Assembly: GCF_016904885.1 (NCBI RefSeq) | Contig: NZ_JADWYI010000001.1 | Span: 1,674,001-1,738,000 of the forward strand | Length of the DNA: 64,000 nucleotides | Source of the DNA: Archangium primigenium | GTDB taxonomy: Bacteria; Myxococcota; Myxococcia; Myxococcales; Myxococcaceae | Direction: 5' to 3' | Shown: piece after piece, positions 1-64,000 of the stretch | Position numbering within the stretch: position 1 is the first letter of the stretch | Layout of the letters: each line of letters opens with the position of its first letter | The notes under the pieces: generated by a model | Database searches by the model: none | Told to the model about the DNA's origin: nothing | The model's input: the letters and a program-made list of their open reading frames with translations, nothing else | Program-made: the position numbers and the translations under genes

Positions 1-32
1 CCTCCCGTCAAACCAGACACGGAGGTTCATCC

Positions 33-734
33 ATGGCCACGCAGCTCGACATTGTCTTCCTTCTCTACCCGGGAGTGTCGTTTCTGGACTTCATGGGGCC
101 GCAGGCGGTGTTCGGCGCGCTGCCGGGCGCGCGGCAGATCTTCGCCTCCGTGGGCGGCCAGCCCATCCGCGAGGGCGCGCTGACGCTCCAGCCCCTGACG
201 CGGCTGGAGGACGTGGAGCGGTGTGATGTGTTGTGCGTGCCGGGCGGGCCCATCGGGCCGGCGGTGGAGAACCCCGTCTTCATGGAGGGCGTGCGTCGAC
301 TGGCGTCCACGGCGCGCTTCGTCACCTCGGTGTGCACGGGCTCGCTCATCCTCGGGGCGGCGGGGCTGCTGCAGGGGCGGCGGGCGGCGTGTCACTGGGC
401 GATGCGCGAGCAGCTCACGCACCTCGGCGCCATCCCCGACACGGGGCGCGTGGTGCGGGATGGGAACGTCCTGACGGGCGGCGGCGTCACGGCGGGCATC
501 GACTTCGGCCTGACGCTCGCGGCGGAGCTGGCGGGCCCGGAGATGGCCCAGGCCATCCAGTTGATGATCGAGTACGCCCCGGCGCCTCCCTTCGCCATCC
601 AGGTGCCCACGGTGGCGCGGGAAGCCCTCGCGCGGATGCCCTCGCTCCAGGGCGGGGAGATCACGTTCGACCCGGTGGCGGAGGAGGCGCTCGTGCGGCG
701 CGCGGGCGAGGCCCTGCGCGCACCCAAGCGCTGA
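33..734 (+). CDS. DJ-1/PfpI family protein, isonitrile hydratase-like
   Basis: A 233-residue protein of the glutamine-amidotransferase-like DJ-1/PfpI superfamily. The nucleophile-elbow motif SVCTGSLILGAAGLLQGRRA places the presumed catalytic Cys at residue 101, followed by the family-typical CHW. The N-terminal strand (DIVFLLYPGVSFLDFMGP) and the C-terminal GGGVTAGIDFGL match isonitrile hydratase (InhA)-type members, which hydrate isonitriles to N-formamides; length also fits. Start chosen at ATG 33 because GGAGG lies 7 bases upstream. It converges on the exporter gene with about 10 bases between them, so no shared operon. Fold assignment is solid; the substrate is inferred, since transcriptional regulators with the same domain lack a C-terminal HTH just as this protein does. 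Confidence 0.85.
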   Translation: MATQLDIVFLLYPGVSFLDFMGPQAVFGALPGARQIFASVGGQPIREGALTLQPLTRLEDVERCDVLCVPGGPIGPAVENPVFMEGVRRLASTARFVTSVCTGSLILGAAGLLQGRRAACHWAMREQLTHLGAIPDTGRVVRDGNVLTGGGVTAGIDFGLTLAAELAGPEMAQAIQLMIEYAPAPPFAIQVPTVAREALARMPSLQGGEITFDPVAEEALVRRAGEALRAPKR

Positions 735-744
735 GTCCGACCGC

Positions 745-2193
745 TCAGGCCTCGCGGGGCGCGGGGCGGCGCCCGCCGATGGTGGCGCCCGCGTCCGGGG
801 AGAGCCGGTGGAACAGGGGGCCGGACAGCGCCGTCACCACGCCCACCGCCAGGAAGGGCAGCATGAACTGCTGGGGCGTCATGGCGGTGCCCTCGGCGCT
901 CCCACCGCGCGCCAGGTGCAGCATCAGGCCGCCGAAGCTGATGCCCACGCTCAGGGCCATCTGCTGCGTCACCACCGCGAGCGTGGAGGCGCCGCTGACG
1001 GTGGACGGGGGGATGTCCGCGTAGGCCACCGTGTTGAGGGCGGTGAACTGCAGGGAGCGCATGAAGCCGGCCGCGAGCAGCAGGAAGGCCATGAGCGCCA
1101 CCGGCGTGCCCGGCCGGAAGAAGGCGGGCAGCGCCGTGACGCCCGCGGTGATGAAGTTGGACAGGATGAGCGTGGAGCGGAAGCCGAAGCGGCGGATGAC
1201 GCCGGGCGCCACGGGCTTGCACGCCATGGCGCCCAGGCCCGTGGCGATGGTGATGAGGCCCGTCTCGAATGGCCCCCACCCGAGCGCCATCTGGAAGAGC
1301 AGGGGCAGCAGGAAGGGCGTGGCGCCCAGGCCCAGGCGCACCACCGTGCCGCCCACGAGGCTCGCCCGGTACGTGTCCACGCGCAAGAGCCGCAGGTCGA
1401 GCACCGGCCGCGGGTGGCGCAGCGCGTGGCGCACGTACGCGCCGAACATCCCCAGGGCGAACAGCGCCGTGCCCACCTGCACGCCGAGCGGCACCAGGCC
1501 CACGCCGGCGATCTCCGCGGTGCCCACCAGCGCGGTGATGCCCACGGCCACCAAAAGGAAGCCCTTGAGGTCGAAGCGGCCCGGGTCCGGCTGGTGCAGC
1601 GGCGGCACGAAGCGCATCACCGCGAGGATGCCCAGCACGCCCACCGGCACGTTGACGAAGAAGATCCACGGCCAGCTGGCGATGCCCAGGATGAAGCCGG
1701 CCAGGGGCGGGCCCACCAGCGGGCCCACCAGCGCGGGCATGGTGAACCAGCTCATCGCCGACACGAGCCGCTCGCGCGGCGCGGCGCTCACCACGATGAG
1801 CCGACCCACCGGCACCATGAGCGCCCCACCCGCGCCCTGCACCATGCGGAACACCACGAGCTGGGCGAGTGACTGGGAGAAGCCGCAGAGCACCGAGCCC
1901 ACCAGGAACACGACCATCGCGGTGAGGAACACGCGCCGGGGGCCGAAGCGGTCGGCGATCCACCCGCTCGCGGGCGCCACCACCGCCAGGGCCAGGATAT
2001 AGGAGGTGAGCGCGAGCTTGAGGTGCACCGGATCGCTGCCGAACGCCGTGGCCAGCGAGGGCAGCGCGGTGGACAGCGCCGTGGAGTCGACGAACTCCAT
2101 GAACAGGGCGCTCGCCACGGCGATGGAGGCCAGGCGCGTGCCCCGCTCGGAGACAGGGGGCGCGTCCACGGCGGGTTCGGGCGGAGGTGTCAC
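745..2193 (-). CDS. MFS transporter, DHA2 (EmrB/QacA-like) drug exporter
   Basis: A 482-residue polytopic membrane protein of the major facilitator superfamily, about 14 hydrophobic segments. Visible signatures are motif D-like MEFVDSTALSTALPSL near residue 30, motif A GWIADRFGPRRVF after the second helix, and antiporter motif C (GPLVGPPLAG) in helix 5, which mark proton-driven drug/H+ antiporters of the DHA2 class. Start is a GTG at 2193 with no obvious Shine-Dalgarno; no better start lies before the first helix. The N-terminus is Pro-rich and cytoplasmic. No TetR/MarR regulator adjoins it, so the substrate cannot be guessed from context. Confidence 0.88.
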   Translation of the reverse strand: MTPPPEPAVDAPPVSERGTRLASIAVASALFMEFVDSTALSTALPSLATAFGSDPVHLKLALTSYILALAVVAPASGWIADRFGPRRVFLTAMVVFLVGSVLCGFSQSLAQLVVFRMVQGAGGALMVPVGRLIVVSAAPRERLVSAMSWFTMPALVGPLVGPPLAGFILGIASWPWIFFVNVPVGVLGILAVMRFVPPLHQPDPGRFDLKGFLLVAVGITALVGTAEIAGVGLVPLGVQVGTALFALGMFGAYVRHALRHPRPVLDLRLLRVDTYRASLVGGTVVRLGLGATPFLLPLLFQMALGWGPFETGLITIATGLGAMACKPVAPGVIRRFGFRSTLILSNFITAGVTALPAFFRPGTPVALMAFLLLAAGFMRSLQFTALNTVAYADIPPSTVSGASTLAVVTQQMALSVGISFGGLMLHLARGGSAEGTAMTPQQFMLPFLAVGVVTALSGPLFHRLSPDAGATIGGRRPAPREA

Positions 2194-2525
2194 GGGGAAG
2201 TTATGCCCCCCGTGCCTCCCGCTGTCATCCCCGGGCGCACCCCGCGTCTCCGCGTCGCGCGACCCGGGGTGATGAGCCCGGTCAGTTGCGCTTGGTGGAC
2301 CCGCCCGTCCGCCCGTCCTTCAGCGAACGTCTCGGGGCGCCCTCCTCCTTCCGGGCAGTGGCACTGCCGCCAGGCACGAGACGTTCACGGCCCGGGAAGG
2401 GAGACCGGAGGCGGGGGTCGCGCCCCCGAGCCCGGTGCTTACTGTTTTTGCGTTGTTGGAGCCTTCCCCCCGGTGGGCTCCACGCCCGGTCCTGACCGGG
2501 CTTCCCGAGGGAGGAGGAAATGCCC
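2194..2525. other. Intergenic region between divergent exporter and glycosyltransferase genes
   Basis: About 330 bases without a convincing gene. It must hold promoters for both divergent genes, but no clear sigma70 boxes are visible. A perfect 7-bp hairpin (GCCCGGT, loop CCTG, ACCGGGC) occupies 2484-2501, ten bases before the glycosyltransferase Shine-Dalgarno, so it would sit in the mRNA leader. A looser inverted repeat CCCCGGG/CCCGGGG flanks about 2230-2270. Confidence 0.4.
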
Positions 2526-3635
2526 GTGACATCCCTTGCTCAGCGCCCACGTGCTCGCACGCTTGCTCCGGTGCAGCGGGTCCTGATGACCGCCTCGCCA
2601 CTGGGTGGGGTGTGGACGTACGCCCTGGAGCTCAGCCGGGCGCTCGTCGAGCGCGGGGTCCGTGTGGAGCTCGCGACATTGGGGGCGCCCTTGTCCGTCG
2701 CGCAATGGATGGAGGTGCGCGAGATTCCCGGGCTGGGGTTGCACGAGAGCCAGGACCGCGCCGAGTCCCTCGACGAGGAGACGTGGTTGTTGGAGCTGGA
2801 GGCGCGGCTGTCTCCCGACATCGTCCACCTCAACGACCACACCCTGGGCGCGCTCGCCTGGCGGGCGCCGTCGCTGGCGGTGCTGCACACCTGCCCGCTC
2901 GTCTGGTGGGAGGGCGTGAAGGGGAGCCGGGCGCCCGAGCGCTACACGCTCTACCAGCACGAGGCGGCCCGGGGCCTGCGCGGCGCGGACTGCGTGGTGG
3001 CGCCCACCACGGCGATGCTCGCCGCGGCCGAGCGGTGGCATGGCCACTTCGCCTCCGCCCGGGTCATCCCCCACGCGCGGCGCGCGGAGTGCTTCCTGCC
3101 GGATGCCAAGGAGTCCTTCGTGCTCGCCGCGGGCCGGGAGTGGGACGAGGCCGGCAACCTGGCGGTGCTTGAGGCCATCGCGCCCGGGCTGCCCTTTCCC
3201 GTGCGGGTCGCGGGGGAGCTGTCGCGCGGCTCGGCCCTGAACGCGCTCGGGGCCCTGCGGCCGTGGGAGCTCGCGGCGTGGATGGGCCGGGCGGCCGTCT
3301 ACGCCATGCCCGCGCGCTACGAGCCCTTTGGCCTGTCCGCCCTGGAGGCGGCGCTGGCCGGCTGCGCGCTGGTGCTCGGCGACATCCCGAGCCTGCGCGA
3401 GGTGTGGGGCGACGCCGCGCTCTTCGTCCACCCGGACGACGCGGAGGGGCTCGCCCGTGCCCTGCGCTGGTTGATGGACCATCCGGCCGAGCGCGAGTGC
3501 CGGGCGGGCCGGGCGCGCGCCCGGGCCCTGTCCTTCACGCCGCGCCGCATGGTGGACGCCTACCTGGACGCGTACACCGCGCTCAGCGTGCGGCCCCATG
3601 CGACGTGGACGGCCGAGGCGCTCCACGCGCCGTGA
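2526..3635 (+). CDS. GT4-like glycosyltransferase (GT-B fold)
   Basis: A retaining GT-B glycosyltransferase of about 370 residues. The N-terminal domain opens with RVLMTASPLGGVWTYALEL, the acceptor-side Gly-rich loop of GT4 enzymes; the C-terminal donor site shows ARYEPFGLSALEAALAGC, i.e. the E-x7-E motif binding the nucleotide sugar, followed by GDIPSLREVWGDAALFV. The donor and acceptor are unknown. The start deserves care: AGGAGG at 2512-2517 lies only 2 bases from ATG 2520 but 8 bases from the in-frame GTG at 2526, so GTG 2526 is preferred. It converges on the Kelch gene. No polysaccharide cluster surrounds it, so it may act alone, for example in storage or cell-surface glycan synthesis. 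Confidence 0.8.
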   Translation: MTSLAQRPRARTLAPVQRVLMTASPLGGVWTYALELSRALVERGVRVELATLGAPLSVAQWMEVREIPGLGLHESQDRAESLDEETWLLELEARLSPDIVHLNDHTLGALAWRAPSLAVLHTCPLVWWEGVKGSRAPERYTLYQHEAARGLRGADCVVAPTTAMLAAAERWHGHFASARVIPHARRAECFLPDAKESFVLAAGREWDEAGNLAVLEAIAPGLPFPVRVAGELSRGSALNALGALRPWELAAWMGRAAVYAMPARYEPFGLSALEAALAGCALVLGDIPSLREVWGDAALFVHPDDAEGLARALRWLMDHPAERECRAGRARARALSFTPRRMVDAYLDAYTALSVRPHATWTAEALHAP

Positions 3636-3644
3636 GCCGGGGGC

Positions 3645-5357
3645 TCAGGGGCGCGGCGCCTGTTCGTAGAGCTCCGGCGTGTCCGAGGTCGAGTTCCTCC
3701 CGTTGTTGCCCATCACGAGCACCCGGCCATCGAGGAGCGGCGTCATCGTGAAGTCGTCGCGCCCGGAGTTCATGGGGACGGTGGGGCTCCACTGCCCCGT
3801 GGCCGGGTCGTAGAGCTCCGCCGTCTTGAGGGCGTCCGGGGTGTTGCCCCCCGCGACGAGCACCACGCCCGTGGACAGCCGGGCCGCCCGGTGCCTGGCG
3901 CGAGGCGTGCTCAGCGCTCCCTCCAGCCGCCAGGCGTCCGCGGCCGGCTCGTAGCGCTCCACCAGCGTCCCGCCGCGCTCGCCGCCCGTGACGAGCACCG
4001 AGCCATCGAAGAGCGACGTCGCCGTGAGGTAGGCGCGGGCCTCGCGGAGGTCGGCCGCGTCGCGGAAGGTGTCCGTGACCGGGTCGTACACCTCCGTGAC
4101 GCTCAAGTAGTCCTGGAGGCCGACGGCGCCGCCCGTGACGAGCACCGTGCCGTCGGGCAGCGGCGCCGCGGCGTGCGCGCGGCGACGCGAGCCCGGCGGG
4201 GTGCCCGCCTTGCTCCAGGTGCCCGTGGCCGGGCTGTACACCTCCGACGTGCTCGACCCCCCCTCCACGCCCTCGAGGAACACCCGGCCATCGCGCAGCG
4301 GCGTCAGCGTATGCCCGCGGCGCGGGTAGTGCGTGGAGCCCGTGGGACTCCAGGTGCCCGTGGCCGGGTCATACAGCTCCGCGGACCGCTCGATGGTGCC
4401 ATGGGTCGCCCATCCGCCCACGACGAGCACCCGGCCATCGGCGAGCCGGACCGCCTCATGCGTGGCGCGCGCGAAGCGCAAGGAGCCCGTGGCGCTCCAG
4501 GTGCCCGTGGCCGGGTCATACAGCTCCGCGGACGCCAGGTAGCGGTCCTGCGGGGAGGTGGCGCCCTGGCGGTAGCCGCCGGCGACGAGCACCTGGCCCG
4601 TGGCCAGCAGCGTCGCGGTGTGGTTGTCGCGGGCGGTGAGCAGCGTGCCCGTGGGCGTCCACCTTCCCGGGCCGCACGTCGGCAGGCCCGCCACCGGGAA
4701 GCTCCGGGTGGCCGTGGCGCCGAAGAAGTTGGTGACGGTGACGAGGACGCTCGGCGTCGCGGTCGTGGCGACGCACGCGGGCGCCGTCCAGGTGAACGTG
4801 TTCCGGGTCCTGTCCTCGCTCACCTCGCCCACGTTGGCCGTCCAGGAGAGGGCGAGCGGCGTGGCCAGGGGGTCTCGCGCCTCCACCTCGAAGGTGAGCG
4901 TCTGGCCCGGCTCGGCCGTGGGGCTCGACTGGCTGGCGCGGGTGATCTCCGGAATCGGGTGTCCCCCCCGGTCCCGCAGGGGGATGGGCTTGGTCTGCGT
5001 GCCGCGGGCGGGGAAGGTGAAGTGCTCGTCGTCGCTCTCGTAATGCAGCACGTGGGCGGCATCGAAGCCCTGGGCGACCACGGTGTAGGCGCCGAGGGCG
5101 GGCAGGCCCACGAGCTCCTCCGTCCAGCCCTCGGGCGTGGCGGTCAGGTCGAGCACGCGGGGCGCCTGGCCCTCGGAGAAGAGGGTGGCGGTGACGCGCG
5201 TGATGTATCCCGGGGGCGTCGGGGGGAGCGTGGCCATCAGTTGCACCGTTCCGGGACCGGCGTCCTCGGGGGGCGGCCGCGGGGGCGGGGGCGTGTCACA
5301 GCCCGCGAGAAAGACCAGGACGACGGCGAGACCTGCGTGAGCGGCGATCCGGGACAT
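3645..5357 (-). CDS. Kelch-repeat lipoprotein
   Basis: A 570-residue exported lipoprotein. The signal peptide ends in the lipobox VFLAGC (Cys about 20), followed by a Pro-rich linker and an Ig/Big-like region (about residues 30-230), then six or so Kelch blades of about 49 residues with the pattern GRVLVVGG...AELYDPATGTWS. A closed beta-propeller on the outer surface is expected; such proteins are numerous in myxobacteria and their ligands are unknown. The blades are so alike that DNA-level direct repeats are visible. The gene lies 57 bases downstream of the HTTM gene on the same strand and could be read through from it, but the function is not obviously linked. Confidence 0.85.
   Translation of the reverse strand: MSRIAAHAGLAVVLVFLAGCDTPPPPRPPPEDAGPGTVQLMATLPPTPPGYITRVTATLFSEGQAPRVLDLTATPEGWTEELVGLPALGAYTVVAQGFDAAHVLHYESDDEHFTFPARGTQTKPIPLRDRGGHPIPEITRASQSSPTAEPGQTLTFEVEARDPLATPLALSWTANVGEVSEDRTRNTFTWTAPACVATTATPSVLVTVTNFFGATATRSFPVAGLPTCGPGRWTPTGTLLTARDNHTATLLATGQVLVAGGYRQGATSPQDRYLASAELYDPATGTWSATGSLRFARATHEAVRLADGRVLVVGGWATHGTIERSAELYDPATGTWSPTGSTHYPRRGHTLTPLRDGRVFLEGVEGGSSTSEVYSPATGTWSKAGTPPGSRRRAHAAAPLPDGTVLVTGGAVGLQDYLSVTEVYDPVTDTFRDAADLREARAYLTATSLFDGSVLVTGGERGGTLVERYEPAADAWRLEGALSTPRARHRAARLSTGVVLVAGGNTPDALKTAELYDPATGQWSPTVPMNSGRDDFTMTPLLDGRVLVMGNNGRNSTSDTPELYEQAPRP
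4348..4533. repeat. 39-bp direct repeats inside the Kelch gene
   Basis: A 39-bp stretch beginning CTCCAGGTGCCCGTGGCC occurs identically at 4348-4386 and 4495-4533, exactly 147 bp (49 codons, one blade) apart; degenerate copies occur near 4212 and 3795. This is recent within-gene blade duplication or homogenisation and a potential site of copy-number slippage. Confidence 0.8.
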
Positions 5358-5414
5358 GCCCTGTCCCCCCCTGTGAAGGCGCTCACACGGCCTGGGCGCG
5401 CGACGGACTGTAGG

Positions 5415-6326
5415 TCAGACCCGTTGGCGCGCGCGAGCGAAATGCCGGGGCGCCGCTCCGAGCGCCTCCCAGCCGAAGGCGGCGAAGGTGAGCACCGCCA
5501 TGATGCCGCTGAACAGCCACAGCCCCATGAACAGCGCGATGCCCGCGTGCAGGCCCAGGGTGAGCAGCACCCAGAACAGCCGCGTCTGGCGGGGCCAGAT
5601 GAACACGCCATACCCCACCTCGACGAGCAGCGTTCCCCAGCTCGCCGCCATGGACACCCACGGCTGGTGCGCCAGCCACGTGAGATCGAAGCGGAAGAAC
5701 TGGGGTTGCATCACCGCGTCCCAGACGGCCGTGCCCTGCTGCCACGTCGCGCCCAGCGCCTTCTCCACGCCCGAGGAGACGTAGACCAGACACAGGTGCA
5801 ACTGCAGCACGCGCAGGCCCAGGGTGGCCATGGCCGAGGGCGCGTCCGAGGTCCGACCCGCTCTCACGTCCAGCGCGAAGGCCGCGCCCACGGGCAGGAC
5901 CACGCAATAGAAGAGGCTGATGTGGGCGAAGACCTCCACGCCGTAGATGAACAGGGGCGCGCTGTTCATCAACACCGCGTGGAGGAGCCAGGCCAGCGTC
6001 GCCGCCGGCCGGGTGCGCCAGCCCACGAGCAGCGCCGCGAGCGCCAGCGCGTACGCGCAGCAGAGCGCCTGGATGCTCTCGCGCGCGTTGAGTCCCCAGG
6101 GCCGCGCGAGCGCCACCCAGGTCTCCACCCGGGGCATCCACGGCGAGGCCAGGGGCGCGGTGATGCTCCAGGGCGTCAGGCCCCGGTCCCCGAACAGCTC
6201 CTGGATGTGTCCGGCCAGGCTCCAGGCCTGCGCCAGGAGCACGAGCGACACGCCGATGCGGAACACGCCCAGGGGCCGGGGCGAGGACGGGGCCAGGAAG
6301 AACGCGACCAGCCGGGTGGCCTTCAT
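5415..6326 (-). CDS. HTTM-domain membrane protein (vitamin K-dependent gamma-carboxylase-like)
   Basis: A 303-residue polytopic membrane protein with the HTTM arrangement found in vitamin K-dependent gamma-carboxylase and bacterial homologues: an N-terminal LGVFRIGVSLVLLAQAW segment, a loop MPRVETWVALARPWGLNAR, helices ending YALALAALLVGWRTRPAAT, and LRVLQLHLCLVYVSSGVEKALG followed by GTAVWDAVMQPQFFRFD. The HTTM core is complete but there is no fused C-terminal carboxylase lumenal domain. Start ATG 6326 overlaps the stop of the upstream gene as ATGA, so the two are translationally coupled. Bacterial HTTM proteins have mostly unknown substrates; the small secreted repeat protein two genes upstream is a candidate partner (inference). 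Confidence 0.82.
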   Translation of the reverse strand: MKATRLVAFFLAPSSPRPLGVFRIGVSLVLLAQAWSLAGHIQELFGDRGLTPWSITAPLASPWMPRVETWVALARPWGLNARESIQALCCAYALALAALLVGWRTRPAATLAWLLHAVLMNSAPLFIYGVEVFAHISLFYCVVLPVGAAFALDVRAGRTSDAPSAMATLGLRVLQLHLCLVYVSSGVEKALGATWQQGTAVWDAVMQPQFFRFDLTWLAHQPWVSMAASWGTLLVEVGYGVFIWPRQTRLFWVLLTLGLHAGIALFMGLWLFSGIMAVLTFAAFGWEALGAAPRHFARARQRV

Positions 6327-6838
6327 GGCCGGACCGCCTGGGCGACGGACGCCGGACGGCGCTCGAACGAGGCCTGGTAGCGCTCGGCCCAGTGGGGGCG
6401 TTGCCCCTCGTGGTAGCGCGCCAGGGGGGGCAGCCGGAACTCCTCCATCCGCAGCGAGACGGAGCGGGCCGTGGCGTGCCGGCCAAACACCTTCGCGGCC
6501 CAGGCGCGCGCGATGTCGTCCTGGCCGCCCAGCAGATGGAAGTTCAAGGACAGGCAATACATGCGCACGTCCATCACGTCGTCCGCGGTGCGCAGCTCCT
6601 CGCGCACGCGCTCGCCGGACTCGAGCGTGGTCTCGAAGGTCACCCGCACCGAGGGGGTGATGTCCGGGGCGAAGAACTTGTACTGACGGTCGGCGCCGCT
6701 CCACTGGGCATAGAAGCGCAGCGGCCGTCCGGGATGGGGCACGTGCAGCACCGAGCAGAGCACCAGCAGCAGATGCACGAGCGCCGCTCCCACCGCGAGC
6801 ACATGCCGCGGTGGCGGGAGGAGGGAAGTCGGATGCAT
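6323..6838 (-). CDS. Conserved membrane-anchored protein preceding HTTM gene
   Basis: A 171-residue protein with one N-terminal transmembrane helix (VLAVGAALVHLLLVLCSVLH) and a soluble periplasmic domain containing the phrase RFYAQWSGADRQYKFFAPDI. Similar one-helix proteins with a 'Y..FFAPD(I/V)' motif accompany HTTM genes in other bacteria, so it is probably a dedicated partner of the downstream HTTM protein. The stop overlaps the HTTM start by four bases. About 95 bases separate it from the small repeat-protein gene upstream, compatible with one transcript. No enzyme motif is visible. Confidence 0.7.
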   Translation of the reverse strand: MHPTSLLPPPRHVLAVGAALVHLLLVLCSVLHVPHPGRPLRFYAQWSGADRQYKFFAPDITPSVRVTFETTLESGERVREELRTADDVMDVRMYCLSLNFHLLGGQDDIARAWAAKVFGRHATARSVSLRMEEFRLPPLARYHEGQRPHWAERYQASFERRPASVAQAVRP

Positions 6839-6932
6839 GGAGGCTCCGGCTCACCCGGAAGCGCGGCGGGGGCCGCGCTCCCGGGGGCGGAAGAGGGCTC
6901 GGGGGTGGGGGTAAGGGAGGCGGCAGGGCGTG

Positions 6933-7214
6933 TCAGTTGCCCAGCAGGGGCAGGCTGCCCAGCAGGGGCAGGCCTCCCACCAGCGGCAGGCCGCCGCCCC
7001 CGCCACCGCCCAGCAGGGGCAGGTCCAGGTTGCCGCTGACGCCCTCGGCCGACGTCGTCTTGGAGACGAGCACCACTTCCTCGAGCGCCACGGCGTCGCC
7101 GGCCACGCGCGACTCGTCCGGCGAGTGGGCCAGCGCCACCGTGGCGCCAAGCACCGCGAGGAACGCCGCCGCCCGGAAACCCGCCGTCTGACGCTTCATG
7201 CTGTTGGTCTTCAT
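6933..7214 (-). CDS. Small secreted Gly/Leu/Pro-repeat protein
   Basis: A 93-residue protein: signal peptide (AAAFLAVLGATVALA), a short acidic segment, then a C-terminal tail built from GLPLLG-like units (NLDLPLLG, a run of glycines, GLPLVG, GLPLLG, SLPLLGN). The tail is encoded by near-identical tandem repeats of GCCCAGCAGGGGCAGGC on the plus strand (6938-7022). Start: AAGGAG lies 2 bases before ATG 7220 but 8 bases before ATG 7214, so MKTNSMKR at 7214 is preferred. It is first in the probable operon with the anchored protein and HTTM protein. It could be a structural, adhesive or modified peptide; no family was recognised. Confidence 0.65.
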   Translation of the reverse strand: MKTNSMKRQTAGFRAAAFLAVLGATVALAHSPDESRVAGDAVALEEVVLVSKTTSAEGVSGNLDLPLLGGGGGGGLPLVGGLPLLGSLPLLGN

Positions 7215-7388
7215 CGCCATTGCTCCTTGGTGGTGAGGCGAGGAGCACTATGAACGAGACATCCCGGGATAACCTATCACCCTGGGATATGCGGTCTTTG
7301 TCTGCTTTCCCCGCGAAGCCCGAAGGGCAATATCCCTGTCTGCTATTGCACGGCCTCGCGGGTCGGGAAGGGTGTCATTCCGGAACAC

Positions 7389-8705
7389 CTATGCGGGCAT
7401 CCAGGGCGAGACATCATCCGCCCGTGGACCTCTGGCCACCCAGTCCACGCGCCGGCCGAGCAGCGACGCGACGTGGGCCAGCACGAGGTCCTCGCGGGGC
7501 GGGAGGGTGTCGAGGACGGGGGTGGCGGCGAGCAGCGCGCGGGTGAGCGCCTCCTGGTGCGCGAGCGAGGGCGCGGCGGCGGGCTCCAGGCGCGTGAGGG
7601 CCTGGTAGCGCGCGGCGGCCTTCCAGACGCGCAGCCGCGCGAGCAGGTCCACGTGGGTGAGCACGAGCGTGTCCACGCCGCCCACGACGTCCAGGGCGTA
7701 GCGGGCGAGGACGGCGTCGAACCAGCCGTAGCGCACGCCGCCCTGCCAGTCATTGCGCGTGTTGTGCTCGGAGATGAGCGACCGCAGCTCCGCGCTCTCG
7801 GTGGGCAGGGGCCCCGCGCCATGCCGCACCCCGTGGCAGCGCAGCACGCCCACGCGCCGCACCTCGGCCTCCACGCCGCTGTCCGCGAGCAGCGCCAGGG
7901 CGTTGTCCGGCGTGCAGCACGACCAGGTGGTGAAGGGGTGGAAGCCGCGCCATTCGTCGAGCAGCACGCCCTGGGCGCCCTCGAACACGGTGGCGGGCGT
8001 GTCCCTCATCCACGCGCCGAGCGTCGTGTCCGGGGCCACCAGCCCGAGCGCCGCCACGCGCGCCGTCCGCGCGAGCCAGGTGTCGATGACGCCCGGGTGC
8101 TCGAGCACGGCGCGCTCCTGGCGCACGGCCTCGGTGTCGGGCGGGGACAGGGCGCGCAGCTCGGCGTGCTTGCGCTCGCGGAGGCGCTGGAGCTTGAGCG
8201 CGAGGCGGGCGGGGGCGAGCAGGTCGCCCGCGTGGACGGTGTCCTCGGGAAAGGCGAGCGCGTCCTGGACCGTCTCGCCCACGCCCACTCCGCACGAGCC
8301 ATGGCGGGCCTCGCCGCGCGCCAGCTCCCGCAGCCGGTTCATCGCCTGGTGGAAGGGGGTGATGACGCGTGCGCGCTCGCTCACGCGCAGCCGCTCGAAG
8401 ATGTCGCCCACGCCCCGCGCGCGCAGCAGGTCCCCCTCCAGCAGCAGCGCGGTGGGGTGCAGCACGAAGGGGTGGGCGAGGAACGTGCGCACGCCGGGCA
8501 CGAACGCGCCCGCGCCGAACTGGGCGAAGGTGTGGTGCTGGCCCTCGCGGGTGACGACGTTGTGGCCGGCCTGGGCGCCGCCGTTGTAGCGCACCACCAG
8601 GCCCGCCCCGTCGCGCCGCACGAGCCAGTCCGTCACCAGCCCCTTGCCCGCGTCCCCGAAGCCCAGGTCCACGACGATGGAGACGCGCCGGGCCCCCCGC
8701 GTCAT
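7389..8705 (-). CDS. Divergent adenylosuccinate synthetase-like protein
   Basis: A 438-residue PurA paralogue. Recognisable landmarks: the GTP loop GFGDAGKGLVTDWL (PurA: GDEGKGK), RYNGGAQAGHNVV (PurA: RxxGGxNAGH), FEGAQGVLLDEWRGFHPF (PurA: FEGAQGxLLD), GVRYGWFDAV (PurA: RCGWFD) and LTHVDLL where PurA has LTKLD. The fold and GTP/IMP-type site are retained but several catalytic neighbours differ, notably the guanine-specificity NKxD-like motif. Housekeeping PurA would not sit in this operon: it overlaps the VWA gene (ATGA) and follows a pseudokinase. It may ligate an amino acid to a purine or another base, or act as a regulatory GTP sensor; both are inference. Confidence 0.8.
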   Translation of the reverse strand: MTRGARRVSIVVDLGFGDAGKGLVTDWLVRRDGAGLVVRYNGGAQAGHNVVTREGQHHTFAQFGAGAFVPGVRTFLAHPFVLHPTALLLEGDLLRARGVGDIFERLRVSERARVITPFHQAMNRLRELARGEARHGSCGVGVGETVQDALAFPEDTVHAGDLLAPARLALKLQRLRERKHAELRALSPPDTEAVRQERAVLEHPGVIDTWLARTARVAALGLVAPDTTLGAWMRDTPATVFEGAQGVLLDEWRGFHPFTTWSCCTPDNALALLADSGVEAEVRRVGVLRCHGVRHGAGPLPTESAELRSLISEHNTRNDWQGGVRYGWFDAVLARYALDVVGGVDTLVLTHVDLLARLRVWKAAARYQALTRLEPAAAPSLAHQEALTRALLAATPVLDTLPPREDLVLAHVASLLGRRVDWVARGPRADDVSPWMPA

Positions 8706-9673
8706 TTGAAGAGCTGGACGATCCGCCCGAGCACGCCCTCGGGGGACTTGCCGCCCGTCATCGCCGGGCCCCCCGTGCGGCCCAGGGCCTCGGCCAGGGG
8801 CGTGAGCGCGCGCATGACCGAGCTCAGGTCGCCGTACTCCAGGCCCATGTCCTTGAAGACGCGGCCCAGCGCGTCCATGTCCGGCACCAGGCCCTCGTAC
8901 AGGCACACGGCGCCCGCGCTCACGTAGCAGATGTCCTGGGGGTTGCTCATGCACAGCACGTGGTCACCCAACAGCTCGCGCCACCGCGCCTCGCAGTTCT
9001 CGCGGCGCTTCTGGTCCGGGATGACGAAGAAGGGCACGAACGTCTTCTGCAGCTCGGCGACGATCTCCTCGGCCGTCAGGTCCTGGTCCAACCGGTCCCC
9101 GATGAGGCTCTCCACCACGTGCTTGGACAGCGAGGGAAAGGGCAGCTCGTCCCCGGTGAGGAAGACGTAGCCCTTCTTCTGGCGCTTCTCCCAGCAGTCC
9201 ATCGCCGTGTGCTGGGCGAGCGTGTAGAGCGCCAGCTCGTAGCTCTCGTGGTTGTTGCCGCCGCCCCGGCCCTCCAGGTAGCTCCAGGTGAGCCACTGGT
9301 CCATGAGCTGCGCGGTGGACTCGAACTGGCCCACCTGCAGCGGGGCCTGATCGCTCGTCGCGTCACCCACCGCCATGAAGAGCAGCTGGGGATCCTTCAC
9401 GTGGCAGTCGGTGAGGATCTTCATGAACTTGGGCAGCATCTGCGTGGCCATGAGCTTGGGGATGGTGCCCATGGAGCCCGTCACGTCCAGCGCGAACACG
9501 ATGCCCAGCGAGTTCGGGTGCTCCGCGCTGTCGCGCGCCTCGCGCAGGCGCAGCCCCTTGGGGTTCATCAGCGGATGGCACCCCGTCTGTTGAAACACCT
9601 CCTGGACGGGCTCCTTCGCGCGCTTCTGCACGATGGCGTCGTGCGCCTGGCTGCTGTAGTTGCCATACCCCAT
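8702..9673 (-). CDS. VWA-domain protein of the PurA-like operon
   Basis: A 323-residue soluble protein with a von Willebrand factor A domain. The MIDAS is DVTGSMG (about residue 84, the usual DxSxS becoming DVTGS), followed by helices and LLFMAVGDATSD and GYVFLTGDELP, which supply the later metal ligands. No signal peptide, so it acts in the cytoplasm as a metal-dependent scaffold. ATG 9673 is chosen because ACAGGAG lies 8 bases upstream and the conserved MGYGNYSSQAHD begins there. It lies 34 bases after the pseudokinase gene and overlaps the synthetase-like gene, so the three are probably one unit. VWA plus kinase-like pairs recall TerY-P-type modules, but no phosphatase or Ter gene is here. 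Confidence 0.82.
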   Translation of the reverse strand: MGYGNYSSQAHDAIVQKRAKEPVQEVFQQTGCHPLMNPKGLRLREARDSAEHPNSLGIVFALDVTGSMGTIPKLMATQMLPKFMKILTDCHVKDPQLLFMAVGDATSDQAPLQVGQFESTAQLMDQWLTWSYLEGRGGGNNHESYELALYTLAQHTAMDCWEKRQKKGYVFLTGDELPFPSLSKHVVESLIGDRLDQDLTAEEIVAELQKTFVPFFVIPDQKRRENCEARWRELLGDHVLCMSNPQDICYVSAGAVCLYEGLVPDMDALGRVFKDMGLEYGDLSSVMRALTPLAEALGRTGGPAMTGGKSPEGVLGRIVQLFK

Positions 9674-9707
9674 GGTCGCTGCTCCTGTGTGGGTCCGGCC
9701 CGTCGCC

Positions 9708-10736
9708 TCACGGCATGACGAGCGGCTGGAAGCTCGGGGGACCGAAGACCGCGCGGCCCACTTCACCAACCCGCTCGCGCAGTGTCCAGGCCAGGTCCCC
9801 CCCCTCCGAGGTGTATTCGCCCCGGGCCACCTGGCGCAGGAGCAGCGCCAGGGGCGCGGGCACGGCGCCGGGCACGCTCCCGCGCTCGGGGTCTCCTCCC
9901 AGCACGGCGACGAGGCAGCGGGCGCTCATGGCCACGTCGTCCTCGGGCCTTAGCCGCCGCGTGCCCGTGACGTCGCCCGGGTAGAAGTCGCGGTAGTACG
10001 GGTGGAAGGCGCGCAGGGGCTCGCCGAGGCGCTCCGCGCAGGAGAAGCCCACCAGCCGCACGCCGTGCTCCCCCGTCTGCACGAGCAGGTGGGGCGGCAG
10101 CACCGCCCCGTGGACATAGCCCGAGCGGTGAAGGAACGAGAGGGCCTCCAGGACGCGCCGCCACATCCACACGGACGTCTGGGGGGGCACGCCCGCGGGG
10201 TAGACGCGGCGCGCGTCCTCGAGCGTGCGCACGAAGCCGCCAGGCCAGCGCAGCACCAGGGCGTGCCGGCCCGCGTGGGGGCCCGCGCTCAGCTCCCCGC
10301 GCGTCACCGGCTGGGGCAGCAGCGCGGTGAAGGTGGGCGCGCCATCCGCCTGGCTGGCCTGGAGCGCGCGCAGCACCTCCCACTCGTGGTCGAGCAGGGG
10401 CAGGTGCGCGGGGTCGCGCAGCACCTTGATGAGCACGCGCTCGGTGGGCGTGCGGGCCCGCTCGGCGACGTAGACGTCCGTCATGCCGCCCTGGCCCACG
10501 CGCGGCCCCGGGGCCCAGTGGCTCGTGCCCAGCGTCCACCACTGCGTGTAGCCGTGCGTCGCCGGGTCGTTCCACTCCGCCCACGCCCGCTGGAAGCGCG
10601 AGGCGTGGACGGCCAGGGGATCCACCTGCACGGTGGTGCCGCAGTAGTCGCAGACGACCGAGGGGGCGAAGCGCCGGGGCGCGAGCGGCGCCTGGCACTG
10701 GGGACACTTCACCACTCTCTCGGTCGTCTGGAGCAC
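9708..10736 (-). CDS. Zinc-ribbon protein with kinase-like (pseudokinase) domain
   Basis: A 342-residue protein. The N-terminus holds a zinc ribbon (CPQC...CDYC, residues about 11-33). A protein kinase-like domain follows: glycine loop VGQGGMTDVYVAE and VLIKVL supply the P-loop and Lys, but the catalytic loop reads YVHGAVLPPHLLV, lacking the HRD Asp and the Asn, and LVGFSCAE replaces DFG. Catalysis by the canonical mechanism is therefore unlikely. It heads the operon with the VWA and PurA-like genes. Possible role: scaffold or nucleotide sensor regulating the other two. A RIO/ABC1-like atypical kinase cannot be excluded. Confidence 0.78.
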   Translation of the reverse strand: MLQTTERVVKCPQCQAPLAPRRFAPSVVCDYCGTTVQVDPLAVHASRFQRAWAEWNDPATHGYTQWWTLGTSHWAPGPRVGQGGMTDVYVAERARTPTERVLIKVLRDPAHLPLLDHEWEVLRALQASQADGAPTFTALLPQPVTRGELSAGPHAGRHALVLRWPGGFVRTLEDARRVYPAGVPPQTSVWMWRRVLEALSFLHRSGYVHGAVLPPHLLVQTGEHGVRLVGFSCAERLGEPLRAFHPYYRDFYPGDVTGTRRLRPEDDVAMSARCLVAVLGGDPERGSVPGAVPAPLALLLRQVARGEYTSEGGDLAWTLRERVGEVGRAVFGPPSFQPLVMP

Positions 10737-10790
10737 GGGGCACCCTCCTCGGGGCGCGGAGGATACCAGGAGCGCTCCGCCCGCCGGGGC

Positions 10791-11489
10791 TCAGTCCAGG
10801 AAGAGCGTCACGCCGAGGCCGGGCTGCACGGTGCCGAGGGCGATCCCCTCCACGTCCGTGACGGTGGAGACGCCCACGGCCAGGGTGGTGTTGACGGAGA
10901 GCTGCGGGGCGATCCAGTACTCCAGGCCGCCGCCCACGGAGGCCCCGAGCAGCGTGACGCTCGTGCTGTTGTTGCCCGCGTAGCTGAGCGAGCCCTGGAG
11001 CGTGAAGTAGGGCCGCAGGGCCCGGCCCGCGCTCCCGCCGTAGACGTTGAGCCCCAGGCCCAGGGAGGCGCCCGTGGTGGGCGCCGCGGCGAGGGACGTG
11101 TAGAGGAAGCCGACGTCGACGTTGACGCCCACCGCGTCGGAGAAGAAGTAGCGCGCGCCCAGGCTGGAGCTGGTGGCCTGCTGCGTGTTCAGCCCGCCGC
11201 CGAGCAGGGAGGCCCGCAGGCCGTAGAGGCCCTCCCGGGGGCCTCCGGGCTGGGCGGACACGGGCGGGGCCGGGGGCGCGGGAGGCGCGGGCGGGGCCGG
11301 AGGCGCGGGCGGCGCGTCGGGGACGGCCTGCTCGGCGGCGCGGGCCTGCTCGGCGGCGCGCTCGGCCTCGGCGGCCTGCTGTTGGCGATAGGCGCCGACC
11401 TGCGCGGCGCGGCGCTGGGCGGCGCTGGGGCCCGAGGTGGCGCAGCCCGTCAGGCTCAGGGCGAGGAGGGCGACGAGGGACGAACGCAT
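10791..11489 (-). CDS. Outer-membrane barrel-like lipoprotein
   Basis: A 232-residue lipoprotein: signal peptide with lipobox LSLTGC (Cys about 15), an Ala/Glu/Gln-rich helical stretch, a (PPA)n linker, and a C-terminal domain of alternating hydrophobic strands rich in Gly, Asn and Tyr, ending LGTVQPGLGVTLFLD, typical of small beta-barrel outer-membrane proteins. ATG 11489 is chosen because the lipoprotein signal begins exactly there; longer frames upstream add non-signal sequence. Neighbours offer no functional link. Ligand or role unknown. Confidence 0.7.
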   Translation of the reverse strand: MRSSLVALLALSLTGCATSGPSAAQRRAAQVGAYRQQQAAEAERAAEQARAAEQAVPDAPPAPPAPPAPPAPPAPPVSAQPGGPREGLYGLRASLLGGGLNTQQATSSSLGARYFFSDAVGVNVDVGFLYTSLAAAPTTGASLGLGLNVYGGSAGRALRPYFTLQGSLSYAGNNSTSVTLLGASVGGGLEYWIAPQLSVNTTLAVGVSTVTDVEGIALGTVQPGLGVTLFLD

Positions 11490-11564
11490 GAGGGGACTCC
11501 TTGGGGTAGAGGCGGCGCACATACCACCGCGCGCGCCCACCCAGCCAGGGGCCCCGACCGGGGT

Positions 11565-13307
11565 TCAGGGTCCGCCGTCGGTGCGCTTCGGGGCGGCGGC
11601 GGCGGGGGGCTTGCCCGCGGCGTCCTCCTGCTCGGCGGGCAGGGTGCCCTCGCCCACGAGCTGCGCGTCCTCGCTCAGGAAGTCGCGCGCCACCCGCTCC
11701 ACGTCCTCGGGCTTGAGGCCGGTGAGCTTCGCGCTCGCCGTCTTGGCGCGGGCCACGAGCGCCGTCTCCCCGAGCGAGCCGTGGATGCGGGTGAGCGCCA
11801 GGTGGATCTCCGGATCGAACGGGTCCGCGGCGAGCGCCTCCAGGTAGGCCTGCTTCGCCTTGGGGTAGTCCTTGCGGTGCAGGAGGATGCGGCCCAGGTG
11901 CACGTTGGTGCTCGGCGAGCCCGGGTGCATGCGCAACGAGCCGCGCAGCACCCGCTCGGCCTCGTCCAGGCGCTTGAGCTCCAGGAGCGCGAGCGCGTAC
12001 TTGTTGGACACGGACTCGTACTTGTCGCCCACGAGCTTGTGCGCCTTGGCGTACTCCTCGGCGGCGGCGCGGGTGCGGTTGCGCTCGCGCATGAGCTCGC
12101 CCAGGTGGGCGAACTTGCGCGCGGGCACCTCGCTCACCTCGGCGAAGTCCCCGAAGGAGATTTCCCGGCCCTTCTTCTTCTCGTCGGGCTTCTGGGCGTT
12201 CTCCTTGAGCACCACTTCCTCGGGCGGCAGGAGCTCCTGGGGGAAGGGCTGCTGCTTGACGTGGGCGAGCCAGTTCTTCTCGAACTGGGGGAAGCTCAGC
12301 GCGGTGGCGCCCTCCACGGCCTTCTTGTCCGTCTTGCCATCGCGCAGCCCGAGGATGATGTCGCGCAGGCCCTGGGTGCCGCGGGTGGTGTAGACGTAGT
12401 CGATGGCGAAGTAGACCTCGGCGAAGGCGGTGGCGGCGTCCTCGGCCGTGGGCAGCATGGCGATGGAGGGGTGCATCTTCTCGAAGGGGATGAGCTTGTC
12501 CTGCTTCACCCGCCGCCCGAGCAGGGCCAGCGTGGAGGGCGTCATGGCCAGGCCCGGCTTGCCGCGCCAGCGCGACTCCAGGTACTTGGCCAGGCCCTCG
12601 TGCAGCCAGATGGGCACGGTGTTGTGGCTCATCTTGCTGACGACCAGGTGGATGTACTCGTGCGCGAGCGTGTCCTGCCAGTCGTAGCCGCGCGCCACGG
12701 CCTTGGGGCTCGTCACCATGAGCTTGTTGAACTTGCAGATGGCGATGGTGCCGGTGGTTTGAATCTGCTGGTAGGTGAGGGTGCTCACCTTGGACAGCTC
12801 GCGCGCGTTGTTGACCACCTCCACGCGCACCTTGCCCGGCGGGCTGTAGCCCAGGTCCGCGGCGAGCGCGCGGTGGATGGACTCGAGCGTCTCCAGGGCA
12901 TAGGGCACGAGCACCTCGTCCTTGCCCTTGGGGTAGTAGAAGACGAAGTGCTCGCTCTCCGCCTGGGCGTGATCCTTGACGATGCCGCGCGTGTCCTTGG
13001 CCAGGCGCAGGTAGCTGCCCGGCTTGTCCTCGATGCGCGCGGCCTCGAGCAGCTCCACCGCCTGGGGGTACTGACCTTCCTCGAAGGCCACCCGGCCCTG
13101 GTAGTACTTGAGCGGCTCGATGTCGTCGGGCACCTGGCCCTCGAGCGACTGCAGCTCCTGCCGCGCCGCGGCCACGTCCCAGCCGTCCAGGGCGGCCTCG
13201 GTGCGGGCCAGCCGCTCCTTCACCTCGGTCTTGGACAGCTCGGCCCACGCGCTCGGGGCCAACACGAGCGCGAGGGCGAGGAGGACTCTCGCGGGGGACG
13301 TCATCAC
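11565..13307 (-). CDS. Secreted peptidase-MA-like gluzincin with TPR repeats
   Basis: A 580-residue exported protein (signal peptide ending about AWA). A TPR-like segment precedes a metallopeptidase domain with HEYIH at residues 216-220 and the downstream HEGLAKYLE (about 236-244), giving the HExxH...E zinc site of the peptidase MA/gluzincin type. The C-terminus carries further TPRs (EEYAKAHKLVGDKY, AERVLRGSLRMHPGSPSTN) and a Lys/Ala tail. The start is GTG 13307 or ATG 13304, both overlapping the stop of the DUF4175 gene, so translation is coupled. Probably a periplasmic protein or inactive-scaffold protease working with the DUF4175 membrane protein. Confidence 0.8.
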   Translation of the reverse strand: MMTSPARVLLALALVLAPSAWAELSKTEVKERLARTEAALDGWDVAAARQELQSLEGQVPDDIEPLKYYQGRVAFEEGQYPQAVELLEAARIEDKPGSYLRLAKDTRGIVKDHAQAESEHFVFYYPKGKDEVLVPYALETLESIHRALAADLGYSPPGKVRVEVVNNARELSKVSTLTYQQIQTTGTIAICKFNKLMVTSPKAVARGYDWQDTLAHEYIHLVVSKMSHNTVPIWLHEGLAKYLESRWRGKPGLAMTPSTLALLGRRVKQDKLIPFEKMHPSIAMLPTAEDAATAFAEVYFAIDYVYTTRGTQGLRDIILGLRDGKTDKKAVEGATALSFPQFEKNWLAHVKQQPFPQELLPPEEVVLKENAQKPDEKKKGREISFGDFAEVSEVPARKFAHLGELMRERNRTRAAAEEYAKAHKLVGDKYESVSNKYALALLELKRLDEAERVLRGSLRMHPGSPSTNVHLGRILLHRKDYPKAKQAYLEALAADPFDPEIHLALTRIHGSLGETALVARAKTASAKLTGLKPEDVERVARDFLSEDAQLVGEGTLPAEQEDAAGKPPAAAAPKRTDGGP

Positions 13308-16300
13308 TTCACCAACTCCTCGTAGTAGCGCTTCACCTGATCCCGGTACTTCTCCGGCGTGCCTTCCTTCATGGCGTCGAGCAGGTCCTTCCGGAACTCC
13401 TTGGGCGCCTGGTAGGCCTCCTCGTCGGGGATCTCCACCTTGTCGCGCGGGTCCTGGCCGTTGCCCTGGCCGCGGCCCATGCCCATGGGCAGCGGCAGGC
13501 CCTTGCCCTTGCCCTTGCCGCGCTGGCTCTCCTTCATCTGCTGCTGGAACTGCCGCAGCCCCTCGAGCGCCGCCTGCTGCTCGCCGTGGCCGCGGTTGGC
13601 GTCCTTGCCCTGCATGCGCTGGGCGGCCTCGCCCATGCGCCGGCCGATCTCCTCCATCTGCTCGCCGGCCTCCTGACCGAACAGGGGCGCCATCTGCTCC
13701 ATCTCCTGCATCTGCTGGCGCAGGCCCTTGGCCTGCTGCTCCAGGCCCTCCTGCTCGCCGGCGAGCTGCTGCAGGCGCTGCTTGTCCTCGGGGCTGAGCT
13801 GCGAGCCGGGAGGCGGGAAGAGCGATTGGAGCTTGCGGTTGGCGTCCTCCACCTTGCGCGCGTCGTCCGCGAGCTGCTCGGCGAGCTTGGCGGACTGGCG
13901 GCGCACCTGGGGCGGGTTGCCGTACATCTCGTCCAGGGCGCGCTGCTGCTCGCCGTAGCTGGCCAGCTCCTGGGCCGCCTCGGAGGCGCGCTGGGTGGCC
14001 TCGGCCGCCAGGTCGAAGTCGTCCACGTTGAGCGCGTTGCGCGCGTTGTCCAGCTCCGCCTGGGCCTCCTCCAGCGGGCGCGAGGCGCGGCTGCTGAGCT
14101 GGTCCTCGCGCAGCGCCTGGTAGTTCTCGCGCACCTGCTCGAGCGTGCGCTGCAGCTCTTCCTTCATGGCCTGGCCGCGCTCGCTGAGCCGATCCTTGTT
14201 CTGCTTGCGCGCCTGGTCGCGGATGGCCTGGGTGGCGTCCGCCACGCGCTTCTGCTCCTGGGCCGTCTTCTCCAGCTCGCCCATGAACTGGCCGAACTTC
14301 TGCGCCAGCTCCGGGTACTGCTCGCCGCCGAACTCCTCCTGGGCGTCGTTGAGGCCGTTGAGCATGTCGTCCATCTGCATGGACAGCTCCTGCAGCTTGG
14401 CCAGGGCCTCGTCCGCCTTGCCCTCGCGCATGAGGCGCTCCACGTCATCCAGGGCGCTGGACATGTCCTGGTCCTTCATCATGTCCTGGAGCGCCTCGGC
14501 GTTGAGGTGCTCGTCGCGGATGCCCTGGCGCAGCTCGGCCATGCGCTGCATCAGCTCGTCGATGCGCGCGCGCATCTCCTGGATCTGCTGCATCACCTGC
14601 TCGCGCGTCTGCTCGTCGGGGCGGGCCTTGTAGTCCTCGATGAGGCGCGAGAGCTCGCGCCGCTCGTTGGCCAGCTGCTTGGCCAGCTCCTGCAGGGCCT
14701 CGAGCTTCTGCCGGTCCAGGAGCGACTCCAGGTAGAGCACGTCCTTTTCCAGCTCGTCGATCTCCTCGGTGACGAGCGCGCTCAGGCGCGCGCCGGTGCC
14801 GAAGTCGTTGCCGGTCTGGCGCAGCTGGGTGCGCAGGTAGACGCGGCGGAAGTCGGAGGTGGCGCGCACGCGCTGGCCCAGCTTGTCGGAGATGTTGGCC
14901 AGGGCGGTGACGAGCTCCACGGGCGTGTCGCGCTCGCGGCGCAGCTCCTGGACGAGCGCGCGCAGGTCGGTCACGAGCGCGAGGCCGCTGGTGTCCACGG
15001 CCTGGGCGCTGGTCACCTTCTGGGCGTCCTTGGTCTTGTCCCGGTCCGGCCCCTCGAGCCGGTCGGCGAGGTGGTCCACCATGCGGCCCCAGAGGGCCTC
15101 GGCCTTCTGCAGCGCGGCGCGCAGGTGCTCGGCGGCGCTGTAGATGCGCAGGACCTGGGTGCGGCTCACGCCCCGCTTGGGCCCCTCCACGGCGTCGTTG
15201 TCCCGGGCCTCGATGTAATAGGAGATGCGGTCGCCCGGCTGGACCTTGAGCGCGTCCAGGTTCCACGTGTGGGTGCCCTTGTCGCGCCGGCCGTCCTGCC
15301 GGGGCAGGGCGATGCGCGCCTCTTCCTTGGCGCCGGGCATCCGGTAGACGAGCGCGAGGGCGGACAGGCCGTAGTCGTCGCTGGCCTCGTACTTGAGCGT
15401 CACCTGCTGGCCCGGGTCCACCTCCAGCTCGGCGGCGGGGGTGAGCAGCTGCACCTGGGGCGCGGCGTCCTTCTCCACGTTGAGCGGCAGGTCCGGCCCG
15501 GTGGCGAGCACGGTGCGCGCGCCGCCGTAGAAGACGAAGTGGTAGCCGCCGGACTTCTTGGCCACGAAGGAGCCCGTCAGCTCGCGCCGGCCGGTGACGA
15601 CGAGCGGCAGCGTCTCGCCATTGACGACGATCTCCGCGCGCTCCACCTCGCGGTCCGAGCGCGTCTTGAGCTGCACCTCGGTGCCGGCCGGCGCGCTCAC
15701 CTCGCCGTTGGTGCCCGGCACGGTGCGCGGGGCCAGGCCCGTGTAGGCCGGGTAGCGGTACGTCAGCTCGACGTCGCCGGTGATGGGCTCGCGCACCTCG
15801 GCCTGGGCGGTGGGGTCGAGTGACTCGAGCGCCTGGGCGAAGCCCACGCGCCAGCGCGCGCCCGTGAGCGCGAGCAGCACGCCGAGCACGAGCACCCCGC
15901 CGCCCAGTCCGGCCGCCGTGCGCTTGAGGTGCCGGGCATCCACCACCGAGGCCACGTCCACGCGCTCGGCGCGCGCGTCCATCTGCCGCAGGAAGGCGTC
16001 CGTCAGGGCCTGGGAGTGGCCGTCGTGCGCCTCGCGCGGGGCCTCGCGCGCCAGCTCCACCGCGGCGAGCACGTCCAGGGACAGCGCGGGGTGCCGCTCG
16101 CCGATGAGCCGCGCCGTGCGCGCGTCATCCCCCACGGTGCGCAGCGACAGGCCCACGCCGAAGGCCACGGCCAGCAGCGCGCCCGCCACCGGCGCGAGCA
16201 TCATCAACCAGCGGCCCGCCACGGGCGACACGAGGCCCGCGTAGCCCCCCGCCACGACGAGCACCAGCCCGAGCCCCACGCCCAGGAGCGCGCCGCGCAG

Positions 16301-16450
16301 CCACAATTGACGGCGCTGTCGCGCGCGCACCGCGCCGAGCAGTCGCTCCACCGCCCGGGTCCGGGGGGGAGGTCGGGGCTCGGCCGGGGACGGCGCGGGA
16401 GGCGACGGGGGAGGAAGCTCGGGACCTGGGGTCTGGGAGTCTAGGTTCAC
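13304..16450 (-). CDS. DUF4175-type membrane protein with long coiled coil
   Basis: A 1048-residue protein. Residues 1-35 are Pro-rich and cytoplasmic; two or three transmembrane helices follow (LWLRGALLGVGLGLVLVVAG; MLAPVAGALLAVAFGVGL) and another at about 180-200. The periplasmic part has Ig-like domains (VELTYRYPAYTGL) and then several hundred residues of Gln/Glu/Arg-rich coiled coil, ending in a Lys-rich tail with the motif FRKDLLDAMKEGTPEKYRDQ. This is the architecture of DUF4175 proteins (TIGR02302-like). Its stop overlaps the protease gene start. The role is unknown; membrane-tethered scaffolding with the protease is a fair guess. Confidence 0.8.
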   Translation of the reverse strand: MNLDSQTPGPELPPPSPPAPSPAEPRPPPRTRAVERLLGAVRARQRRQLWLRGALLGVGLGLVLVVAGGYAGLVSPVAGRWLMMLAPVAGALLAVAFGVGLSLRTVGDDARTARLIGERHPALSLDVLAAVELAREAPREAHDGHSQALTDAFLRQMDARAERVDVASVVDARHLKRTAAGLGGGVLVLGVLLALTGARWRVGFAQALESLDPTAQAEVREPITGDVELTYRYPAYTGLAPRTVPGTNGEVSAPAGTEVQLKTRSDREVERAEIVVNGETLPLVVTGRRELTGSFVAKKSGGYHFVFYGGARTVLATGPDLPLNVEKDAAPQVQLLTPAAELEVDPGQQVTLKYEASDDYGLSALALVYRMPGAKEEARIALPRQDGRRDKGTHTWNLDALKVQPGDRISYYIEARDNDAVEGPKRGVSRTQVLRIYSAAEHLRAALQKAEALWGRMVDHLADRLEGPDRDKTKDAQKVTSAQAVDTSGLALVTDLRALVQELRRERDTPVELVTALANISDKLGQRVRATSDFRRVYLRTQLRQTGNDFGTGARLSALVTEEIDELEKDVLYLESLLDRQKLEALQELAKQLANERRELSRLIEDYKARPDEQTREQVMQQIQEMRARIDELMQRMAELRQGIRDEHLNAEALQDMMKDQDMSSALDDVERLMREGKADEALAKLQELSMQMDDMLNGLNDAQEEFGGEQYPELAQKFGQFMGELEKTAQEQKRVADATQAIRDQARKQNKDRLSERGQAMKEELQRTLEQVRENYQALREDQLSSRASRPLEEAQAELDNARNALNVDDFDLAAEATQRASEAAQELASYGEQQRALDEMYGNPPQVRRQSAKLAEQLADDARKVEDANRKLQSLFPPPGSQLSPEDKQRLQQLAGEQEGLEQQAKGLRQQMQEMEQMAPLFGQEAGEQMEEIGRRMGEAAQRMQGKDANRGHGEQQAALEGLRQFQQQMKESQRGKGKGKGLPLPMGMGRGQGNGQDPRDKVEIPDEEAYQAPKEFRKDLLDAMKEGTPEKYRDQVKRYYEELVK

Positions 16451-16598
16451 GCTGTCACGTCCGCTCGGTCGCGTGGCAACCCCCGACGGGGGCGCCTATT
16501 TCCCGATCTCTAGCAGGACCAGGGCCGTGACGTGTCTTCCCGTTCTCCAAGCGGGCGGGCGGCGCTCGCGCGTGTCCGCCGCTGGATGCTCGCGGTGT

Positions 16599-17174
16599 TC
16601 AGCGCGGCGTGCCGTCCGCCCCGTGCTCGTCCTTGGCCGCCTCGTCCTTGCCCAGGCTGGCGGTGGCCTGGGCGTACTCGGTCGTCGCGTCCGCGGCGCC
16701 CAGCTCCTCGGCCAGCGCGGTGAGGGCCTCCTGGGCGGCCTGCAACTGCGGGCGCGCCAGACGCGTGAGCACCCGCTCCACGGCCGACTCCACCGTGCCG
16801 CCCGCCGGCACGTCCATGCTCCGGCCCTGGTCCGTCAGGGCGAAGAGCGCCTTGCGCCCATCGAGCGGATCCGACTTGCGCTCGAGCAGGCCGCGCTTCT
16901 CCATGCGCTTGAGCACGCCGGTGAGGGTGCTCGGGTGCACGTGCATGATGCCCGCGAGCCGACCGGCCGTGATGCCCGGGAAGCGGCCCACCAGTCGCAG
17001 CACCAACCGTTGGGGCCCCGTCAGGCCGAGGGTGGACTCCATGCGCTTGGACGTGGACTGCAGTCCATGGTCCACCGCCCAGAGCAGGCGCATGAACTCC
17101 AGCACCTCGCCCAGCGGCGCCTTCTTGTCCTTATTCAGGTCGGAAGTTTCGCTCATGTCTTCGAGTGGCTTCAT
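16599..17174 (-). CDS. MarR-family transcriptional regulator
   Basis: A 191-residue winged-helix repressor. Helix alpha3/4 and wing are clear: GLTGPQRLVLRLVGRFPGI, AGRLAGIMHVHPSTLTGVLK and ERKSDPLDGRKALFALTDQG, the last being the DxRxxxxxLT wing signature. The C-terminus is extended and acidic. Start taken as ATG 17174 (AGGGG 11 bases upstream); ATG 17156 is an alternative. It is divergent from the methyltransferase gene and a 7-9-7 inverted repeat lies 47 bases upstream, suggesting autoregulation. Ligand unknown. Confidence 0.85.
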   Translation of the reverse strand: MKPLEDMSETSDLNKDKKAPLGEVLEFMRLLWAVDHGLQSTSKRMESTLGLTGPQRLVLRLVGRFPGITAGRLAGIMHVHPSTLTGVLKRMEKRGLLERKSDPLDGRKALFALTDQGRSMDVPAGGTVESAVERVLTRLARPQLQAAQEALTALAEELGAADATTEYAQATASLGKDEAAKDEHGADGTPR

Positions 17175-17220
17175 TTCTACAGTGTCCCCTGAATTCCGTT
17201 TCGCTGTCGCGTGTCTAGAA

Positions 17221-17243
17221 TCTGGACGGTGGGTGGGTCCAGA
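17221..17243. promoter_or_regulatory. Inverted repeat, candidate MarR operator
   Basis: TCTGGAC, nine bases, GTCCAGA: a perfect 7-bp inverted repeat in the divergent marR/methyltransferase region. MarR dimers bind such dyads of similar span. Binding is inferred, not shown. Confidence 0.45.
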
Positions 17244-17402
17244 AACCACCTGCTGAAAAGGCATCGAATTGGCGGGCGAGAGCCGTCGGCGCATAGGTTT
17301 GCGACGAGGACGGAACAATGGATCGTTGAGTTCCCTACTTTTTTAGCCTTGCCCGCGCGCCCGGCATGCCACGGGTGGAGCGCCAGCGCCAGGGGACGAT
17401 GC

Positions 17403-18128
17403 ATGGGCCGAGCGGAGGACGAGGAGGACCTGGCGGCGTACGACCTGCCGTGGCCCGCGCGGCTGGTGGTGCAGCTGTGGGCGCTGGTGCTGGGGCTCGT
17501 CACCCGGCTGACGGACGCGCTCCTGCTGCTGGGCCGGCCCGTGCTGGCGCGGCCCTACGTGGGGCTGTGGCTCGCCGAGCGCCTGCGCTCGCCCTACCGG
17601 GCCCGGCGCTCCTTCGAGGTGGTGCGCGCGCTCCAGGCCACGGGCCAGCGCATGCGCGAGCTCATCTACGGAGAGACGCCCCTGCTGTCGGCGCTCTGGG
17701 TGTTCCGGCGCGCCGGGGTGGGGCGGGCGAGCGTGGTGGTGGACCTGGGAGCGGGGCGGGGGCGGGTGCTGCTCGCGGCGCGCTGGCTCGGGGCGCGGGC
17801 GCGGGGCGTGGAGCTGCTCGCCGAGCACGTCACGCGCATGGCGCCGTGGCTCGCGCCCGTGGGCATCTCGCTGGTGGAGGGGGACGCGGCCCAGGCGGAC
17901 GTGACGGACGCCACCCACGTCTTCCTGAACTGGTTGGCGCTCACGCCCCAGACGAAGGCGCGGCTCGTGGCGCGCCTGCGCACGTGCGCGCCCGGCACGC
18001 GGGTGCTCACGGTGCTCCACCCCATCGAGGACGGGGACTTCGTGCGCCTGTCGGGCCACACGGTGCTCTTCACCTGGGGCCTGGAGCGCGTGTGGATCCA
18101 CGAGTACCGGCCCGCGGGCCCGGGCTAG
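17403..18128 (+). CDS. Membrane-anchored class I SAM methyltransferase-like protein
   Basis: A 241-residue protein: one hydrophobic N-terminal segment (ARLVVQLWALVLGLVTRLTDAL) and a Rossmann methyltransferase domain with motif I VVVDLGAGRGRVLLAARWLG, followed by the acidic ARGVELLAEH. Similar DOT1/N-6-methylase-like proteins act on unknown substrates. The start ATG 17403 is preceded by AGGGG at 7 bases; the open frame extends upstream but without signal or homology. It is divergent from MarR and converges, with overlapping stop codons, on the B-box-like gene. Confidence 0.75.
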   Translation: MGRAEDEEDLAAYDLPWPARLVVQLWALVLGLVTRLTDALLLLGRPVLARPYVGLWLAERLRSPYRARRSFEVVRALQATGQRMRELIYGETPLLSALWVFRRAGVGRASVVVDLGAGRGRVLLAARWLGARARGVELLAEHVTRMAPWLAPVGISLVEGDAAQADVTDATHVFLNWLALTPQTKARLVARLRTCAPGTRVLTVLHPIEDGDFVRLSGHTVLFTWGLERVWIHEYRPAGPG

Positions 18129-18907
18129 TCCCGGAGCCCGAGCAGGAGCGTCCACGCGAGCAGCGAGCCCGCGGAGCACACGATGCCGGCGATGGCCTTG
18201 TTCCGGCCTCCGATGGGGGGCACGGCCGTGGGTGACACCCGCGCCAGGGCGAGGAGCGAGAACACGAGCGCGAAGGGGGCCACGGGCACGACGAGCACCC
18301 CCACCAGCGACAGCCAGAAGCCCGTGCGCGCCAGGGTGTTGCCGACATGTCGGCGCCAGAGCAGCCCGAGCGCCTCGTCGGACACGGGCTGCTGGAAGAA
18401 GAGGCGGCTGCGGGTGTCCACCAGGAGCGTGAGGCTCACCGTCAGGGGCACGAGCCCGAGCATCACCCCGCCCTCGTTCCGCTGGATGACGGTGAAGCCC
18501 AGGTTCACGAGCGCCAACAGGCACGGACCCCAGCGCGCGAAGGGCAGGCCCAGCCAGTAGCACAGGCCCAGGACGATGCCCGAGAGCGACAGCAGCGTCG
18601 CCGGGAACCCGGGGGGCTCGTGGGTCCCGGACCTTTGTCTGAGGAAGACGAACCAGGCCAGGGCGCCGAGCAGGAAGAACCACGCCCAGCCGTCGCGTCG
18701 GCCCCAGTACTTGCGCCGCATCGTCTCCAGGGAGTCCACCTCGGGCCGCGCGGCGCAGGTCTCGCAGTAGTCCACCCCATTCACGAGGCGGCGGTCCTCC
18801 TGGCAGATGAACGTGCCACAGCGCGCGCACGCGCCGAGCACGGCCCGCTCCGGATGACGCTCGCACCGGACGCGGCTCGACCCGGGCTCGCGGGAAATGG
18901 CATTCAT
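18125..18907 (-). CDS. B-box zinc-finger membrane protein
   Basis: A 260-residue protein. Residues 14-43 carry a B-box-like zinc site (CERHPERAVLGACARCGTFIC ... CETC is the full pattern, here with Cys/His spaced as in other myxobacterial 'B-box' proteins). Five hydrophobic helices follow, with DUF4190-like sequence near the end (VVPVAPFALVFSLLALARV; NKAIAGIVCSAGSLLAWTL). Likely an inner-membrane protein with a cytosolic zinc head. Its stop codon overlaps that of the convergent methyltransferase. Function unknown. Confidence 0.7.
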   Translation of the reverse strand: MNAISREPGSSRVRCERHPERAVLGACARCGTFICQEDRRLVNGVDYCETCAARPEVDSLETMRRKYWGRRDGWAWFFLLGALAWFVFLRQRSGTHEPPGFPATLLSLSGIVLGLCYWLGLPFARWGPCLLALVNLGFTVIQRNEGGVMLGLVPLTVSLTLLVDTRSRLFFQQPVSDEALGLLWRRHVGNTLARTGFWLSLVGVLVVPVAPFALVFSLLALARVSPTAVPPIGGRNKAIAGIVCSAGSLLAWTLLLGLRD

Positions 18908-19132
18908 GTGACGGGCTCCGGACGCGACCCTGGCCTGGGCGTCACAGGCGAGTGTACGCCCAGTCCTGGCCGCGTGTTTTCAAACCAGGAATCCATGTCG
19001 TGTCTGTCTTCTCCGCGCGAGGGTCGGCGAGCATGGGGGCGTCAACTTGCACCGTCTGGAGCGCGCCGGTATGGGTGGAGCCCGGCACCTCTCTCGCCAG
19101 TGGTGCTTCAACCTGACGCTGGAGGTTTCTCC

Positions 19133-20197
19133 GTGAGTTTCCTGCACAAGTCCCTTGGGATCCTGACCCTGGCCTCCTCCTTGATGGTGGGCTGCACCGA
19201 CCGTGGCGCCGCTCCCGGCACGACGGACCCCGACTGTACGGGCGCTTGTGAGCCGGTGGCCGACGCGGGCACGCGCGATGGCGGCTCGGGCGACGGCGGC
19301 GGCACGCCGGGCGATGGCGGCACGGGCGACGGCGGCACGCAGACCGGCCCGCTCACGCTGACGGTCACCGAGGCGCGCCGGGCCGCCAAGGGCACCTGGG
19401 TGAAGGTCGTGGGCGCCGTCATCCAGACGGTGGACTACGAGAAGCAGGGCACCGGCGCGGACTGGTCGGCGAACTTCTACCTGGTGGATCCCGCCAATCC
19501 CAAGCAGGGCCTCTGGGTCTACAAGTTCTACCAGGACACGCCCACCCAGTACCGGGCCAAGGTCGGCGACAAGCTCGACATCGAGGGCTTCCTCCACGTG
19601 AAGGGCCCCTTCGAGCAGGTGGCCGCCTACCGGCCGCAGCTGGCGAGCAAGTACTACGTGGACGGCTCGCAGCAGCCGAAGATGGCGCTCACCAACATCG
19701 TCGCCAGCACGGCGCCCGTGGACAACGAGGTGTCGGTGGACACCGGCTTCGGTGACGCCAAGGGCGGCTCGGCGCGTCCCAACCCGGACTACGCCGGCTC
19801 GCGCGTGCACATCGCCGGCCCGCTCACCATCACCAACGCGAGCCCCAAGGCGCTCCAGCGCGTCTCGTCCAACCCGGACGACACCCGCTACTACGGCTTC
19901 GAGGTGACGGGCGGCATCCTCGTGCGCAACGCCGCCACCTTCGGCAAGTGCGACTACCGCCAGAAGGTGATCGACGGCGCCACGGTGACGTTCCCCGACG
20001 GCATCCGCGGCGTCTGGGACACCTACTCCTTCGCGGCGTGCGAGGACGGCGGCACCGCGTCCGACTGCCGCAAGAACGCCTCGGTGGTGCCCGGCACCGC
20101 CGGCGACGGGGGCACGGGGGACGGCGGCACCGGCAACATCTACACCTACGTCATCACCCCGCAGAACTGCGACACGGACCTCAAGGCCGCCGAGTAG
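19133..20197 (+). CDS. Lipoprotein with OB-like domain
   Basis: A 354-residue lipoprotein. GTG 19133 is preceded by GGAGG at 7 bases and begins a signal peptide with lipobox LMVGC (Cys about 21). A Gly/Asp-rich low-complexity linker (GDGG units) leads to a domain starting LTLTVTEARRAAKGTWVKVV, whose GDKLDIEGFLHVK resembles OB-fold nucleic-acid/ligand-binding modules of exported myxobacterial proteins. A second GDGG stretch lies near the C-terminus. It ends before a strong terminator hairpin. Role unknown. Confidence 0.75.
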   Translation: MSFLHKSLGILTLASSLMVGCTDRGAAPGTTDPDCTGACEPVADAGTRDGGSGDGGGTPGDGGTGDGGTQTGPLTLTVTEARRAAKGTWVKVVGAVIQTVDYEKQGTGADWSANFYLVDPANPKQGLWVYKFYQDTPTQYRAKVGDKLDIEGFLHVKGPFEQVAAYRPQLASKYYVDGSQQPKMALTNIVASTAPVDNEVSVDTGFGDAKGGSARPNPDYAGSRVHIAGPLTITNASPKALQRVSSNPDDTRYYGFEVTGGILVRNAATFGKCDYRQKVIDGATVTFPDGIRGVWDTYSFAACEDGGTASDCRKNASVVPGTAGDGGTGDGGTGNIYTYVITPQNCDTDLKAAE

Positions 20198-20222
20198 TTC
20201 CCGCGCCGCGCCGCTCCTGGTC

Positions 20223-20254
20223 GCGCCTCCGGAGTGAAGTCCTCCCGGAGGCGC
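20223..20254. terminator. Bidirectional terminator-like hairpin
   Basis: A perfect 10-bp stem (GCGCCTCCGG and CCGGAGGCGC) with a 12-base loop lies between the convergent stops of the lipoprotein gene and cysA. There is no T-run, as is common in high-GC genomes, but position and symmetry favour a shared terminator. Confidence 0.65.
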
Positions 20255-20263
20255 GGTGGAGCG

Positions 20264-21321
<1,058 letters not shown>

Positions 21322-21325
<4 letters not shown>

Positions 21326-22176
21326 GGGGCCTCGGCCCTCCACTCGACGTACTTCTTGACGGCCAGGGTGACGAGCGCGAGCACCGTGAGCAGCGACGCC
21401 ACGGCGAAGGCCCCCGCGAGGTTGTACTCGTTGTAGAGGATCTCCGCGTGCAGGGGCAGGGTGTTGGTGACGCCGCGGATGTGGCCGGACACCACGGACA
21501 CGGCGCCGAACTCCCCCATCGCCCGCGCGTTGCACAGGAGCACCCCGTAGAGCACGCCCCACTTCACCTTGGGCAGCGTCACGTGCCAGAAGACGCGCCA
21601 GCCCCCAGCACCGAGCGACAGCGCCGCCTCCTCCTCGTCCTGCCCTTGCGCCTGCATGACGGGCAGCACCTCGCGCGCCACGAACGGGAAGGTGACGAAC
21701 ACCGTGGCCAGCACGATGCCGGGCACGGCGAAGATGACCCGCAGGCCCCGCTCGGCCAGCCACGGTCCGAGCCAGCCCTGCCGCCCGAAGAGCAGCACGA
21801 AGATGAGGCCGGCGATGACGGGCGATACGCTGAAGGGCAGGTCGATGAGCGTGAGCAGCACGTCCCGCCCCCGGAAGCGGAAGTGGGCGATGAGCCACGC
21901 GGCCGCCAGGCCGAACACCAGGTTGAAGGGCACGGAGATGGCCGCCGCCAGCAGCGTGAGCCGCACCGCCGCCAGCGTCTCCGGCTCCTGGAGCGTGGCC
22001 AGGTAGGTGCCCACGCCCTTCTGCAGCGCGAAGGTGAACACCGCCACGAGCGGCACCACCAGGAACACGCCCAAAAAGAGCAGCGCCGCGCCGATGAGCG
22101 CCCCGCGCACGAGGGCGGGGCTCGCGAGCGCGCGCCGCACGGGCGCGGGGCGGGGGACGTGGGTGACCGGATGCAT
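21322..22176 (-). CDS. cysW: Sulfate ABC transporter permease
   Basis: A 284-residue inner-membrane permease with six helices. The cytoplasmic coupling EAA loop reads EEEAALSLGAGGWRVFWHVTLP; VVSGHIRGVTNTLPLHAEILY is characteristic of CysW. It pairs with CysT to form the channel. About 18 bases separate it from cysT, and its stop overlaps cysA, consistent with one mRNA. Confidence 0.93.
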
Positions 22177-22194
22177 GGCGGGCGCCTCTCCTCC

Positions 22195-23043
22195 CTACTC
22201 GTGCCGCGCCTCGAGCCGACGGTGGCTCCAGCGCTGCAACAGGTTGACGGCGAGCAGCAGCGCGAACGACGCGGCGAGCATCACCCCGGCGATGGCCGTG
22301 GCGCCCGCGTAGTCGTACTGCTCCAGCCGGGTGATGATGAGCAAGGGGGCGATCTCCGTCTTGAGCGGCATGTTGCCGGAGATGAACACCACCGAGCCGT
22401 ACTCGCCGATGGCGCGCGCGAACGCGAGCGTGAAGCCGCTGAGCAGCGCGGGGAAGACGCTCGGGAAGAGCACGTGCGTGAACGTGCGCCAGGGCGAGGC
22501 GCCGAGCGTCGCGGCGGCCTCCTCCACGTCCGCGTCGAGCGACTCCAGCACCGGCTGCACCGTGCGCACCACGAAGGGCAGCCCGATGAAGGTGAGCGCC
22601 ACGCCGATGCCCAGCGGGGTGAACGCCACCTGGATGCCAAAGGCCTCCAGGTGCCGGCCATACCAGCCGTTGCGCGCGTAGAGCGTGGTGAGCGTGAGGC
22701 CCGCCACCGCCGTGGGCAGCGCGAAGGGCAGGTCCACCAGCGCGTCCACCAGCGCCCGGCCGGGGAAGCGGTAGCGCACGAGCACCCACGCCACGAGCAG
22801 GCCGAAGACGGCGTTGGCGAGCGCCGCGAAGAACGCCGCGCTGAAGCTCAGCCGGTACGCCGCGAGCACGCGCGGCGAGGCCACCGTCTCCCAGAACTGC
22901 GCCCAGGTGAGGCTGAACGTCTTGAGGAAGAGCGCCGTGAGCGGCAAGAGCACGATGAGCGTGAGGTAGAACCAGCTCACGCCCAGGGTGAGGCCAAAGC
23001 CCGGGAGCACGCGCCGGGACGCGGAGGTGGCACGCGCGCTCAT
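22195..23043 (-). CDS. cysT: Sulfate ABC transporter permease
   Basis: A 282-residue permease (also called CysU). Six helices; EAA loop [21 protein letters not shown]; the CysT-typical [20 protein letters not shown] and [20 protein letters not shown] are present. ATG 23043 overlaps the sbp stop (ATGA), so expression is coupled to the binding protein. Confidence 0.94.
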
Positions 23044-24089
23044 CGGGCCTGGGGGGCGTAGAGCTGGTCGAACGAGCCGCCGTCGTCGAAGTGCCGCTGC
23101 TGGGCCTGCTTCCAGCCGCCCACCACGTCCTGAATGGTGAAGAGCTTCACGGGCGCGAAGTGGCCCGCGACCTTGGCCTGGGCCTGGGCCGAGCGCGGCC
23201 GGTAGTGGTGGCGGGCGGCGATCTCCTGCGCCTCCTCGGTGTAGAGGTACTGGAGGTAGGCCTCCGCCACCTGGCGCGTGCCCTTGCGGTCCACGTTCTG
23301 ATCCACGAGCGCCACCGGCGGCTCGGCGAGGATGCTCGTCGAGGGGACGATGATGTCGAAGCGCTCCGGCCCCACCTCGTCCTTGAGCAGGAAGGCCTCG
23401 TTCTCCCAGGCGATGAGCACGTCCCCGAGGCCCCGCTCGGCGAAGGTGGTGGTGGCGCCCCGCGCCCCCGAGTCCAGCACCGGCACGTTCTTGAACAGCG
23501 CGGCGATGTACTCGCGCGCCTTGGCCTCGCTGCCCCCGGGCGCGCGCAGGGCGTGGCCCCACGCGGCGAGGTAGTTCCAGCGCGCCCCCCCGGACGTCTT
23601 GGGGTTGGGGGTGATGACGGACACGCCGGGCCGCACCAGGTCCTCCCAGTCCCGGATGTTCTGGGGGTTGCCCTTGCGCACCACGAAGACGATGGTGGAC
23701 GTGTACGGCGTGCTGCGCTCGGGCAGGCGCGTCTGCCAGTCCGCCGGCAAGAGCCCCGCCTTGTCGTGGATCATGTCGATGTCGTAGGCGAGCGCCAGCG
23801 TCACCACGTCCGCGTCCAGGCCGTCGATGACCGCGCGCGCCTGCTTGCCCGAGCCCCCGTGGGACTGCTTGAGGATGGGCTTCACGCCCGTCTTCGCCTC
23901 CCACCGCCGGGCGAACGCGGCGTTGAGCTCCGTGTACAGCTCGCGCGTGGGATCGTACGACACGTTGAGCAGCGTCACCGCCTCGGCCTTGGCGTCGTTG
24001 GACTTGGCGCAGCCCACCGGGAGCGCCAGCGCGCCCGCGAGCCAGACGGACAGGGAAAAGACGGACCAGCGAGAATGACGTGCCTTCAT
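23040..24089 (-). CDS. sbp: Periplasmic sulfate-binding protein
   Basis: A 349-residue exported solute-binding protein. The signal peptide ends in the lipobox-like LPVGC, so it may be lipid-anchored. The mature protein shows [42 protein letters not shown] and [16 protein letters not shown], the hallmark strings of Sbp/CysP proteins that clamp sulfate. First gene of the operon; a 256-base divergent region separates it from the Ser/Thr kinase gene and contains a 14-bp palindrome that may be its operator. The binding site looks intact; sulfate versus thiosulfate preference cannot be told. Confidence 0.94.
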
Positions 24090-24228
24090 TGGGCGCCTCG
24101 GTTCGGATGCCCACGACAGGCCGGGTGCGTTCCGAAAGCCCGCCGTCCCGCGCGCCGTGCAAGCGCGGGGGGGGGGGCATGGACACGCGGGAAAGTGCCC
24201 GGGGGCCGTCCGTTTGTCAAGACATGCC

Positions 24229-24242
24229 TCCGCTATAGCGGA
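24229..24242. promoter_or_regulatory. 14-bp perfect palindrome between sbp and kinase gene
   Basis: TCCGCTATAGCGGA reads identically on both strands and stands alone in the divergent region, about 140 bases upstream of sbp and 104 upstream of the kinase start. Its size suits a dimeric repressor site, for example sulfur-responsive regulation of the operon. No regulator gene is adjacent; assignment is inference. Confidence 0.4.
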
Positions 24243-24345
24243 CAGCCCTTGCTTGGAGGGCGGGCGCAACCTTCGGGCGTTCAACCAACCGCAAAGGTTG
24301 TCCCCGCGCGGCGGTGCCGGGGGGAGTCGGTTAGGATGGAACTTT

Positions 24346-25965
24346 ATGCCCGTGTCGCATTCCGTCGGACTGTTGCAGGAGTACCTGGCCCAGGACGTCG
24401 TTCCCCGGGAGATGACCATCGCCCGCTTCATGCGGGGGATGATGGTGCTCGGGTGCGTGGCGGCGTTGTTCCTGGGCGGGGCGATCGGCTGGAAGCTGGC
24501 GCTGAGCCTCTCGGGGCTCACCGCGGTGCTGGCCATCTACTACACGCTCATGCTCCGGGCGCTGGGCCGCGGGGGCTTCCACCCGGCGATGCAGTGGGTG
24601 GACAGCGCGCTCACGGTGTCCATTCCGGCGGTGGTGTTCCTCACCGACGTGCACTTCCACGGCGCGGTGTACGCGCTCACCACGCCGCCGGCCTATGCCT
24701 GGGGCACGCTCATCGTCGTGTGCGCGCTCCGGGCGGGACGGGGGCTCGCGTACTTCGCCGCGGGGCTCGCGGCGGTGGAGTACCTGCTGCTCTACTTCCT
24801 GGTGGCCGTGCCCCGGCTGCCCCCGGACACGCTCGACACGCTGAGCCCGGCGATGGTGTTCCTGCGCGCCGTGTTCCTCTTCTCCTACGGCCCCCTGGCC
24901 GCCACGCTCGCCACGCTCATCGTCACCAAGGCGGGCGACGCGCTGCGCGCCATCCGCGAGAAGGACGTGATGGGCAAGTACTTCCTCCAGGAGCGGCTGG
25001 GCGTGGGCGGCATGGCGGAGGTGTTCCGCGCCACCTACAGCCCCGAGGGCGGCTTCGAGAAGCAGGTGGCGCTCAAGCGCGTGCTGCCCGCGTTCGCGGA
25101 CAACGAGGAGTTCCTCTCCCTGTTCAAGCGCGAGGCGGAGCTGGGCTCGCTGCTCATCCACCCCAACATCGTCCAGGTGCTCGACCTGGGCCGGCACCAG
25201 GGCACCGTCTTCCTCACCCTGGAGTTCGTGGACGGCATGCCGCTGAGCACGCTGCTCAAGCGCGTGGCGCTGCGCCGGCTGACCCCGGCGGCCGCGGCCT
25301 TCATCGGCGCGGAGATGGCCGCGGCGCTCGCGTACATGCACGACCGCTCGAGCGCCAAGGGCGAGCCGCTGGGCCTGGTGCACCGCGACCTGAACCCGCC
25401 CAACATCCTCCTGTCGCGCATCGGCGAGGTGAAGCTGTCGGACTTCGGCATCGCGCGCGCGGCCAACCAGGTGGGCGTCACCCAACTGCAGCAGGTGCGG
25501 GGCAAGGCGGGCTACATGGCGCCCGAGCAGGCCTACGGGCTCGCGCTGGATGGCCGCGTGGACCTGTTCGCGCTCGGCCTCACGCTGCACGAGGCCCTCA
25601 CCGGCCAGCGCGCGCTCCAGGGGGACACCGACGCGGAGCTGATGCTGGCCTCCACCCGGCAGGAGATCCTCCCGCCCTCGCACTTCGTGCCCGGCATCTC
25701 GCCCACCCTGGACGCCATCGTCATGGGCCTGCTGCGCCACGACCGCGAGCAGCGCACGCCCACCGCCGAGGTGCTGCGCCAGCAGTTGCTCACGCTCACC
25801 GGCTACGAGTCGCCCTACATCCACGGGCGCAAGCAGCTCATCCAGGCCCTGCGCGAGGCGCGCACCCAGGCGTCCGCCCCCGTGCGGCCCCTCTTGCTCA
25901 CCCCCGACATGGCCCTGACCGAGGGCGCCGCCCAGCCGGCGCTGCCCGTGCCCGAGCGCTCCTGA
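24346..25965 (+). CDS. Membrane Ser/Thr protein kinase with N-terminal polytopic domain
   Basis: A 539-residue kinase with an unusual order: about 200 residues with six hydrophobic helices come first, then a cytoplasmic kinase domain from about residue 206. The kinase is complete: glycine loop [28 protein letters not shown] (H346-R-D348), DFG at about 366, APEQ and the [10 protein letters not shown] region. Most bacterial kinases of this type have the helix after the kinase; here the sensor is N-terminal, like MASE-type modules. ATG 24346 follows GGATGGA. It stands as a single gene converging on comEA-like. Substrate unknown. Confidence 0.9.
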
Positions 25966-25969
25966 GCCC

Positions 25970-26308
25970 TCAGCCCTGGTCCGCCGCCGGCACCGGCACG
26001 CGCTCGGCCTGGAGCGTCGTCTCGCCCTGGAGCGTCAGGTAGGGCTTGAGCCGGAGCATGCGCTTGCGGCCAAAGCCTTTCACCCGCACGAGCTCGTCCA
26101 CGCGCTTGAAGGGCCGCTTCTGCCGCCAGGCCACGATGCGCTCGGCGGCCTTCTGTCCCACGCTGGGCAAGAGGTCCAGCTGGGCCGCCGTGGCCTCGTT
26201 GAGGTTCACCTGCCCCGTGTAGCGCACCCGCGCGCGGGGCTCGCCCGCGTGCGCCGCGCCCCCGATCAGCCCCAGGCCCACCACCCCGAGCCACACCCAG
26301 CGCCTCAC
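25970..26308 (-). CDS. ComEA-like helix-hairpin-helix protein
   Basis: A 112-residue exported protein: signal/anchor (WVWLGVVGLGLIGGAAHA) then a double HhH module, VNLNEATAAQLDLLPSVGQK and FKRVDELVRVKGFGRKRM, as in ComEA, the periplasmic DNA receptor for transformation. Start is GTG 26308, overlapping the preceding stop as GTGA. DNA binding is inferred from the fold; no other competence gene is in the window. Confidence 0.83.
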   Translation of the reverse strand: MRRWVWLGVVGLGLIGGAAHAGEPRARVRYTGQVNLNEATAAQLDLLPSVGQKAAERIVAWRQKRPFKRVDELVRVKGFGRKRMLRLKPYLTLQGETTLQAERVPVPAADQG

Positions 26309-26562
26309 GAGTGGCCCCCCGCCGCCAGCGCGTCCATTCCGCCCTCCACGCCGTAGCGCCCGCCCCCCCCCGCCGCCTGCGCCCCGTCGCGCTTCTCCCC
26401 CGCCTCGCGCACGTGGAGCTTGCCGTCCAGCGGCAGCACATCCAGCAGCACGTTGAGCGAGCCGTCCTTGTTCACGAAGGCGCTGCCCGCGCGCACCCAC
26501 ACACTCCCGCCCTTGCCCTCGCGGATGGAGAACACCGCCAGCCGCTTGCCCGCAGTCAACAT
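26305..26562 (-). CDS. Small conserved protein coupled to comEA-like gene
   Basis: An 85-residue soluble protein: KRLAVFSIREGKGG, WVRAGSAFVNKDGSLNVLLD and LPLDGKLHVREA, then a Gly-rich tail. The 'W.R.G.AFVN.DGS.NV.LD..P..GKL..RE' pattern is a small family of deltaproteobacteria. ATG 26562 is supported by GAGG six bases upstream; a longer frame begins at 26634 but lacks a Shine-Dalgarno. It overlaps the ComEA-like start. Function unknown; possibly a nucleotide- or DNA-related beta-barrel. Confidence 0.65.
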   Translation of the reverse strand: MLTAGKRLAVFSIREGKGGSVWVRAGSAFVNKDGSLNVLLDVLPLDGKLHVREAGEKRDGAQAAGGGGRYGVEGGMDALAAGGHS

Positions 26563-26709
26563 CGACGACCTCACCTGCCTCACGCACCCCGCCGTCATTG
26601 GCGGCGTCGTCCCCCCGAGCGAAGCAGCCCCCATGCCAGGGGGGCTCCCCTCGGGCGGCCCGCCGGGCGGTGTACGGGGCGCGCGCGCGGGTCCCGCCGG
26701 GCAGACGGC

Positions 26710-28073
<1,364 letters not shown>

Positions 28074-28077
<4 letters not shown>

Positions 28078-29618
28078 GGCTTGGGCAGGAACAGCACGAA
28101 GCGCGCGCCGCCGGTGGCGGGCCGGGCATGGGTGAGCGTACCACCCTGCCGCCGCGCCCACTTCGCGCACAGCGCCAGCCCCAGGCCCGTGCCCGGGCGC
28201 GCCGCGTCCCGGCCCCGGCCGGTGACGAAGGGCTCGAAGAGCCGGGGAAGGATCGCCTCCGGCACGCCCGGCCCGTTGTCCTCGACCTCGATGCGCACGC
28301 CCCCCTCCTCGCGCCGCTGGCTCACCCGCACCCGGGCCTCGGGCCGGTGCTCCACGGCGATGAGCGCGTTGGTCACCAGGTTCACCACCACGTCGCCCAG
28401 GGCCTCGCCATCTACGTCCCAGCGCAGCGCGTCCAGCGCGAGCGTCACCTCGGGCGCGCCCTCGCCGAAGGCCCGGCGCGCGCGCCGCGTCGCCTCGCCC
28501 ACCACCCGCGCCAGGTCCTCCTCGGCCAGCCGGAGCGGGCGGGGGCGGCTGTACTGGAGCAGGTCGTCCACGAAGCGGCTGGCCCGCGCCACCTGCTCGC
28601 GCAGGGCCTGGACGCTCTCCGCGTCCGCGCCGGACAGCTCCAGGAGCTTCGCCTCGGCGAGGATGACACCCAGGGGGTTGCGGATCTCGTGCGCCACCGC
28701 CGAGGCGAGCCGTCCCACCTCGGCCAGGGTCTCCGCGTGCTCGGCGCGCGAGGTCTGCTGCTCCACCGCCTCCACCAGCAGGGGCACCGTCTGGGGCCGC
28801 GCGAACAGCCGGCGCGTGACGGCCTCCCCGAGCAGTTGCCGCGCGGCGTCCACCGGCAGCGCGAGGGCGGCGCCCAGGAGCGCATAGGCCCAGAGCGGCC
28901 CGGTGCCGAGCGCGAGGCTCAGGGCCCCGGCGCCCAGCGCCATCAGCGCCGAGACGCTCGCGCCCTGCACGGCGACCTGGATGAGGCCCTCGCGCTCCCG
29001 GGGCTCCTCGGGCGCCCAGGCCGCGTAGGCCACCAGCGACAGGCTCAGGGCGAGGAACAGCACGCCCCCGCCAATGAGCCGCACCCCGAGCACGTGCAGG
29101 CCGATGAGCCCGCCGCCGCCCAGCGCTCCGGTGACGTTCGCGCCCAGCAAGGCCAGGCGTCGGCGCCGCTCACGTCCCTGGGCCCCGCGCGCCAGGTGGA
29201 AGAGCCACGCCAGCATGGCCGCCGTGCCCACGGTGCACACGCCCGCGAGCAGCGCGAACAAGGGCCCCGCGCCCAAGGCCCCCGGCCCATAGAGCAACCG
29301 GGGCGCGAGCAGGCCGAGCAGCGCGATGGCGAGCGAGCCGAGCCACGCGAGCGGCAGCAGTCCGCGAGGGGCACGGCCCACCACGTCCGTGGCCGCCTGA
29401 GTGAAGGCGGCCGCGAGCAGCATGCCCAGGGGCAGCACCCGGTCGGCGAGCTCCCCCGTGCGCTGCTCCAGCAGGACGAGCCCCAGCATCCACAGCGCCA
29501 GGAAGCCCGCGAGCAGCACCACGCCCGGCCCGGCCCGGCGTCCCAGCCGCAGCGTCTGCAGGGCCACGGCGCCCGCCACGCACGCGCCCGCGAGCAGGAG
29601 GGTGGCGGAGGGGTTCAC
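28074..29618 (-). CDS. Membrane sensor histidine kinase
   Basis: A 514-residue kinase with about nine hydrophobic helices in the first 270 residues, no large periplasmic domain, then DHp and ATPase domains: H-box SAVAHEIRNPLGVILAEA, N-box VVNLVTNALIA, G1 VEDNGPGVPE, F-box LFEPFVTG, G2 GTGLGLALCAKW. Start is GTG 29618, overlapping the upstream stop (GTGA); its own stop overlaps the regulator gene. The polytopic input domain suggests sensing of a membrane-soluble or membrane-state signal. Confidence 0.92.
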
Positions 29619-30700
29619 GCCGTCTCCAGCGGGGTGGGGAAGGCACGCGGCTTGCGGCCCTCGCGTCCGAGCACCCGGGGGCGGCGCACGCCGAAGTAGC
29701 GGCGCGCGAGCCGCGCGAAGCTTTGCTCGGTGTACCACTGGAAGAGCGGCCGGAAGGCGAAGCGATCCACCACCCGGCCGAACGCGCCCCAGCGCACCTC
29801 GTAGGTGTACGACGTGGCGAACTCCATGCCGCCCGCGGGCAGGGCCGTGTAGCGCCACAGTCCCACGCCCCGCGCGATGAGCGAGTGGGGCTGGTCGCTC
29901 CAGAACTCGAAGGTGGACTGCCGCATGGGACGGTGCAGCTTGTATCGGCCAAAGCCCCGGATGGAAGCGCCGAGCACCGTTTTCTCGTACCGCATCACCG
30001 TGCCCGTCTGGATGCGCGGATCCGGCGTGCCCGGGGGCGCGGTGTAAGCGCCCTGGGTGTCCTCGTGCAGCATCACGATGGACGAGAAGCGGTGGTCCCA
30101 GTCCGGGTGGAGCCGGTGGTCCTGGGTGAGGTTCCACACCTGCTCCACCGTGGCGGGCAAGCGCACGCGCACGTGCAGGGGCGCGGGCGGCCCCAGGCGC
30201 CGCTCCACGAGGACGAGCACCTCCAGCGCCGACACGGCCAGGCAGCCCACCGCCATGCCACCCGCGAGCAGGCGGAGGCTCCCCGGTACGTCCGAGCCGA
30301 GCACGCCCGTGGGCAGCCGCCAATCTCCCCAGGTGGTGGAGAACACGGCGTGCAGGAGCGCGCCGACGCACACCGACAGCACCAGGTGCATCACGTACTC
30401 GCCGCCGGACAGGCCGCCCTGCGCGGCGCGCGAGCGGGGCTCCTCGCGCGCGTCCAGCCAGGCCACGGTCACGTCGGCGCCGAAGAGCACGAGCCACACG
30501 GCGTACGCGGTGCCGGTGAAGCGCAGGTTCGGCACGCACAGGAACTGGGCCGCGTACACGACGCCCCTCGCGATGTGGATCCATGCCTCGCGCTGGCACT
30601 CGGGGCGGGTGACGAGGCGGCCCTTGTAGGTATGGAACCAGGCGATGTCGAAGGCCCCGAGGAGGCCGAGCACGAGCAGGAGCAGGGTGGCGGTGGTCAT
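29615..30700 (-). CDS. Membrane protein with START/SRPBCC-like domain
   Basis: A 361-residue protein. Residues 1-180 contain four or five transmembrane helices; from about 185 (LHVRVRLPATVEQVWNLTQD) there is a SRPBCC (polyketide cyclase/START-like) lipid-pocket domain, which keeps the usual 'W.L..D...HP.WD' entrance and ends FARLARRYFGV. It is the first gene of the operon with the histidine kinase and sigma-54 regulator, overlapping the kinase start. It could bind a lipid signal for the kinase; this is inference from coupling. Confidence 0.75.
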   Translation of the reverse strand: MTTATLLLLVLGLLGAFDIAWFHTYKGRLVTRPECQREAWIHIARGVVYAAQFLCVPNLRFTGTAYAVWLVLFGADVTVAWLDAREEPRSRAAQGGLSGGEYVMHLVLSVCVGALLHAVFSTTWGDWRLPTGVLGSDVPGSLRLLAGGMAVGCLAVSALEVLVLVERRLGPPAPLHVRVRLPATVEQVWNLTQDHRLHPDWDHRFSSIVMLHEDTQGAYTAPPGTPDPRIQTGTVMRYEKTVLGASIRGFGRYKLHRPMRQSTFEFWSDQPHSLIARGVGLWRYTALPAGGMEFATSYTYEVRWGAFGRVVDRFAFRPLFQWYTEQSFARLARRYFGVRRPRVLGREGRKPRAFPTPLETA

Positions 30701-30852
30701 GCCAACGGGTGGAGCAACGGCCGTGCCGGGCCGGTTCTCCGAGGGAAGCGGCGCCGGACTGCCCACGACGTGGACAGCGGCGCCGGGCCCTCTGCCCACG
30801 CCGTTGACAGCGCGCCGGGGGCTTCCCGAGGAAGGGGACTCCGGCACGCGGG

Positions 30853-31554
30853 ATGCTTTGGACAGACGGCATGAGACCGCTCACCCGCCACCTGATGGAT
30901 GTCCTGCTCCCCCTGATCCTCTGGAGGGTGCTGCCGCGGAACGTCCTCCAGGTTGTCGCGGCGGCGCTGCTCTTCTTCGCGATCTTCGCGCTGTTCCACG
31001 ACGCGCTCCATGGCGCGCTGGGCCTGCCGCGGGCGCTGAACGAGCGCGTGCTGACGTGGAGCGGGGTGCTGATGGGCGTGAGCGGTCACGCGGCCCGGCG
31101 CGCGCACCTGGTGCATCACGCGCGGCCGTTCGCGGTGGATGACCCGGAAGGCCTGGCGGCGCGCGAGGGGCCCTGGGCGGCGCTCCTGGGCGGCCCCGCG
31201 TGCTACCTGGGCCTGCGCGCCTGGGGACTGGCGCATGCGCCCCACGAGCGCGACCTCCAAGGGCGAGAGTGGCGCGCGGTGGCGGTGTACTTCCTGGGCC
31301 TCGTGCTGTTCCCCGCCGGGCGGATCTTCCTGGTCACGATGCTGGCGCTGCACGCGACCATGCCGCTGTGGGCCGCGTTCCTGCCGCATCATCCGCCGCG
31401 GGTGCTGCTCGCCCTGGCCAGCGGGCTCGCCCGCGCGGGCTTCACGCTCCCGGCGGTCTTCGTGACGCATGGCCTGCACCACCAGCATCCCAAGCTGGAT
31501 GGCTACACGCTGTTGCGCCGCTGGCGGGAAGAGGAGCGGCTCGCGCACCGGTGA
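30853..31554 (+). CDS. Fatty-acid-desaturase-like membrane di-iron protein
   Basis: A 233-residue membrane protein with three histidine boxes: HDALH, HLVHH and HGLHHQHP, the metal ligands of membrane di-iron desaturases/hydroxylases. Four helices are visible. At 233 residues it is short for an acyl-lipid desaturase and closer to carotenoid hydroxylase/ketolase-like members. The start is uncertain (ATG 30853 or 30871; neither has a strong Shine-Dalgarno). It is divergent from the START-like gene and is the last GC-rich gene before the AT-rich insertion. Confidence 0.78.
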   Translation: MLWTDGMRPLTRHLMDVLLPLILWRVLPRNVLQVVAAALLFFAIFALFHDALHGALGLPRALNERVLTWSGVLMGVSGHAARRAHLVHHARPFAVDDPEGLAAREGPWAALLGGPACYLGLRAWGLAHAPHERDLQGREWRAVAVYFLGLVLFPAGRIFLVTMLALHATMPLWAAFLPHHPPRVLLALASGLARAGFTLPAVFVTHGLHHQHPKLDGYTLLRRWREEERLAHR

Positions 31555-31635
31555 GCGGTCGCGTCCCAGAGGATGGGTTACTCCCGAAACTCAGTCTTTC
31601 GAGGGCTACCCCTGGCTCTTGCGTGTAATATGTAC

Positions 31636-31664
31636 TTGTGATGCACTATTTACTTGGTTGTTAT
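31636..31664 (+). promoter_or_regulatory. Sigma70-type promoter for the RelA/SpoT gene
   Basis: TTGTGA (31636-31641), 17-base spacer, TGTTAT (31659-31664), four of six matches in each box, in locally AT-rich DNA 42 bases upstream of the start codon. Transcript start would be near 31671. Confidence 0.45.
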
Positions 31665-31705
31665 GCGTGCGGTAGTGCGTAGATATTTTCATGGTGAGGT
31701 TACTG

Positions 31706-32971
31706 ATGCATGTGTCGAAATCGAAATTAGATCGAGTAGGAAAGGCTATTGCGCAGGATACGTATCGTAGTGCGGAGGAGTATGTCGAGTTTGAGGGAGT
31801 ATTCGATGATTACCGAAAGGCGCACCTTCAGCCTTTGTCGGAGACGACGCTCGAACTTCAAGGTTGGATGGGTGGTTTTGGTTTACCTTATTATATCGCG
31901 CAGCGCCTTAAGCGTAAGCCCCAGATAATACGCAAGTTGAAGCGTTTGAGCGTTCGGCTAAGTCAATTGCAGGACATCGGCGGCGCTCGCATAATTGTTC
32001 CGAAGAATGCTGACGTCGATAAGGTTCTCCGACACATTGAAGAGCAGGTTGCCAAAAATGGCCACTTTAAAATCGAGCGAAAGACCGATTACCGCGAGAG
32101 AGGAAGAGATAAGACTGGGTATCGGTCGTTGCATCTTGTGCTGAGTAGGGCGGACGTTGCTCTTGAATTGCAGATTAGAAGTCGTGTGCAACACTACTGG
32201 GCGGAGAGTATTGAGCGTACGTCGGTCATTTACGGGTATCATCTAAAAGAGGAGGAAGGCGATCCGCAGGTGCTTCGCTATTTTCGATGCCTCTCTGATG
32301 CTTTCTACGAGTTGGAAGCGGGGCGAGAGGCGTCTACTGAGCAACGGATTGAAATCGATTCTCTAAGGGAGTCTTGTGAAGCTGTTATTCGCGGTTCTCC
32401 GCTTGGAAATGTCTTCGATAGCTATGTTAATGAGGGGGTGATCAAGACTCTGACTGAGAAGGAGTCGCGTAGTTCTGGTGGCTTGAATAACTGGGTTATT
32501 GTTTTTGACTGGAATACTGGCTCGTTCGTTAGCTGGGATATTGTTGGGCGTAGTCCTTCTGATGCGGTAAATGCTTATGTGCGCTATGAGAAGAATTTTC
32601 CGGCGGATGCGGGGTTTGAGGTTGTTTTGATTGGGTCGTCTGAGGTGGCGACCGTTCGTCAGACACATAGTCACTATTTTGGAATAGAAAAGTACGACAC
32701 CATCTTGGAAACACTCGACACGTCGATTGTTGGTTTTCGACGTAAAATCGATCTGGATGTGGGTGCCCGACAAATTCTTGCGACATTGTTTCGCAAGAGT
32801 TTCTGGGGCAAGAAGAGTGTGTCTGTAGATACTCTGAGGAATCATTACTGCAAGGGAGTGCTTACGTTTGAGTTGTCGCTTGAGACTTTGGCGGATAAGG
32901 GGCTGATTCATACGAAGGCTGGGATTTCCCTTGATTTGTCGAAAAAGGCTGAGATTGAGGGGTATTTGTAG
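31706..32971 (+). CDS. RelA/SpoT-synthetase-domain protein with winged-helix C-terminus
   Basis: A 421-residue protein whose codon use is strikingly AT-rich against its surroundings, a clear sign of transfer. Residues about 40-190 form a (p)ppGpp-synthetase-type nucleotidyltransferase domain: IAQRLKRKPQIIRKLKR (ATP grip), LQDIGGARIIV, KTGYRSLHLVL and LELQIRSRVQHYWAESIE. No HD hydrolase, TGS or ACT domain. The C-terminus (from about 340) looks like a winged helix (ILATLFRK...LSLETLADKGLIHTKAG). ATG 31706 is preferred: GGTGAGG lies six bases upstream. It could be an alarmone synthetase or a toxSAS/CapRel-like defence toxin; no separate antitoxin ORF is visible beside it. Confidence 0.82.
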   Translation: MHVSKSKLDRVGKAIAQDTYRSAEEYVEFEGVFDDYRKAHLQPLSETTLELQGWMGGFGLPYYIAQRLKRKPQIIRKLKRLSVRLSQLQDIGGARIIVPKNADVDKVLRHIEEQVAKNGHFKIERKTDYRERGRDKTGYRSLHLVLSRADVALELQIRSRVQHYWAESIERTSVIYGYHLKEEEGDPQVLRYFRCLSDAFYELEAGREASTEQRIEIDSLRESCEAVIRGSPLGNVFDSYVNEGVIKTLTEKESRSSGGLNNWVIVFDWNTGSFVSWDIVGRSPSDAVNAYVRYEKNFPADAGFEVVLIGSSEVATVRQTHSHYFGIEKYDTILETLDTSIVGFRRKIDLDVGARQILATLFRKSFWGKKSVSVDTLRNHYCKGVLTFELSLETLADKGLIHTKAGISLDLSKKAEIEGYL

Positions 32972-33039
32972 GTTCGACTGTGCCTCGATCGAGGACTGTA
33001 AGAATGCTCGTACTTCACCTGAGCAGGAGATGGCGTCTC

Positions 33040-33465
33040 ATGGGCCGGTGGGTCGCGCTTGCCATGGTCCTACTCGTCTCGCAGGGGTGCTCGCTCTTCC
33101 GCTACGGTTTGTACCGCAAGGCGGAGTGGGCCCCGTCGGAGCTCGTCGCCCGGGTGCGGTTCCCGGAGTCCTATGACCTGGGCGCGCACATCGAGGGGCC
33201 GAGCGTGGTGGCGCTTCAGGCCGCCCTGAACGATTTCCTGCCGCCTGGAGGTTCCACTTCGGCGCACACCGACGATGACCGGGTCGCGCGGTGTCTGTCC
33301 CTTCGCGAGTCCTTCCGGGTCTCGATCTGGCAGCCGAACGACAACAACATCTTCTTCGTGCGCTTCACGCCCGACCTGTCTCGCTGCGCGCCCGAGGTCA
33401 CCCTCTCGGGAGGGGGCGCCGAGTACGCCGTGGATGCGGAGGGACGCATTCTCGCCAAGCGATGA
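33040..33465 (+). CDS. Small lipoprotein of unknown function
   Basis: A 141-residue lipoprotein: signal peptide with lipobox VSQGC (Cys about 16), then a compact domain with two further Cys. ATG 33040 (GGAGA nine bases upstream) is preferred; ATG 33004 would add RR-rich residues before the hydrophobic core. It converges on the small membrane protein of the toxin operon. No family recognised. Confidence 0.6.
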   Translation: MGRWVALAMVLLVSQGCSLFRYGLYRKAEWAPSELVARVRFPESYDLGAHIEGPSVVALQAALNDFLPPGGSTSAHTDDDRVARCLSLRESFRVSIWQPNDNNIFFVRFTPDLSRCAPEVTLSGGGAEYAVDAEGRILAKR

Positions 33466-33474
33466 GTGACAGGC

Positions 33475-33864
33475 TCACGAGTCGTGATCCGGCAACCACT
33501 CGCGGCCAAGGGGCCGGTGGTACCGGTAGGGATGCGGAGTGCCTTGGGCATCCACCCACAGGAAGCGCCGGTGGCGCGCGTCGCGGAGGTAATGGTCGCC
33601 GCAGCGACAACGGACGAGCCGTCCCCGGCGCTCCGGGAGCCAGCGATCCCAGCGCTCGCGATCCACTTGCGTTTGCTCCGGGCTGCCCACCAGGGCGTAG
33701 TCCTTGGCGCGGCACCCCCCTTGGCGGCAGGTAGGGCGGGCGGGGCGCCACCACGCCAGGAGCGCGGCCAGCGTGGCCACGCCTCCCCAGAAGAGGATCA
33801 ACGCGAGGAAGACCAACAGGCCTCCCGCGATGCTCGCGAGCACGAGGAAGGCGATGCGGTTCAT
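33475..33864 (-). CDS. Small membrane protein with Cys-rich tail, third gene of toxin operon
   Basis: A 129-residue protein with one or two N-terminal helices (IAFLVLASIAGGLLVFLALI; GGVATLAALLAWW) and a soluble tail with CxxxxC- and CRC-type cysteines and RFLWVDAQGTPHPYRYHR. ATG 33864 overlaps the DUF3396 stop. Could be an accessory or second immunity protein; nothing in the sequence proves it. Confidence 0.6.
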   Translation of the reverse strand: MNRIAFLVLASIAGGLLVFLALILFWGGVATLAALLAWWRPARPTCRQGGCRAKDYALVGSPEQTQVDRERWDRWLPERRGRLVRCRCGDHYLRDARHRRFLWVDAQGTPHPYRYHRPLGREWLPDHDS

Positions 33865-34817
33865 GCCTCGCGGCCTGTCCGTGAACAGAAACGCCGGATC
33901 CACCGGCGCATGTCTTCCAGCCCTTCCTCGTCATCGTGAAAGAACCAGCCCGTCACTTCTTGTTCGTAGAGGAAGGGCTCCAACGCTCGTGCCAGGGCGA
34001 GAAGCCGAGGGGAGGGGCTCTCTCCTCGGGCCGTATCAATGGCCTCGGGCCATTCTCCCAGGGACAGCCAGGCGCGGTGGTCATCCAGGGCATGGAGCGT
34101 GACTCCCGATGGAGCAAGGCGCTGGTTCAAGTGCGCGCATCCTCCGAGTTGGTCGAGCAGGCGCTCTCCGAGGAAGGTGAGCCAGTAGGCGCCGCGTGCA
34201 CGGGTGCCAAGGACGCGGCTGGTCTGCTCGAGGTGCGCGACGTCCAGCCCCAGGTAGCGGTCGCGCAGCTCGCGAACCGCGCGGCGCGCCGCGTACCAAT
34301 CCAGGTGGGGCGTCACGAGTGCCAGGCTGGCGTAGCCGAAACTGAAGGGCAAGTCCTGGCCGATCGCGAGGGCGAGGTCGCGAACCCGGGCGGGTCCGTG
34401 TTCTCGCAGGTACTCGGTGGGCAGGGTGAAGCTCACGGCGCAGGTGGCGTTCTCGTCGCGATTGAACGGCGGCGCCTCGAGTCTCCGGCCGACATACTCG
34501 AAATGATACCCGCCCATCTCCGTGGAGTGCTGCTGCAGTTGGAGCGAAAGTGAGGACGTGGAAGGTCGCGCGAGCAGCTCCTCTCGCGTGTGCTCCCATC
34601 GCTCGTCATCGAGTGGGAGGAGTCCTCCTTCCGGAGTGACGTACGCGCTCAAGGTGTGCGGAGGGATGGCCGCGCGGTATGTCCGCAAGGTCGTCCATAC
34701 CGCGGAGGCGACCTCGTCGTGGGTGTGGCGCATGAAGAAGCAGAGGATGAGCCCATCTCGGGCCACGAGGAGGCCATTGTCGGCGCGCACCCGGAGCGGA
34801 GGCAGGCTCGTGCTCAC
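33861..34817 (-). CDS. DUF3396 protein, probable immunity protein
   Basis: A 318-residue soluble protein of the DUF3396 type, often annotated as a type VI immunity family: RDGLILCFFMRHTHDEVASA at the start, FEYVGRRLEAPPF, AVSFTLPTEYL, FSFGYASLAL and GAYWLTFLGERLLDQLGG in order. No signal peptide, so it would act inside the cell against an incoming toxin. It directly follows, with ATGA overlap, a lipoprotein carrying a nuclease-like C-terminus, the arrangement of toxin-immunity pairs. Confidence 0.8.
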   Translation of the reverse strand: MSTSLPPLRVRADNGLLVARDGLILCFFMRHTHDEVASAVWTTLRTYRAAIPPHTLSAYVTPEGGLLPLDDERWEHTREELLARPSTSSLSLQLQQHSTEMGGYHFEYVGRRLEAPPFNRDENATCAVSFTLPTEYLREHGPARVRDLALAIGQDLPFSFGYASLALVTPHLDWYAARRAVRELRDRYLGLDVAHLEQTSRVLGTRARGAYWLTFLGERLLDQLGGCAHLNQRLAPSGVTLHALDDHRAWLSLGEWPEAIDTARGESPSPRLLALARALEPFLYEQEVTGWFFHDDEEGLEDMRRWIRRFCSRTGREA

Positions 34818-35641
34818 CGGATCAGGCCTCGTGGAGAGAGGAGCAGGGCCTCGCCCCCCAGGGCTTCCTGGTAGACCTCACCCTGGGTCAGGCCGTCATA
34901 GGCACTCGTCTTGCCGTAGTGCTTCCAGGACGGGGTGTTGGTGGAAGGACACGGAAACTTGAAGTCAAGGATGAGCACGGCCTTGAGGCGATTGGCGTCG
35001 GGGTGGAGGACGACATCGGGCTTGATGGTACGCCACAATTCGCGCGTACAGCCCTGCTCGATGAGGCGGCGCTCCTGCTCCTGGCTGATGGTCTCGAGGA
35101 ACGCGGCGTTCCGATAGTAGCGGTAGCGCTGTTCGATGCTGAAGGGCGCAGGCCAGAGCCGCTCGAGCACCTCGCGAGCACAGGCGAGGGCGAAGGCATG
35201 CTTCTGTCGGCCCAGGTGCATGGCCCGGGTGATGGGCTCGTCGCAGCCATCGAGGCTCAACTCCTCGCCGCATTCCTCCCGGGTGGGCTCGCGGTCTCCG
35301 AAGTGTTCCGCGTTGATCCGCTGGTCGGCCTGACGGGCGCAGTCGATGAGCCGCTGTTGCAACGCATCGGCTTGCTCATCGCTTCGGAGGAAGACCAGCA
35401 GCAAGGGCGCCAGTCGGGTCACCGTGGCCGTCGCCCTCACGCTCGCGCTGGAGAGGGACGTCGTGGTCCCCAGGGCGTTGGCATGACGCAGGTGCGCGGC
35501 GGTCTCCGTGTCCAGGCGGAAGCCCCGACGAGGCGTCCTCCCGGAGCGCGAGGGGCCGGTGGCACACGCGCTGAGGAGGACGCCGGTGAGCAAGGCCGTG
35601 GAGAGGCGAGGGGTCTTCCGTGTTCGCACATCACGCTCCAT
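34814..35641 (-). CDS. SitA-like lipoprotein toxin with PD-(D/E)xK-like domain
   Basis: A 275-residue lipoprotein: basic N-terminus, hydrophobic core and lipobox LLSAC (Cys26). The C-terminal part has KPDVVLHPDANRLKAVLILD followed by FKFPC, i.e. Asp209 and Asp226-x-Lys228, fitting a PD-(D/E)xK nuclease core, then YDGLTQGEVYQEALGG. Myxobacterial SitA toxins are lipoproteins with variable C-terminal toxin domains, passed between kin by outer-membrane exchange, with the immunity gene immediately downstream. That organisation is exactly seen here. Nuclease activity and exchange are inferred. Confidence 0.7.
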   Translation of the reverse strand: MERDVRTRKTPRLSTALLTGVLLSACATGPSRSGRTPRRGFRLDTETAAHLRHANALGTTTSLSSASVRATATVTRLAPLLLVFLRSDEQADALQQRLIDCARQADQRINAEHFGDREPTREECGEELSLDGCDEPITRAMHLGRQKHAFALACAREVLERLWPAPFSIEQRYRYYRNAAFLETISQEQERRLIEQGCTRELWRTIKPDVVLHPDANRLKAVLILDFKFPCPSTNTPSWKHYGKTSAYDGLTQGEVYQEALGGEALLLSPRGLIR

Positions 35642-35662
35642 GCCTCTCGTCCTTCTCCCCGC

Positions 35663-35968
35663 TCAGCTCTCCTGGGCAGGAGCGGGCTCGGTGCGCGCGG
35701 GCTCGCGGCAGACGGGCTCCGCCTCGCCGGTGGCCTCGCGCGGGTCCACCGTGGCGAGCGTCTCCTCCTCGGTGTGCGTGAAGCCCATGCCCGCGCACAG
35801 GCCGTACTGGCCGCAGGTGACGACCCGGCTGCCCGCCGCGCACCGGATGGTGCAGGGGGTGCCGTCGTCACACACCACGTCACAGGACTCCGGCAGCGCC
35901 AGGGCCGACAGCGGGGCGAGGACCAGGGCCACGGCGCCCGCGAGCAGGCTCTTCGAGAACAGGTTCAT
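35663..35968 (-). CDS. Small Cys-rich secreted protein
   Basis: A 101-residue exported protein: signal peptide (LLAGAVALVLAPLSALA) then CDVVCDDGTPCTIRCAAG, CGQYGLCAG and a Glu/Pro-rich tail. Six to seven cysteines close together suggest disulfide-bonded knots. It precedes the toxin gene by 22 bases on the same strand, so it may be cotranscribed. Role unknown. Confidence 0.65.
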   Translation of the reverse strand: MNLFSKSLLAGAVALVLAPLSALALPESCDVVCDDGTPCTIRCAAGSRVVTCGQYGLCAGMGFTHTEEETLATVDPREATGEAEPVCREPARTEPAPAQES

Positions 35969-36247
35969 GGTGTCTCCACGACAACGGGGTACGGGTCGCC
36001 TTCCAGGAAGGCGTGGAAACCAGTTTTAGCACGACTTGAGAAAACGCGGAGCGAGCCAAGCCGCTGATCCGCACGGGGTGTAGCTGTGCAGTGTCACGCG
36101 CCAGATGGATGGCGAGGTGCGTCGATGTGTCTCCGCCTACCGCCATTACCCAGGAAATTCCGATGCTTATCGACCCTCCAGGGGGGGTAGCCGCGATCAG
36201 GGGTCGTGCACAGTCTGTTGCCCACGTCACTGTCCAGGAGCGGTCCC

Positions 36248-36814
36248 GTGCACCTGAAGTTCTCCACCCTGACCTCCCAGTTCCTGGATGACCCGCAGTC
36301 GGTGCGCCGCGCGGTGTGCTGGCCGGTGCTGGTGTGGGAGGCGCCGCCGGTGGGCGTGCGGCCCCTGTTCACCCGCTCCACGATGACGGCCCTGTCCCTG
36401 AACCGGCCCACCGTGGCCGAGCCGCTGGTGCTCGAGGTGCGCAAGCGCTCGCAGCTGATGACGCCCGCCACGGGGGTGTCGCTGGGCCGCACGCCGGACA
36501 GCGACATCATCGTGGACGACCCCACGGTGTCGCGCGTGCACGCCACCTTCCGGGAGGAGTCGCAGACGGGCGTCTGGTACGTGTCCGATGCCGGCAGCCA
36601 CAACGGCACCTGGCAGGACGGCACGCTGCTCATCCCGGGTCGGCCCCTGCCGCTGTTCGATCGCGCGTCGCTGCGCTTCGGCGACGTGATGGCGACCTTC
36701 CTGCACTTCTCCGCCTTCAACCAGTTCATCCTCGACTGGCTCGCGCGCCACTCGCGCGCCGCCCGCCTGCCGCTGATGGAGAGCGGCTTGACGCGCGAGG
36801 GCGGAGCCCTTTAA
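36248..36814 (+). CDS. FHA-domain protein
   Basis: A 188-residue protein with a forkhead-associated phosphothreonine-binding domain at about residues 70-150: VSLGRTPDSDIIVDDPTVSR, H of RVHATF, and SDAGSHNGTWQDG hold the GR, SRxH and NG ligands. GTG 36248 is chosen because AGGAG lies seven bases upstream and the protein starts HLKFSTLTSQF. It presumably reads Thr phosphorylation by the many Ser/Thr kinases of the cell. The next gene starts 45 bases downstream. Confidence 0.85.
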   Translation: MHLKFSTLTSQFLDDPQSVRRAVCWPVLVWEAPPVGVRPLFTRSTMTALSLNRPTVAEPLVLEVRKRSQLMTPATGVSLGRTPDSDIIVDDPTVSRVHATFREESQTGVWYVSDAGSHNGTWQDGTLLIPGRPLPLFDRASLRFGDVMATFLHFSAFNQFILDWLARHSRAARLPLMESGLTREGGAL

Positions 36815-36827
36815 AGGAGGGCCTTTT

Positions 36828-36844
36828 CTCTCCCACCGGGAGAG
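36828..36844 (+). promoter_or_regulatory. Leader hairpin before the TonB receptor gene
   Basis: CTCTCCC, loop ACC, GGGAGAG: a perfect 7-bp stem two bases upstream of the GGAAGG Shine-Dalgarno of the receptor gene. It could attenuate translation or simply be an intercistronic hairpin after the FHA gene. No cobalamin-box sequence is present here. Confidence 0.35.
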
Positions 36845-36858
36845 CGGAAGGCGGTGGC

Positions 36859-38778
36859 ATGCGCTGGTGGTCCCTCGCCGCGGCCGTCGCGCGCGCCCAG
36901 ACGCCGGAGTCAGAACCCTTCCGGGTGCCCACCGTGGAGGTGCAGGAGGCTCGGAGCGCCCCGGAGGCGCCGGAGTCCGCCGCGCGCAGGGATCCCTCGG
37001 GCGCCCTCACCGTCATCCCCGTGGAGGCTGGAGGCAGCGCGGCCCGCGACACGGCGGCGCTCCTGTCCACCGCGTCCGGGGTCACGCTGCAGGACTCGGG
37101 CGGCTACGGCCAGAGCAAGAGCCTGATCGTGCGCGGCGCGGCGGCCAACGCCACGCTGGTGCTGCTGGATGGCATTCCCCTCAATGGCGCGGGGGGCATC
37201 GCGGACGTGTCGCGGGTGCCCGTGGCCCTGGCCGAGCGCTTCGAGGTGCTGCGCGGCGGTGCCGGGGCGCGCTACGGCTCGGGCGGGCTCGGCGGCGTGG
37301 TCAACATCGTCACCCGGCGGCCCGGGTCCCACGCGCGGCTCGCGGGCGAGCTGTCCTATGGGAGCTGGGACACGGCGGTGGGGTGGCTGTCCGCCACGGG
37401 CCCGTTGCTCGGCGGTGAGGCCCTGGTGCTCGTGCACGGGGCCACGTCCAGCGGGCGCTTCCCCTACCGCTTCAACCCGAACCCCACGCTGCCGGGCGGG
37501 CCCCAGGAGGAGCGGCGGCGCGTCAACAACGATGCCCGGGCGGCGGGGGGGCTCGTGCGGCTGCGGCGCGACCTGGGCGCGCACCTGACGCTGGACGTGC
37601 TGGGGGAGCTGTCCGCGGACGGGCGGGGCCTGGCGGGCACGGCGCAGAACCCGAGCGAGGACGCACGGCAGGACGCGGGACGGGGCGCGGTGAACCTGCG
37701 GCTCGCGGGCGCGTGGGCGGGCGGCACGCGGCTGGAGGCGCGGGCGTACGCGCGCGGGGACCGGCTGCGCTTCGCCGGGGGCGTGGGGGCCTTGCCCGCG
37801 CAGGTGCAGGTGCTCGGCGGGGTGGAGGTGGAGGGGCGCGCGCGCGTGGGCGCGTGGCAGACCGTGTCCGCGCTCGTGGGCCTGGGCGGCGAGTCGGTGA
37901 GCGCGGTGGAGACGAACGCGGCGGGCGGGGAGCGGCCCACGTGGGCGCGGGCGAGTGTCATGGCCATGGACGAGGTGTGGCTCGGGGGGGAGCGGGTGCT
38001 GCTCGCGCCCTCGCTGCGCCTGGAGCGCGCGGGGCCCTACACCCTGTGGTCCCCGAAGCTGGGCGCCACGGTCCTCTTGCCGGCGGGGCTCGAGGTGCGC
38101 GCCAACGCGGGCCGGGCCCACCGCGCCCCGTCCTTCCTGGAGCTGTACGTGCGCCAGGGCACGCTCCTGCCCAACGCGAACCTGCGCCCGGAGCGCGCGC
38201 TGTACGCGGACGCGGCGCTGGTGCACCGCACGGACGCGTCGCTCGCGTCGGTGGGGGGCTTCGCGAGCCTCTACGAGGACCTCATCTCCTACGAGGCCTA
38301 CCCGCCGGGCGCGGCGCGGCCCTACAACGTCGCCCGGGCGCGGGTGGTGGGCCTGGAGGCGGAGGGCGAGTGGCGGCCCCATCCGCTCGTGTCCGGGGCG
38401 CTCGCCTACACGTGGATGGTGTCCCGGGACTTGCAGCGTGACGGGCGCTTCTACCTGCGCGCGCTGCCCTACCGGCCCGGGCACAAGGTGTCCGCGCGGG
38501 TGGGGGCGGGGCCCCGGTGGCTCACGGGCCGGGTGGAGCTGGCGGCGCAGTCGGCGCATGCGCTCACCCGGGATGGGGCCCAGGTGCTGGCCGGTCGGGC
38601 CTTCGTGCACGCGGGCCTGTCCAGCACGTGGGGCACGCGGCCGGAGCTCACCGTGTCCGCCGAGGTGCGCAACGTGCTGGATGCGCGCGCCGAGGACTTC
38701 GTGGGCTACCCGCTGCCGGGCCGCGCGGTGTACCTGTCCGTGGCGGGCACGTTCGAGCCCGGAGGAGCCCCGCCATGA
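36859..38778 (+). CDS. TonB-dependent outer-membrane receptor (BtuB-like)
   Basis: A 639-residue receptor. Short N-terminal signal-like stretch (WWSLAAAVARAQ), then the plug domain: ALLSTASGVTLQDSGGYGQS, LIVRGAAANATLVLLDGIPL, VLRGGAGARYGSGGLGGVVN, and a 22-strand-type barrel ending DFVGYPLPGRAVYLSVAGTF with a terminal aromatic. RVPTVEV at the mature N-terminus is a plausible TonB box. Shine-Dalgarno GGAAGG precedes ATG 36859. It is followed, in overlapping genes, by a lipoprotein, BtuF and BtuC, so cobalamin or a related corrinoid is the likely ligand; a siderophore is the alternative. Confidence 0.88.
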   Translation: MRWWSLAAAVARAQTPESEPFRVPTVEVQEARSAPEAPESAARRDPSGALTVIPVEAGGSAARDTAALLSTASGVTLQDSGGYGQSKSLIVRGAAANATLVLLDGIPLNGAGGIADVSRVPVALAERFEVLRGGAGARYGSGGLGGVVNIVTRRPGSHARLAGELSYGSWDTAVGWLSATGPLLGGEALVLVHGATSSGRFPYRFNPNPTLPGGPQEERRRVNNDARAAGGLVRLRRDLGAHLTLDVLGELSADGRGLAGTAQNPSEDARQDAGRGAVNLRLAGAWAGGTRLEARAYARGDRLRFAGGVGALPAQVQVLGGVEVEGRARVGAWQTVSALVGLGGESVSAVETNAAGGERPTWARASVMAMDEVWLGGERVLLAPSLRLERAGPYTLWSPKLGATVLLPAGLEVRANAGRAHRAPSFLELYVRQGTLLPNANLRPERALYADAALVHRTDASLASVGGFASLYEDLISYEAYPPGAARPYNVARARVVGLEAEGEWRPHPLVSGALAYTWMVSRDLQRDGRFYLRALPYRPGHKVSARVGAGPRWLTGRVELAAQSAHALTRDGAQVLAGRAFVHAGLSSTWGTRPELTVSAEVRNVLDARAEDFVGYPLPGRAVYLSVAGTFEPGGAPP

Positions 38779-40373
38779 CGCCGTCTCGAAGCCCCGCCCT
38801 CGTGGCCCTGCTGTGCCTGGTGCTCGCGGGCTGTCCCGACCCCGAGCCCCTGTGCCCCGAGGGCCAGAGCCGCTGCGGCGTGGCGTGCGTGGACCTCTCC
38901 AGCACCTCGGCCCAGTGCGGGGCGTGTGGCGTGGCCTGCGCCGCCGCCGAGCTCTGCGTGGAGGGCGCGTGCCAGTGCCGCGCGGGGGCGGCGCTCTGCG
39001 GGGGCGTGTGCGCCGTCACCGCGTCGGACCCGGCGCACTGTGGCGGCTGCGCGGGCGCGGGGGGCGTGGCCTGCGCGGCGGACGAGGTGTGCGAGCGCGG
39101 GGCGTGCCGGGCGGCGTGCACCCTGGACACCTCGGTGGCCTGCGGGCGCTCGTGCGTGGACCTCCAGACGGACGCCTTCCACTGTGGCGCGTGCGGCACG
39201 GTGTGCGCGGACGCGCGGAGCTGTCACGCGGGCGTGTGCGCGGATGACGTGGTGGCCGCGTGCTTCAACACCGGGCAGGTGGTGGGGCTCCAGGCGGGCA
39301 CGGACGTGCGGGGGCCCTCGGCGGCGGTGGGCACCAGCCCCCAGGCGCTCGCGCCCATGCAGGACGTGCTCTTGGTGTTGGACGCCTCCATGCTGCTGCG
39401 CCAGGCGCGCCTGTCCGACTATGGCGAGCTGCCCGCGCGCACGCCCACGGGGCTCGTGCCCAACCAGGTGCGCGTGCGCGAGCCCTACGTCTACGTCCTC
39501 AACTCCACGAGCAACACGCTCCAGGTGCTCCGGCGCGACGGCGAGCCCGCCCCGGCACCGGGTCCCCGCTTCCCCCAGGGCATTCCCCTCGTCAACGTGG
39601 GCAGCGTGAACCTCGGCGCCAACACCAACCCGTATGCCTTCACCTTGGAGGACACGGCGGCGGGCCCGGACGCCTACGTCACCCTCTTGGGCAACCTCCA
39701 GACGGACCCCTCCGCCGGGGGCCGGGTGGCGCGTGTCTCCCTGGCCGACCCCGCCGCGCCCGCCGTCACCGCCACCTTCGTGCTGCCCACGGGCGAGGCC
39801 CTCCAACCCTTCCCGGGCCGCTCGCCCCTGCCGGCCCCCGCGGGCGTCACCACGCTCGGGGGCCGGGTGTACGCCGCGCTCGGCAACCTGGACGCGCGGG
39901 ACTACGCCCCCGCGGGCCCGGGCTTTCTCGCGCGGGTGGAGCCCACCACGGGCGCGGTGGACCTGCTCGCGCTGGGCCCCGACTGCCTCAACCCCTTCTG
40001 GGTGCTGCCCGTGCAGGGCCGCCTGCTCGTGAGCTGCGGAGGCGCGGCGACGTACGACCGGGACTTCAACCTCACGGACGTGCGGGGCACGGGCCTGGTG
40101 CTGCTCGAGGCGGACGGGCGTGTCGTGGCCTCGCTGCCGCTGCGCTGCGCCTCGGGCAGCTCCTGCGCGCTGCCGTCCGCGGGCCGCTTCGCCCTGGTGG
40201 GCCCGCGCGCCTACGTGGCCGACAACAACGCGGGCCGGCTCTTCGTCATCGAGGTGGTGGGCGATACGCTCGTGGAGCGCAAGGGGCCGGGCCCCGGCGC
40301 CGCGCCTCCGCTCCTCGTCTGTCCCCGGGCCCAAGGGCCTTCCCTCGTCAGCGACGTCGTCGCCCTTCCCTGA
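38775..40373 (+). CDS. Cys-rich beta-propeller lipoprotein of the corrinoid uptake operon
   Basis: A 532-residue lipoprotein (lipobox LVLAGC, Cys about 20). Residues 25-160 contain about 28 cysteines in repeats of the form C-G-x-x-C-V-D-L followed by HCGACG, a metazoan-like or 'stigma' Cys module common in myxobacterial surface proteins; the rest looks like a YncE/NHL-type beta-propeller (PNQVRVREPYVYVLNS, VAYVADNNAGRLFVIE-like strands). It overlaps the receptor stop (ATGA) and precedes btuF, so it probably helps ligand capture at the outer membrane (inference). Confidence 0.75.
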   Translation: MTPSRSPALVALLCLVLAGCPDPEPLCPEGQSRCGVACVDLSSTSAQCGACGVACAAAELCVEGACQCRAGAALCGGVCAVTASDPAHCGGCAGAGGVACAADEVCERGACRAACTLDTSVACGRSCVDLQTDAFHCGACGTVCADARSCHAGVCADDVVAACFNTGQVVGLQAGTDVRGPSAAVGTSPQALAPMQDVLLVLDASMLLRQARLSDYGELPARTPTGLVPNQVRVREPYVYVLNSTSNTLQVLRRDGEPAPAPGPRFPQGIPLVNVGSVNLGANTNPYAFTLEDTAAGPDAYVTLLGNLQTDPSAGGRVARVSLADPAAPAVTATFVLPTGEALQPFPGRSPLPAPAGVTTLGGRVYAALGNLDARDYAPAGPGFLARVEPTTGAVDLLALGPDCLNPFWVLPVQGRLLVSCGGAATYDRDFNLTDVRGTGLVLLEADGRVVASLPLRCASGSSCALPSAGRFALVGPRAYVADNNAGRLFVIEVVGDTLVERKGPGPGAAPPLLVCPRAQGPSLVSDVVALP

Positions 40374-40384
40374 GAGACCCCGCC

Positions 40385-41263
40385 ATGAAGCGCCTCCTGC
40401 TCCGCCTCTCGTTGCTGCTCTCGCTGGGCCTGGCCACCGCCGCGCCCGCCGAGTCCCCCGCGTCGCCGCCCGCGGAGGCCATCCGCATGCTGGGCCCCAA
40501 GCCGCCCGCCACCGTCAAGCGCGTGGTGACGCTCGTGCCCTCGCTCACGGAGACGGTGCTGGCGCTCGGCGCGGGGAGCACGCTCGTGGGCGTGTCGCGC
40601 TTCGACGAGGCCAAGGAAGTGGCGAAGCTGCCCCGGGTGGGCGGCTTCGTGAACCCGTCCGTGGAGGCCGTGCTGCGGCTCAAGCCGGACCTGGTGCTGG
40701 TGCAGCCGGGGCCGGGCAACCAGCGCCCCGTGGAGACGCTGGCGGAGCTGGGCGCGCCCGTGATGCTCCTGCCCCTGCGCTCGGTGGCGGACACCGAGGC
40801 GGCGATCGAGGCGGTGGGCGCGGCGCTCGGCAAGAAGAAGGAGGCGCGCGCCCTGGTGGAGCGGATCGAGGCCACCCGCGCCCGCATCCGCCAGGCCGCC
40901 AAGGGCCGCCCCTCCCCCCGGGTGCTGCTCGTCTACGGCTTCGAGCCGCTGGTGGTGGCCGGGCCGGGCTCCTTCGCGGACGAGCTGCTCAAGGACGCGG
41001 GCGCCCTCAATGTGGCGGGCGACGCGGGTTCGGCCTATGCCGTGCTCTCGCTGGAGCACGCGGTGCGCGCCCGGCCGGAGGTGGTGGTGGACGCGGCGGA
41101 CGTGGACACGGGCAAGGACAAGACGCGGGCGGCGCCCGGGCTCGACACGGCCCGCTGGGTGGACGTGCCGTCGCTGGCCCTGTTGCAGCCGGGGCCCTCG
41201 CTCGCGCGGGGGCTGGAGGAGCTGTTCACGCTGCTGCACCCGGCGCCTCCGCGCGCGCCATGA
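40385..41263 (+). CDS. btuF: Cobalamin-type periplasmic binding protein
   Basis: A 292-residue exported type III substrate-binding protein: signal peptide, RVVTLVPSLTETVLALGAGS, GVSRFDEAKEVAKLPRVGGF, NPSVEAVLRLKPDLVL and a helical backbone linker, then GRPSPRVLLVYGFEPLVVAG. This is the BtuF pattern (VSLxPSxTE; P-x-VGG). Corrinoid specificity is inferred from the neighbouring receptor and permease. Stop overlaps the permease start as ATGA. Confidence 0.85.
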   Translation: MKRLLLRLSLLLSLGLATAAPAESPASPPAEAIRMLGPKPPATVKRVVTLVPSLTETVLALGAGSTLVGVSRFDEAKEVAKLPRVGGFVNPSVEAVLRLKPDLVLVQPGPGNQRPVETLAELGAPVMLLPLRSVADTEAAIEAVGAALGKKKEARALVERIEATRARIRQAAKGRPSPRVLLVYGFEPLVVAGPGSFADELLKDAGALNVAGDAGSAYAVLSLEHAVRARPEVVVDAADVDTGKDKTRAAPGLDTARWVDVPSLALLQPGPSLARGLEELFTLLHPAPPRAP

Positions 41264-42345
41264 CGTCCCCGCCCCACGTGCTCACGCCCGCCCGGGTCCT
41301 CGGGCTCTCGGGGGTGTTCCTCGCGGGACTCGCCGTCGTGTTCCTGCTGACCGTCTTCCTCGGCGAGCAGGCGGTGTCCCCCCGCGTGCTGCTCGAGGAG
41401 CCCGGCTCCCTGGAGGCGCGCATCTTCTGGTCCCTGCGCCTGCCCCATGCGTGCCTCGCGGCGCTGGTGGGCGCGGGGCTCGCCGCCTCGGGCTCCACGC
41501 TCCAGGGCGTGCTGCGCAACCCCCTCGCCGACCCCTTCGTGCTGGGCGTCTCCGGCGGCGCGGCGCTGGGGGCCTCGCTGGCGCTGGCCCTGGGGCTGGG
41601 CACCGTGGGCGACCTGACTTCTGGGCTGGGTGGGGGCCTGGGCGGGGGCCTGGGCGGGGGCCTGTCACGCCTGTCCGCGCCCGCGCTGTTCGCCTTCGCG
41701 GGCGCGGTGGCGGCCATGTTCTTCGTGCTCGCCGCGAGCCGGGGGCAGGGGGGCCGCGCGCCCTACGCCGCGCTGCTCACCGGCGTCGTCTTCAATGCCT
41801 TCGCCTCCGCGGTCATCACCCTGCTCAAGGCGCTGTCGGACCCCAACCGCCTGGGCGAGTTGCTGTTCTGGCTCGCGGGCACGCTCGGCCACGAGCGCGC
41901 GGGCACGCTCGTGCTCTCCGCCGCGCTCCAGGCGGTGGCGGTGGGGGTGATGCTCGCCCTGTCTGGCCGACTCAACCTCTTGTCCCTGGGGGACGCGGAC
42001 GCGGCCTCGCTCGGCGTGGACGTGGCGCGCACGCGGCGCTGGCTGCTGCTCGCCGCGAGCGCCAGCGTGGCGGGCGCCGTGGTGCTCTCGGGGCTCATCG
42101 GCTTCGTGGGGCTCATCGTCCCGCATGTCCTGCGGCTCGCGCTGGGCCCGGACCAGCGGCTGCTCGTGCCCTTGTCGGCCCTGGGCGGCGCGGCGTTCCT
42201 GCTGCTCGCGGATCTGCTCGCGCGCATGGCCCAGCCCCTGTTCGGCCAGGAGTTGCCCGTGGGCGTGGTGACGGCCGTGCTCGGAGGGCCGCTGTTCCTC
42301 GCGCTGCTCCACCGGCGCGGGCGGCTCTCCTCGTCTTCCCTCTAG
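41260..42345 (+). CDS. btuC: FecCD/BtuC-type ABC permease
   Basis: A 361-residue permease with about ten helices: RIFWSLRLPHACLAALVGAG, ASGSTLQGVLRNPLADPFVL, GVSGGAALGASLALAL, GLIGFVGLIVPHVLRLALG and GQELPVGVVTAVLGGPLFLA are the family signatures. Between helices it carries a Gly-Leu insertion encoded by three 12-bp tandem repeats. The next gene is a hydrolase, so no BtuD-like ATPase follows; one must be supplied from elsewhere. Confidence 0.88.
   Translation: MTSPPHVLTPARVLGLSGVFLAGLAVVFLLTVFLGEQAVSPRVLLEEPGSLEARIFWSLRLPHACLAALVGAGLAASGSTLQGVLRNPLADPFVLGVSGGAALGASLALALGLGTVGDLTSGLGGGLGGGLGGGLSRLSAPALFAFAGAVAAMFFVLAASRGQGGRAPYAALLTGVVFNAFASAVITLLKALSDPNRLGELLFWLAGTLGHERAGTLVLSAALQAVAVGVMLALSGRLNLLSLGDADAASLGVDVARTRRWLLLAASASVAGAVVLSGLIGFVGLIVPHVLRLALGPDQRLLVPLSALGGAAFLLLADLLARMAQPLFGQELPVGVVTAVLGGPLFLALLHRRGRLSSSSL
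41628..41663 (+). repeat. Three 12-bp tandem repeats in btuC
   Basis: Unit GGGCGGGGGCCT, three copies (first copy has one T for C), encoding repeated GLGG in a loop of the permease. In-frame slippage would change only loop length. Confidence 0.85.
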
Positions 42346-42357
42346 AAGGAGTCCACC

Positions 42358-43146
42358 GTGAGCGACGCATCGGTCCACATCACCCGCTGGGGCGCGTCCG
42401 GTCCCCGGGTCGTCCTGGTCCACGGCAGCATGCAGGGCAGCGCCGTGGGCGGGGCCCACCACTTCGCCGCCCAGGAGCGTCTGGCCGAGCGGGGGTGGCG
42501 GCTGGTGGTGCCGGATCGTCCCGGCCACGGGCGGAGCGCGGATCCCGGTCGCCCCGATGATGCCGAGGCGGATGGGGCGTGGGTCGCCGACCTGCTGGAG
42601 GACGGGGCGCACCTGGTGGGCCACTCCTTCGGCGGGTGCGTGGCCCTGGCCGCCGCCGCGAAGCGTCCCCAGGCCGTGCGCTCGCTGACGCTCATCGAGC
42701 CCGCGCTGCAGAACCTGGCCCCGAAGGATCCGCGCGTGCGGCGCTTCGTCCTCCAGGCCGCGTGGACGATGCTCTCCTCGTTCTCCGCCACCACGCGGGC
42801 CCGGCGCTTCTTGCGGCTGATGCGCGTGCCCCCCGAGTCCGGGAGCGGCGCCTCGCCGGAGGAACTCGAGCGCGTGGGCAAGGCCCTGCTCAAGCTCAAG
42901 GTCCCCGCGTCCGAGGTGCTGCGGCGTCAGATGGAGACCGTGCGCCGCGAGGGCATTCCCCTGCTGGTCGTGACGGGCGGCTGGAGCCCGGCGCTGGAGG
43001 CCGCCGCGGAGGCCGCCGCCGCCCTGGGCGGGGGACAGCACCGGGTCATCGCCTCGGAGCACCACTTCCCCCACAACATCTCCGACGAATTCAACCCGGT
43101 GCTGGACGCCTTCCTGCGCGAGAGCGACGCGCGGCGTGCGCGCTGA
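42358..43146 (+). CDS. Alpha/beta hydrolase
   Basis: A 262-residue alpha/beta-hydrolase: VVLVHGSMQGSA oxyanion region, LVVPDRPGHGRSADPG, nucleophile elbow VGHSFGGCVAL (Ser of GHSFG), and HHFPHNISDEF near the C-terminus providing the likely catalytic His. GTG start with AAGGAG eight bases upstream. It follows btuC by 12 bases and may share its transcript, but an esterase role in corrinoid uptake is not established. Substrate unknown. Confidence 0.85.
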   Translation: MSDASVHITRWGASGPRVVLVHGSMQGSAVGGAHHFAAQERLAERGWRLVVPDRPGHGRSADPGRPDDAEADGAWVADLLEDGAHLVGHSFGGCVALAAAAKRPQAVRSLTLIEPALQNLAPKDPRVRRFVLQAAWTMLSSFSATTRARRFLRLMRVPPESGSGASPEELERVGKALLKLKVPASEVLRRQMETVRREGIPLLVVTGGWSPALEAAAEAAAALGGGQHRVIASEHHFPHNISDEFNPVLDAFLRESDARRAR

Positions 43147-43204
43147 CGCGGCCTCCCCGTGAGTGGATTGACGCTCGTGGGAGGCGGGGGGGACACTCCG
43201 TCCC

Positions 43205-44005
43205 ATGTCCGCCCCTAGCGCCGTGCCGCCCGCCCCCCTCGAGGTCCGTGATGCCCGCCCCGAGCGGGTGGATCTGCCCTTTGGCCCGGAGCAGCGGGTG
43301 TCCCAGCTCTTGCCCGCCCTGTCCAAGGTGGTGAAGGAGCCCAGCGGCATCGTCTTCCACCCGGGGCGGGGCACGCTCTTCGTGGTGGGGGACAAGGGCG
43401 ACGTGGCCGAGCTCACCCGCGAGGGCGAGGTGCGCCAGCGCACGCGCCACGACAACCTGGGCTTCGAGGGCATCACCGTGGGGCCGGATGGTCGGCTCTT
43501 CGCCATCGAGGAGCGCAAGAAGCCGCGCATCCACGAGCTGGACCCCGAGACGCTCAAGCTCAAGGGCGAGTACGAGGTGGACACGAAGCTCAAGGGCGAG
43601 CGTGTGGTGGGCAAGACGGGCAACAAGAGCGCCGAGGGCCTGTGCTACGTGCCCGAGCAGGACGCCTTCTACGTCGTCAACCAGTCGCCGGCGTGGCTGG
43701 TGAAGCTCCGGGTGCCACTGGACAAGAAGGAGGGCAAGGCCAAGGCGCTGGAGGCGGTGGACCTGTCCTCCGCGGTGCGGCAGCAGGCCTCGGACGTGCA
43801 CTATGACGCGGCCACGGGCCACTTCCTCATCACCGAGTCCGGGGCCGGCCTGGAGAAGGGCGCCGTGCACGAGGTGACGCGCGAGGGCCAGCGCGTGGGC
43901 GGCTTCTCCCTTCCGGGCGTGCGCGCGGAGGGCCTGGCCCTGGATGGCGCGGGGCGGGCCTACATCGCGGACGACGCGGGCGGCGTGCTGCGCATCGAGC
44001 GCTGA
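43205..44005 (+). CDS. SdiA-regulated-type beta-propeller protein
   Basis: A 266-residue protein with the SdiA-regulated/phytase-like propeller pattern: SGIVFHPGRGTLFVVGDKGD, LGFEGITVGPDGRLFAIEER, KSAEGLCYVPEQDAFYVVNQ, ASDVHYDAATGHFLITES and GLALDGAGRAYIADD. No signal peptide is visible, which is odd for a family usually exported. Its stop is five bases before the large STAND gene, so the two are probably coupled. Function unknown. Confidence 0.75.
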   Translation: MSAPSAVPPAPLEVRDARPERVDLPFGPEQRVSQLLPALSKVVKEPSGIVFHPGRGTLFVVGDKGDVAELTREGEVRQRTRHDNLGFEGITVGPDGRLFAIEERKKPRIHELDPETLKLKGEYEVDTKLKGERVVGKTGNKSAEGLCYVPEQDAFYVVNQSPAWLVKLRVPLDKKEGKAKALEAVDLSSAVRQQASDVHYDAATGHFLITESGAGLEKGAVHEVTREGQRVGGFSLPGVRAEGLALDGAGRAYIADDAGGVLRIER

Positions 44006-44010
44006 CTCCC

Positions 44011-47000
44011 ATGGCCCTGCCTTTTCCCAACAGCTTCCGCCCGGAGACGTGGAAGGGCCCGCGTTCCCAGCAGTTCCCCAAGCGGGAAGATGCCTTCCAG
44101 CAGCTCGTGGGGGACGTGCTGCGCGAGGCGCTGCCGGGTGGGGCGTTTCCCGTGCGCACCTCGGGCCCGGACGGCAGCATCGACGCCTTCATCGCCCAGG
44201 ACGCGAGCCTCGCGCCGCTGTTCCAGCACCTGCCCGGCCCCGTCATCGTCGAGTGCAAGGACAACGACGACACGCTCCCCCAGGTGCAGAAGAACGTCCT
44301 GGGCGCTTGGACCAAGGTCAAGGCGAAGCTCGCGGAGCAGGCCGACAAGGGGTGGCCGGACCGCTTCGCGCCCTGGCGCGAGGCGCGCGGCTACCTCTTC
44401 CTGACGAGCGCGGTCTTCCCCGACACGGAGGCGCGGCGGCAGCTGGAGCGCACCCTGAGCGCGTTCTTCGACACGCTGCGCGCGGAGGGCAAGTGCCAGA
44501 TCGAACAGGTGCGGGTCGCGGACTGGAGTGACCTGCGCGACGCGCTCGACCGGTGGCCCCGGGTCGCGGACCGCTGGCTGGGCGTGGGCCTGCGCAAGGT
44601 CGTCGGGCATGACGAGCACAAGGAGGTCCTCGCCGCGGACTTCCGCCGCTTCCTGCTCGCGCACCACCTGCCCTTCTGCGCGCCCGAGCCGGGAGGCCCC
44701 ACCCACCCGCACACGCTCTTGCAGGGCGTCATGGACCGCGCCCAGACGGGCGGGGTGCTCGTGACGGGCCCTGGCGGCGTGGGCAAGACGCGGCTGCTGG
44801 TGGAGGTGGGAGAGCTCGCGCACACGCGCGGCCTGCGGGTGCTGCATGTGCTGCCCGGAGCGCCCGCGCTCGACCCCGAGGAGCTGTTCGAGCGGGTGCT
44901 CCAGGGCCAGCGGGACACCCTGCTGCTGTTCGACTACGTGGACGAGGCGTCGATCGACTTCGACGCCGTGCGGCGGCACCTGTTGCCCGAGGCCGCCCGC
45001 CGGGGCATGCGGGTGGGCGTGCTCGCCTCCGCCCGCTCCCGGCGCAACGTGCAGCGGCGCAACGACCGGGGCGCGTTCTTCGAGCACCGGGAGCTGCGGC
45101 TCGATGACGCGCACGCAGGACGGCTGCTCGGCCAGATGCGGCTGTGCGTGGCGCCCACCGCGACGGCGCTCCTGGGCGAGCGCGCGGTGATCGAGCTCGC
45201 GGGCACGCGTCCCATCATCGCGCTGCTCGTGCTGCGTGAGCTCGAGCGCCGCGCCGCCTTGGGACAGCTGCGGGAGTCTTCCCTGCGGGGCATCCGCAGC
45301 GGCGATCTCGTGGGGTGGCTGCGGCGAAGGCTCGCCGAGGACGAGCTCCTGGTTCGTCCGGCCGCCTCGCCCTGGGAGGAGGATGAGATTCCCCCCCGGC
45401 TCGTGGCCACCGCCGCCATCCTGGCGTCCTCACCCCAGGGAGAGGAGGCGCTCCGGGCCGTGGCGCTCCTGGCCACGCGGGGGCTGCCTCGGGGCGAGCA
45501 ACTCGCCCAGAGAGCGGTCCCCGCCCTGGTGGAGCTCGGCTGGCTGGAGGAGCGCGAGGGCGGCTTCAGCGCCGTGCATGACGTCATCGTCGACGAGGTC
45601 CTGGGCCAGACGCTGGGCGATGCGAGCGGCGCGTTGCGCGAGGAGCTCCTGTGGCGGTTGCTCGAGCCCGGGAAGCGCTCGGCGCGCACGTTGGCCTGCC
45701 TGATGGTCTCCTTCCGGCGGCTCCTGGCGGACCTGGAGACCGCGTCGTCGGGCTTCGGCCCGGCGCTCGCCGAGGCCACGCGCGGGTGGCTCACGCGCTG
45801 GGTCTCCGAGCTGGGCGCCCTGCTGGCGGACTGTCCACCGGGCGAGGGGTCCTACCTCCTGGCCACCCTGTTGTACGACGGCGTGTGGGCCCCGTCCGTG
45901 GAGCTTCATTGGGACACCCTGGTCGCCCCGTGGTTGCAACGGCACGCGACCCATCCCGACGCGAGGCACCTGTTCTTCATCGGCTTGGGCCAGCTCGAGG
46001 ACCGAGGACAGGAACTCGTGGAGCTCGCCCTGCGCTGGCTCGGCGTGAATGGTCGGGGGTTCAAGGCGTGCTTCGTGCTCGCGCGTCTGCTGGGGCGCGA
46101 GCACCTCTCCCCGGAGCAGGTGTCGAACGCGCACGCCTGGGCATTGCTCTGGCTCGACCTTCACGGCCTCCACCCCCAGGCCCCGTACGTCCTGGGGCCG
46201 CTGCTCAAGCGCGAGGACCTCACGCCCAAGGACGCGGCCTCGCTTCGTCGACGTGCGCTGTCCTGGTTGTCCGTCCATGCGAGGACTCACTCCGCCTGCT
46301 ACGTCTTGCCGCCCCTGCTGGTGCGCACGGACTTGCTGGCCGCGGAGTGCGAGAGCGCGTGTGCCCATGCGCTCGTCTGGCTTCGCTCCTTCCGGGGCGA
46401 TGTCGAGGCCAGCTTCGTTCTGACGGCGCTGGTCCGGCGGGAGGAGCCGAGTCCCGAGGTGGCTCGGGAAGTGATCACGGAAGCGCTGGCCTGGCTGAAG
46501 CGCCATCACGACCATTCGCATGCCTCCTGGGTCCTGCGGGTCTGCCTGCAATCGCCCCACCTCGACGCGGAACGGGTCGAGCAGGTCCTCGACGCCACGG
46601 TCGTCTGGGTCGAGACCCGCCCGTCTGTCGCCTATTGCGACTCCGTGCTCGCGCGCGCGCTTCGCTTCAAGCAGGCGCCCCCCGCCCTCCTCCGAAGACT
46701 CGCGAGGCTCGGGATCGAATGGCTGAAGCAGACGCCCGACGACGAGGACCGGCATGACATGCTCACCCAACTGCTGCCGCATGGCGCGCTGTTGTCTCCC
46801 GACGAGCTTCTCTTCGTGGCCAACGATGCCGTTCGTTGGGTGAAGGCGCTTCCGCCCGAAAAAGACACCTTCCTGGATTTGATGCGAATCGTCCGGCGTG
46901 CCACCCGCTCGCTGGACCTCTTCGTGAAGACCCCCTTCTCCGGGTGGAAGCCCGGGCCCGCCGCCCCGAGCAAGATGCGTGTGCTCTCGGCGGAACTCCG

Positions 47001-47346
47001 GAAGCACCTTCCCCCTCAGGGCGAGCCCGTCTCCACGGACTTCCTCCGCGGCGCCTTGCTTCGGATTCGCGAGCAGAGGACGGTGGAGTCACTGAGTGGC
47101 CGCGTCCACGCCCTGACCCTGCTGCTGCCCCTGGCGGCGAACACCGCCGACGCGGAGCTGGTCGACGGCGTGGAGTCCGCCCTGTTGAAAGATCTCCAGT
47201 CCGACATGCTGGAGCCGTATCAAATCAACGGGACTCGCAAGGGGTGTCTGAAGCTCCTCGAGGAGGGCGCGTGGAAGGATGAAGCCCAGGGTCGGCGGAG
47301 TCTCCAGCGGTTGGGCCTCTTCCAACCCGAGGCGCCCGAGGGCTGA
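44011..47346 (+). CDS. Nuclease-STAND NTPase-repeat protein (Avs-like, candidate antiviral sensor)
   Basis: A 1111-residue cytoplasmic protein in three parts. (1) Residues about 20-200: a restriction-endonuclease-like domain with Asp54/Asp58 (SGPDGSIDAF) and E81-C-K83 (VIVECKDND), the PD-(D/E)xK pattern. (2) About 235-560: a STAND-type P-loop NTPase; Walker A GPGGVGKTRLL (253-263), Walker B TLLLFDYVDE (303-312), then winged-helix-like HDVIVDEVLG. (3) About 600-900: at least five helical repeats of about 37 residues with the theme ALxWL...A.YVL.PLL.R.DL. This is the plan of Avs/AVAST defence sensors: effector, ATPase switch, ligand-recognition superhelix. No closer family was recognised. No separate Shine-Dalgarno; coupled to the gene before it. 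Confidence 0.75.
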   Translation: MALPFPNSFRPETWKGPRSQQFPKREDAFQQLVGDVLREALPGGAFPVRTSGPDGSIDAFIAQDASLAPLFQHLPGPVIVECKDNDDTLPQVQKNVLGAWTKVKAKLAEQADKGWPDRFAPWREARGYLFLTSAVFPDTEARRQLERTLSAFFDTLRAEGKCQIEQVRVADWSDLRDALDRWPRVADRWLGVGLRKVVGHDEHKEVLAADFRRFLLAHHLPFCAPEPGGPTHPHTLLQGVMDRAQTGGVLVTGPGGVGKTRLLVEVGELAHTRGLRVLHVLPGAPALDPEELFERVLQGQRDTLLLFDYVDEASIDFDAVRRHLLPEAARRGMRVGVLASARSRRNVQRRNDRGAFFEHRELRLDDAHAGRLLGQMRLCVAPTATALLGERAVIELAGTRPIIALLVLRELERRAALGQLRESSLRGIRSGDLVGWLRRRLAEDELLVRPAASPWEEDEIPPRLVATAAILASSPQGEEALRAVALLATRGLPRGEQLAQRAVPALVELGWLEEREGGFSAVHDVIVDEVLGQTLGDASGALREELLWRLLEPGKRSARTLACLMVSFRRLLADLETASSGFGPALAEATRGWLTRWVSELGALLADCPPGEGSYLLATLLYDGVWAPSVELHWDTLVAPWLQRHATHPDARHLFFIGLGQLEDRGQELVELALRWLGVNGRGFKACFVLARLLGREHLSPEQVSNAHAWALLWLDLHGLHPQAPYVLGPLLKREDLTPKDAASLRRRALSWLSVHARTHSACYVLPPLLVRTDLLAAECESACAHALVWLRSFRGDVEASFVLTALVRREEPSPEVAREVITEALAWLKRHHDHSHASWVLRVCLQSPHLDAERVEQVLDATVVWVETRPSVAYCDSVLARALRFKQAPPALLRRLARLGIEWLKQTPDDEDRHDMLTQLLPHGALLSPDELLFVANDAVRWVKALPPEKDTFLDLMRIVRRATRSLDLFVKTPFSGWKPGPAAPSKMRVLSAELRKHLPPQGEPVSTDFLRGALLRIREQRTVESLSGRVHALTLLLPLAANTADAELVDGVESALLKDLQSDMLEPYQINGTRKGCLKLLEEGAWKDEAQGRRSLQRLGLFQPEAPEG

Positions 47347-47400
47347 GCCCGCCGCGTCCCATGGGGGCCGCGCATCGAGACGGAGAACCGGGGAGGTGGC

Positions 47401-48000
47401 ATGAAGCTGGGACTGATGTGGCGGGCGATCCAGTGCGCCCGCGCGGGACGGATGGGCGACGCGGCCGCGCTCAAGGGCGCGTCGACGGGAGGCAAGGCCT
47501 ATCCAGAGGTTCGCGAGAAGCTGGCCCGGCTCGCGACGCCTTTTCCCGCCATCGATCTGGAGGCCCTGCGGCGCCTGCCCGAGGGCACCTTCGGCCGCGA
47601 GTACGCGCGCTTCATGGATGACGAGGGCCTCATGCCCTTCGTCGTCTCGCGGGAGATCGCCGAGGAGCTGGCGCCCACGTCGTGCCTGGAGGTCCGCTAC
47701 CCCCTGCTGCACGATGCCTTCCATGTCCTGCTCGGCTTCGACGCGAGCCTGGTGGGGGAGATGGGCGTGTGGGCCTTCGTGTCGGCCCAGCACTACAGCC
47801 CCGCGTTCGACTTCGGCGCCCGGCTGGGCCGGTGGCTCTATCCGCTCGTCATTCCGCGCCAGCGCGCCGCGCTGCGAGCCGCCTCCGCTCGGGGAGAAGC
47901 CCTGGCACGCCAGGCCCGGTGTCTCATCGCCGAGCCGTTGGAAGACCTCTTCGCGCTTCCGCTGAAGGACGCGCGTGCGCGCCTGGGGGTCGAGGGTTAG
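47401..48000 (+). CDS. Coq4-like protein
   Basis: A 199-residue soluble protein. The Coq4 zinc motif HDxxHx11E is complete: H104-D105, H108 and E120 in YPLLHDAFHVLLGFDASLVG followed by E. Coq4 helps ubiquinone synthesis, including C1 decarboxylation/hydroxylation, in eukaryotes and some bacteria. Myxobacteria chiefly use menaquinone, so another quinone or a lipid-related role is possible. ATG 47401 after GGGGAGGTGGC. Separate from the STAND gene by 54 bases. Confidence 0.75.
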   Translation: MKLGLMWRAIQCARAGRMGDAAALKGASTGGKAYPEVREKLARLATPFPAIDLEALRRLPEGTFGREYARFMDDEGLMPFVVSREIAEELAPTSCLEVRYPLLHDAFHVLLGFDASLVGEMGVWAFVSAQHYSPAFDFGARLGRWLYPLVIPRQRAALRAASARGEALARQARCLIAEPLEDLFALPLKDARARLGVEG

Positions 48001-48024
48001 ACTCCGCCTCAGGGGGAGGCACCC

Positions 48025-48474
48025 ATGACGTCCACGACATTCAACGAAGAAGTGGCCTACACGTCTGGCTACTACGATCCCATGCTTGTCGGGCTGGGGT
48101 ACGCGCTGTTGCTGCTACCGCTCGTCCTGGTGGGCCTGTTCCTGTGGCGGCGGCGGGGCGCGCGAGACGCCCGGGACGTGCTGGGTGGGGCACGAGATGT
48201 TCCAGCGGGTCTGCTCCGGTGTCTCCTGGAGGCCACGCGCCACTGGGCGCTGACCGGACTCGTGCTCCTGCCCGTCGCCTGGGTGGCGGTGATGGCCCTG
48301 GCCTTCCTGTTTGGCGTGCCGTGCTCCTCGGGCCCGTGTCTGCCGAACGAACTCCCCGACTCCCTCTGGCGCCAGAGCGCGGCGGCGATGGGGCTGTGCG
48401 TGGGCGGCTTGCTGTGCTGGCTGCGCGCGTCCCACCCCGAGCGCGACGTGCTGGGCCTCACGGCGCGGGGCTGA
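48025..48474 (+). CDS. Small membrane protein
   Basis: A 149-residue protein with three helices (LVGLGYALLLLPLVLVGLFL; ALTGLVLLPVAWVAVMALAF; AAAMGLCVGGLLCWL). The last twelve codons lie in the left copy of a 38-bp direct repeat, so its C-terminus (ERDVLGLTARG) is repeated as DNA 1.09 kb downstream. Function unknown. Confidence 0.65.
   Translation: MTSTTFNEEVAYTSGYYDPMLVGLGYALLLLPLVLVGLFLWRRRGARDARDVLGGARDVPAGLLRCLLEATRHWALTGLVLLPVAWVAVMALAFLFGVPCSSGPCLPNELPDSLWRQSAAAMGLCVGGLLCWLRASHPERDVLGLTARG
48437..48474. repeat. 38-bp direct repeat, left copy
   Basis: Identical over 38 bp to 49530-49567. The left copy is the 3' end of the membrane-protein gene including its TGA stop. Sequence starts CCGAGCGCGACGTG and ends GCGGGGCTGA. 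Confidence 0.95.
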
Positions 48475-49103
48475 GCCGGCCGTTCCGGAAGCGCCAGGGG
48501 CATGACCCTGAAGAAATCCTCGTTCTCGACGAGCCGCGGCTTGTCCGGAGGATTCAACTTCAGGATGAAGGAATGCCGCCCCGTGGGTCTGAGGGGAAAG
48601 GAGATGGTCGAGGCGGAAACCTTTTCCTGGACGCCCGGGACCACGGGCTCGCCGCGCTCCTCTCCCGTCCTGGCGAGACTTTGCGCGAAGAGCTCGGTGA
48701 AGAGGACCTGCTCAAGCCGGAGCGGCGGGGCCTGTGAACTGGCGCTCGATAGGGGCTCCCCACTCGGAACCACGGACAAATCACCGATCGTGTCGACTCC
48801 CGCGGCCACGAGCAGGCTGAGCAGGTCATCTTCAGAGGTCTTCACCTTCTGAACCAAGGTGCGCAGTCTCAGCCCTTCGGGCAGCAGACCCGCGAAATAG
48901 GGATGCAGGTTGGTGCCATGGACCTCCGTGCGTCGCCGCGAGTAGGGCAGATGCACGGCGAGCCCGCCGGTTCGCGCGGACTGTCGGGCGAGGAATTCGC
49001 TGTCGTACTCGAACACCGAGCCATGCTGCGTTCGGCTGATCGTGCCGACCTTTGCCTCCTCACGCCAGACATCCGCGACCTGAACGTCGATGGGTCGTGT
49101 CAT
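48475..49103 (-). pseudogene. hipA: Truncated hipA toxin gene
   Basis: About 209 codons of a HipA Ser/Thr kinase toxin (full length about 410-440). The N-subdomain is recognisable: VWREEAKVGTISRTQHGSVF, HLPYSRRRTEVHG, FAGLLPEGLRLR, GVDTIGDLSVVPSG, then VQEKVSAS, GRHSFILKLNPPDKPRLVENE. Homology stops at the left 38-bp repeat; the frame then runs on as unrelated sequence antisense to the membrane-protein gene. The catalytic Asp and metal-binding loop of the C-lobe are missing, so no kinase activity is expected. ATG 49103 overlaps the hipB stop (ATGA). Confidence 0.88.
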
Positions 49104-49369
49104 GACAAGTGATCACTCACCTGAATGCGTTGTTTTCCCGGCTCCAAGGTCAATTGCAAACCCAGGACTTCGAGGACATCGACCAGCTTGTTGAGTCGTA
49201 AGGTGGGTTTTCTCCCGCTCTCCAGGTCATGGATGAAAACGGTCCCGCATCCCGCGAGCGCACTGAGGTCTTCTTGGGTCAGGCCGAGCGCTTTGCGCTG
49301 CTTGCGGACGGCCTGCGCGAGGGCGCGTATCCAGGAGTCGCCCGCGCCAGGGTCTTCATCCAAGGGCAT
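49100..49369 (-). CDS. hipB: HipB-like antitoxin
   Basis: An 89-residue Xre-type HTH protein: WIRALAQAVRKQRKALGLTQ, EDLSALAGCGTVFIHDLESG, RKPTLRLNKLVDVLEVLGLQ, typical of HipB. Start at ATG 49369 is preferred over 49438 because the longer start lies inside one of two 26-bp repeats that look like operators. The gene appears intact although its toxin partner is truncated. Antitoxin/autorepressor function is inferred from family. Confidence 0.85.
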   Translation of the reverse strand: MPLDEDPGAGDSWIRALAQAVRKQRKALGLTQEDLSALAGCGTVFIHDLESGRKPTLRLNKLVDVLEVLGLQLTLEPGKQRIQVSDHLS

Positions 49370-49433
49370 GGAGGTCCGATTCTCAGGGACGCTCGCGGAG
49401 GAGGCGTCATCCGTTGGTGGGAAGGGGAGTGGG

Positions 49434-49521
49434 CCCATTTTCCATGCGATCGCGAAGATTTCAAGAAAGGACGGGCCTCCTCGGGGTTGAGTAACCCCAT
49501 TTTCTATGCGATCGCGAAGAT
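49434..49521 (-). promoter_or_regulatory. Two 26-bp repeats upstream of hipB, candidate operators
   Basis: CCCATTTTCYATGCGATCGC plus GAAGAT occurs at 49434-49459 and 49496-49521, 62 bp apart with one mismatch. Each contains the palindrome GCGATCGC. HipB dimers autorepress by binding spaced dyads; here the repeats overlap or precede the promoter. The spacing of about six helical turns would allow looping. Confidence 0.55.
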
Positions 49522-49529
49522 GGGCGCTT

Positions 49530-49567
49530 CCGAGCGCGACGTGCTGGGCCTCACGGCGCGGGGCTGA
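49530..49567. repeat. 38-bp direct repeat, right copy
   Basis: Identical to 48437-48474. This copy holds the last five codons and stop (TGA, complementary strand, 49551-49553) of the WD40-like gene, so each flanking gene has its own copy of the shared 3' region. Confidence 0.95.
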
Positions 49568-51956
49568 CCTCCGGCGGGAGCCGGGCGGAGACGCGCAGGC
49601 CCCGGGCGGTGTCCACGCGCAGCTCGGTCCCGTCCGGCGACAGCCACAGGTGGACGGCGTGATCGACGGGCAAGCGCAGGCGTCCCACCTCGATGCCCCG
49701 CTCGTGGTCCGTGACCACCACGTCCCCGTCGCGATCCGCGGCCACCAGGCGCCGTCCGTCTCCGGAGAACGCGAGGGCGACCACCGCGCTCTGCAGCCCC
49801 GTCACCCTACCGCGCTCGTGCGTGTCCGTGCGGTTCACGACCACGTCGCCGTTGTCGAGGCCCGCCGCCACCCGCCGCTCGTCGGGGGAGAGCGCGAGGG
49901 TGGTCATCTCCGCTCCGAGCCGCGCCTGGGAGACCCTGCCCGGCGCCTCCAGTTCCCAACGCGTCAGCAGCCATGCCTGGCGCACCTTGCCGCGGTCCAT
50001 GAAAGGCAGGGGCGGCGACGGTGGCTCATCCAACAGCTCCAGATGGGCATGGGGATGGGTCGGCTGGATGTCGCCGGGGGCGAAGAAGGAGCGCCCATCC
50101 CGGGTGCTCACGATGGGCGCGGGGCCCAGACTTTCGGGGGTGTCGCCCGGCTTGCGGTGGTTCCATGCCTGGTAGATGCAGCCGCGGCAGCACAACCCCC
50201 TGCTCCAGGCGGGCGGGCCCCCGCGGTACACGGGCGGATGGGCCCCGCGGCGCACCTCGGCGCCCGAGTGCACGTCCAACACCCGCCAACCCTCGTCTCC
50301 CCAGGCACTGGAGAACATCACCTGTCCGGGGCCAGGCAGGACGTGAGCCGTGCCGTAGGTTCCCTCGGAGATCGGGCCCATCACCCGCAGGGGCTCCACG
50401 GGCGTGGTCCGCCATGCGTAGACCCGGGGCGGGTCGTCCTGGTGGCCATGCTGGAAGCCGCTCGTGACGGCGTAGACGTGCGTGCCATCGGGAGAGAAGG
50501 TGACCGTGTCGTGCTCGCTCGCGAGGCGCACCCCCAGGGCCGTGCATCCCTGGGGGCCCTCGAGCTGCACCTGCCGGGACGCATCGAGCGACGCCGTCCA
50601 GCGCCCGTCCGCGCTCCGGGCGAGCACCGGGGCCAGGCGCGCCGTGCGCAGGAGGTCGGGTGCGCCCGGGAGAGCCACCAGCCCGCCCTTCTGGTAGACG
50701 GCGCGGAAGTCCGGGGCCAGGTGGTGTGGGCTGGACAGCCCCTGGATGGGGGCGCGAAGCTCGCCCGTCTCCGTGTCATGGAGTTGCTCGAGCGGACCGA
50801 GCTGCGCGTCCACCCGCACCCGGCGACCGTCGACCGAGAAGTCCAGGCGCCCGAGGCTCCAGAACATCGCCGTGCGTTCGGCGTCGTCGGTGAGCTCCTC
50901 GTAGGGGAGCGGCTGGCTCCACAGCCGCTGGCCCGTGGTCACGTTCCACACGGACAGGGACGTGACGTCGGGCCCCGACACGTGCTCGGACGTCTCGCGC
51001 CGCCACACCGCCACGCGCTCGCCGTCCGGTGAGAGCGCGAGCAGGGGGGGCTGGCCTCCCGCTGTCTGGGGAATGGCCGCCAGGAGTTGGAGCCGCTGAC
51101 CGCTCGGAGCGTCGAACACTTCCAGTCCCTCGGGGCCCAGGAGGGCGAAGCGGGGGGCCTTCGCGGCCACTAGGGGGGCTCGGGGTGAGGTGAAGCGCTG
51201 GAGGGTCCGTCCACTGGCCTCCTCGCGGACCTCCCACGTGCCTTCCCCCGTCTGGACGAGCGCGTGCGTGCCCTGGCCGAGGGCGTGCGACGTGGGCGGC
51301 TCCGGCAGGGAGGTCAACGTGCCCGTGGTGAGGTCGCGGCGCATGCGCATGCCCTCGACTCTGAATGGGAGGTCCATCGAGCGGCCGTCCGGGGAGAAGC
51401 CAGCCGCCTTGTCGTCGGCGCGCACGTGCATGCCGGGCAGGCCATCCAGCCGGAGGAACACGACGACGGACTCCTCGCGCCAATACGTCGAGAGCGCCGC
51501 CCAGGTCGCGTCCGCGTTCACCTCGACACGGGCCTCGTGGTCCAGGGCCAGCGGCACGGCGCGCCTCAGCTCGCCGCGAACCAGGTCCCAGACGAGCACG
51601 CCCTGACGGGAGGCGGTCACCATCACCGTTCCATCCGGGGTCCACGCGACGTCGGACCTGCCCGTGCGCCACTCCAGGTCGGACTCCTGGCCCATGGAGA
51701 AGCGCGCGTCCCCGTCGACGCGCACCACCTCGATCCCTCCTTGAATGATGGGCCGGGGCTCGGCGCCTCCGGCGGGGAAGGACTCGGGGGGCGGGAGCGT
51801 GCAGGGGCCCGGGATGGGGAGCGGCAGGGCCACGTCGATGCGCGGCTCGGGACGGACGAACGCCGGGGGCGGAGGCGTGTGCGCGCAGGCGGCGAGCGCC
51901 GCCGCGAGCAAGAGAGGGACACCGGAGCGGCAGGCGTCGGGGAGGCGAGGGGGCAC
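49551..51956 (-). CDS. WD40/beta-propeller-like lipoprotein
   Basis: An 801-residue lipoprotein (lipobox LAAALAAC). Propeller-like repeats run throughout: DVAWTPDGTVMVTASRQGVL followed by VWDL, FSPDGTHVYAVTS, LALSPDERRVAAGLDNGDVV and LAFSGDGRRLVAADRDGDVV. The central part is less regular. GTG 51956 is chosen because GGAG lies six bases upstream. Located at the cell surface or periplasm. The extreme C-terminus (EVSPAP) is encoded inside the right direct repeat. Function unknown. Confidence 0.8.
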   Translation of the reverse strand: MPPRLPDACRSGVPLLLAAALAACAHTPPPPAFVRPEPRIDVALPLPIPGPCTLPPPESFPAGGAEPRPIIQGGIEVVRVDGDARFSMGQESDLEWRTGRSDVAWTPDGTVMVTASRQGVLVWDLVRGELRRAVPLALDHEARVEVNADATWAALSTYWREESVVVFLRLDGLPGMHVRADDKAAGFSPDGRSMDLPFRVEGMRMRRDLTTGTLTSLPEPPTSHALGQGTHALVQTGEGTWEVREEASGRTLQRFTSPRAPLVAAKAPRFALLGPEGLEVFDAPSGQRLQLLAAIPQTAGGQPPLLALSPDGERVAVWRRETSEHVSGPDVTSLSVWNVTTGQRLWSQPLPYEELTDDAERTAMFWSLGRLDFSVDGRRVRVDAQLGPLEQLHDTETGELRAPIQGLSSPHHLAPDFRAVYQKGGLVALPGAPDLLRTARLAPVLARSADGRWTASLDASRQVQLEGPQGCTALGVRLASEHDTVTFSPDGTHVYAVTSGFQHGHQDDPPRVYAWRTTPVEPLRVMGPISEGTYGTAHVLPGPGQVMFSSAWGDEGWRVLDVHSGAEVRRGAHPPVYRGGPPAWSRGLCCRGCIYQAWNHRKPGDTPESLGPAPIVSTRDGRSFFAPGDIQPTHPHAHLELLDEPPSPPLPFMDRGKVRQAWLLTRWELEAPGRVSQARLGAEMTTLALSPDERRVAAGLDNGDVVVNRTDTHERGRVTGLQSAVVALAFSGDGRRLVAADRDGDVVVTDHERGIEVGRLRLPVDHAVHLWLSPDGTELRVDTARGLRVSARLPPEVSPAP

Positions 51957-52104
51957 GAGGAACTCCAGGACCAGGAGGGCGGGCCGAGCGTGGCATGGAT
52001 CGTCCCGTTCCGGCTCTCCCTCTCAAGGGGGAGGGACGACTACTCAGGTCTATACAGCGGCCCGACATCTGGAGTAGGAATCCAGAACGACAGGAGGCGG
52101 ACGT

Positions 52105-52833
52105 ATGCGTGAGTCCTCGGAGTGGAAGGGCGGCCGGATCGGGCCGTATGAGATAGGGGGTCGTCGCCAGGACCTGCCAGGCGATGCCGGGCAGATCCAC
52201 GAGGGGCGCCATGTCGAGACGGGCGCGCCCGTGCTGGCGCTCCGGCCGGGCCCGGGGATGACGTGGCGTCCGCGCTCGTCGTGGGAGGTGCTGACCACAC
52301 AGGTCCTCCAGCCGGACCTGCTCATCGTGCATCCCCGGTGGCCGAGTGGCGCACAGGCACCGAGCTTCCACGAGCTGTCCCTGGCCTACATCCACATCGC
52401 GGGTGCCCTGGCGCTCCTGGACCAGCAGCGGGGGGAGGGGTCCTCCTTCGGGGCGCCGACGCCCTCTCGCTTCCGCCGCCGGGCGATGCGGTGGGGCCTC
52501 GCGGGCGCGGCCCTGGCGGCGGGCCTCGCGCTGCTGCTCTGGTCGCGTGTGCTCGATCAGGTGACCGCGGATGGCGCCTTGGGTGAGTCCTTGCTCTTCA
52601 CCAATGGGCAAGACCTCGCCGAGAACGTCATTGCCTACCCGATGCCGGAGACGCCTTTCAAGGAGCAGCGCAAGCCTCCCTGTATGCCCGAGCTGGAGGT
52701 GGAGCTTCGCGGGGGTTGCTGGATCCTTCATACAAAGACAGCGCCTTGTCCTCGCAGCTCGGCCGAGTACCTGGGCAAGTGCTACGTGCCCGTCAAGAAG
52801 CCCGATCCGGTGCCCCGCTCCGTCCAGCCCTGA
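52105..52833 (+). CDS. Membrane protein with kinase-N-lobe-like head
   Basis: A 242-residue protein. The head GRIGPYEIGGRRQDLPGDAG then EGRHVETGAPVLALRPGPGM mirrors the start of myxobacterial Ser/Thr kinases (GPYEL...ARHVETG) but has lost the glycine loop and all of the C-lobe. One transmembrane helix (WGLAGAALAAGLALLLWSRV) and a periplasmic tail with paired Cys (LRGGCWILHTKTAPCP) follow. AGGAGG seven bases upstream fixes ATG 52105. Probably a relict or repurposed regulatory protein; function unknown. Confidence 0.65.
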   Translation: MRESSEWKGGRIGPYEIGGRRQDLPGDAGQIHEGRHVETGAPVLALRPGPGMTWRPRSSWEVLTTQVLQPDLLIVHPRWPSGAQAPSFHELSLAYIHIAGALALLDQQRGEGSSFGAPTPSRFRRRAMRWGLAGAALAAGLALLLWSRVLDQVTADGALGESLLFTNGQDLAENVIAYPMPETPFKEQRKPPCMPELEVELRGGCWILHTKTAPCPRSSAEYLGKCYVPVKKPDPVPRSVQP

Positions 52834-52956
52834 CTCGCGCCCCTTGAGACGTAGGTGTAGGTGTCGAGCAGGGCGGAGGCATGGCGCAGCGGCGGCGAGC
52901 CGCGCTATCCTGGGAGTCGAGCGACAGACGACCCGCTCCAATTGGGGGGATAGCTC

Positions 52957-55353
52957 GTGGACACCATCGAGTACCGGATTCGCTCTGGCGACACCCTGTC
53001 TGCGATCGCCCGGCGCCATGGTGTCTCTCTGGCCGAGCTCTCCTGGCTCAATGGACTCAGCGATGTCGACCGCCTCTGGAGTGGTCAGGTGCTTCGCATC
53101 CCCCGGACAGCACCGTCAGCGCCGCCTCCCGTGGTGGCGTCGTCAACGTATCGGGTGCGTGCGGGAGACACGCTCTCCAAGGTCGCCGAGCGGCATGGTG
53201 TCTCGGTGGAAACGCTGGTGCAGGCGAACGGAATCGCTGACGCCAATCGCATCGCCATCGGCCAGCTTCTGACGATTCCGAGTGGAAGGTCGCAGGCCCG
53301 CCCTCCCTCGGCCTGGCAGGCGGCAAGAATCGAGGCCACGAAAACGGAGACATCCAGCACGCCAGTGCAGGTCGTCAAAAGCGAGGGACCTGTCACTCAA
53401 GCCGCGGAGTCCATTCTCTACAACGCTGGAAGGGAGGTCATGGGTTTTGGCCGGGTGCGTAATGAAGAGGGGGCGATCCTTCGCGAAAAACCAGGGCCCG
53501 CGGCCTTCATCCAGAAGCGACTTTCGTTCAACACCCGCGTCTTCGTCAGCCATGAACTCCCGGGTGATTGGTATTTCGTCGCCCTCGATGATGGATGCTT
53601 TGGGTATGTCTATACAAAGCACGTCAGTGTCCATCCCCCCGAACCCCAGGCCATCCTCTATAAAATCCAACCCGGTGAAGGAGCTTTGCAGGTCGTCAAG
53701 AAGCACTACAAGGCAAGCGCTCTCTCTTGGGGCCAGGACGAGAGATACTATGTCAACGTCCTGGTTGAATCCAATCGCGGCAAGGAACTTCGCGGAATCT
53801 ACAAATCAAGTGAGGATGCTGCTTGGGACGAGACGCGGACACGTGGGAAATACGTCATCTGGGTTCCCAGCCCTGAGTTCGCCAAGAGCTTGAGGGGAAA
53901 GGTTCATTCTGGATCCATCAGCCATGAACTCTGGCGGGATGTGACTCGTGCGGCCGTGTCCGTGGGCGATTTTCTCTTGGGGAGCGCGGCCTTCATCGCG
54001 GGAGTGGTCCACGGCATCCTCGAGTCCTTGTGGGACTTGTTGACCGGAATCATCGAGTTGGTGGAACTGCTTTGGAAGATCGTCAAGAGTCTCCTGACCG
54101 GGGCGTTCTTCGAGGATCTGGAAAAGCTTTGGGGGCTGGTGGAGGCGCTGGACTTCAATGCCTTGATCGAGGTGGGACTCGAGGCTTTTCGTACGCGCTG
54201 GTACGAGCCAGACCTCCTCCGGAGATGGCATTTTCGAGGGTGGGTGGTGGGTTACGCCATCGCGGAGATCGTGATGGCGGTGGTGACGGGATCCGCGGCA
54301 CTCGTGAAGTGGGCCGGCAAGGCGGGGAGGTTTGGCAAGCTCATCGCGAAGTTCCCTACTGTCCTTAACCTCGCCCGGAAGGTGACGACCGCTGCGGATC
54401 ACGTCTCGGCGGTCACGAAGGCCAAGCTTGTGCGAGCAATCGCCCGGGCTTCCGACGAGCTGCCCACGGAGAAGTTCCTACCCAAGAGCGGCAAGGGGGT
54501 GGTGGGGAGCCCCGTGGTCAAGGAGTCTCTCCCAACGACCTCCGGGAAGGAGGTCGACGCTCGTCTCGCTGCGCTCAAACAGAGCCATGCTGCCGCTGCT
54601 CGTGCCCAGCGCCACTATCAGAAGGCCATCAAGCAGTTCCGCACGTCGCTCCGGGCGACACTCGTCACGACGTATGCGGGAGTGGACCCAAAGCTGCTCG
54701 GTGACATGGTCAACCTGGGCTATGCCGCCGCCAAGGTGGGGATCAGGCGCTTTGACGTCTTCCTGAAGGAACAGCGCCTGAAAAAGGCCGTGGAGCATGT
54801 CGACCTCGGCAAGTTGGACGCGAAACAGCTCGATGAGCTGGAGGCGGCGTTCAAGAGGGGGGTCGAGCAGGAAGCCGCCGACGTCATGACCATCGCTCGG
54901 CTCGAGGGTCACCAGCTCGGCAAACCCACGAAGAGCGTGCTTGAGCGAATCGCGCTCCGGCGTGCCATTCCGGGCTCAACGGACCTTTTCGAACTCAAGC
55001 TCAGGGGCGGTTCGAAAGGGCTCCTCGCTGATATCGATGACAAAGGAATCGTCGAACTCATGGTCGCCGCTGGAAAAGACTCACCCTTGAATGGGTACAA
55101 GATGTTCAGGGCGATGGTGGAGCACTATGGTTCCAAGATAAAAGCCATCCGCGGGAGCTGGACCTACGGTGACAATCTGGGCGAGGTCAACAAGCTCACG
55201 GCCACCGGCAAGCCCCTGGAAGTGGCCATCCAGGAGACCAAGACAGGTCAGTGGGCCGCGGATTGGGGCTTCAAGAAGGCCCGGGTCGAGCATGCTCAGG
55301 GGACGCCAGGGGCGTACACCGTCTTGCACGTGTTGTTCGAGGAGGATTTTTGA
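52957..55353 (+). CDS. LysM polymorphic toxin
   Basis: A 798-residue protein. Two LysM domains (EYRIRSGDTLSAIARRHGVS about 4-50; STYRVRAGDTLSKVAERHGV about 65-110) bind peptidoglycan; an SH3-like stretch (GRVRNEEGAILREKPG) follows; residues about 325-480 are strongly hydrophobic (SVGDFLLGSAAFIAGVVHGI, LLTGIIELVELLWKIVKSLL); a coiled linker leads to a C-terminal domain ending IRGSWTYGDNLGEVNKL...WGFKKARVEH...YTVLHVLFEEDF. Such modular proteins with a variable tip are polymorphic toxins. Codons are less GC-biased than around it. GTG start after GGGGGGA. Toxin activity not identified. Confidence 0.72.
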   Translation: MDTIEYRIRSGDTLSAIARRHGVSLAELSWLNGLSDVDRLWSGQVLRIPRTAPSAPPPVVASSTYRVRAGDTLSKVAERHGVSVETLVQANGIADANRIAIGQLLTIPSGRSQARPPSAWQAARIEATKTETSSTPVQVVKSEGPVTQAAESILYNAGREVMGFGRVRNEEGAILREKPGPAAFIQKRLSFNTRVFVSHELPGDWYFVALDDGCFGYVYTKHVSVHPPEPQAILYKIQPGEGALQVVKKHYKASALSWGQDERYYVNVLVESNRGKELRGIYKSSEDAAWDETRTRGKYVIWVPSPEFAKSLRGKVHSGSISHELWRDVTRAAVSVGDFLLGSAAFIAGVVHGILESLWDLLTGIIELVELLWKIVKSLLTGAFFEDLEKLWGLVEALDFNALIEVGLEAFRTRWYEPDLLRRWHFRGWVVGYAIAEIVMAVVTGSAALVKWAGKAGRFGKLIAKFPTVLNLARKVTTAADHVSAVTKAKLVRAIARASDELPTEKFLPKSGKGVVGSPVVKESLPTTSGKEVDARLAALKQSHAAAARAQRHYQKAIKQFRTSLRATLVTTYAGVDPKLLGDMVNLGYAAAKVGIRRFDVFLKEQRLKKAVEHVDLGKLDAKQLDELEAAFKRGVEQEAADVMTIARLEGHQLGKPTKSVLERIALRRAIPGSTDLFELKLRGGSKGLLADIDDKGIVELMVAAGKDSPLNGYKMFRAMVEHYGSKIKAIRGSWTYGDNLGEVNKLTATGKPLEVAIQETKTGQWAADWGFKKARVEHAQGTPGAYTVLHVLFEEDF

Positions 55354-55637
55354 TGGCGGATCCAGAATTGGTGCGGACACTTCGCCAGATGGCCAGAAAC
55401 GGTGCGTCCGTCTGTGACATGGTCGCCGCCATTAGTGACACCTTGCGGATGGGAAACGACATCCGGTTGCCCGTGATCGAGCACCTGCGAGCCGCCTTCG
55501 GGTTGAAACTCTCGGAGTTGTCGCCCGTGGGCGCCTGGTCCTTTTTTCCCGGTGGCACCTGGAGCCGAGAAGAGGTGGAGCGACACGTCAAGCCGCTCAT
55601 CCTGAGCAATCGTTCCAAATGGGAGAGCGCTGAGTGA
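55353..55637 (+). CDS. Candidate immunity protein for LysM toxin
   Basis: A 94-residue soluble protein starting at ATG 55353, where the toxin stop TGA overlaps as TGATG; GGAGG precedes it. Sequence includes ARNGASVCDMVAAISDTLRM and GLKLSELSPVGAWSFFPGGT. Tight coupling to the toxin and small size are the reasons for the immunity call; no family recognised. Confidence 0.65.
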   Translation: MADPELVRTLRQMARNGASVCDMVAAISDTLRMGNDIRLPVIEHLRAAFGLKLSELSPVGAWSFFPGGTWSREEVERHVKPLILSNRSKWESAE

Positions 55638-55765
55638 CCCCTGCTTCAGGGCATTGAGCTCCCCGGGGAACCGATGATCAGGAGCGTTCGCCGAGGAAGC
55701 AGCCGAGGAAGCTCCTCCCTCCAAGGAGGGCGACTCATTGTGGCTGTCCTCGCTCGTCGGGTTTG

Positions 55766-57781
55766 ATGCCGCGCATGAGTTCGTCCGTGGTTCCGGAGCC
55801 CGTCGTTCCCTCATCCCCGTCATCCCTCGAGGAGTCCGCGCTGGCCGCCGCCGCGCGAGCGGCCAGTCGCCACGGCATCACGGAGCGCGAGTTCCGCGCC
55901 AGTGTCACCTCGGTCGAGCATGCCGCCGAGCCGTACCAGCGCGCGCTGCATGTCATCGAGCGGCGGCGGGTGGTGGTTCGTTGGGATGCGGGCGCGCCCA
56001 CCCGCTCCACGCATGCCGAGCCGCCGCCGGATCCCTCCCGCGTGGACCCCTGGTCGGTGGATGCCGAGCAGCTGGCCCGGGAGTCCCGGGTCGTCACCGT
56101 GTGCCTGGGCTGTCAGGGCGAGAAGAAGCGGTCCTGCTCCGACTGCGCGGGCACGGCCCGCCGCGCGTGTGGGGGCTGCGCGGGCTCGGGCCGGGTGCCG
56201 GGGGCCAAGGGCGGCACGAAGAACTGCCCCACGTGCCGGGCCCGGGGCGACGTGAAGTGCACCGCGTGCACGTCCGGCAAGATCGACTGTGTGACGTGTG
56301 GCGCGGATGGCCGGGTGGATGCGTGGCTCGCGGTCGAGAAGGAGGTGCTCACCCAGGTCCAGTCCCATCCCGCCAACCGCGCGAGCGCGCTTCACGGGAA
56401 GCTGACGCTTCCCGCGGATTTCGACGCGCCAGCGCGCGCGTGGGGGAACCGGCTCGTCGAGGACGGAGGCGTCCAGCCGCCCACGCAGCCGTGTCCCGAG
56501 GCGCTGCGCCCCCAGCTGAACGCCGTCGAGGACCGGCTCGTGTCGACCCGCGTTCAGGCCTTCATGGGTGACGTGTTCCGGGTGAACTACGCCACGGCGC
56601 GGGGCCGGGGCGTGGTGGAGGTCGCGGGCGTGCGCTTCGCCGTCACGGGCGCGACGGTGTGGACGCCGCTGTCCCAGCGGACGAAGGCGTCCTGGGCGGT
56701 GGGCATCGGCGCGGTGCTGGCGGGTCTGCTCCTCTGGGGGCTGTACGTGTCGCGCCATGCGTGGTTCGCGAAGCACGGCCAGCCCGCCCTCGTCCTGCTG
56801 CCGACGCTGATCGCGGCCTTCTTCGCGTTCAAGGCGGCCGGGCAGCGCTTCCTCGCTCCGCCCGCGCGCTCCGCGTCCGCGCAGAAGGGGCTGTTCGGGG
56901 CACTGGCCGCGTGTTGGCTCGTCGCCCTGGGCGCGTTCGGCCTGGGCGGCCCGACGGCCCAGCGCGCCCAGGCGGCGCTCGACGCCGGAGACAGGCTGCG
57001 CGCGCGCGAGGAGATCGACGCGATGGTGTCCTTGGGACGCGATCGCGAGGCGAGCGAGCGGCTCGCCGACGCGCTGCACCAGGTGGAGGTTCGCCTCGCG
57101 GAGACGAACCCGGTCGAGCAGGCCCGGCGCGTGAGCGAGTCCTGGAACAGCCCGCGCGCGCGCGAGGAGGCCCTCGCCGTGCTGCGCGCCAACACGCGTG
57201 CCGCCTCGGATGCCCGGTTCAAGGAGGGTGATGCGCGCGTGCTCGGCGCGATGGCCCGCGCCGTCGAGGGCCTGCTGCCCGAGGAGAGTCCCGGTCTCTA
57301 TGGCCGCGCGGCGCTCGCCCGGGCCTCGGCGTGCCTGAAAGGCCAGGACTTTCCCTGCGTGGAGGAGGAACTCGCCAGCCCCGCCGCCGCGCGCGCGCCG
57401 GCCGAGGAACTCGCGGCGGCGCGCGCGGCCCACCTCGCCGCGCTCGAGACCGGCCGGGACGAGGCGCTCGCGCGGGTCGCCGCCGCCCGGGACCTGGCCG
57501 CGCAGCGTCAGGCGCTCGACGACGCGCTCGGGTGGCTGCGGCGCCTGCTCAAGGCTGGCCATGGCACCGAGGCCACGCTCACGGCCCTCGGGCAGCGCCT
57601 CGCAGGGGTGGAGGCTCAGCTCGCCGCCGAGAAGAAGCGCGCCGAGGAACAGGCGGAGCGTGCGGCGCAAATCGAGGCCGCCTCCTACTCGGGCTCGGGC
57701 GGCGGGCGTGTGCATGTGAAGGGCTACCACCGCAAGGATGGCACCTACGTGTCGCCGCACACCCGGAGTCGGCGCCGGTAG
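55766..57781 (+). CDS. DnaJ-type zinc-finger membrane protein
   Basis: A 671-residue protein. A DnaJ-like Cys-rich region (about 110-190) contains several CxxC pairs: VCLGCQGEKKRSCSDCAG, CGGCAGSGR, NCPTCRARGDVKC, CTSGKIDCVTCGADG. Two transmembrane helices follow (AVGIGAVLAGLLLWGLY; VLLPTLIAAFFAFKAAG), then a long Ala/Glu/Arg coiled coil and a C-terminal GYHRKDGTYVSPHTRS motif seen in bacterial proteins of unknown role. No J domain. ATG 55766 or the upstream TTG 55763. Neighbouring RiPP genes are on the same strand but 176 bases away. Confidence 0.7.
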   Translation: MPRMSSSVVPEPVVPSSPSSLEESALAAAARAASRHGITEREFRASVTSVEHAAEPYQRALHVIERRRVVVRWDAGAPTRSTHAEPPPDPSRVDPWSVDAEQLARESRVVTVCLGCQGEKKRSCSDCAGTARRACGGCAGSGRVPGAKGGTKNCPTCRARGDVKCTACTSGKIDCVTCGADGRVDAWLAVEKEVLTQVQSHPANRASALHGKLTLPADFDAPARAWGNRLVEDGGVQPPTQPCPEALRPQLNAVEDRLVSTRVQAFMGDVFRVNYATARGRGVVEVAGVRFAVTGATVWTPLSQRTKASWAVGIGAVLAGLLLWGLYVSRHAWFAKHGQPALVLLPTLIAAFFAFKAAGQRFLAPPARSASAQKGLFGALAACWLVALGAFGLGGPTAQRAQAALDAGDRLRAREEIDAMVSLGRDREASERLADALHQVEVRLAETNPVEQARRVSESWNSPRAREEALAVLRANTRAASDARFKEGDARVLGAMARAVEGLLPEESPGLYGRAALARASACLKGQDFPCVEEELASPAAARAPAEELAAARAAHLAALETGRDEALARVAAARDLAAQRQALDDALGWLRRLLKAGHGTEATLTALGQRLAGVEAQLAAEKKRAEEQAERAAQIEAASYSGSGGGRVHVKGYHRKDGTYVSPHTRSRRR

Positions 57782-57957
57782 CGCGGAGGGCGGCGGACTG
57801 CGACCCGCCCCCACGTTGTCCGCCTGTTCGGCAGGAATTCCTGGAATGGCGGGTTGTCGAAGGTAGGAGTCTCCCCGGGGGCGATGGGGCCCTCGGGGGC
57901 ACGTTCCTAGGTTGGCTTCACCGTCACTTGAGACGGGCCCCAACAAGGACTGCCCCC

Positions 57958-58158
57958 ATGAGCGAGAACTCCTCCCGCAAGCTCCGTCTGAACAAGAACA
58001 CCGTGCGCACGCTCTCCGAGGACAGCCTGGATCAGGTGGCCGGCGGCAACGGAGATTCGGCCGGCATCATCTGCGTGTTCTCCGTGCTCATCATCTGCGG
58101 CGACTCCATCATCTGCTCGGTGGCCGCGGGCTTCTGTGACAGCGAGAACGGCGACTAG
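57958..58158 (+). CDS. RiPP precursor peptide with double-Gly leader
   Basis: A 66-residue peptide: leader KLRLNKNTVRTLSEDSLDQV then AGG (Gly29-Gly30), the 'K-L-x-L-x-K-x-T-...-L-S-...-L-x-x-V-x-G-G' consensus of lanthipeptide-like and other leader peptides, and a core with Cys39, Cys47, Cys53, Cys60 in hydrophobic IIC repeats (AGIICVFSVLIICGD, IICSVAAGFCDSE). AAGGA lies eight bases upstream of ATG 57958. A B12-dependent radical SAM enzyme lies 0.9 kb downstream. No LanB/LanM or protease-exporter is in the window, so maturation would be by the radical SAM protein or an enzyme elsewhere. Confidence 0.78.
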   Translation: MSENSSRKLRLNKNTVRTLSEDSLDQVAGGNGDSAGIICVFSVLIICGDSIICSVAAGFCDSENGD

Positions 58159-58164
58159 GCGCGC

Positions 58165-58626
58165 TCAGCGCGGTGGGGCCTCGCCGTCCAGGTCGAAGCT
58201 CCGCCGCAGCCGTCGGGTGGCCTCGTCGAGGCCGGCCGCCGCGAGCCGGTCGGCGGCCCACGCCACGCCGGCGCGCAGGGTGGTGACGTTGATGGTCGGG
58301 TAGGGCAGGGCGGCGTGCTGGTACACGGACGCGCTCTTGAGCAGGAGGATGTCCGGCGCGACGATGACGCTCGCGGTCCCCAGGAAGGTGCGCGCCAGCC
58401 GCTCCCGGTGCCGGGACACCCACTCGCTCTGCAATTGACGGTACTCGGCCGGCGGCAGCTTCATGTGCGTGGCATCCGAGATGCCCACGTGCACCTCGTC
58501 GCGCTCCAGGTACGCGGTCCTCCGCACGAAGAACTCCCGGCACTGCTCCAGGGAAGGGCTGCCCACGAAGTGCAGGATGAGCAGCGGCCAGTGCGTGTCG
58601 TCCAGCGTGATGGAGGCGGAGGTCAT
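58165..58626 (-). CDS. Conserved hypothetical protein of the RiPP region
   Basis: A 153-residue soluble protein: LLILHFVGSPSLEQCREFFV, HVGISDATHMKLPPAEYRQL, SVIVAPDILLLKSASVYQHA. The mix of beta and alpha resembles STAS/SpoIIAA-like modules but no residue proves it. It is downstream of the 56-residue ORF on the same strand (82-base gap) and convergent with the precursor gene. Confidence 0.6.
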   Translation of the reverse strand: MTSASITLDDTHWPLLILHFVGSPSLEQCREFFVRRTAYLERDEVHVGISDATHMKLPPAEYRQLQSEWVSRHRERLARTFLGTASVIVAPDILLLKSASVYQHAALPYPTINVTTLRAGVAWAADRLAAAGLDEATRRLRRSFDLDGEAPPR

Positions 58627-58708
58627 GGTCCAGGCGAGGGCCCGCCTCTCGGCTCGGGAGAGACGGGGCCCTGGGGCGGGGGCTCCGGGGCCACCGCGTG
58701 TCCATCGC

Positions 58709-58879
58709 TCAGATGAAGATCTCGTGCCAGCGGTCGGATGGAGTCGTGTCGGTCCTGCGCGCGTCCTCGCGCTGGAGCTTGAGCGGCTTGTGCGCGACGG
58801 CGGGCGTCGACGGCGGGGGCAGGGGAATCAGGGAGAGAGGGGACGGAGAGGCGGGGGGAGTCTCGGTCAACTCGTTCAT
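58709..58879 (-). CDS. 56-residue ORF, candidate second peptide gene
   Basis: Encodes MNELTETPPASPSPLSLIPL (first 20 residues), a Pro-rich middle and a charged C-terminus ending SDRWHEIFI. A strong Shine-Dalgarno (AGGAAG, six bases before ATG 58879) supports translation. It sits back-to-back with the radical SAM gene. It could be a precursor, recognition protein or spurious; no signal peptide or double-Gly motif. Confidence 0.5.
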   Translation of the reverse strand: MNELTETPPASPSPLSLIPLPPPSTPAVAHKPLKLQREDARRTDTTPSDRWHEIFI

Positions 58880-59041
58880 GACGGTCTTCCTGGCGCCACG
58901 AGTTCCGGCAGGGGGGGGCCGTGCCTCGCTGTGGCACCACGCGCTACGATAGCGCTCCTGACAGGGACGGCTCAATGAGGGGCGGGTGGTTCACGCTGGA
59001 TCCCCGCGTGACCGTGTGTCGGGGTTGCCGGAGTGTGTGTC

Positions 59042-60913
59042 ATGCATGACAGACGGGTCGTTCTGGTCTCGATGCCCTGGGCCTTCCTGGAGATGCCCTC
59101 GATCGCGCTGGGGTTGTTGTCGAGCGTGCTCCAGCGCGGAGGCATCGTGCCGGTGGCGCGGTCCTTCAACCTGACCTTCATGGAGTGGTTGCGGCGCCAC
59201 CTGACCGGGCCCGGCGAGGCGTTGAGCCTGCTGGACTACCGGGCCATCTCCAGCGCGGCGTCCGCGGGGTTGGGCGACTGGCTCTTCTCCGTGCCGCCCT
59301 TCCGCGCGTCCGCGCCCGAGGAGGACGCGCGCTACCTCGCGCGGCTGGCGCGCGACGAGGTGCTGCCCGCGCGGCTGCTGGGCCGGCTGGAGGCGGTGCG
59401 CGCGCAGGTGCCCGCCTTCATCGACGCGTGCGTGGAGGAGCTGCTCGGCCATGCGCCCGCGCTGGTGGGGTTCAGCACGACGTTCAACCAGAACGTGCCC
59501 TCGCTGCTGCTCGCGCGGCGGCTCAAGGAGCGCGCCCCGCACGTGCGGGTGGTGTTCGGCGGGGCCAACTGCGACGGCCCCATGGGCCAGGGGCTCCTGG
59601 ACGCCTTCGACTGCGTGGACGTGGTGGTGCAGGGCGAGGCGGAGGCGCTCATCGTGGAGCTGGTGGAGGACCTTCTCGCCGGGCGGCCGCTCCCGCCCCG
59701 GCGGGGAGTGCTCGCGCGGGGCGTCGCCGTGCCGGAGGGCGAGGCGCCCCGGGTGCGCATGGACGACGTGCCCGTGCCGGACTACGGCTTCTTCTTCGAG
59801 GAGCTCTCGCGCACGGGCTTTCGCCAGGAGCTGGTGCCCGACGTGAAGCTGCCGGTGGAGACGGCGCGCGGGTGCTGGTGGGGGCAGAAGCAGCACTGCA
59901 CGTTCTGCGGGCTCAACGGCTCGAGCATGGCGTTTCGCAGCAAGTCGGTGGAGCGGGCGCTGCGCGACTTCGAGGAGCTGTCGGCGCGCCACCGGTGGCT
60001 GGACTTCGTCGCCGTGGACAACATCATCGACCTGGGCTACCTGCGCGAGCTGCTGCCGCGGCTGGAGGAGCGGGGGTTGGACCTGCGCGTCTTCTACGAG
60101 ACGAAGGCGAACCTCACGCGCCAGCAGGTGCGGGACATGCGCGCCGCGGGCATCCACCGCATCCAGCCCGGCATCGAGAGCCTGTCCACGCCCATCCTCA
60201 AGCTCATGCGCAAGGGCGTGGCGGCGTGGCAGAACGTGCGGCTGCTCAAGTGGTGCGCGCAGTACGACGTGCGCGTGAGCTGGAACATCCTCTACGGCTT
60301 TCCCCAGGAGCCCGAGGCGGAGTATCCGCGCATGGCCGCGTCGCTCGGCGCGCTCAGTCACCTGGAGCCGCCGCGCCTGTCGCGCCTGCACGTGCAGCGC
60401 TTCAGCCCCTACCACCAGAGCCCCGAGCGCTTCGGGCTGCGGCTGGAGGGGCCGCTCTTCCACTACCCGCATGTATACCCGCAGCGGGGCGAGCAGCTCG
60501 CGGCGCTCGCGTACGACTTCGAGTACGCGCACGTGGACGGGCGCGACCCCGAGGCCTACGTGGGGGGCTTGCGGCGGGCGGTGGAGCACTGGGGCCAGGT
60601 GCACGCGCGGGACCGGGGTCGGCTCACCTGGCGGCGGGGGCCCGGGTTCGTGCGCATCGTGGATGAGCGCGCGGCGGTGGGCTACGCGAGCTACCTCTTG
60701 GAGGGCCCCCAGGCGGAGGCGTGGCTCGCCTGCGAGGAGGGCGCGAGCGCGGCCCAGGTGCACCGCGCGCTGAACGAGCGGGGGCACACCGGGCTGGGGG
60801 AGGCGGACGTCGCGTCGTTCCTCGGCGAGCTCGCCGAGGCGGGCCTGGTCTACGAGGCGGACCAGCGCTTCGTGTCCCTGGCCCTGCGCGAGCGCCCGGA
60901 AGTGCCGGGCTAG
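59042..60913 (+). CDS. B12-binding radical SAM RiPP maturase (rSAM C-methyltransferase-like)
   Basis: A 623-residue enzyme. N-terminal cobalamin-binding-type domain (LVGFSTTFNQNVPSLLLARR, VVFGGANCDGPMGQGL, VVQGEAEALIV), then the radical SAM cluster motif at C278, C286 and C289 in ETARGCWWGQKQHCTFCGLN, GSSMAFRSK, and a TIM-barrel ending in RiPP-maturation C-terminal sequence. This string is characteristic of the RiPP maturation radical SAM C-methyltransferase family (TIGR03975-like). ATG 59042 with GGAG eight bases upstream. Probable methylation of unactivated carbon in a peptide core; the precursor at 57958 is the nearest substrate candidate. Stop overlaps the convergent DUF4424 gene. Confidence 0.88.
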   Translation: MHDRRVVLVSMPWAFLEMPSIALGLLSSVLQRGGIVPVARSFNLTFMEWLRRHLTGPGEALSLLDYRAISSAASAGLGDWLFSVPPFRASAPEEDARYLARLARDEVLPARLLGRLEAVRAQVPAFIDACVEELLGHAPALVGFSTTFNQNVPSLLLARRLKERAPHVRVVFGGANCDGPMGQGLLDAFDCVDVVVQGEAEALIVELVEDLLAGRPLPPRRGVLARGVAVPEGEAPRVRMDDVPVPDYGFFFEELSRTGFRQELVPDVKLPVETARGCWWGQKQHCTFCGLNGSSMAFRSKSVERALRDFEELSARHRWLDFVAVDNIIDLGYLRELLPRLEERGLDLRVFYETKANLTRQQVRDMRAAGIHRIQPGIESLSTPILKLMRKGVAAWQNVRLLKWCAQYDVRVSWNILYGFPQEPEAEYPRMAASLGALSHLEPPRLSRLHVQRFSPYHQSPERFGLRLEGPLFHYPHVYPQRGEQLAALAYDFEYAHVDGRDPEAYVGGLRRAVEHWGQVHARDRGRLTWRRGPGFVRIVDERAAVGYASYLLEGPQAEAWLACEEGASAAQVHRALNERGHTGLGEADVASFLGELAEAGLVYEADQRFVSLALRERPEVPG

Positions 60914-61785
60914 CGGCGGAAGAAGATGACGTCCAGGTCCCGGTCCGGCCGGTAGTTCTTCTGGGTCATCTCGAAGCGCGTGGGGCTCGTCTTCCGCATG
61001 CCGCGCATGCAGTAGGAGAGGATGGCCTGGGGGTTGGGCTTCTCCACGGTGAGGTGGAACAGCCCGATGGGCCCCACCCAGTTGTTGCCGGTGACGAGCG
61101 TGAAGGACAGCCAGTGCACCTCGGGCCCCTGGAAGAAGCCCACGGGGATGTAGGGCGAGGGCCGCAGGGAGCGGTCCAGGGTGCTCGTGGTGTCGGTGTC
61201 CACGCAGAAGCGCTGGCGCATGCGCGGGTGGCGGTAGGTGTCCTGGCTCCAGCCCTTTTCCGAGCTGAGCGAGGGCCGGTAGGTGATGTCCACGCTCAGG
61301 CGCTCGCCCGGGGGGAACACTTGATCCCACACCTCCGAGCGCTGCAGGCTCGCGCCCACGTCCGCGGCGCTCTTGCCCCGCCGGCGCTTCTCCTCCGCCA
61401 GGCGCTGGTCCACCTGGGTCCGGTCCCGGTACTCCTGCCCCTGGAGCCAATAGACGGTCTCGGTGCGGGTGCCCTGGCGCTTGCCGGCCACCGAGAGCCG
61501 GAAGTCGGACACCTCGGACACCGGCACGCCCGGCAGCAGGTCCATGTGGGGGAAGGGGAAGGCGACGCGGGCCTCGATGGGCTGGGTCGTCGGATTCTCG
61601 AAGGTGTAGTGGATGCGGATGCGGTCCACCGTGACGTGGATGAACTGCTCGGCCACGCGGATGTTCGCGGGCATGAGCAGCTTGAGGCCCTCGTTGGAAT
61701 AGCCCACCGTCGGAGTCCGGGCGGCGGCGGGTCCGGCATGCAGACAGACGAGCAGCAACGGCAGCAGCGCGATGTGTGGCTTCAC
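60910..61785 (-). CDS. DUF4424-family exported protein
   Basis: A 291-residue secreted protein: signal peptide (ALLPLLLVCLHAGPAAA) and a beta-rich body with HYTFENPTTQPIEARVAFPF, MDLLPGVPVSEVSDFRL and VFPPGERLSVDITYRPSL, typical of DUF4424. GTG 61785 is chosen because the signal peptide begins there and GGGGGGAAG precedes it. Divergent from the riboswitch operon. Function unknown. Confidence 0.8.
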   Translation of the reverse strand: MKPHIALLPLLLVCLHAGPAAARTPTVGYSNEGLKLLMPANIRVAEQFIHVTVDRIRIHYTFENPTTQPIEARVAFPFPHMDLLPGVPVSEVSDFRLSVAGKRQGTRTETVYWLQGQEYRDRTQVDQRLAEEKRRRGKSAADVGASLQRSEVWDQVFPPGERLSVDITYRPSLSSEKGWSQDTYRHPRMRQRFCVDTDTTSTLDRSLRPSPYIPVGFFQGPEVHWLSFTLVTGNNWVGPIGLFHLTVEKPNPQAILSYCMRGMRKTSPTRFEMTQKNYRPDRDLDVIFFRR

Positions 61786-61868
61786 GGTCTTCCCCCCAGC
61801 GACAAGCGACCGGGCAATATAGCGACGCGGGCGCGCGTGCTCGCCCGCGACTGGCGGACAGGCGCGTG

Positions 61869-61897
61869 TTGACAACAGGAGCCTCGCCGCCATATCC
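61869..61897 (+). promoter_or_regulatory. Promoter for the riboswitch operon
   Basis: Perfect -35 TTGACA at 61869-61874 and an imperfect CATATC/ATATCC -10 at about 61891-61897, spacing 16-17, just upstream of the cobalamin riboswitch. Confidence 0.5.
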
Positions 61898-61910
61898 CGC
61901 CCTCGTCCTT

Positions 61911-62095
61911 GGTTCCTCCATGGCGTCATGGGGGTTTGAGGGAACCCGGTGCGAGTCCGGGACTGCCCCGCAGCGGTGAACGGGAACGACCGCCGTCAGA
62001 TGCACTGGTGCTCATCGCGAGCGCCGGGAAGCGACGGCCACTAGGAGGAAGGGGCTTGCCTCTTCCGCGCCCGTGAGTCCGAAGACCTACCTGGG
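61911..62095 (+). ncRNA. Cobalamin riboswitch
   Basis: The conserved core is clear: GGGAACCCGGTGCGAGTCC at 61940 onward, then GCCCCGCAGCGGTGA, TGCACTGG, CGGGAAG, and the B12 box GAGTCCGAAGACCTACC (62075-62091). It lies on the plus strand upstream of the lipoprotein gene. Bound adenosylcobalamin normally reduces expression of the genes below. Its ends are approximate. Confidence 0.93.
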
Positions 62096-62097
62096 AT

Positions 62098-62118
62098 CCG
62101 TGCCGCCACGTGGCACGG
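62098..62118 (+). terminator. Hairpin directly after the B12 box, candidate expression platform
   Basis: CCGTGCC, loop GCCACGT, GGCACGG: a perfect 7-bp stem seven bases after the riboswitch B12 box. No T-run follows, so it may act on antitermination/translation or with Rho rather than as a classical terminator. Confidence 0.4.
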
Positions 62119-62256
62119 CTTCGAACCGAGGCTTCCGAGGGGAGGCGGCGGATGCGCGGTCCCGCTGCGTCCCGTTCCCCGGGGCGTGTCCTCCGTCGCA
62201 TCCTCCGTCCGCTCCTCGCCGAGGCCCCAACGCCCGAGGGGGCGAGGAGCAGCTGG

Positions 62257-63633
62257 ATGATGAAGGACATGAGGAAGTCGGGAGTGCTGGGCTGGATGCC
62301 GTGGGCCGTGGGTGCGGCGTTGATGAGCCTGCTGGCCTCGGGCTGCGCACCGGAGTGCGAGACCGCGTACGACTGCGCGCAGAAGAACGGGCCGCTGTCC
62401 GGCCAGCGCTACGTCTGCGAGGCCGAGCAGTGCGTGGTGCGTGACATCACCCCGCCCGAGCCCGTGCCGGACGCGGGGACGCCGGACTCGGGAACCCCGG
62501 ATTCGGGGACGCCGGACTCCGGAACCCCGGATTCCGGAACGCCCGACTCGGGCACGCCGGACGCCGGACCGCCGGAGGTCGTGCTCCCGGCGCCGGATCC
62601 CGCGCCGGACACGGGGGTCGACTGCGCCCAGGCGCCGCATGACACGAAGCTCGGCACGCTGAGGCTGGAGGCGGGCTTCTCCGCCACCGAGTCCGCGCCG
62701 CTGCCCGCGGGCATTGGCGCCGTCGTCGCCCTGACGGACTCGGCCACGCCCGCCGTGTACGGCCTCAACGGGGCGGACGCGAGCCTCTACGCGCTCGGCA
62801 CCTGGCCCGCGCTCGCCTCGAGCACCACCCTGCTCGTGTCGGTCATCTCCCCGGAGGACAAGGGGAAGACCACGTACCTGGGCGGCTACATCGCCAGCGA
62901 TGGCCAGCGGCTGATGACGGGCTATACGCGGCCAGACGTCTCGGGCGCCGTGGCGCTGCATGACACCCTCCGGGCGGGCTCCGCCTCGTTCTTCTCCGCC
63001 CGGGGCAACTACTCCGCCGTGGGCACGAAGGACGTGTTCCTCATCAACGGCTTCGGGCTGGAGGGCTCGGGGTTCGACGACGCCATCGGCGTCTACGGGT
63101 TCACGACGGGCGAGGTGACCTTCCGGGGCTGGAAGCTGGCCACGTTCCCGGCCAACGCCGAGTACAGCGGCTACAACGCCCGGACGAGCACGGACATCGC
63201 CGTGTTCGGCTACGCCCAGGGCACGCCCACCTCGGACAACCCCTACGCCACCAGCAACTTCCTGCACGCGGTGGCCCCGTCCACCTGGCGCGCGGCGGTC
63301 GACTCGCTCGGGACGCTGGACCTGAGCCGGACGAACACGCCCCTGGTCTACAAGGCGCTGGACGTGCTCGACGTGTCGGGCTTCGGCGAGGGCGTGGCCA
63401 TCCGCCGCGGCTTCTACGATGGCGCGGACTACTCCTCGCTCACCCGCTCCCTGGTCTACCTGCCCCTGTCGGCCTCGGGCGAGAGCGCCTCGTGGGGCGC
63501 GTCGAGGAAGGTGCTCACCGCCTCCGACACGTGCACCCGCGTGCTCCTCCAGGCCCCGCTGGCGGGAGACCTGCTCGTGGGCGTGTCCGACAAGAACGGC
63601 CGCAGGCTCGTGCGCCTGCACGCGACGCCATGA
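62257..63633 (+). CDS. Riboswitch-controlled lipoprotein
   Basis: A 458-residue lipoprotein: signal peptide with lipobox LLASGC, a short Cys-containing segment (CETAYDCAQKN, CEAEQC), a (TPDSG) linker, and a beta-propeller-like body (IGAVVALTDSATPAVYGLNG). ATG 62257 with GAGGAG seven bases upstream. The riboswitch ties it to cobalamin, so it is probably part of corrinoid capture. Overlaps the next start (ATGA). Confidence 0.78.
   Translation: MMKDMRKSGVLGWMPWAVGAALMSLLASGCAPECETAYDCAQKNGPLSGQRYVCEAEQCVVRDITPPEPVPDAGTPDSGTPDSGTPDSGTPDSGTPDSGTPDAGPPEVVLPAPDPAPDTGVDCAQAPHDTKLGTLRLEAGFSATESAPLPAGIGAVVALTDSATPAVYGLNGADASLYALGTWPALASSTTLLVSVISPEDKGKTTYLGGYIASDGQRLMTGYTRPDVSGAVALHDTLRAGSASFFSARGNYSAVGTKDVFLINGFGLEGSGFDDAIGVYGFTTGEVTFRGWKLATFPANAEYSGYNARTSTDIAVFGYAQGTPTSDNPYATSNFLHAVAPSTWRAAVDSLGTLDLSRTNTPLVYKALDVLDVSGFGEGVAIRRGFYDGADYSSLTRSLVYLPLSASGESASWGASRKVLTASDTCTRVLLQAPLAGDLLVGVSDKNGRRLVRLHATP
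62479..62568 (+). repeat. 15-bp tandem repeats encoding TPDSG
   Basis: Six units of 15 bp, encoding five TPDSG and one TPDAG, with alternate units differing at synonymous sites, so a 30-bp higher-order repeat is visible. A flexible lipoprotein linker prone to length change. Confidence 0.85.
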
Positions 63634-64000
63634 GCCGCGCGCTTCGCTTCCTCTTCGCCTGGCTCCTGCCCGCCCTGCTCGTCGCGGGGTGTGGGGCGCC
63701 GGAGTCCGAGTCCGAGCCCCGGGTGTGTGACACCGATCGGAACCCCTTCGCGGGCCGGGTCGTGTCCTTCACGCCCGGGGACGCGGCCGGCTTCGGGCAG
63801 GACCGCTTCCCGGACATCGTGCTCGGCCCTCCCCGAGGGGGCGGCGCCGTCATGGGCTCCTTGGACGTGCTGTCGCTCGGGCGGCGCGGGGAGATCGTCC
63901 TCGAGCTGACCTCGCTGGCCATCGTGGACGGGCCGGGCGTGGACCTGCTCGTCTTCGAGAACCCCTTCGGCAGCTTCGTGGAGACGGGCCTCGTCGCGGT
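63630..64000 (+). CDS. Lipoprotein/cell-surface protein, cut by window end
   Basis: At least 123 residues: signal peptide with lipobox LLVAGC, then DRNPFAGRVVSFTPGDAAGF, FPDIVLGPPRGGGAVMGSLD, VLSLGRRGEIVLELTSLAIV and DLLVFENPF. Start overlaps the previous stop. This 'GQDRFPDIVLGPPRGGG' surface-protein family is commonly found in riboswitch-controlled cobalamin operons. The 3' end lies beyond the window; more operon genes (receptor, transporter) may follow. Confidence 0.75.
   Translation, partial: MSRALRFLFAWLLPALLVAGCGAPESESEPRVCDTDRNPFAGRVVSFTPGDAAGFGQDRFPDIVLGPPRGGGAVMGSLDVLSLGRRGEIVLELTSLAIVDGPGVDLLVFENPFGSFVETGLVA

Follow-up and report, generated by a model that had tools for sequence, protein, structure and literature searches.

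A conserved cassette of a pseudokinase, a VWA protein and a PurA-like putative ligase in bacteria and large phages

Why should a relative of adenylosuccinate synthetase (AdSS, the product of purA), an enzyme of purine synthesis, be encoded directly behind a VWA protein and a protein of kinase fold? This arrangement is found in the window, the stretch of 64,000 nucleotides of Archangium DNA analysed here, and an earlier note, made from the letters of the window, took it for a conflict, stress or signalling module built around a repurposed PurA. Databases label the enzyme PurA or PurZ and its residues contradict both names, and the cassette to which it belongs is common in large phages and is present in at least five bacterial phyla.

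The locus and its three proteins

The pseudokinase, VWA and PurA-like genes are one operon (Table 1). All three lie on the minus strand where the earlier note placed them, apart from the start of the PurA-like gene, which is most likely at the internal ATG and not at the upstream end of its open frame; the segment 8706-8954 is most likely a mere upstream extension of that frame. From the junction sequence, the overlap of the VWA stop and PurA-like start is expected to couple the translation of the two genes.

Table 1. Features of the cassette, in positions of the window
Feature	Size	Position	Strand	Remark
Pseudokinase with N-terminal zinc ribbon	342 aa	9708-10736	-	GTG start
Gap from kinase stop to VWA start	34 nt	9674-9707	-	contains AGGAG ribosome-binding site (junction sequence)
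VWA protein	323 aa	8702-9673	-	ATG start, AGGAG 8 nt upstream
Overlap of VWA stop and PurA-like start, ATGA	4 nt	8702-8705	-	junction sequence
PurA-like (adenylosuccinate-synthetase-like) putative ligase	438 aa	7389-8705	-	ATG at 8705 is the likeliest start

In the first of the proteins a zinc ribbon (CPQC...CDYC) precedes a kinase fold for which the match of the single sequence is weak (Pfam E 0.07) and that of the family profile to protein kinases has an E-value of about 1e-12; many members of the family match the model for Kdo/WaaP kinases too. HRD is replaced by HGA (within HGAVLPPH) and DFG by GFS (within VGFS), with loss of both catalytic Asp residues, while the VAIK Lys and the alpha-C Glu are retained. 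None of 141 kinase homologues has the two catalytic Asps together, though the VAIK Lys is mostly kept, and judged by the HRD and DFG Asps that mark active kinases the kinase-fold member is, on its sequence, a pseudokinase, as first proposed. The N-termini of the homologues vary, 94 having a zinc ribbon and 22 a J-domain-like HPD motif; DnaJ matches in the two HPD-type members tested had weak E-values.

The VWA protein has a MIDAS motif, DVTGS, and a distal Asp in TGDE, and D63, S67 and D175 are conserved. It has no significant match in Pfam, and its profile gave nothing credible against the sequences of solved structures, but comparison of its predicted fold identifies a VWA/integrin-I-like domain at about residues 53-299 (Z 15.4). 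Motif and model together place it among VWA domains with a MIDAS, the predicted metal site being DxSxS...D. The N-terminus, of the form M-G-x-[GS]-x-[YWF]-[SD], lies outside the domain in a low-confidence part of the model (pLDDT of about 53 over residues 1-10). Gly2 is present in 188 of 188 distinct proteins, in which position 4 is Gly or Ser in most and position 6 is aromatic in all; as the start was taken to be the Met closest to the start of the profile, Met1 is partly there by construction, and Gly2 is not. In the paired alignment the conservation of Gly2 is close to that of the MIDAS residues.

The earlier note had argued that the PurA-like protein is distinct from the housekeeping enzyme and had named the absence of a canonical purA as refuting this; the 9.5 Mb myxobacterial genome has such a gene at a separate site (G000:C1:3697985), scoring 615 bits against 205 for the PurA-like gene. 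The remaining matches of the PurA-like protein in the genome, a single P-loop-AdSS fusion gene and copies on a small contig that is an apparent assembly artefact, were set aside.

Linkage and distribution of the cassette

With the VWA protein as query, 80 bacterial loci were fetched from data with one genome per species. The order kinase, VWA, PurA-like on a single strand is kept at 64 of the 65 loci with full flanks, which come from five phyla, bearing out the expectation that the three genes co-occur in other genomes; the exception (L093) has two VWA genes and no PurA-like gene nearby. All three genes are also present at 11 of the 15 loci without full flanks. Departures from the standard layout include a helicase gene between the VWA and PurA-like genes (L022), two VWA genes in the cassette (L096) and an AAA+ ATPase gene standing where the kinase gene would be in a single myxobacterial genome (L147). 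The gap between the VWA and PurA-like genes has a median of 13 nt over 172 pairs. Chance adjacency is ruled out by the retention of gene order across phyla and in phages, and a larger operon is ruled out because no neighbour beyond the triad is common across genera among the fetched bacterial loci, any sharing being limited to one genus or to closely related organisms.

Occurrence within phyla is sparse, with counts that refer to sampled genomes and similarity-ranked searches: a VWA match in 36 of 195 genomes of Myxococcota (weak in a few), clear matches in 6 of the 398 genomes from the phylum that includes Variovorax, and matches in 2 of 195 from that of Verrucomicrobium and 6 of 201 from that of Leptolinea (Chloroflexota). 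A separate canonical PurA is encoded in cassette-bearing Variovorax, Massilia, Verrucomicrobium and Acidobacteria, and in fragments in Chloroflexi (five tested).

The cassette is not confined to chromosomes. The triad is present on plasmids of Rhodococcus, Tsukamurella and Agrobacterium vitis, and tblastn with the VWA protein matched 207 phage records (188 from Mycobacterium phages), while the PurA-like protein matched 226, a minority being canonical-type. About 190 Mycobacterium phage records have the pair of VWA and PurA-like genes. A Bixzunavirus (L152) has the full triad, annotated as kinase, hypothetical and '2-aminooxy adenylosuccinate synthetase', and the jumbo phages Va1 of Vibrio and TM30 of Rhizobium encode VWA and PurA-like proteins. 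A scan of IMG/VR found VWA relatives in 416 viral stretches. Among the best 80, with two Variovorax-like ones left out, a PurA-like gene adjoins the VWA gene in 77 of the remaining 78, the exception ending at the contig edge, and a kinase gene was detected in 32 of the 78. The VWA protein is the universal partner of the PurA-like enzyme; the kinase can be missing. This distribution suggests an accessory cassette, patchily spread, that moves between large phages and bacteria.

Among the neighbours, NrtR-type NUDIX plus winged-helix regulators adjoin the cassette in several Alpha- and Betaproteobacteria, with weaker matches in Actinomycetota, hinting at control of the cassette by a nucleotide signal; NADAR, PRTase and NUDIX genes are nucleotide-handling neighbours at some loci. 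In the viral set a gene for a protein of ~120 aa immediately precedes the VWA gene at 33 loci. The TROVE, RtcB, HAD and R2K genes close to certain phage loci, and the DEAD-box helicase genes that adjoin the cassette at some myxobacterial loci, may be lineage-specific synteny and are given no weight here.

A predicted AdSS fold with an altered active site

AdSS homology spans the full length of the PurA-like protein, which scores 204.8 bits with Pfam Adenylsucc_synt (cut-off 27), yet it falls well under the PurA equivalog cut-offs (132.7 bits versus 395.55 for TIGR00184, 168.2 versus 402 for PRK01117) and under that of NCBIfam PurZ (56.7 versus 300). Its AlphaFold model (pLDDT 93) superimposes on AdSS with Z 44 and an rmsd of 2.3 A over 396 residues at 26% identity, and on PurZ with Z about 35. 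In a tree that sets them against seven rows of canonical PurA and two of PurZ type (a PurZ0 and one relative), the VWA-linked PurA-like proteins are a single clade (UFBoot/SH-aLRT 100/99) apart from PurA and PurZ. Rows of different phyla are interleaved within it, Archangium with Chloroflexota for instance, as horizontal transfer would give, though with long branches the placement inside the clade is unsure.

Residues were compared in alignments of 78 bacterial sequences and of 34 diverse ones that include phages. The numbering is that of E. coli PurA, whose sequence as used here aligned without conflict to the canonical PurA of this genome. The catalytic D13, K16, H41 and Q224 are invariant (78/78 and 34/34), and the P-loop GDxGKG, GFGDAGKG in the window protein, is retained with D333. 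The aspartate loop, TTGRxRR, has become [W/Y/F]QGxx[R/K] (WQGxxR in the window protein): position 300 is mostly aromatic instead of Thr, T301 is Gln and G302 is still Gly, this QG being as invariant as the catalytic residues (78/78 and 34/34), R303 is lost, and the loop is one residue shorter with just one Arg invariably kept. The alignment is ambiguous by one residue here, and the shortening and the single kept Arg hold in either register. Elsewhere V273 is replaced by His in all sequences aligned, N38 by Gln in nearly all and K331 by His or Cys in nearly all (His in the window protein), while T129 is mostly Cys and R143 is not conserved. The motifs cited at the outset are correctly read, GGAQAGH for GG(H)NAGH and LTHVD for LTKLD as well as the kept P-loop and the two kinase strings above, and the altered specificity sites to which they pointed extend to both alignments.

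In solved AdSS structures N38, T129 and, from the other subunit, R143 contact the IMP phosphate, V273 and R303 the ribose, loop 300-305 with R303 the aspartate, and K331 the guanine (PMC11571797, PMC11276676, PMC8342488), and the contact readings for the PurA-like family rest on these homologous structures. Compared with canonical PurA, the PurA-like enzyme shares the full-length fold and the catalytic residues and differs in a replaced aspartate loop and in altered contacts to IMP phosphate, ribose and guanine; it also has the VWA gene as an obligate neighbour, whereas canonical PurA is a separate gene elsewhere in the genome. Judged by sequence, the change at K331 could weaken the expected specificity for GTP, and the energy donor may differ.

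PurZ and PurZ0 are likewise AdSS relatives carried by phages, but there the changes are the reverse. PurZ has Ser at position 13, as in PurZ0 of Acinetobacter phage SH-Ab 15497, and keeps the aspartate loop, whereas the PurA-like proteins all have Asp13 and have lost the loop. With the scores and the separate clade, this rules out membership of PurZ, and the parallel with PurZ-like repurposing drawn in the earlier note fails. In the one PurZ phage record consulted, no VWA or kinase is named. There would then be a second route to repurposing AdSS: PurZ altered the residue that reads the purine and kept aspartate, and the PurA-like family kept the residue and dropped aspartate. A single PHROGs model pools PurA, PurZ and the VWA-linked family, and it is probably from this model that the PurA- and PurZ-type names of the phage proteins stem. 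In a 2026 survey of PurZ (PMC12884076), most of 481 phage AdSS homologues lie, by subtraction, outside the PurA and PurZ groups and go undiscussed in the section consulted.

What the cassette may do

On residue pattern and predicted structure, the favoured reading, held with moderate confidence, is of a three-protein purine-ligase cassette whose PurA-like member attaches a 6-oxopurine to an amine other than aspartate in a GTP-dependent manner. The enzyme would bind GTP and, through D13, H41 and Q224, phosphorylate O6 of the 6-oxopurine, and the amine would then displace phosphate from the activated purine as in PurA chemistry. The purine would be IMP-like because the base-contacting D13 is kept; the amine would not be aspartate, and the donor probably not plain IMP, because all through the family the aspartate loop and the residues that contact 5'-phosphate and ribose have been exchanged. 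Retention of the chemistry alongside a remodelled acceptor site speaks for a ligase acting on a different amine. In the complex that the three proteins may form, the VWA protein would be the obligate partner whose metal site holds or presents the second substrate, and the pseudokinase, with its zinc-ribbon or J-domain-like N-terminus, would be a non-catalytic adaptor recruiting clients. If the ligase is active, its purine conjugate, whether modified nucleotide or modified protein, has apparently never been looked for.

A narrower form of this reading, tentative but worth keeping in view, is that the product is a small molecule, a purine nucleotide carrying an amino acid or an amine at N6, which would serve as a signal or as a building block of modified DNA or RNA. 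It is consistent with the kept AdSS chemistry, with the use that phages make of PurZ (PMC8342488) and with the NrtR-type regulators and the NADAR, PRTase and NUDIX genes near some loci. However, the obligate partner is a VWA protein, no nucleotide kinase, phosphohydrolase or polymerase gene stands beside the cassette across genera, and PurZ retains the aspartate loop that the PurA-like family lacks.

Rather unlikely is a GTP-binding switch or sensor that is no ligase and informs the VWA protein and the pseudokinase of the level of purine nucleotides, its acceptor site having decayed. The altered phosphate and ribose contacts, read from sequence, could mean that the enzyme has stopped turning over, a point against the favoured reading; the guanine and aspartate contacts are altered as well, the partner kinase is catalytically dead, and the regulators at some loci are of a nucleotide-sensing family. 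Yet D13, H41 and Q224 do not vary in phages or in several bacterial phyla, and the replacement loop, with its invariant QG, is not what decay would produce.

For the favoured reading of a ligase with a new amine acceptor, a protein acceptor is a long shot: the alpha-amine of VWA Gly2, exposed by Met removal, would enter the former aspartate site, and the purine nucleotide would become N6-linked to the N-terminus. In AdSS the alpha-amine of aspartate is the nucleophile. Gly2 is a possible acceptor because its exposed alpha-amine is chemically equivalent to that of aspartate and because it is invariant. In raw covariation VWA positions 4 and 6 pair best with positions of the PurA-like loop, with no consistent enrichment of the loop after within-cluster permutation. 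If true, a purine-synthesis enzyme would have been turned to a new kind of post-translational modification, common to phages and bacteria. Last, that the enzyme is an ordinary extra PurA or PurZ adjoining the VWA and kinase genes by accident is very improbable, for though its full-length homology and the GenBank names of phage members (PurA-like or the 2-aminooxy form) favour this, its scores are far under the NCBIfam cut-offs, its clade is separate, its aspartate loop is lost and the triad is kept across phyla.

The conflict module of the earlier note survives in part at most: the PADLOC library of 2023 has no model for the VWA or PurA-like protein and gives the pseudokinase kinase-domain matches only, there are no recognisable defence neighbours at the loci read, and large phages including the lytic Bixzunavirus bear the cassette too. 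Stress or signalling, the other roles proposed there, may still apply; in several lineages an NrtR-type regulator adjoins the cassette. A search of the open-access literature found no published description of the combination of VWA, PurA-like protein and pseudokinase. There are nevertheless likenesses to known systems. The TerY-P triad consists of the TerY VWA protein, a zinc-ribbon kinase and a PP2C phosphatase, and so is also a small operon of a VWA protein, a zinc-ribbon kinase-fold protein and a third enzyme; in the cassette, by contrast, the third place is taken by an AdSS relative, the kinase fold is catalytically dead and the VWA protein lacks a significant Pfam match, and reading of the loci revealed no PP2C gene. 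No ADP-ribosyl hydrolase gene was noticed at the cassette loci either, and the account of ADP-ribose conflict systems in PMC9503650 makes no mention of adenylosuccinate synthetase, but the VWA 'peptide-binding chaperone' with NrtR/Nudix regulators described there has the same theme of a VWA protein with a Nudix-type regulator.

An adenylosuccinate synthetase (AdSS) paralogue outside the cassette

The A. primigenium genome has a second AdSS paralogue, at locus L100, in which a P-loop domain in front and the AdSS part behind are joined in one fused gene. Its Asp13 is replaced by Ser while the aspartate loop is present, and in a small tree it forms one group with phage PurZ0 (support 100/99); it is a candidate for a chromosomal PurZ-like enzyme. 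The entire contig L101 consists of two copies of the C1:2511-2520k region in opposite orientations, with reading frames damaged in these repeats, and looks like an assembly artefact.

Loci with recorded positions or length
Locus	Genome and contig	Positions or length	Frame	Strand
L100	G000 (A. primigenium), C1	2511000-2520000	4112-6760	minus
L101	G000 (A. primigenium), C2	15182 bp
L147	G071, C90	124000-140000

A single PHROG model, phrog_1211, named '2-aminooxy adenylosuccinate synthetase', serves for PurA, PurZ and the VWA-linked PurA-like family alike, and the misleading names in phage records have probably spread from its label.

Variant cassettes and adjoining regulators in bacteria

In the variant at L147 an AAA+ ATPase, a VWA protein, very divergent and with the N-terminus MGGGGSYYD, and a pyruvate-kinase-like protein accompany the PurA-like enzyme. 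At L132, L133, L134 and L139, of myxobacterial genus g23, and at L146, the PurA-like gene is followed 3′ by a second VWA gene and then a DEAD-box RNA helicase gene; at L146 a helicase gene separates VWA and PurA-like genes. An NrtR-type NUDIX and winged-helix regulator adjoins the cassette at L033, L049, L070, L155, L156, L157, L272, L273, L274 and L275, its Actinomycetota copies being degenerate.

Neighbours of the cassette in viral loci

Among the viral loci L181-L254, 33 have a conserved gene of ~120 codons ~370 nt upstream of the VWA gene, and these are mostly loci with no detected kinase; the one member of its product family searched had no match in Pfam or PHROG. In some phages (L181, L226, L227 and related viral loci) genes for TROVE/Ro60, RtcB, Swiss-army-knife HAD and R2K ATP-grasp proteins lie ~5 kb or less from the cassette.

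Follow-up and report, generated by a model that had tools for sequence, protein, structure and literature searches.

We analysed a stretch of 64,000 nucleotides, called the window below, which covers positions 1,674,001-1,738,000 in the 9.49-Mb genome of Archangium primigenium. It carries a short precursor gene with an inverted repeat upstream and a gene for a B12-binding radical SAM enzyme (Table 1). An earlier note on this DNA had described a RiPP locus made up of a precursor and its maturase. Both genes proved to be real, but 884 bp and two minus-strand genes separate them, and they therefore do not form an operon. The precursor gene is convergent with the first of these, 7 bp from that gene's stop. 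The 153-aa product of this gene gave no profile match to a known protein family, and its paralog family, which reaches as many as 15 matches in one genome, was rejected as a pathway marker.

Table 1. Features of the precursor and radical SAM region (positions within the window)
Feature	Position	Strand	Remarks
Inverted repeat CCGTC-N6-GACGG, putative operator or 5'UTR hairpin	57921..57936	+	21 bp before precursor start codon; common to dispersed paralogs
Class I lanthipeptide precursor (LanA), 66 aa	57958..58158	+	NF038153 match; six paralogs in genome
Precursor leader, 30 aa, LxLxKx5L motif, VAGG end	57958..58047	+	motif as in PMC7268733
Precursor core peptide NGDSAGIICVFSVLIICGDSIICSVAAGFCDSENGD, four-fold Ser/Cys alternation	58048..58155	+	
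153-aa protein, large myxobacterial paralog family	58165..58626	-	9 matches in this genome; specific to neither neighbour
56-aa Pro-rich ORF, possible alternative precursor	58709..58879	-	divergent from radical SAM gene
B12-binding radical SAM enzyme, TIGR03975 (RiPP maturation radical SAM C-methyltransferase), 623 aa	59042..60913	+	
C-terminal winged-helix RRE-like domain, putative leader-binding	60614..60877	+	best structural match TbiB1 with bound leader, Z 9.3

The precursor peptide and its leader

The precursor consists of the leader MSENSSRKLRLNKNTVRTLSEDSLDQVAGG followed by the core NGDSAGIICVFSVLIICGDSIICSVAAGFCDSENGD. The earlier description of a 66-residue peptide with a VAGG leader end and four Cys was confirmed, with three of the four Cys in IIC units. 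The curated leader model for class I lanthipeptides (NF038153, L1a) matched the peptide at 29.1 bits, above its cut-off of 22 bits, and the leader (LRLNKNTVRTL...VAGG) fits the LxLxKx5L motif and ends in GG. In Bacteroidetes, class I LanAs have been reported to carry leaders of the LxLxKx5L/Gly-Gly type, in many cases together with C39 proteases (PMC7268733). The match and the six paralogs in the same genome indicate that the reading frame is more than a chance one. The earlier reading as a RiPP precursor with a double-glycine leader was right. Judged from its sequence, 57958-58158 encodes a class I LANTHIPEPTIDE precursor whose leader type is already known.

A dispersed family with one linked set of modification genes

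We found seven members of the precursor family in the genome, distributed over four loci: two at 1.338 Mb, the window copy at 1.732 Mb, three at 2.889-2.890 Mb and one at 8.154 Mb. The six others are 58-72% identical to the window copy. Maturation genes adjoin the 8.154-Mb copy (at 8,154,293) only, and comprise a C39 peptidase-ABC exporter, a LanC (PF05147, with the WCYG and CHG zinc-site motifs) and a LanB (PF04738, 549 bits; PF14028, 235 bits). The window locus has no LanB or LanC, and no RiPP-like genes were seen near the 1.338- and 2.889-Mb copies when their neighbours were judged by eye. A syntenic precursor-exporter-LanC-LanB cluster is present in the congener G001, and G038, from another genus, has precursor, LanC and LanB. 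The earlier note had stated that a precursor family found with LanB would refute its reading; LanB and LanC are encoded with this family at the 8.15-Mb paralog and in these two relatives, though not beside the window copy. No relatives of the core were confirmed in named GTDB genomes.

Every one of the nine cores (9/9) has four alternating Ser/Thr-Cys pairs and no more than one or two Ser beyond these. The window core, in which the four conserved Ser/Thr alternate with as many conserved Cys, should be able to form lanthionines, and the arrangement would fit four non-overlapping rings, each running from a Ser to the next Cys. The four Cys of the window precursor are best explained as lanthionine partners of its four alternating Ser. 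The core varies less than the leader in nearly all pairs of copies (pN 0.04-0.19 vs 0.00-0.35), and the dN/dS of the core between copies is 0.09-0.35. At the sequence level, the cores are under purifying selection and the copies are functional. For the window copy, decay into an unexpressed duplicate is a very unlikely reading. Its leader is among the most diverged of the copies, but its frame is open, all leader and Ser/Cys positions are kept, the dN/dS of the core is about 0.3 and the upstream element is exact.

This upstream element, CCGTC-N6-GACGG, was found exactly or with one mismatch in 6/7 copies, 20-23 bp before the start codon; the seventh copy has diverged. G001 carries the exact repeat at the matching position. 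On its own the repeat is not unusual (0.37 copies expected per window; the window holds one exact copy, the 57921..57936 element). The telling feature is its position before the start codon. The pattern CCGTCAN5GACGG with an ATG 15-26 bases further on was found four times genome-wide, three times before these precursors, including that of the window, and the reversed control gave 0 matches. No element of this type precedes the radical SAM gene. The repeat probably co-regulates the scattered precursor copies, as its recurrent placement suggests.

We consider it probable, although well short of certain, that the window gene encodes an orphan class I lanthipeptide precursor on which the distant LanB and LanC act in trans, and that the radical SAM enzyme is separate. 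The LanB, LanC and C39 exporter, 6.4 Mb away in contig coordinates, would bind the LxLxKx5L leader in trans. The core Ser would be dehydrated to dehydroalanine, and four thioether (lanthionine) rings would then be closed, most economically by joining each Ser to the Cys that follows it (Ser4-Cys9, Ser12-Cys17, Ser20-Cys23 and Ser24-Cys30). The exporter would cleave after the GG and secrete the product. The radical SAM enzyme would be a separate B12-dependent RiPP enzyme that probably has another substrate, possibly the 56-aa ORF, and that may also tailor the window peptide.

A second LanB stands solitary at 3.76 Mb (L104:5566-8778), and a second LanC lies with an L1a-leader precursor and a C39 exporter, without LanB, at 6.18 Mb (L106:8684-14672). 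The lone LanB and the LanB-less LanC locus apparently make up a class I lanthipeptide pathway that is split.

The radical SAM enzyme and its possible substrates

The window enzyme, the only TIGR03975 member in the genome, scored 609 bits against a cut-off of 282 and contains CWWGQKQHCTFCGLN, which bears out its earlier assignment to the B12 radical SAM C-methyltransferase family. All of 31 sequences share the cluster cysteines C278, C286 and C289. The B12 match in Pfam falls slightly below the cut-off (29.8 vs 32.1 bits), and the B12 domain is covered by the fold match: the structure model (pLDDT 92) matches the B12 radical SAM enzymes OxsB, TsrM, TokK and CysS. By these matches the product of 59042-60913 is a genuine enzyme of a peptide-modifying family, with predicted C-methyltransferase activity. 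In the literature, the identifier TIGR03975 turned up as a single mention in each of two papers.

When folded alone, the C-terminal domain forms a winged helix (pLDDT 93.5). Its best matches were complexes of the RiPP recognition domain TbiB1 with its leader, at Z-scores of 9.3 (2.2 A over 79 residues) and 9.1, but the Foldseek E-value was 0.04 and generic winged helices came next at Z 8 and below. The model indicates that the enzyme probably binds a leader peptide by its own domain; with such a domain apparent, it probably modifies some leader peptide.

In a tree with wide sampling, the window enzyme forms a clade with enzymes of Acidobacteria and Planctomycetota (L137-L140; support 100/99). 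L1a-linked enzymes with DUF5825 are part of the sister clade (support 91/98); the grouping of the window enzyme with L1a-linked enzymes in the first tree was overturned by the wider sampling. Neither a precursor with an L1a-type leader nor a conserved neighbour was found near L137-L140, and when the 80 TIGR03975 loci closest to it in named genomes were scanned with a profile of these leaders, none had a convincing match nearby. In Myxococcaceae, three related enzymes (G067, G065 and G052) do adjoin L1a-type leaders, two of the three scoring below the NF038153 cut-off. Their cores, TTPTITTVTVTVVFVPSEAH, LASSVEVSVGVGVGPVEVSVGVGISV and TVRVTIEISISADAQ, are without Cys. One of these three L1a-TIGR03975 loci has a LanB, and one has HlyD and a C39 exporter. 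DUF5825 is fused in the L1a-linked enzymes and is absent from the window enzyme.

The earlier note did not recognise the pairing of leader and enzyme and suggested that product and enzyme action may be new. The leader is of a known class I type, and the same pairing, with Cys-free cores, occurs at the three Myxococcaceae loci, so that it is rare and not unique. On precursor/maturase co-occurrence, the check proposed earlier, six of the seven paralogs lack such a radical SAM gene nearby, and the three Myxococcaceae loci pair the leader and enzyme families.

At the three Myxococcaceae loci (L059:19168-19723, L062:11581-11742 and L063:8412-8772), precursors with L1a leaders and Cys-free, Thr/Val/Ile/Ser-rich alternating cores adjoin a TIGR03975-DUF5825 fusion, in one case together with LanB. 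Their products may be C-methylated dehydrated peptides. Beside another TIGR03975 gene (L073:11235-11669) we observed a nitrile-hydratase-like leader peptide with a VNAAANVNAAANANSVANANSVV tail, which is reminiscent of proteusins. Pro-rich repeat ORFs with PEVVMEVGPRRP units are found near TIGR03975 genes of other myxobacteria (L114:13205-14002 and L129:298-540).

The adjacency of the window precursor to the sole TIGR03975 gene of the genome would arise by chance in about 0.1-0.2% of placements, and adjacency to any of the 20 radical SAM genes in about 4%. This improbability counts against in-trans modification with a separate radical SAM enzyme, as do the absence of LanB and LanC from the locus and the pairing of the sister clade with L1a leaders. 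The enzyme also has an RRE-like domain, yet no other convincing leader peptide lies nearby.

An alternative is a combined pathway, in which the radical SAM enzyme binds the window leader by its RRE-like domain and C-methylates Ile, Val or Leu of the core before or after LanB and LanC act in trans. One copy of a scattered in-trans family would then have been captured by an RRE-bearing B12 methyltransferase, and a C-methylated lanthipeptide would come from the window locus only. The improbable chance adjacency, the RRE-like domain, the three related Myxococcaceae enzymes directly adjoining L1a-leader precursors and the richness of the window core in branched residues all point this way. However, a pair of antisense genes separates precursor and enzyme gene, no enzyme of this kind lies near the six paralogs, whose cores are almost the same, and the nearest kin of the enzyme lack such precursors. 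Moreover, the upstream element of the precursor is common to the LanBC-linked copy and not to the radical SAM gene, and the DUF5825 of the L1a-linked enzymes is missing here. We regard this combined pathway as unlikely, though a serious candidate.

Maturation by the radical SAM enzyme alone, giving a thioether, epimer or methyl product without LanB and LanC, seems extremely improbable. It is the sole RiPP enzyme gene adjoining the precursor, but the precursor family, the leader, the Ser/Cys stoichiometry and the linkage of the paralog all favour LanB and LanC, and the enzyme matches no SPASM radical SAM family. Maturases that form thioethers usually belong to the SPASM radical SAM enzymes.

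The substrate could instead be the 56-aa ORF, with the lanthipeptide copy an unrelated neighbour. This concerns the enzyme only and is compatible with the preferred in-trans modification of the precursor. Its start codon lies 163 bp from that of the divergent radical SAM gene, behind a plausible Shine-Dalgarno sequence (AGGAAG). However, it has no leader motif, and no relatives were found in 116 genomes apart from one chance antisense match. Its resemblance to short actinobacterial TIGR03975 peptides of 28 aa (MEIKKxVVREDQRSTTRRPAILEKRPTR) was not significant (265 of 2000 shuffles) and was rejected. We think it rather doubtful that this ORF is the substrate.

A conserved 27-28-aa peptide of the MEIKKIVVREDQRSTTRRPAILEKRPTR type lies directly upstream of TIGR03975 genes in actinobacteria (L174, L183, L189, L192, L202, L209, L210 and L216) and is a very short candidate RiPP precursor. 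At L174, a DUF5825-like gene lies directly downstream of the TIGR03975 gene.

On the other side of the radical SAM gene, a DUF4424 protein (60913-61929, minus strand) adjoins it. This neighbour has a paralog at 7.30 Mb in the same genome and is absent from the 29 relatives searched (0/29), and insertion-site synteny by means of it was set aside. A complete cobalamin riboswitch (RF00174, 90.8 bits; 61893-62108, plus strand) precedes a gene at about 62257-63633 whose predicted product is lipoprotein-like and has PDSGT repeats, and not the B12 radical SAM gene.

Comparison with known systems

More interesting than the pairing is a scattered, core-conserved and apparently co-regulated class I family that is probably served by one linked LanB/LanC set. 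If modification occurs in trans, cluster-based genome mining would assign the wrong enzyme to the window precursor. The common upstream repeat makes co-regulation directly testable. No report of scattered class I precursors in myxobacteria was found in the mainly open-access literature searched.

The window precursor shares with the class I LxLxKx5L/GG lanthipeptides (PMC7268733; NF038153) the leader motif, the GG end, the C39 exporter and, by a near-identical paralog, LanB and LanC. Unlike in those systems, seven paralogs are spread over four loci of a myxobacterium, only one of them beside LanB and LanC, and conservation is higher in the core than in the leader.

Prochlorosins and synechococsins are class II lanthipeptides whose scattered precursor genes are served in trans by few enzymes (ProcM/SyncM), and in prochlorosins the leader is conserved and the core variable (PMC10783134). 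The window family is alike in its scattered precursors and proposed in-trans modification by few enzymes. However, prochlorosins have LanM, Nif11 leaders and variable cores, whereas here we find LanB/LanC, an L1a leader and nearly invariant cores. On these sequence features the family would work like a prochlorosin-type system without being a member, having neither LanM nor Nif11 leaders. It looks like the class I equivalent of such scattered in-trans lanthipeptide systems, but with conservation in the core instead of the leader, and this suggests one product from several promoters or gene doses, not a combinatorial library.

The window enzyme belongs to the same curated family as other TIGR03975 enzymes, with B12 and radical SAM domains and a fold like that of OxsB, TsrM, TokK and CysS, and its own clade in Acidobacteria and Planctomycetota has no recognisable precursor nearby. 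If it does act on the window copy, the product would be a B12 C-methylated lanthipeptide. The closest parallel in gene arrangement is offered by the TIGR03975-DUF5825 loci (L059, L062 and L063), where the same leader family adjoins the same enzyme family. Unlike the window locus, these have Thr/Val/Ile/Ser-rich, Cys-free cores, and their enzymes are 38-40% identical to that of the window and carry the extra DUF5825.
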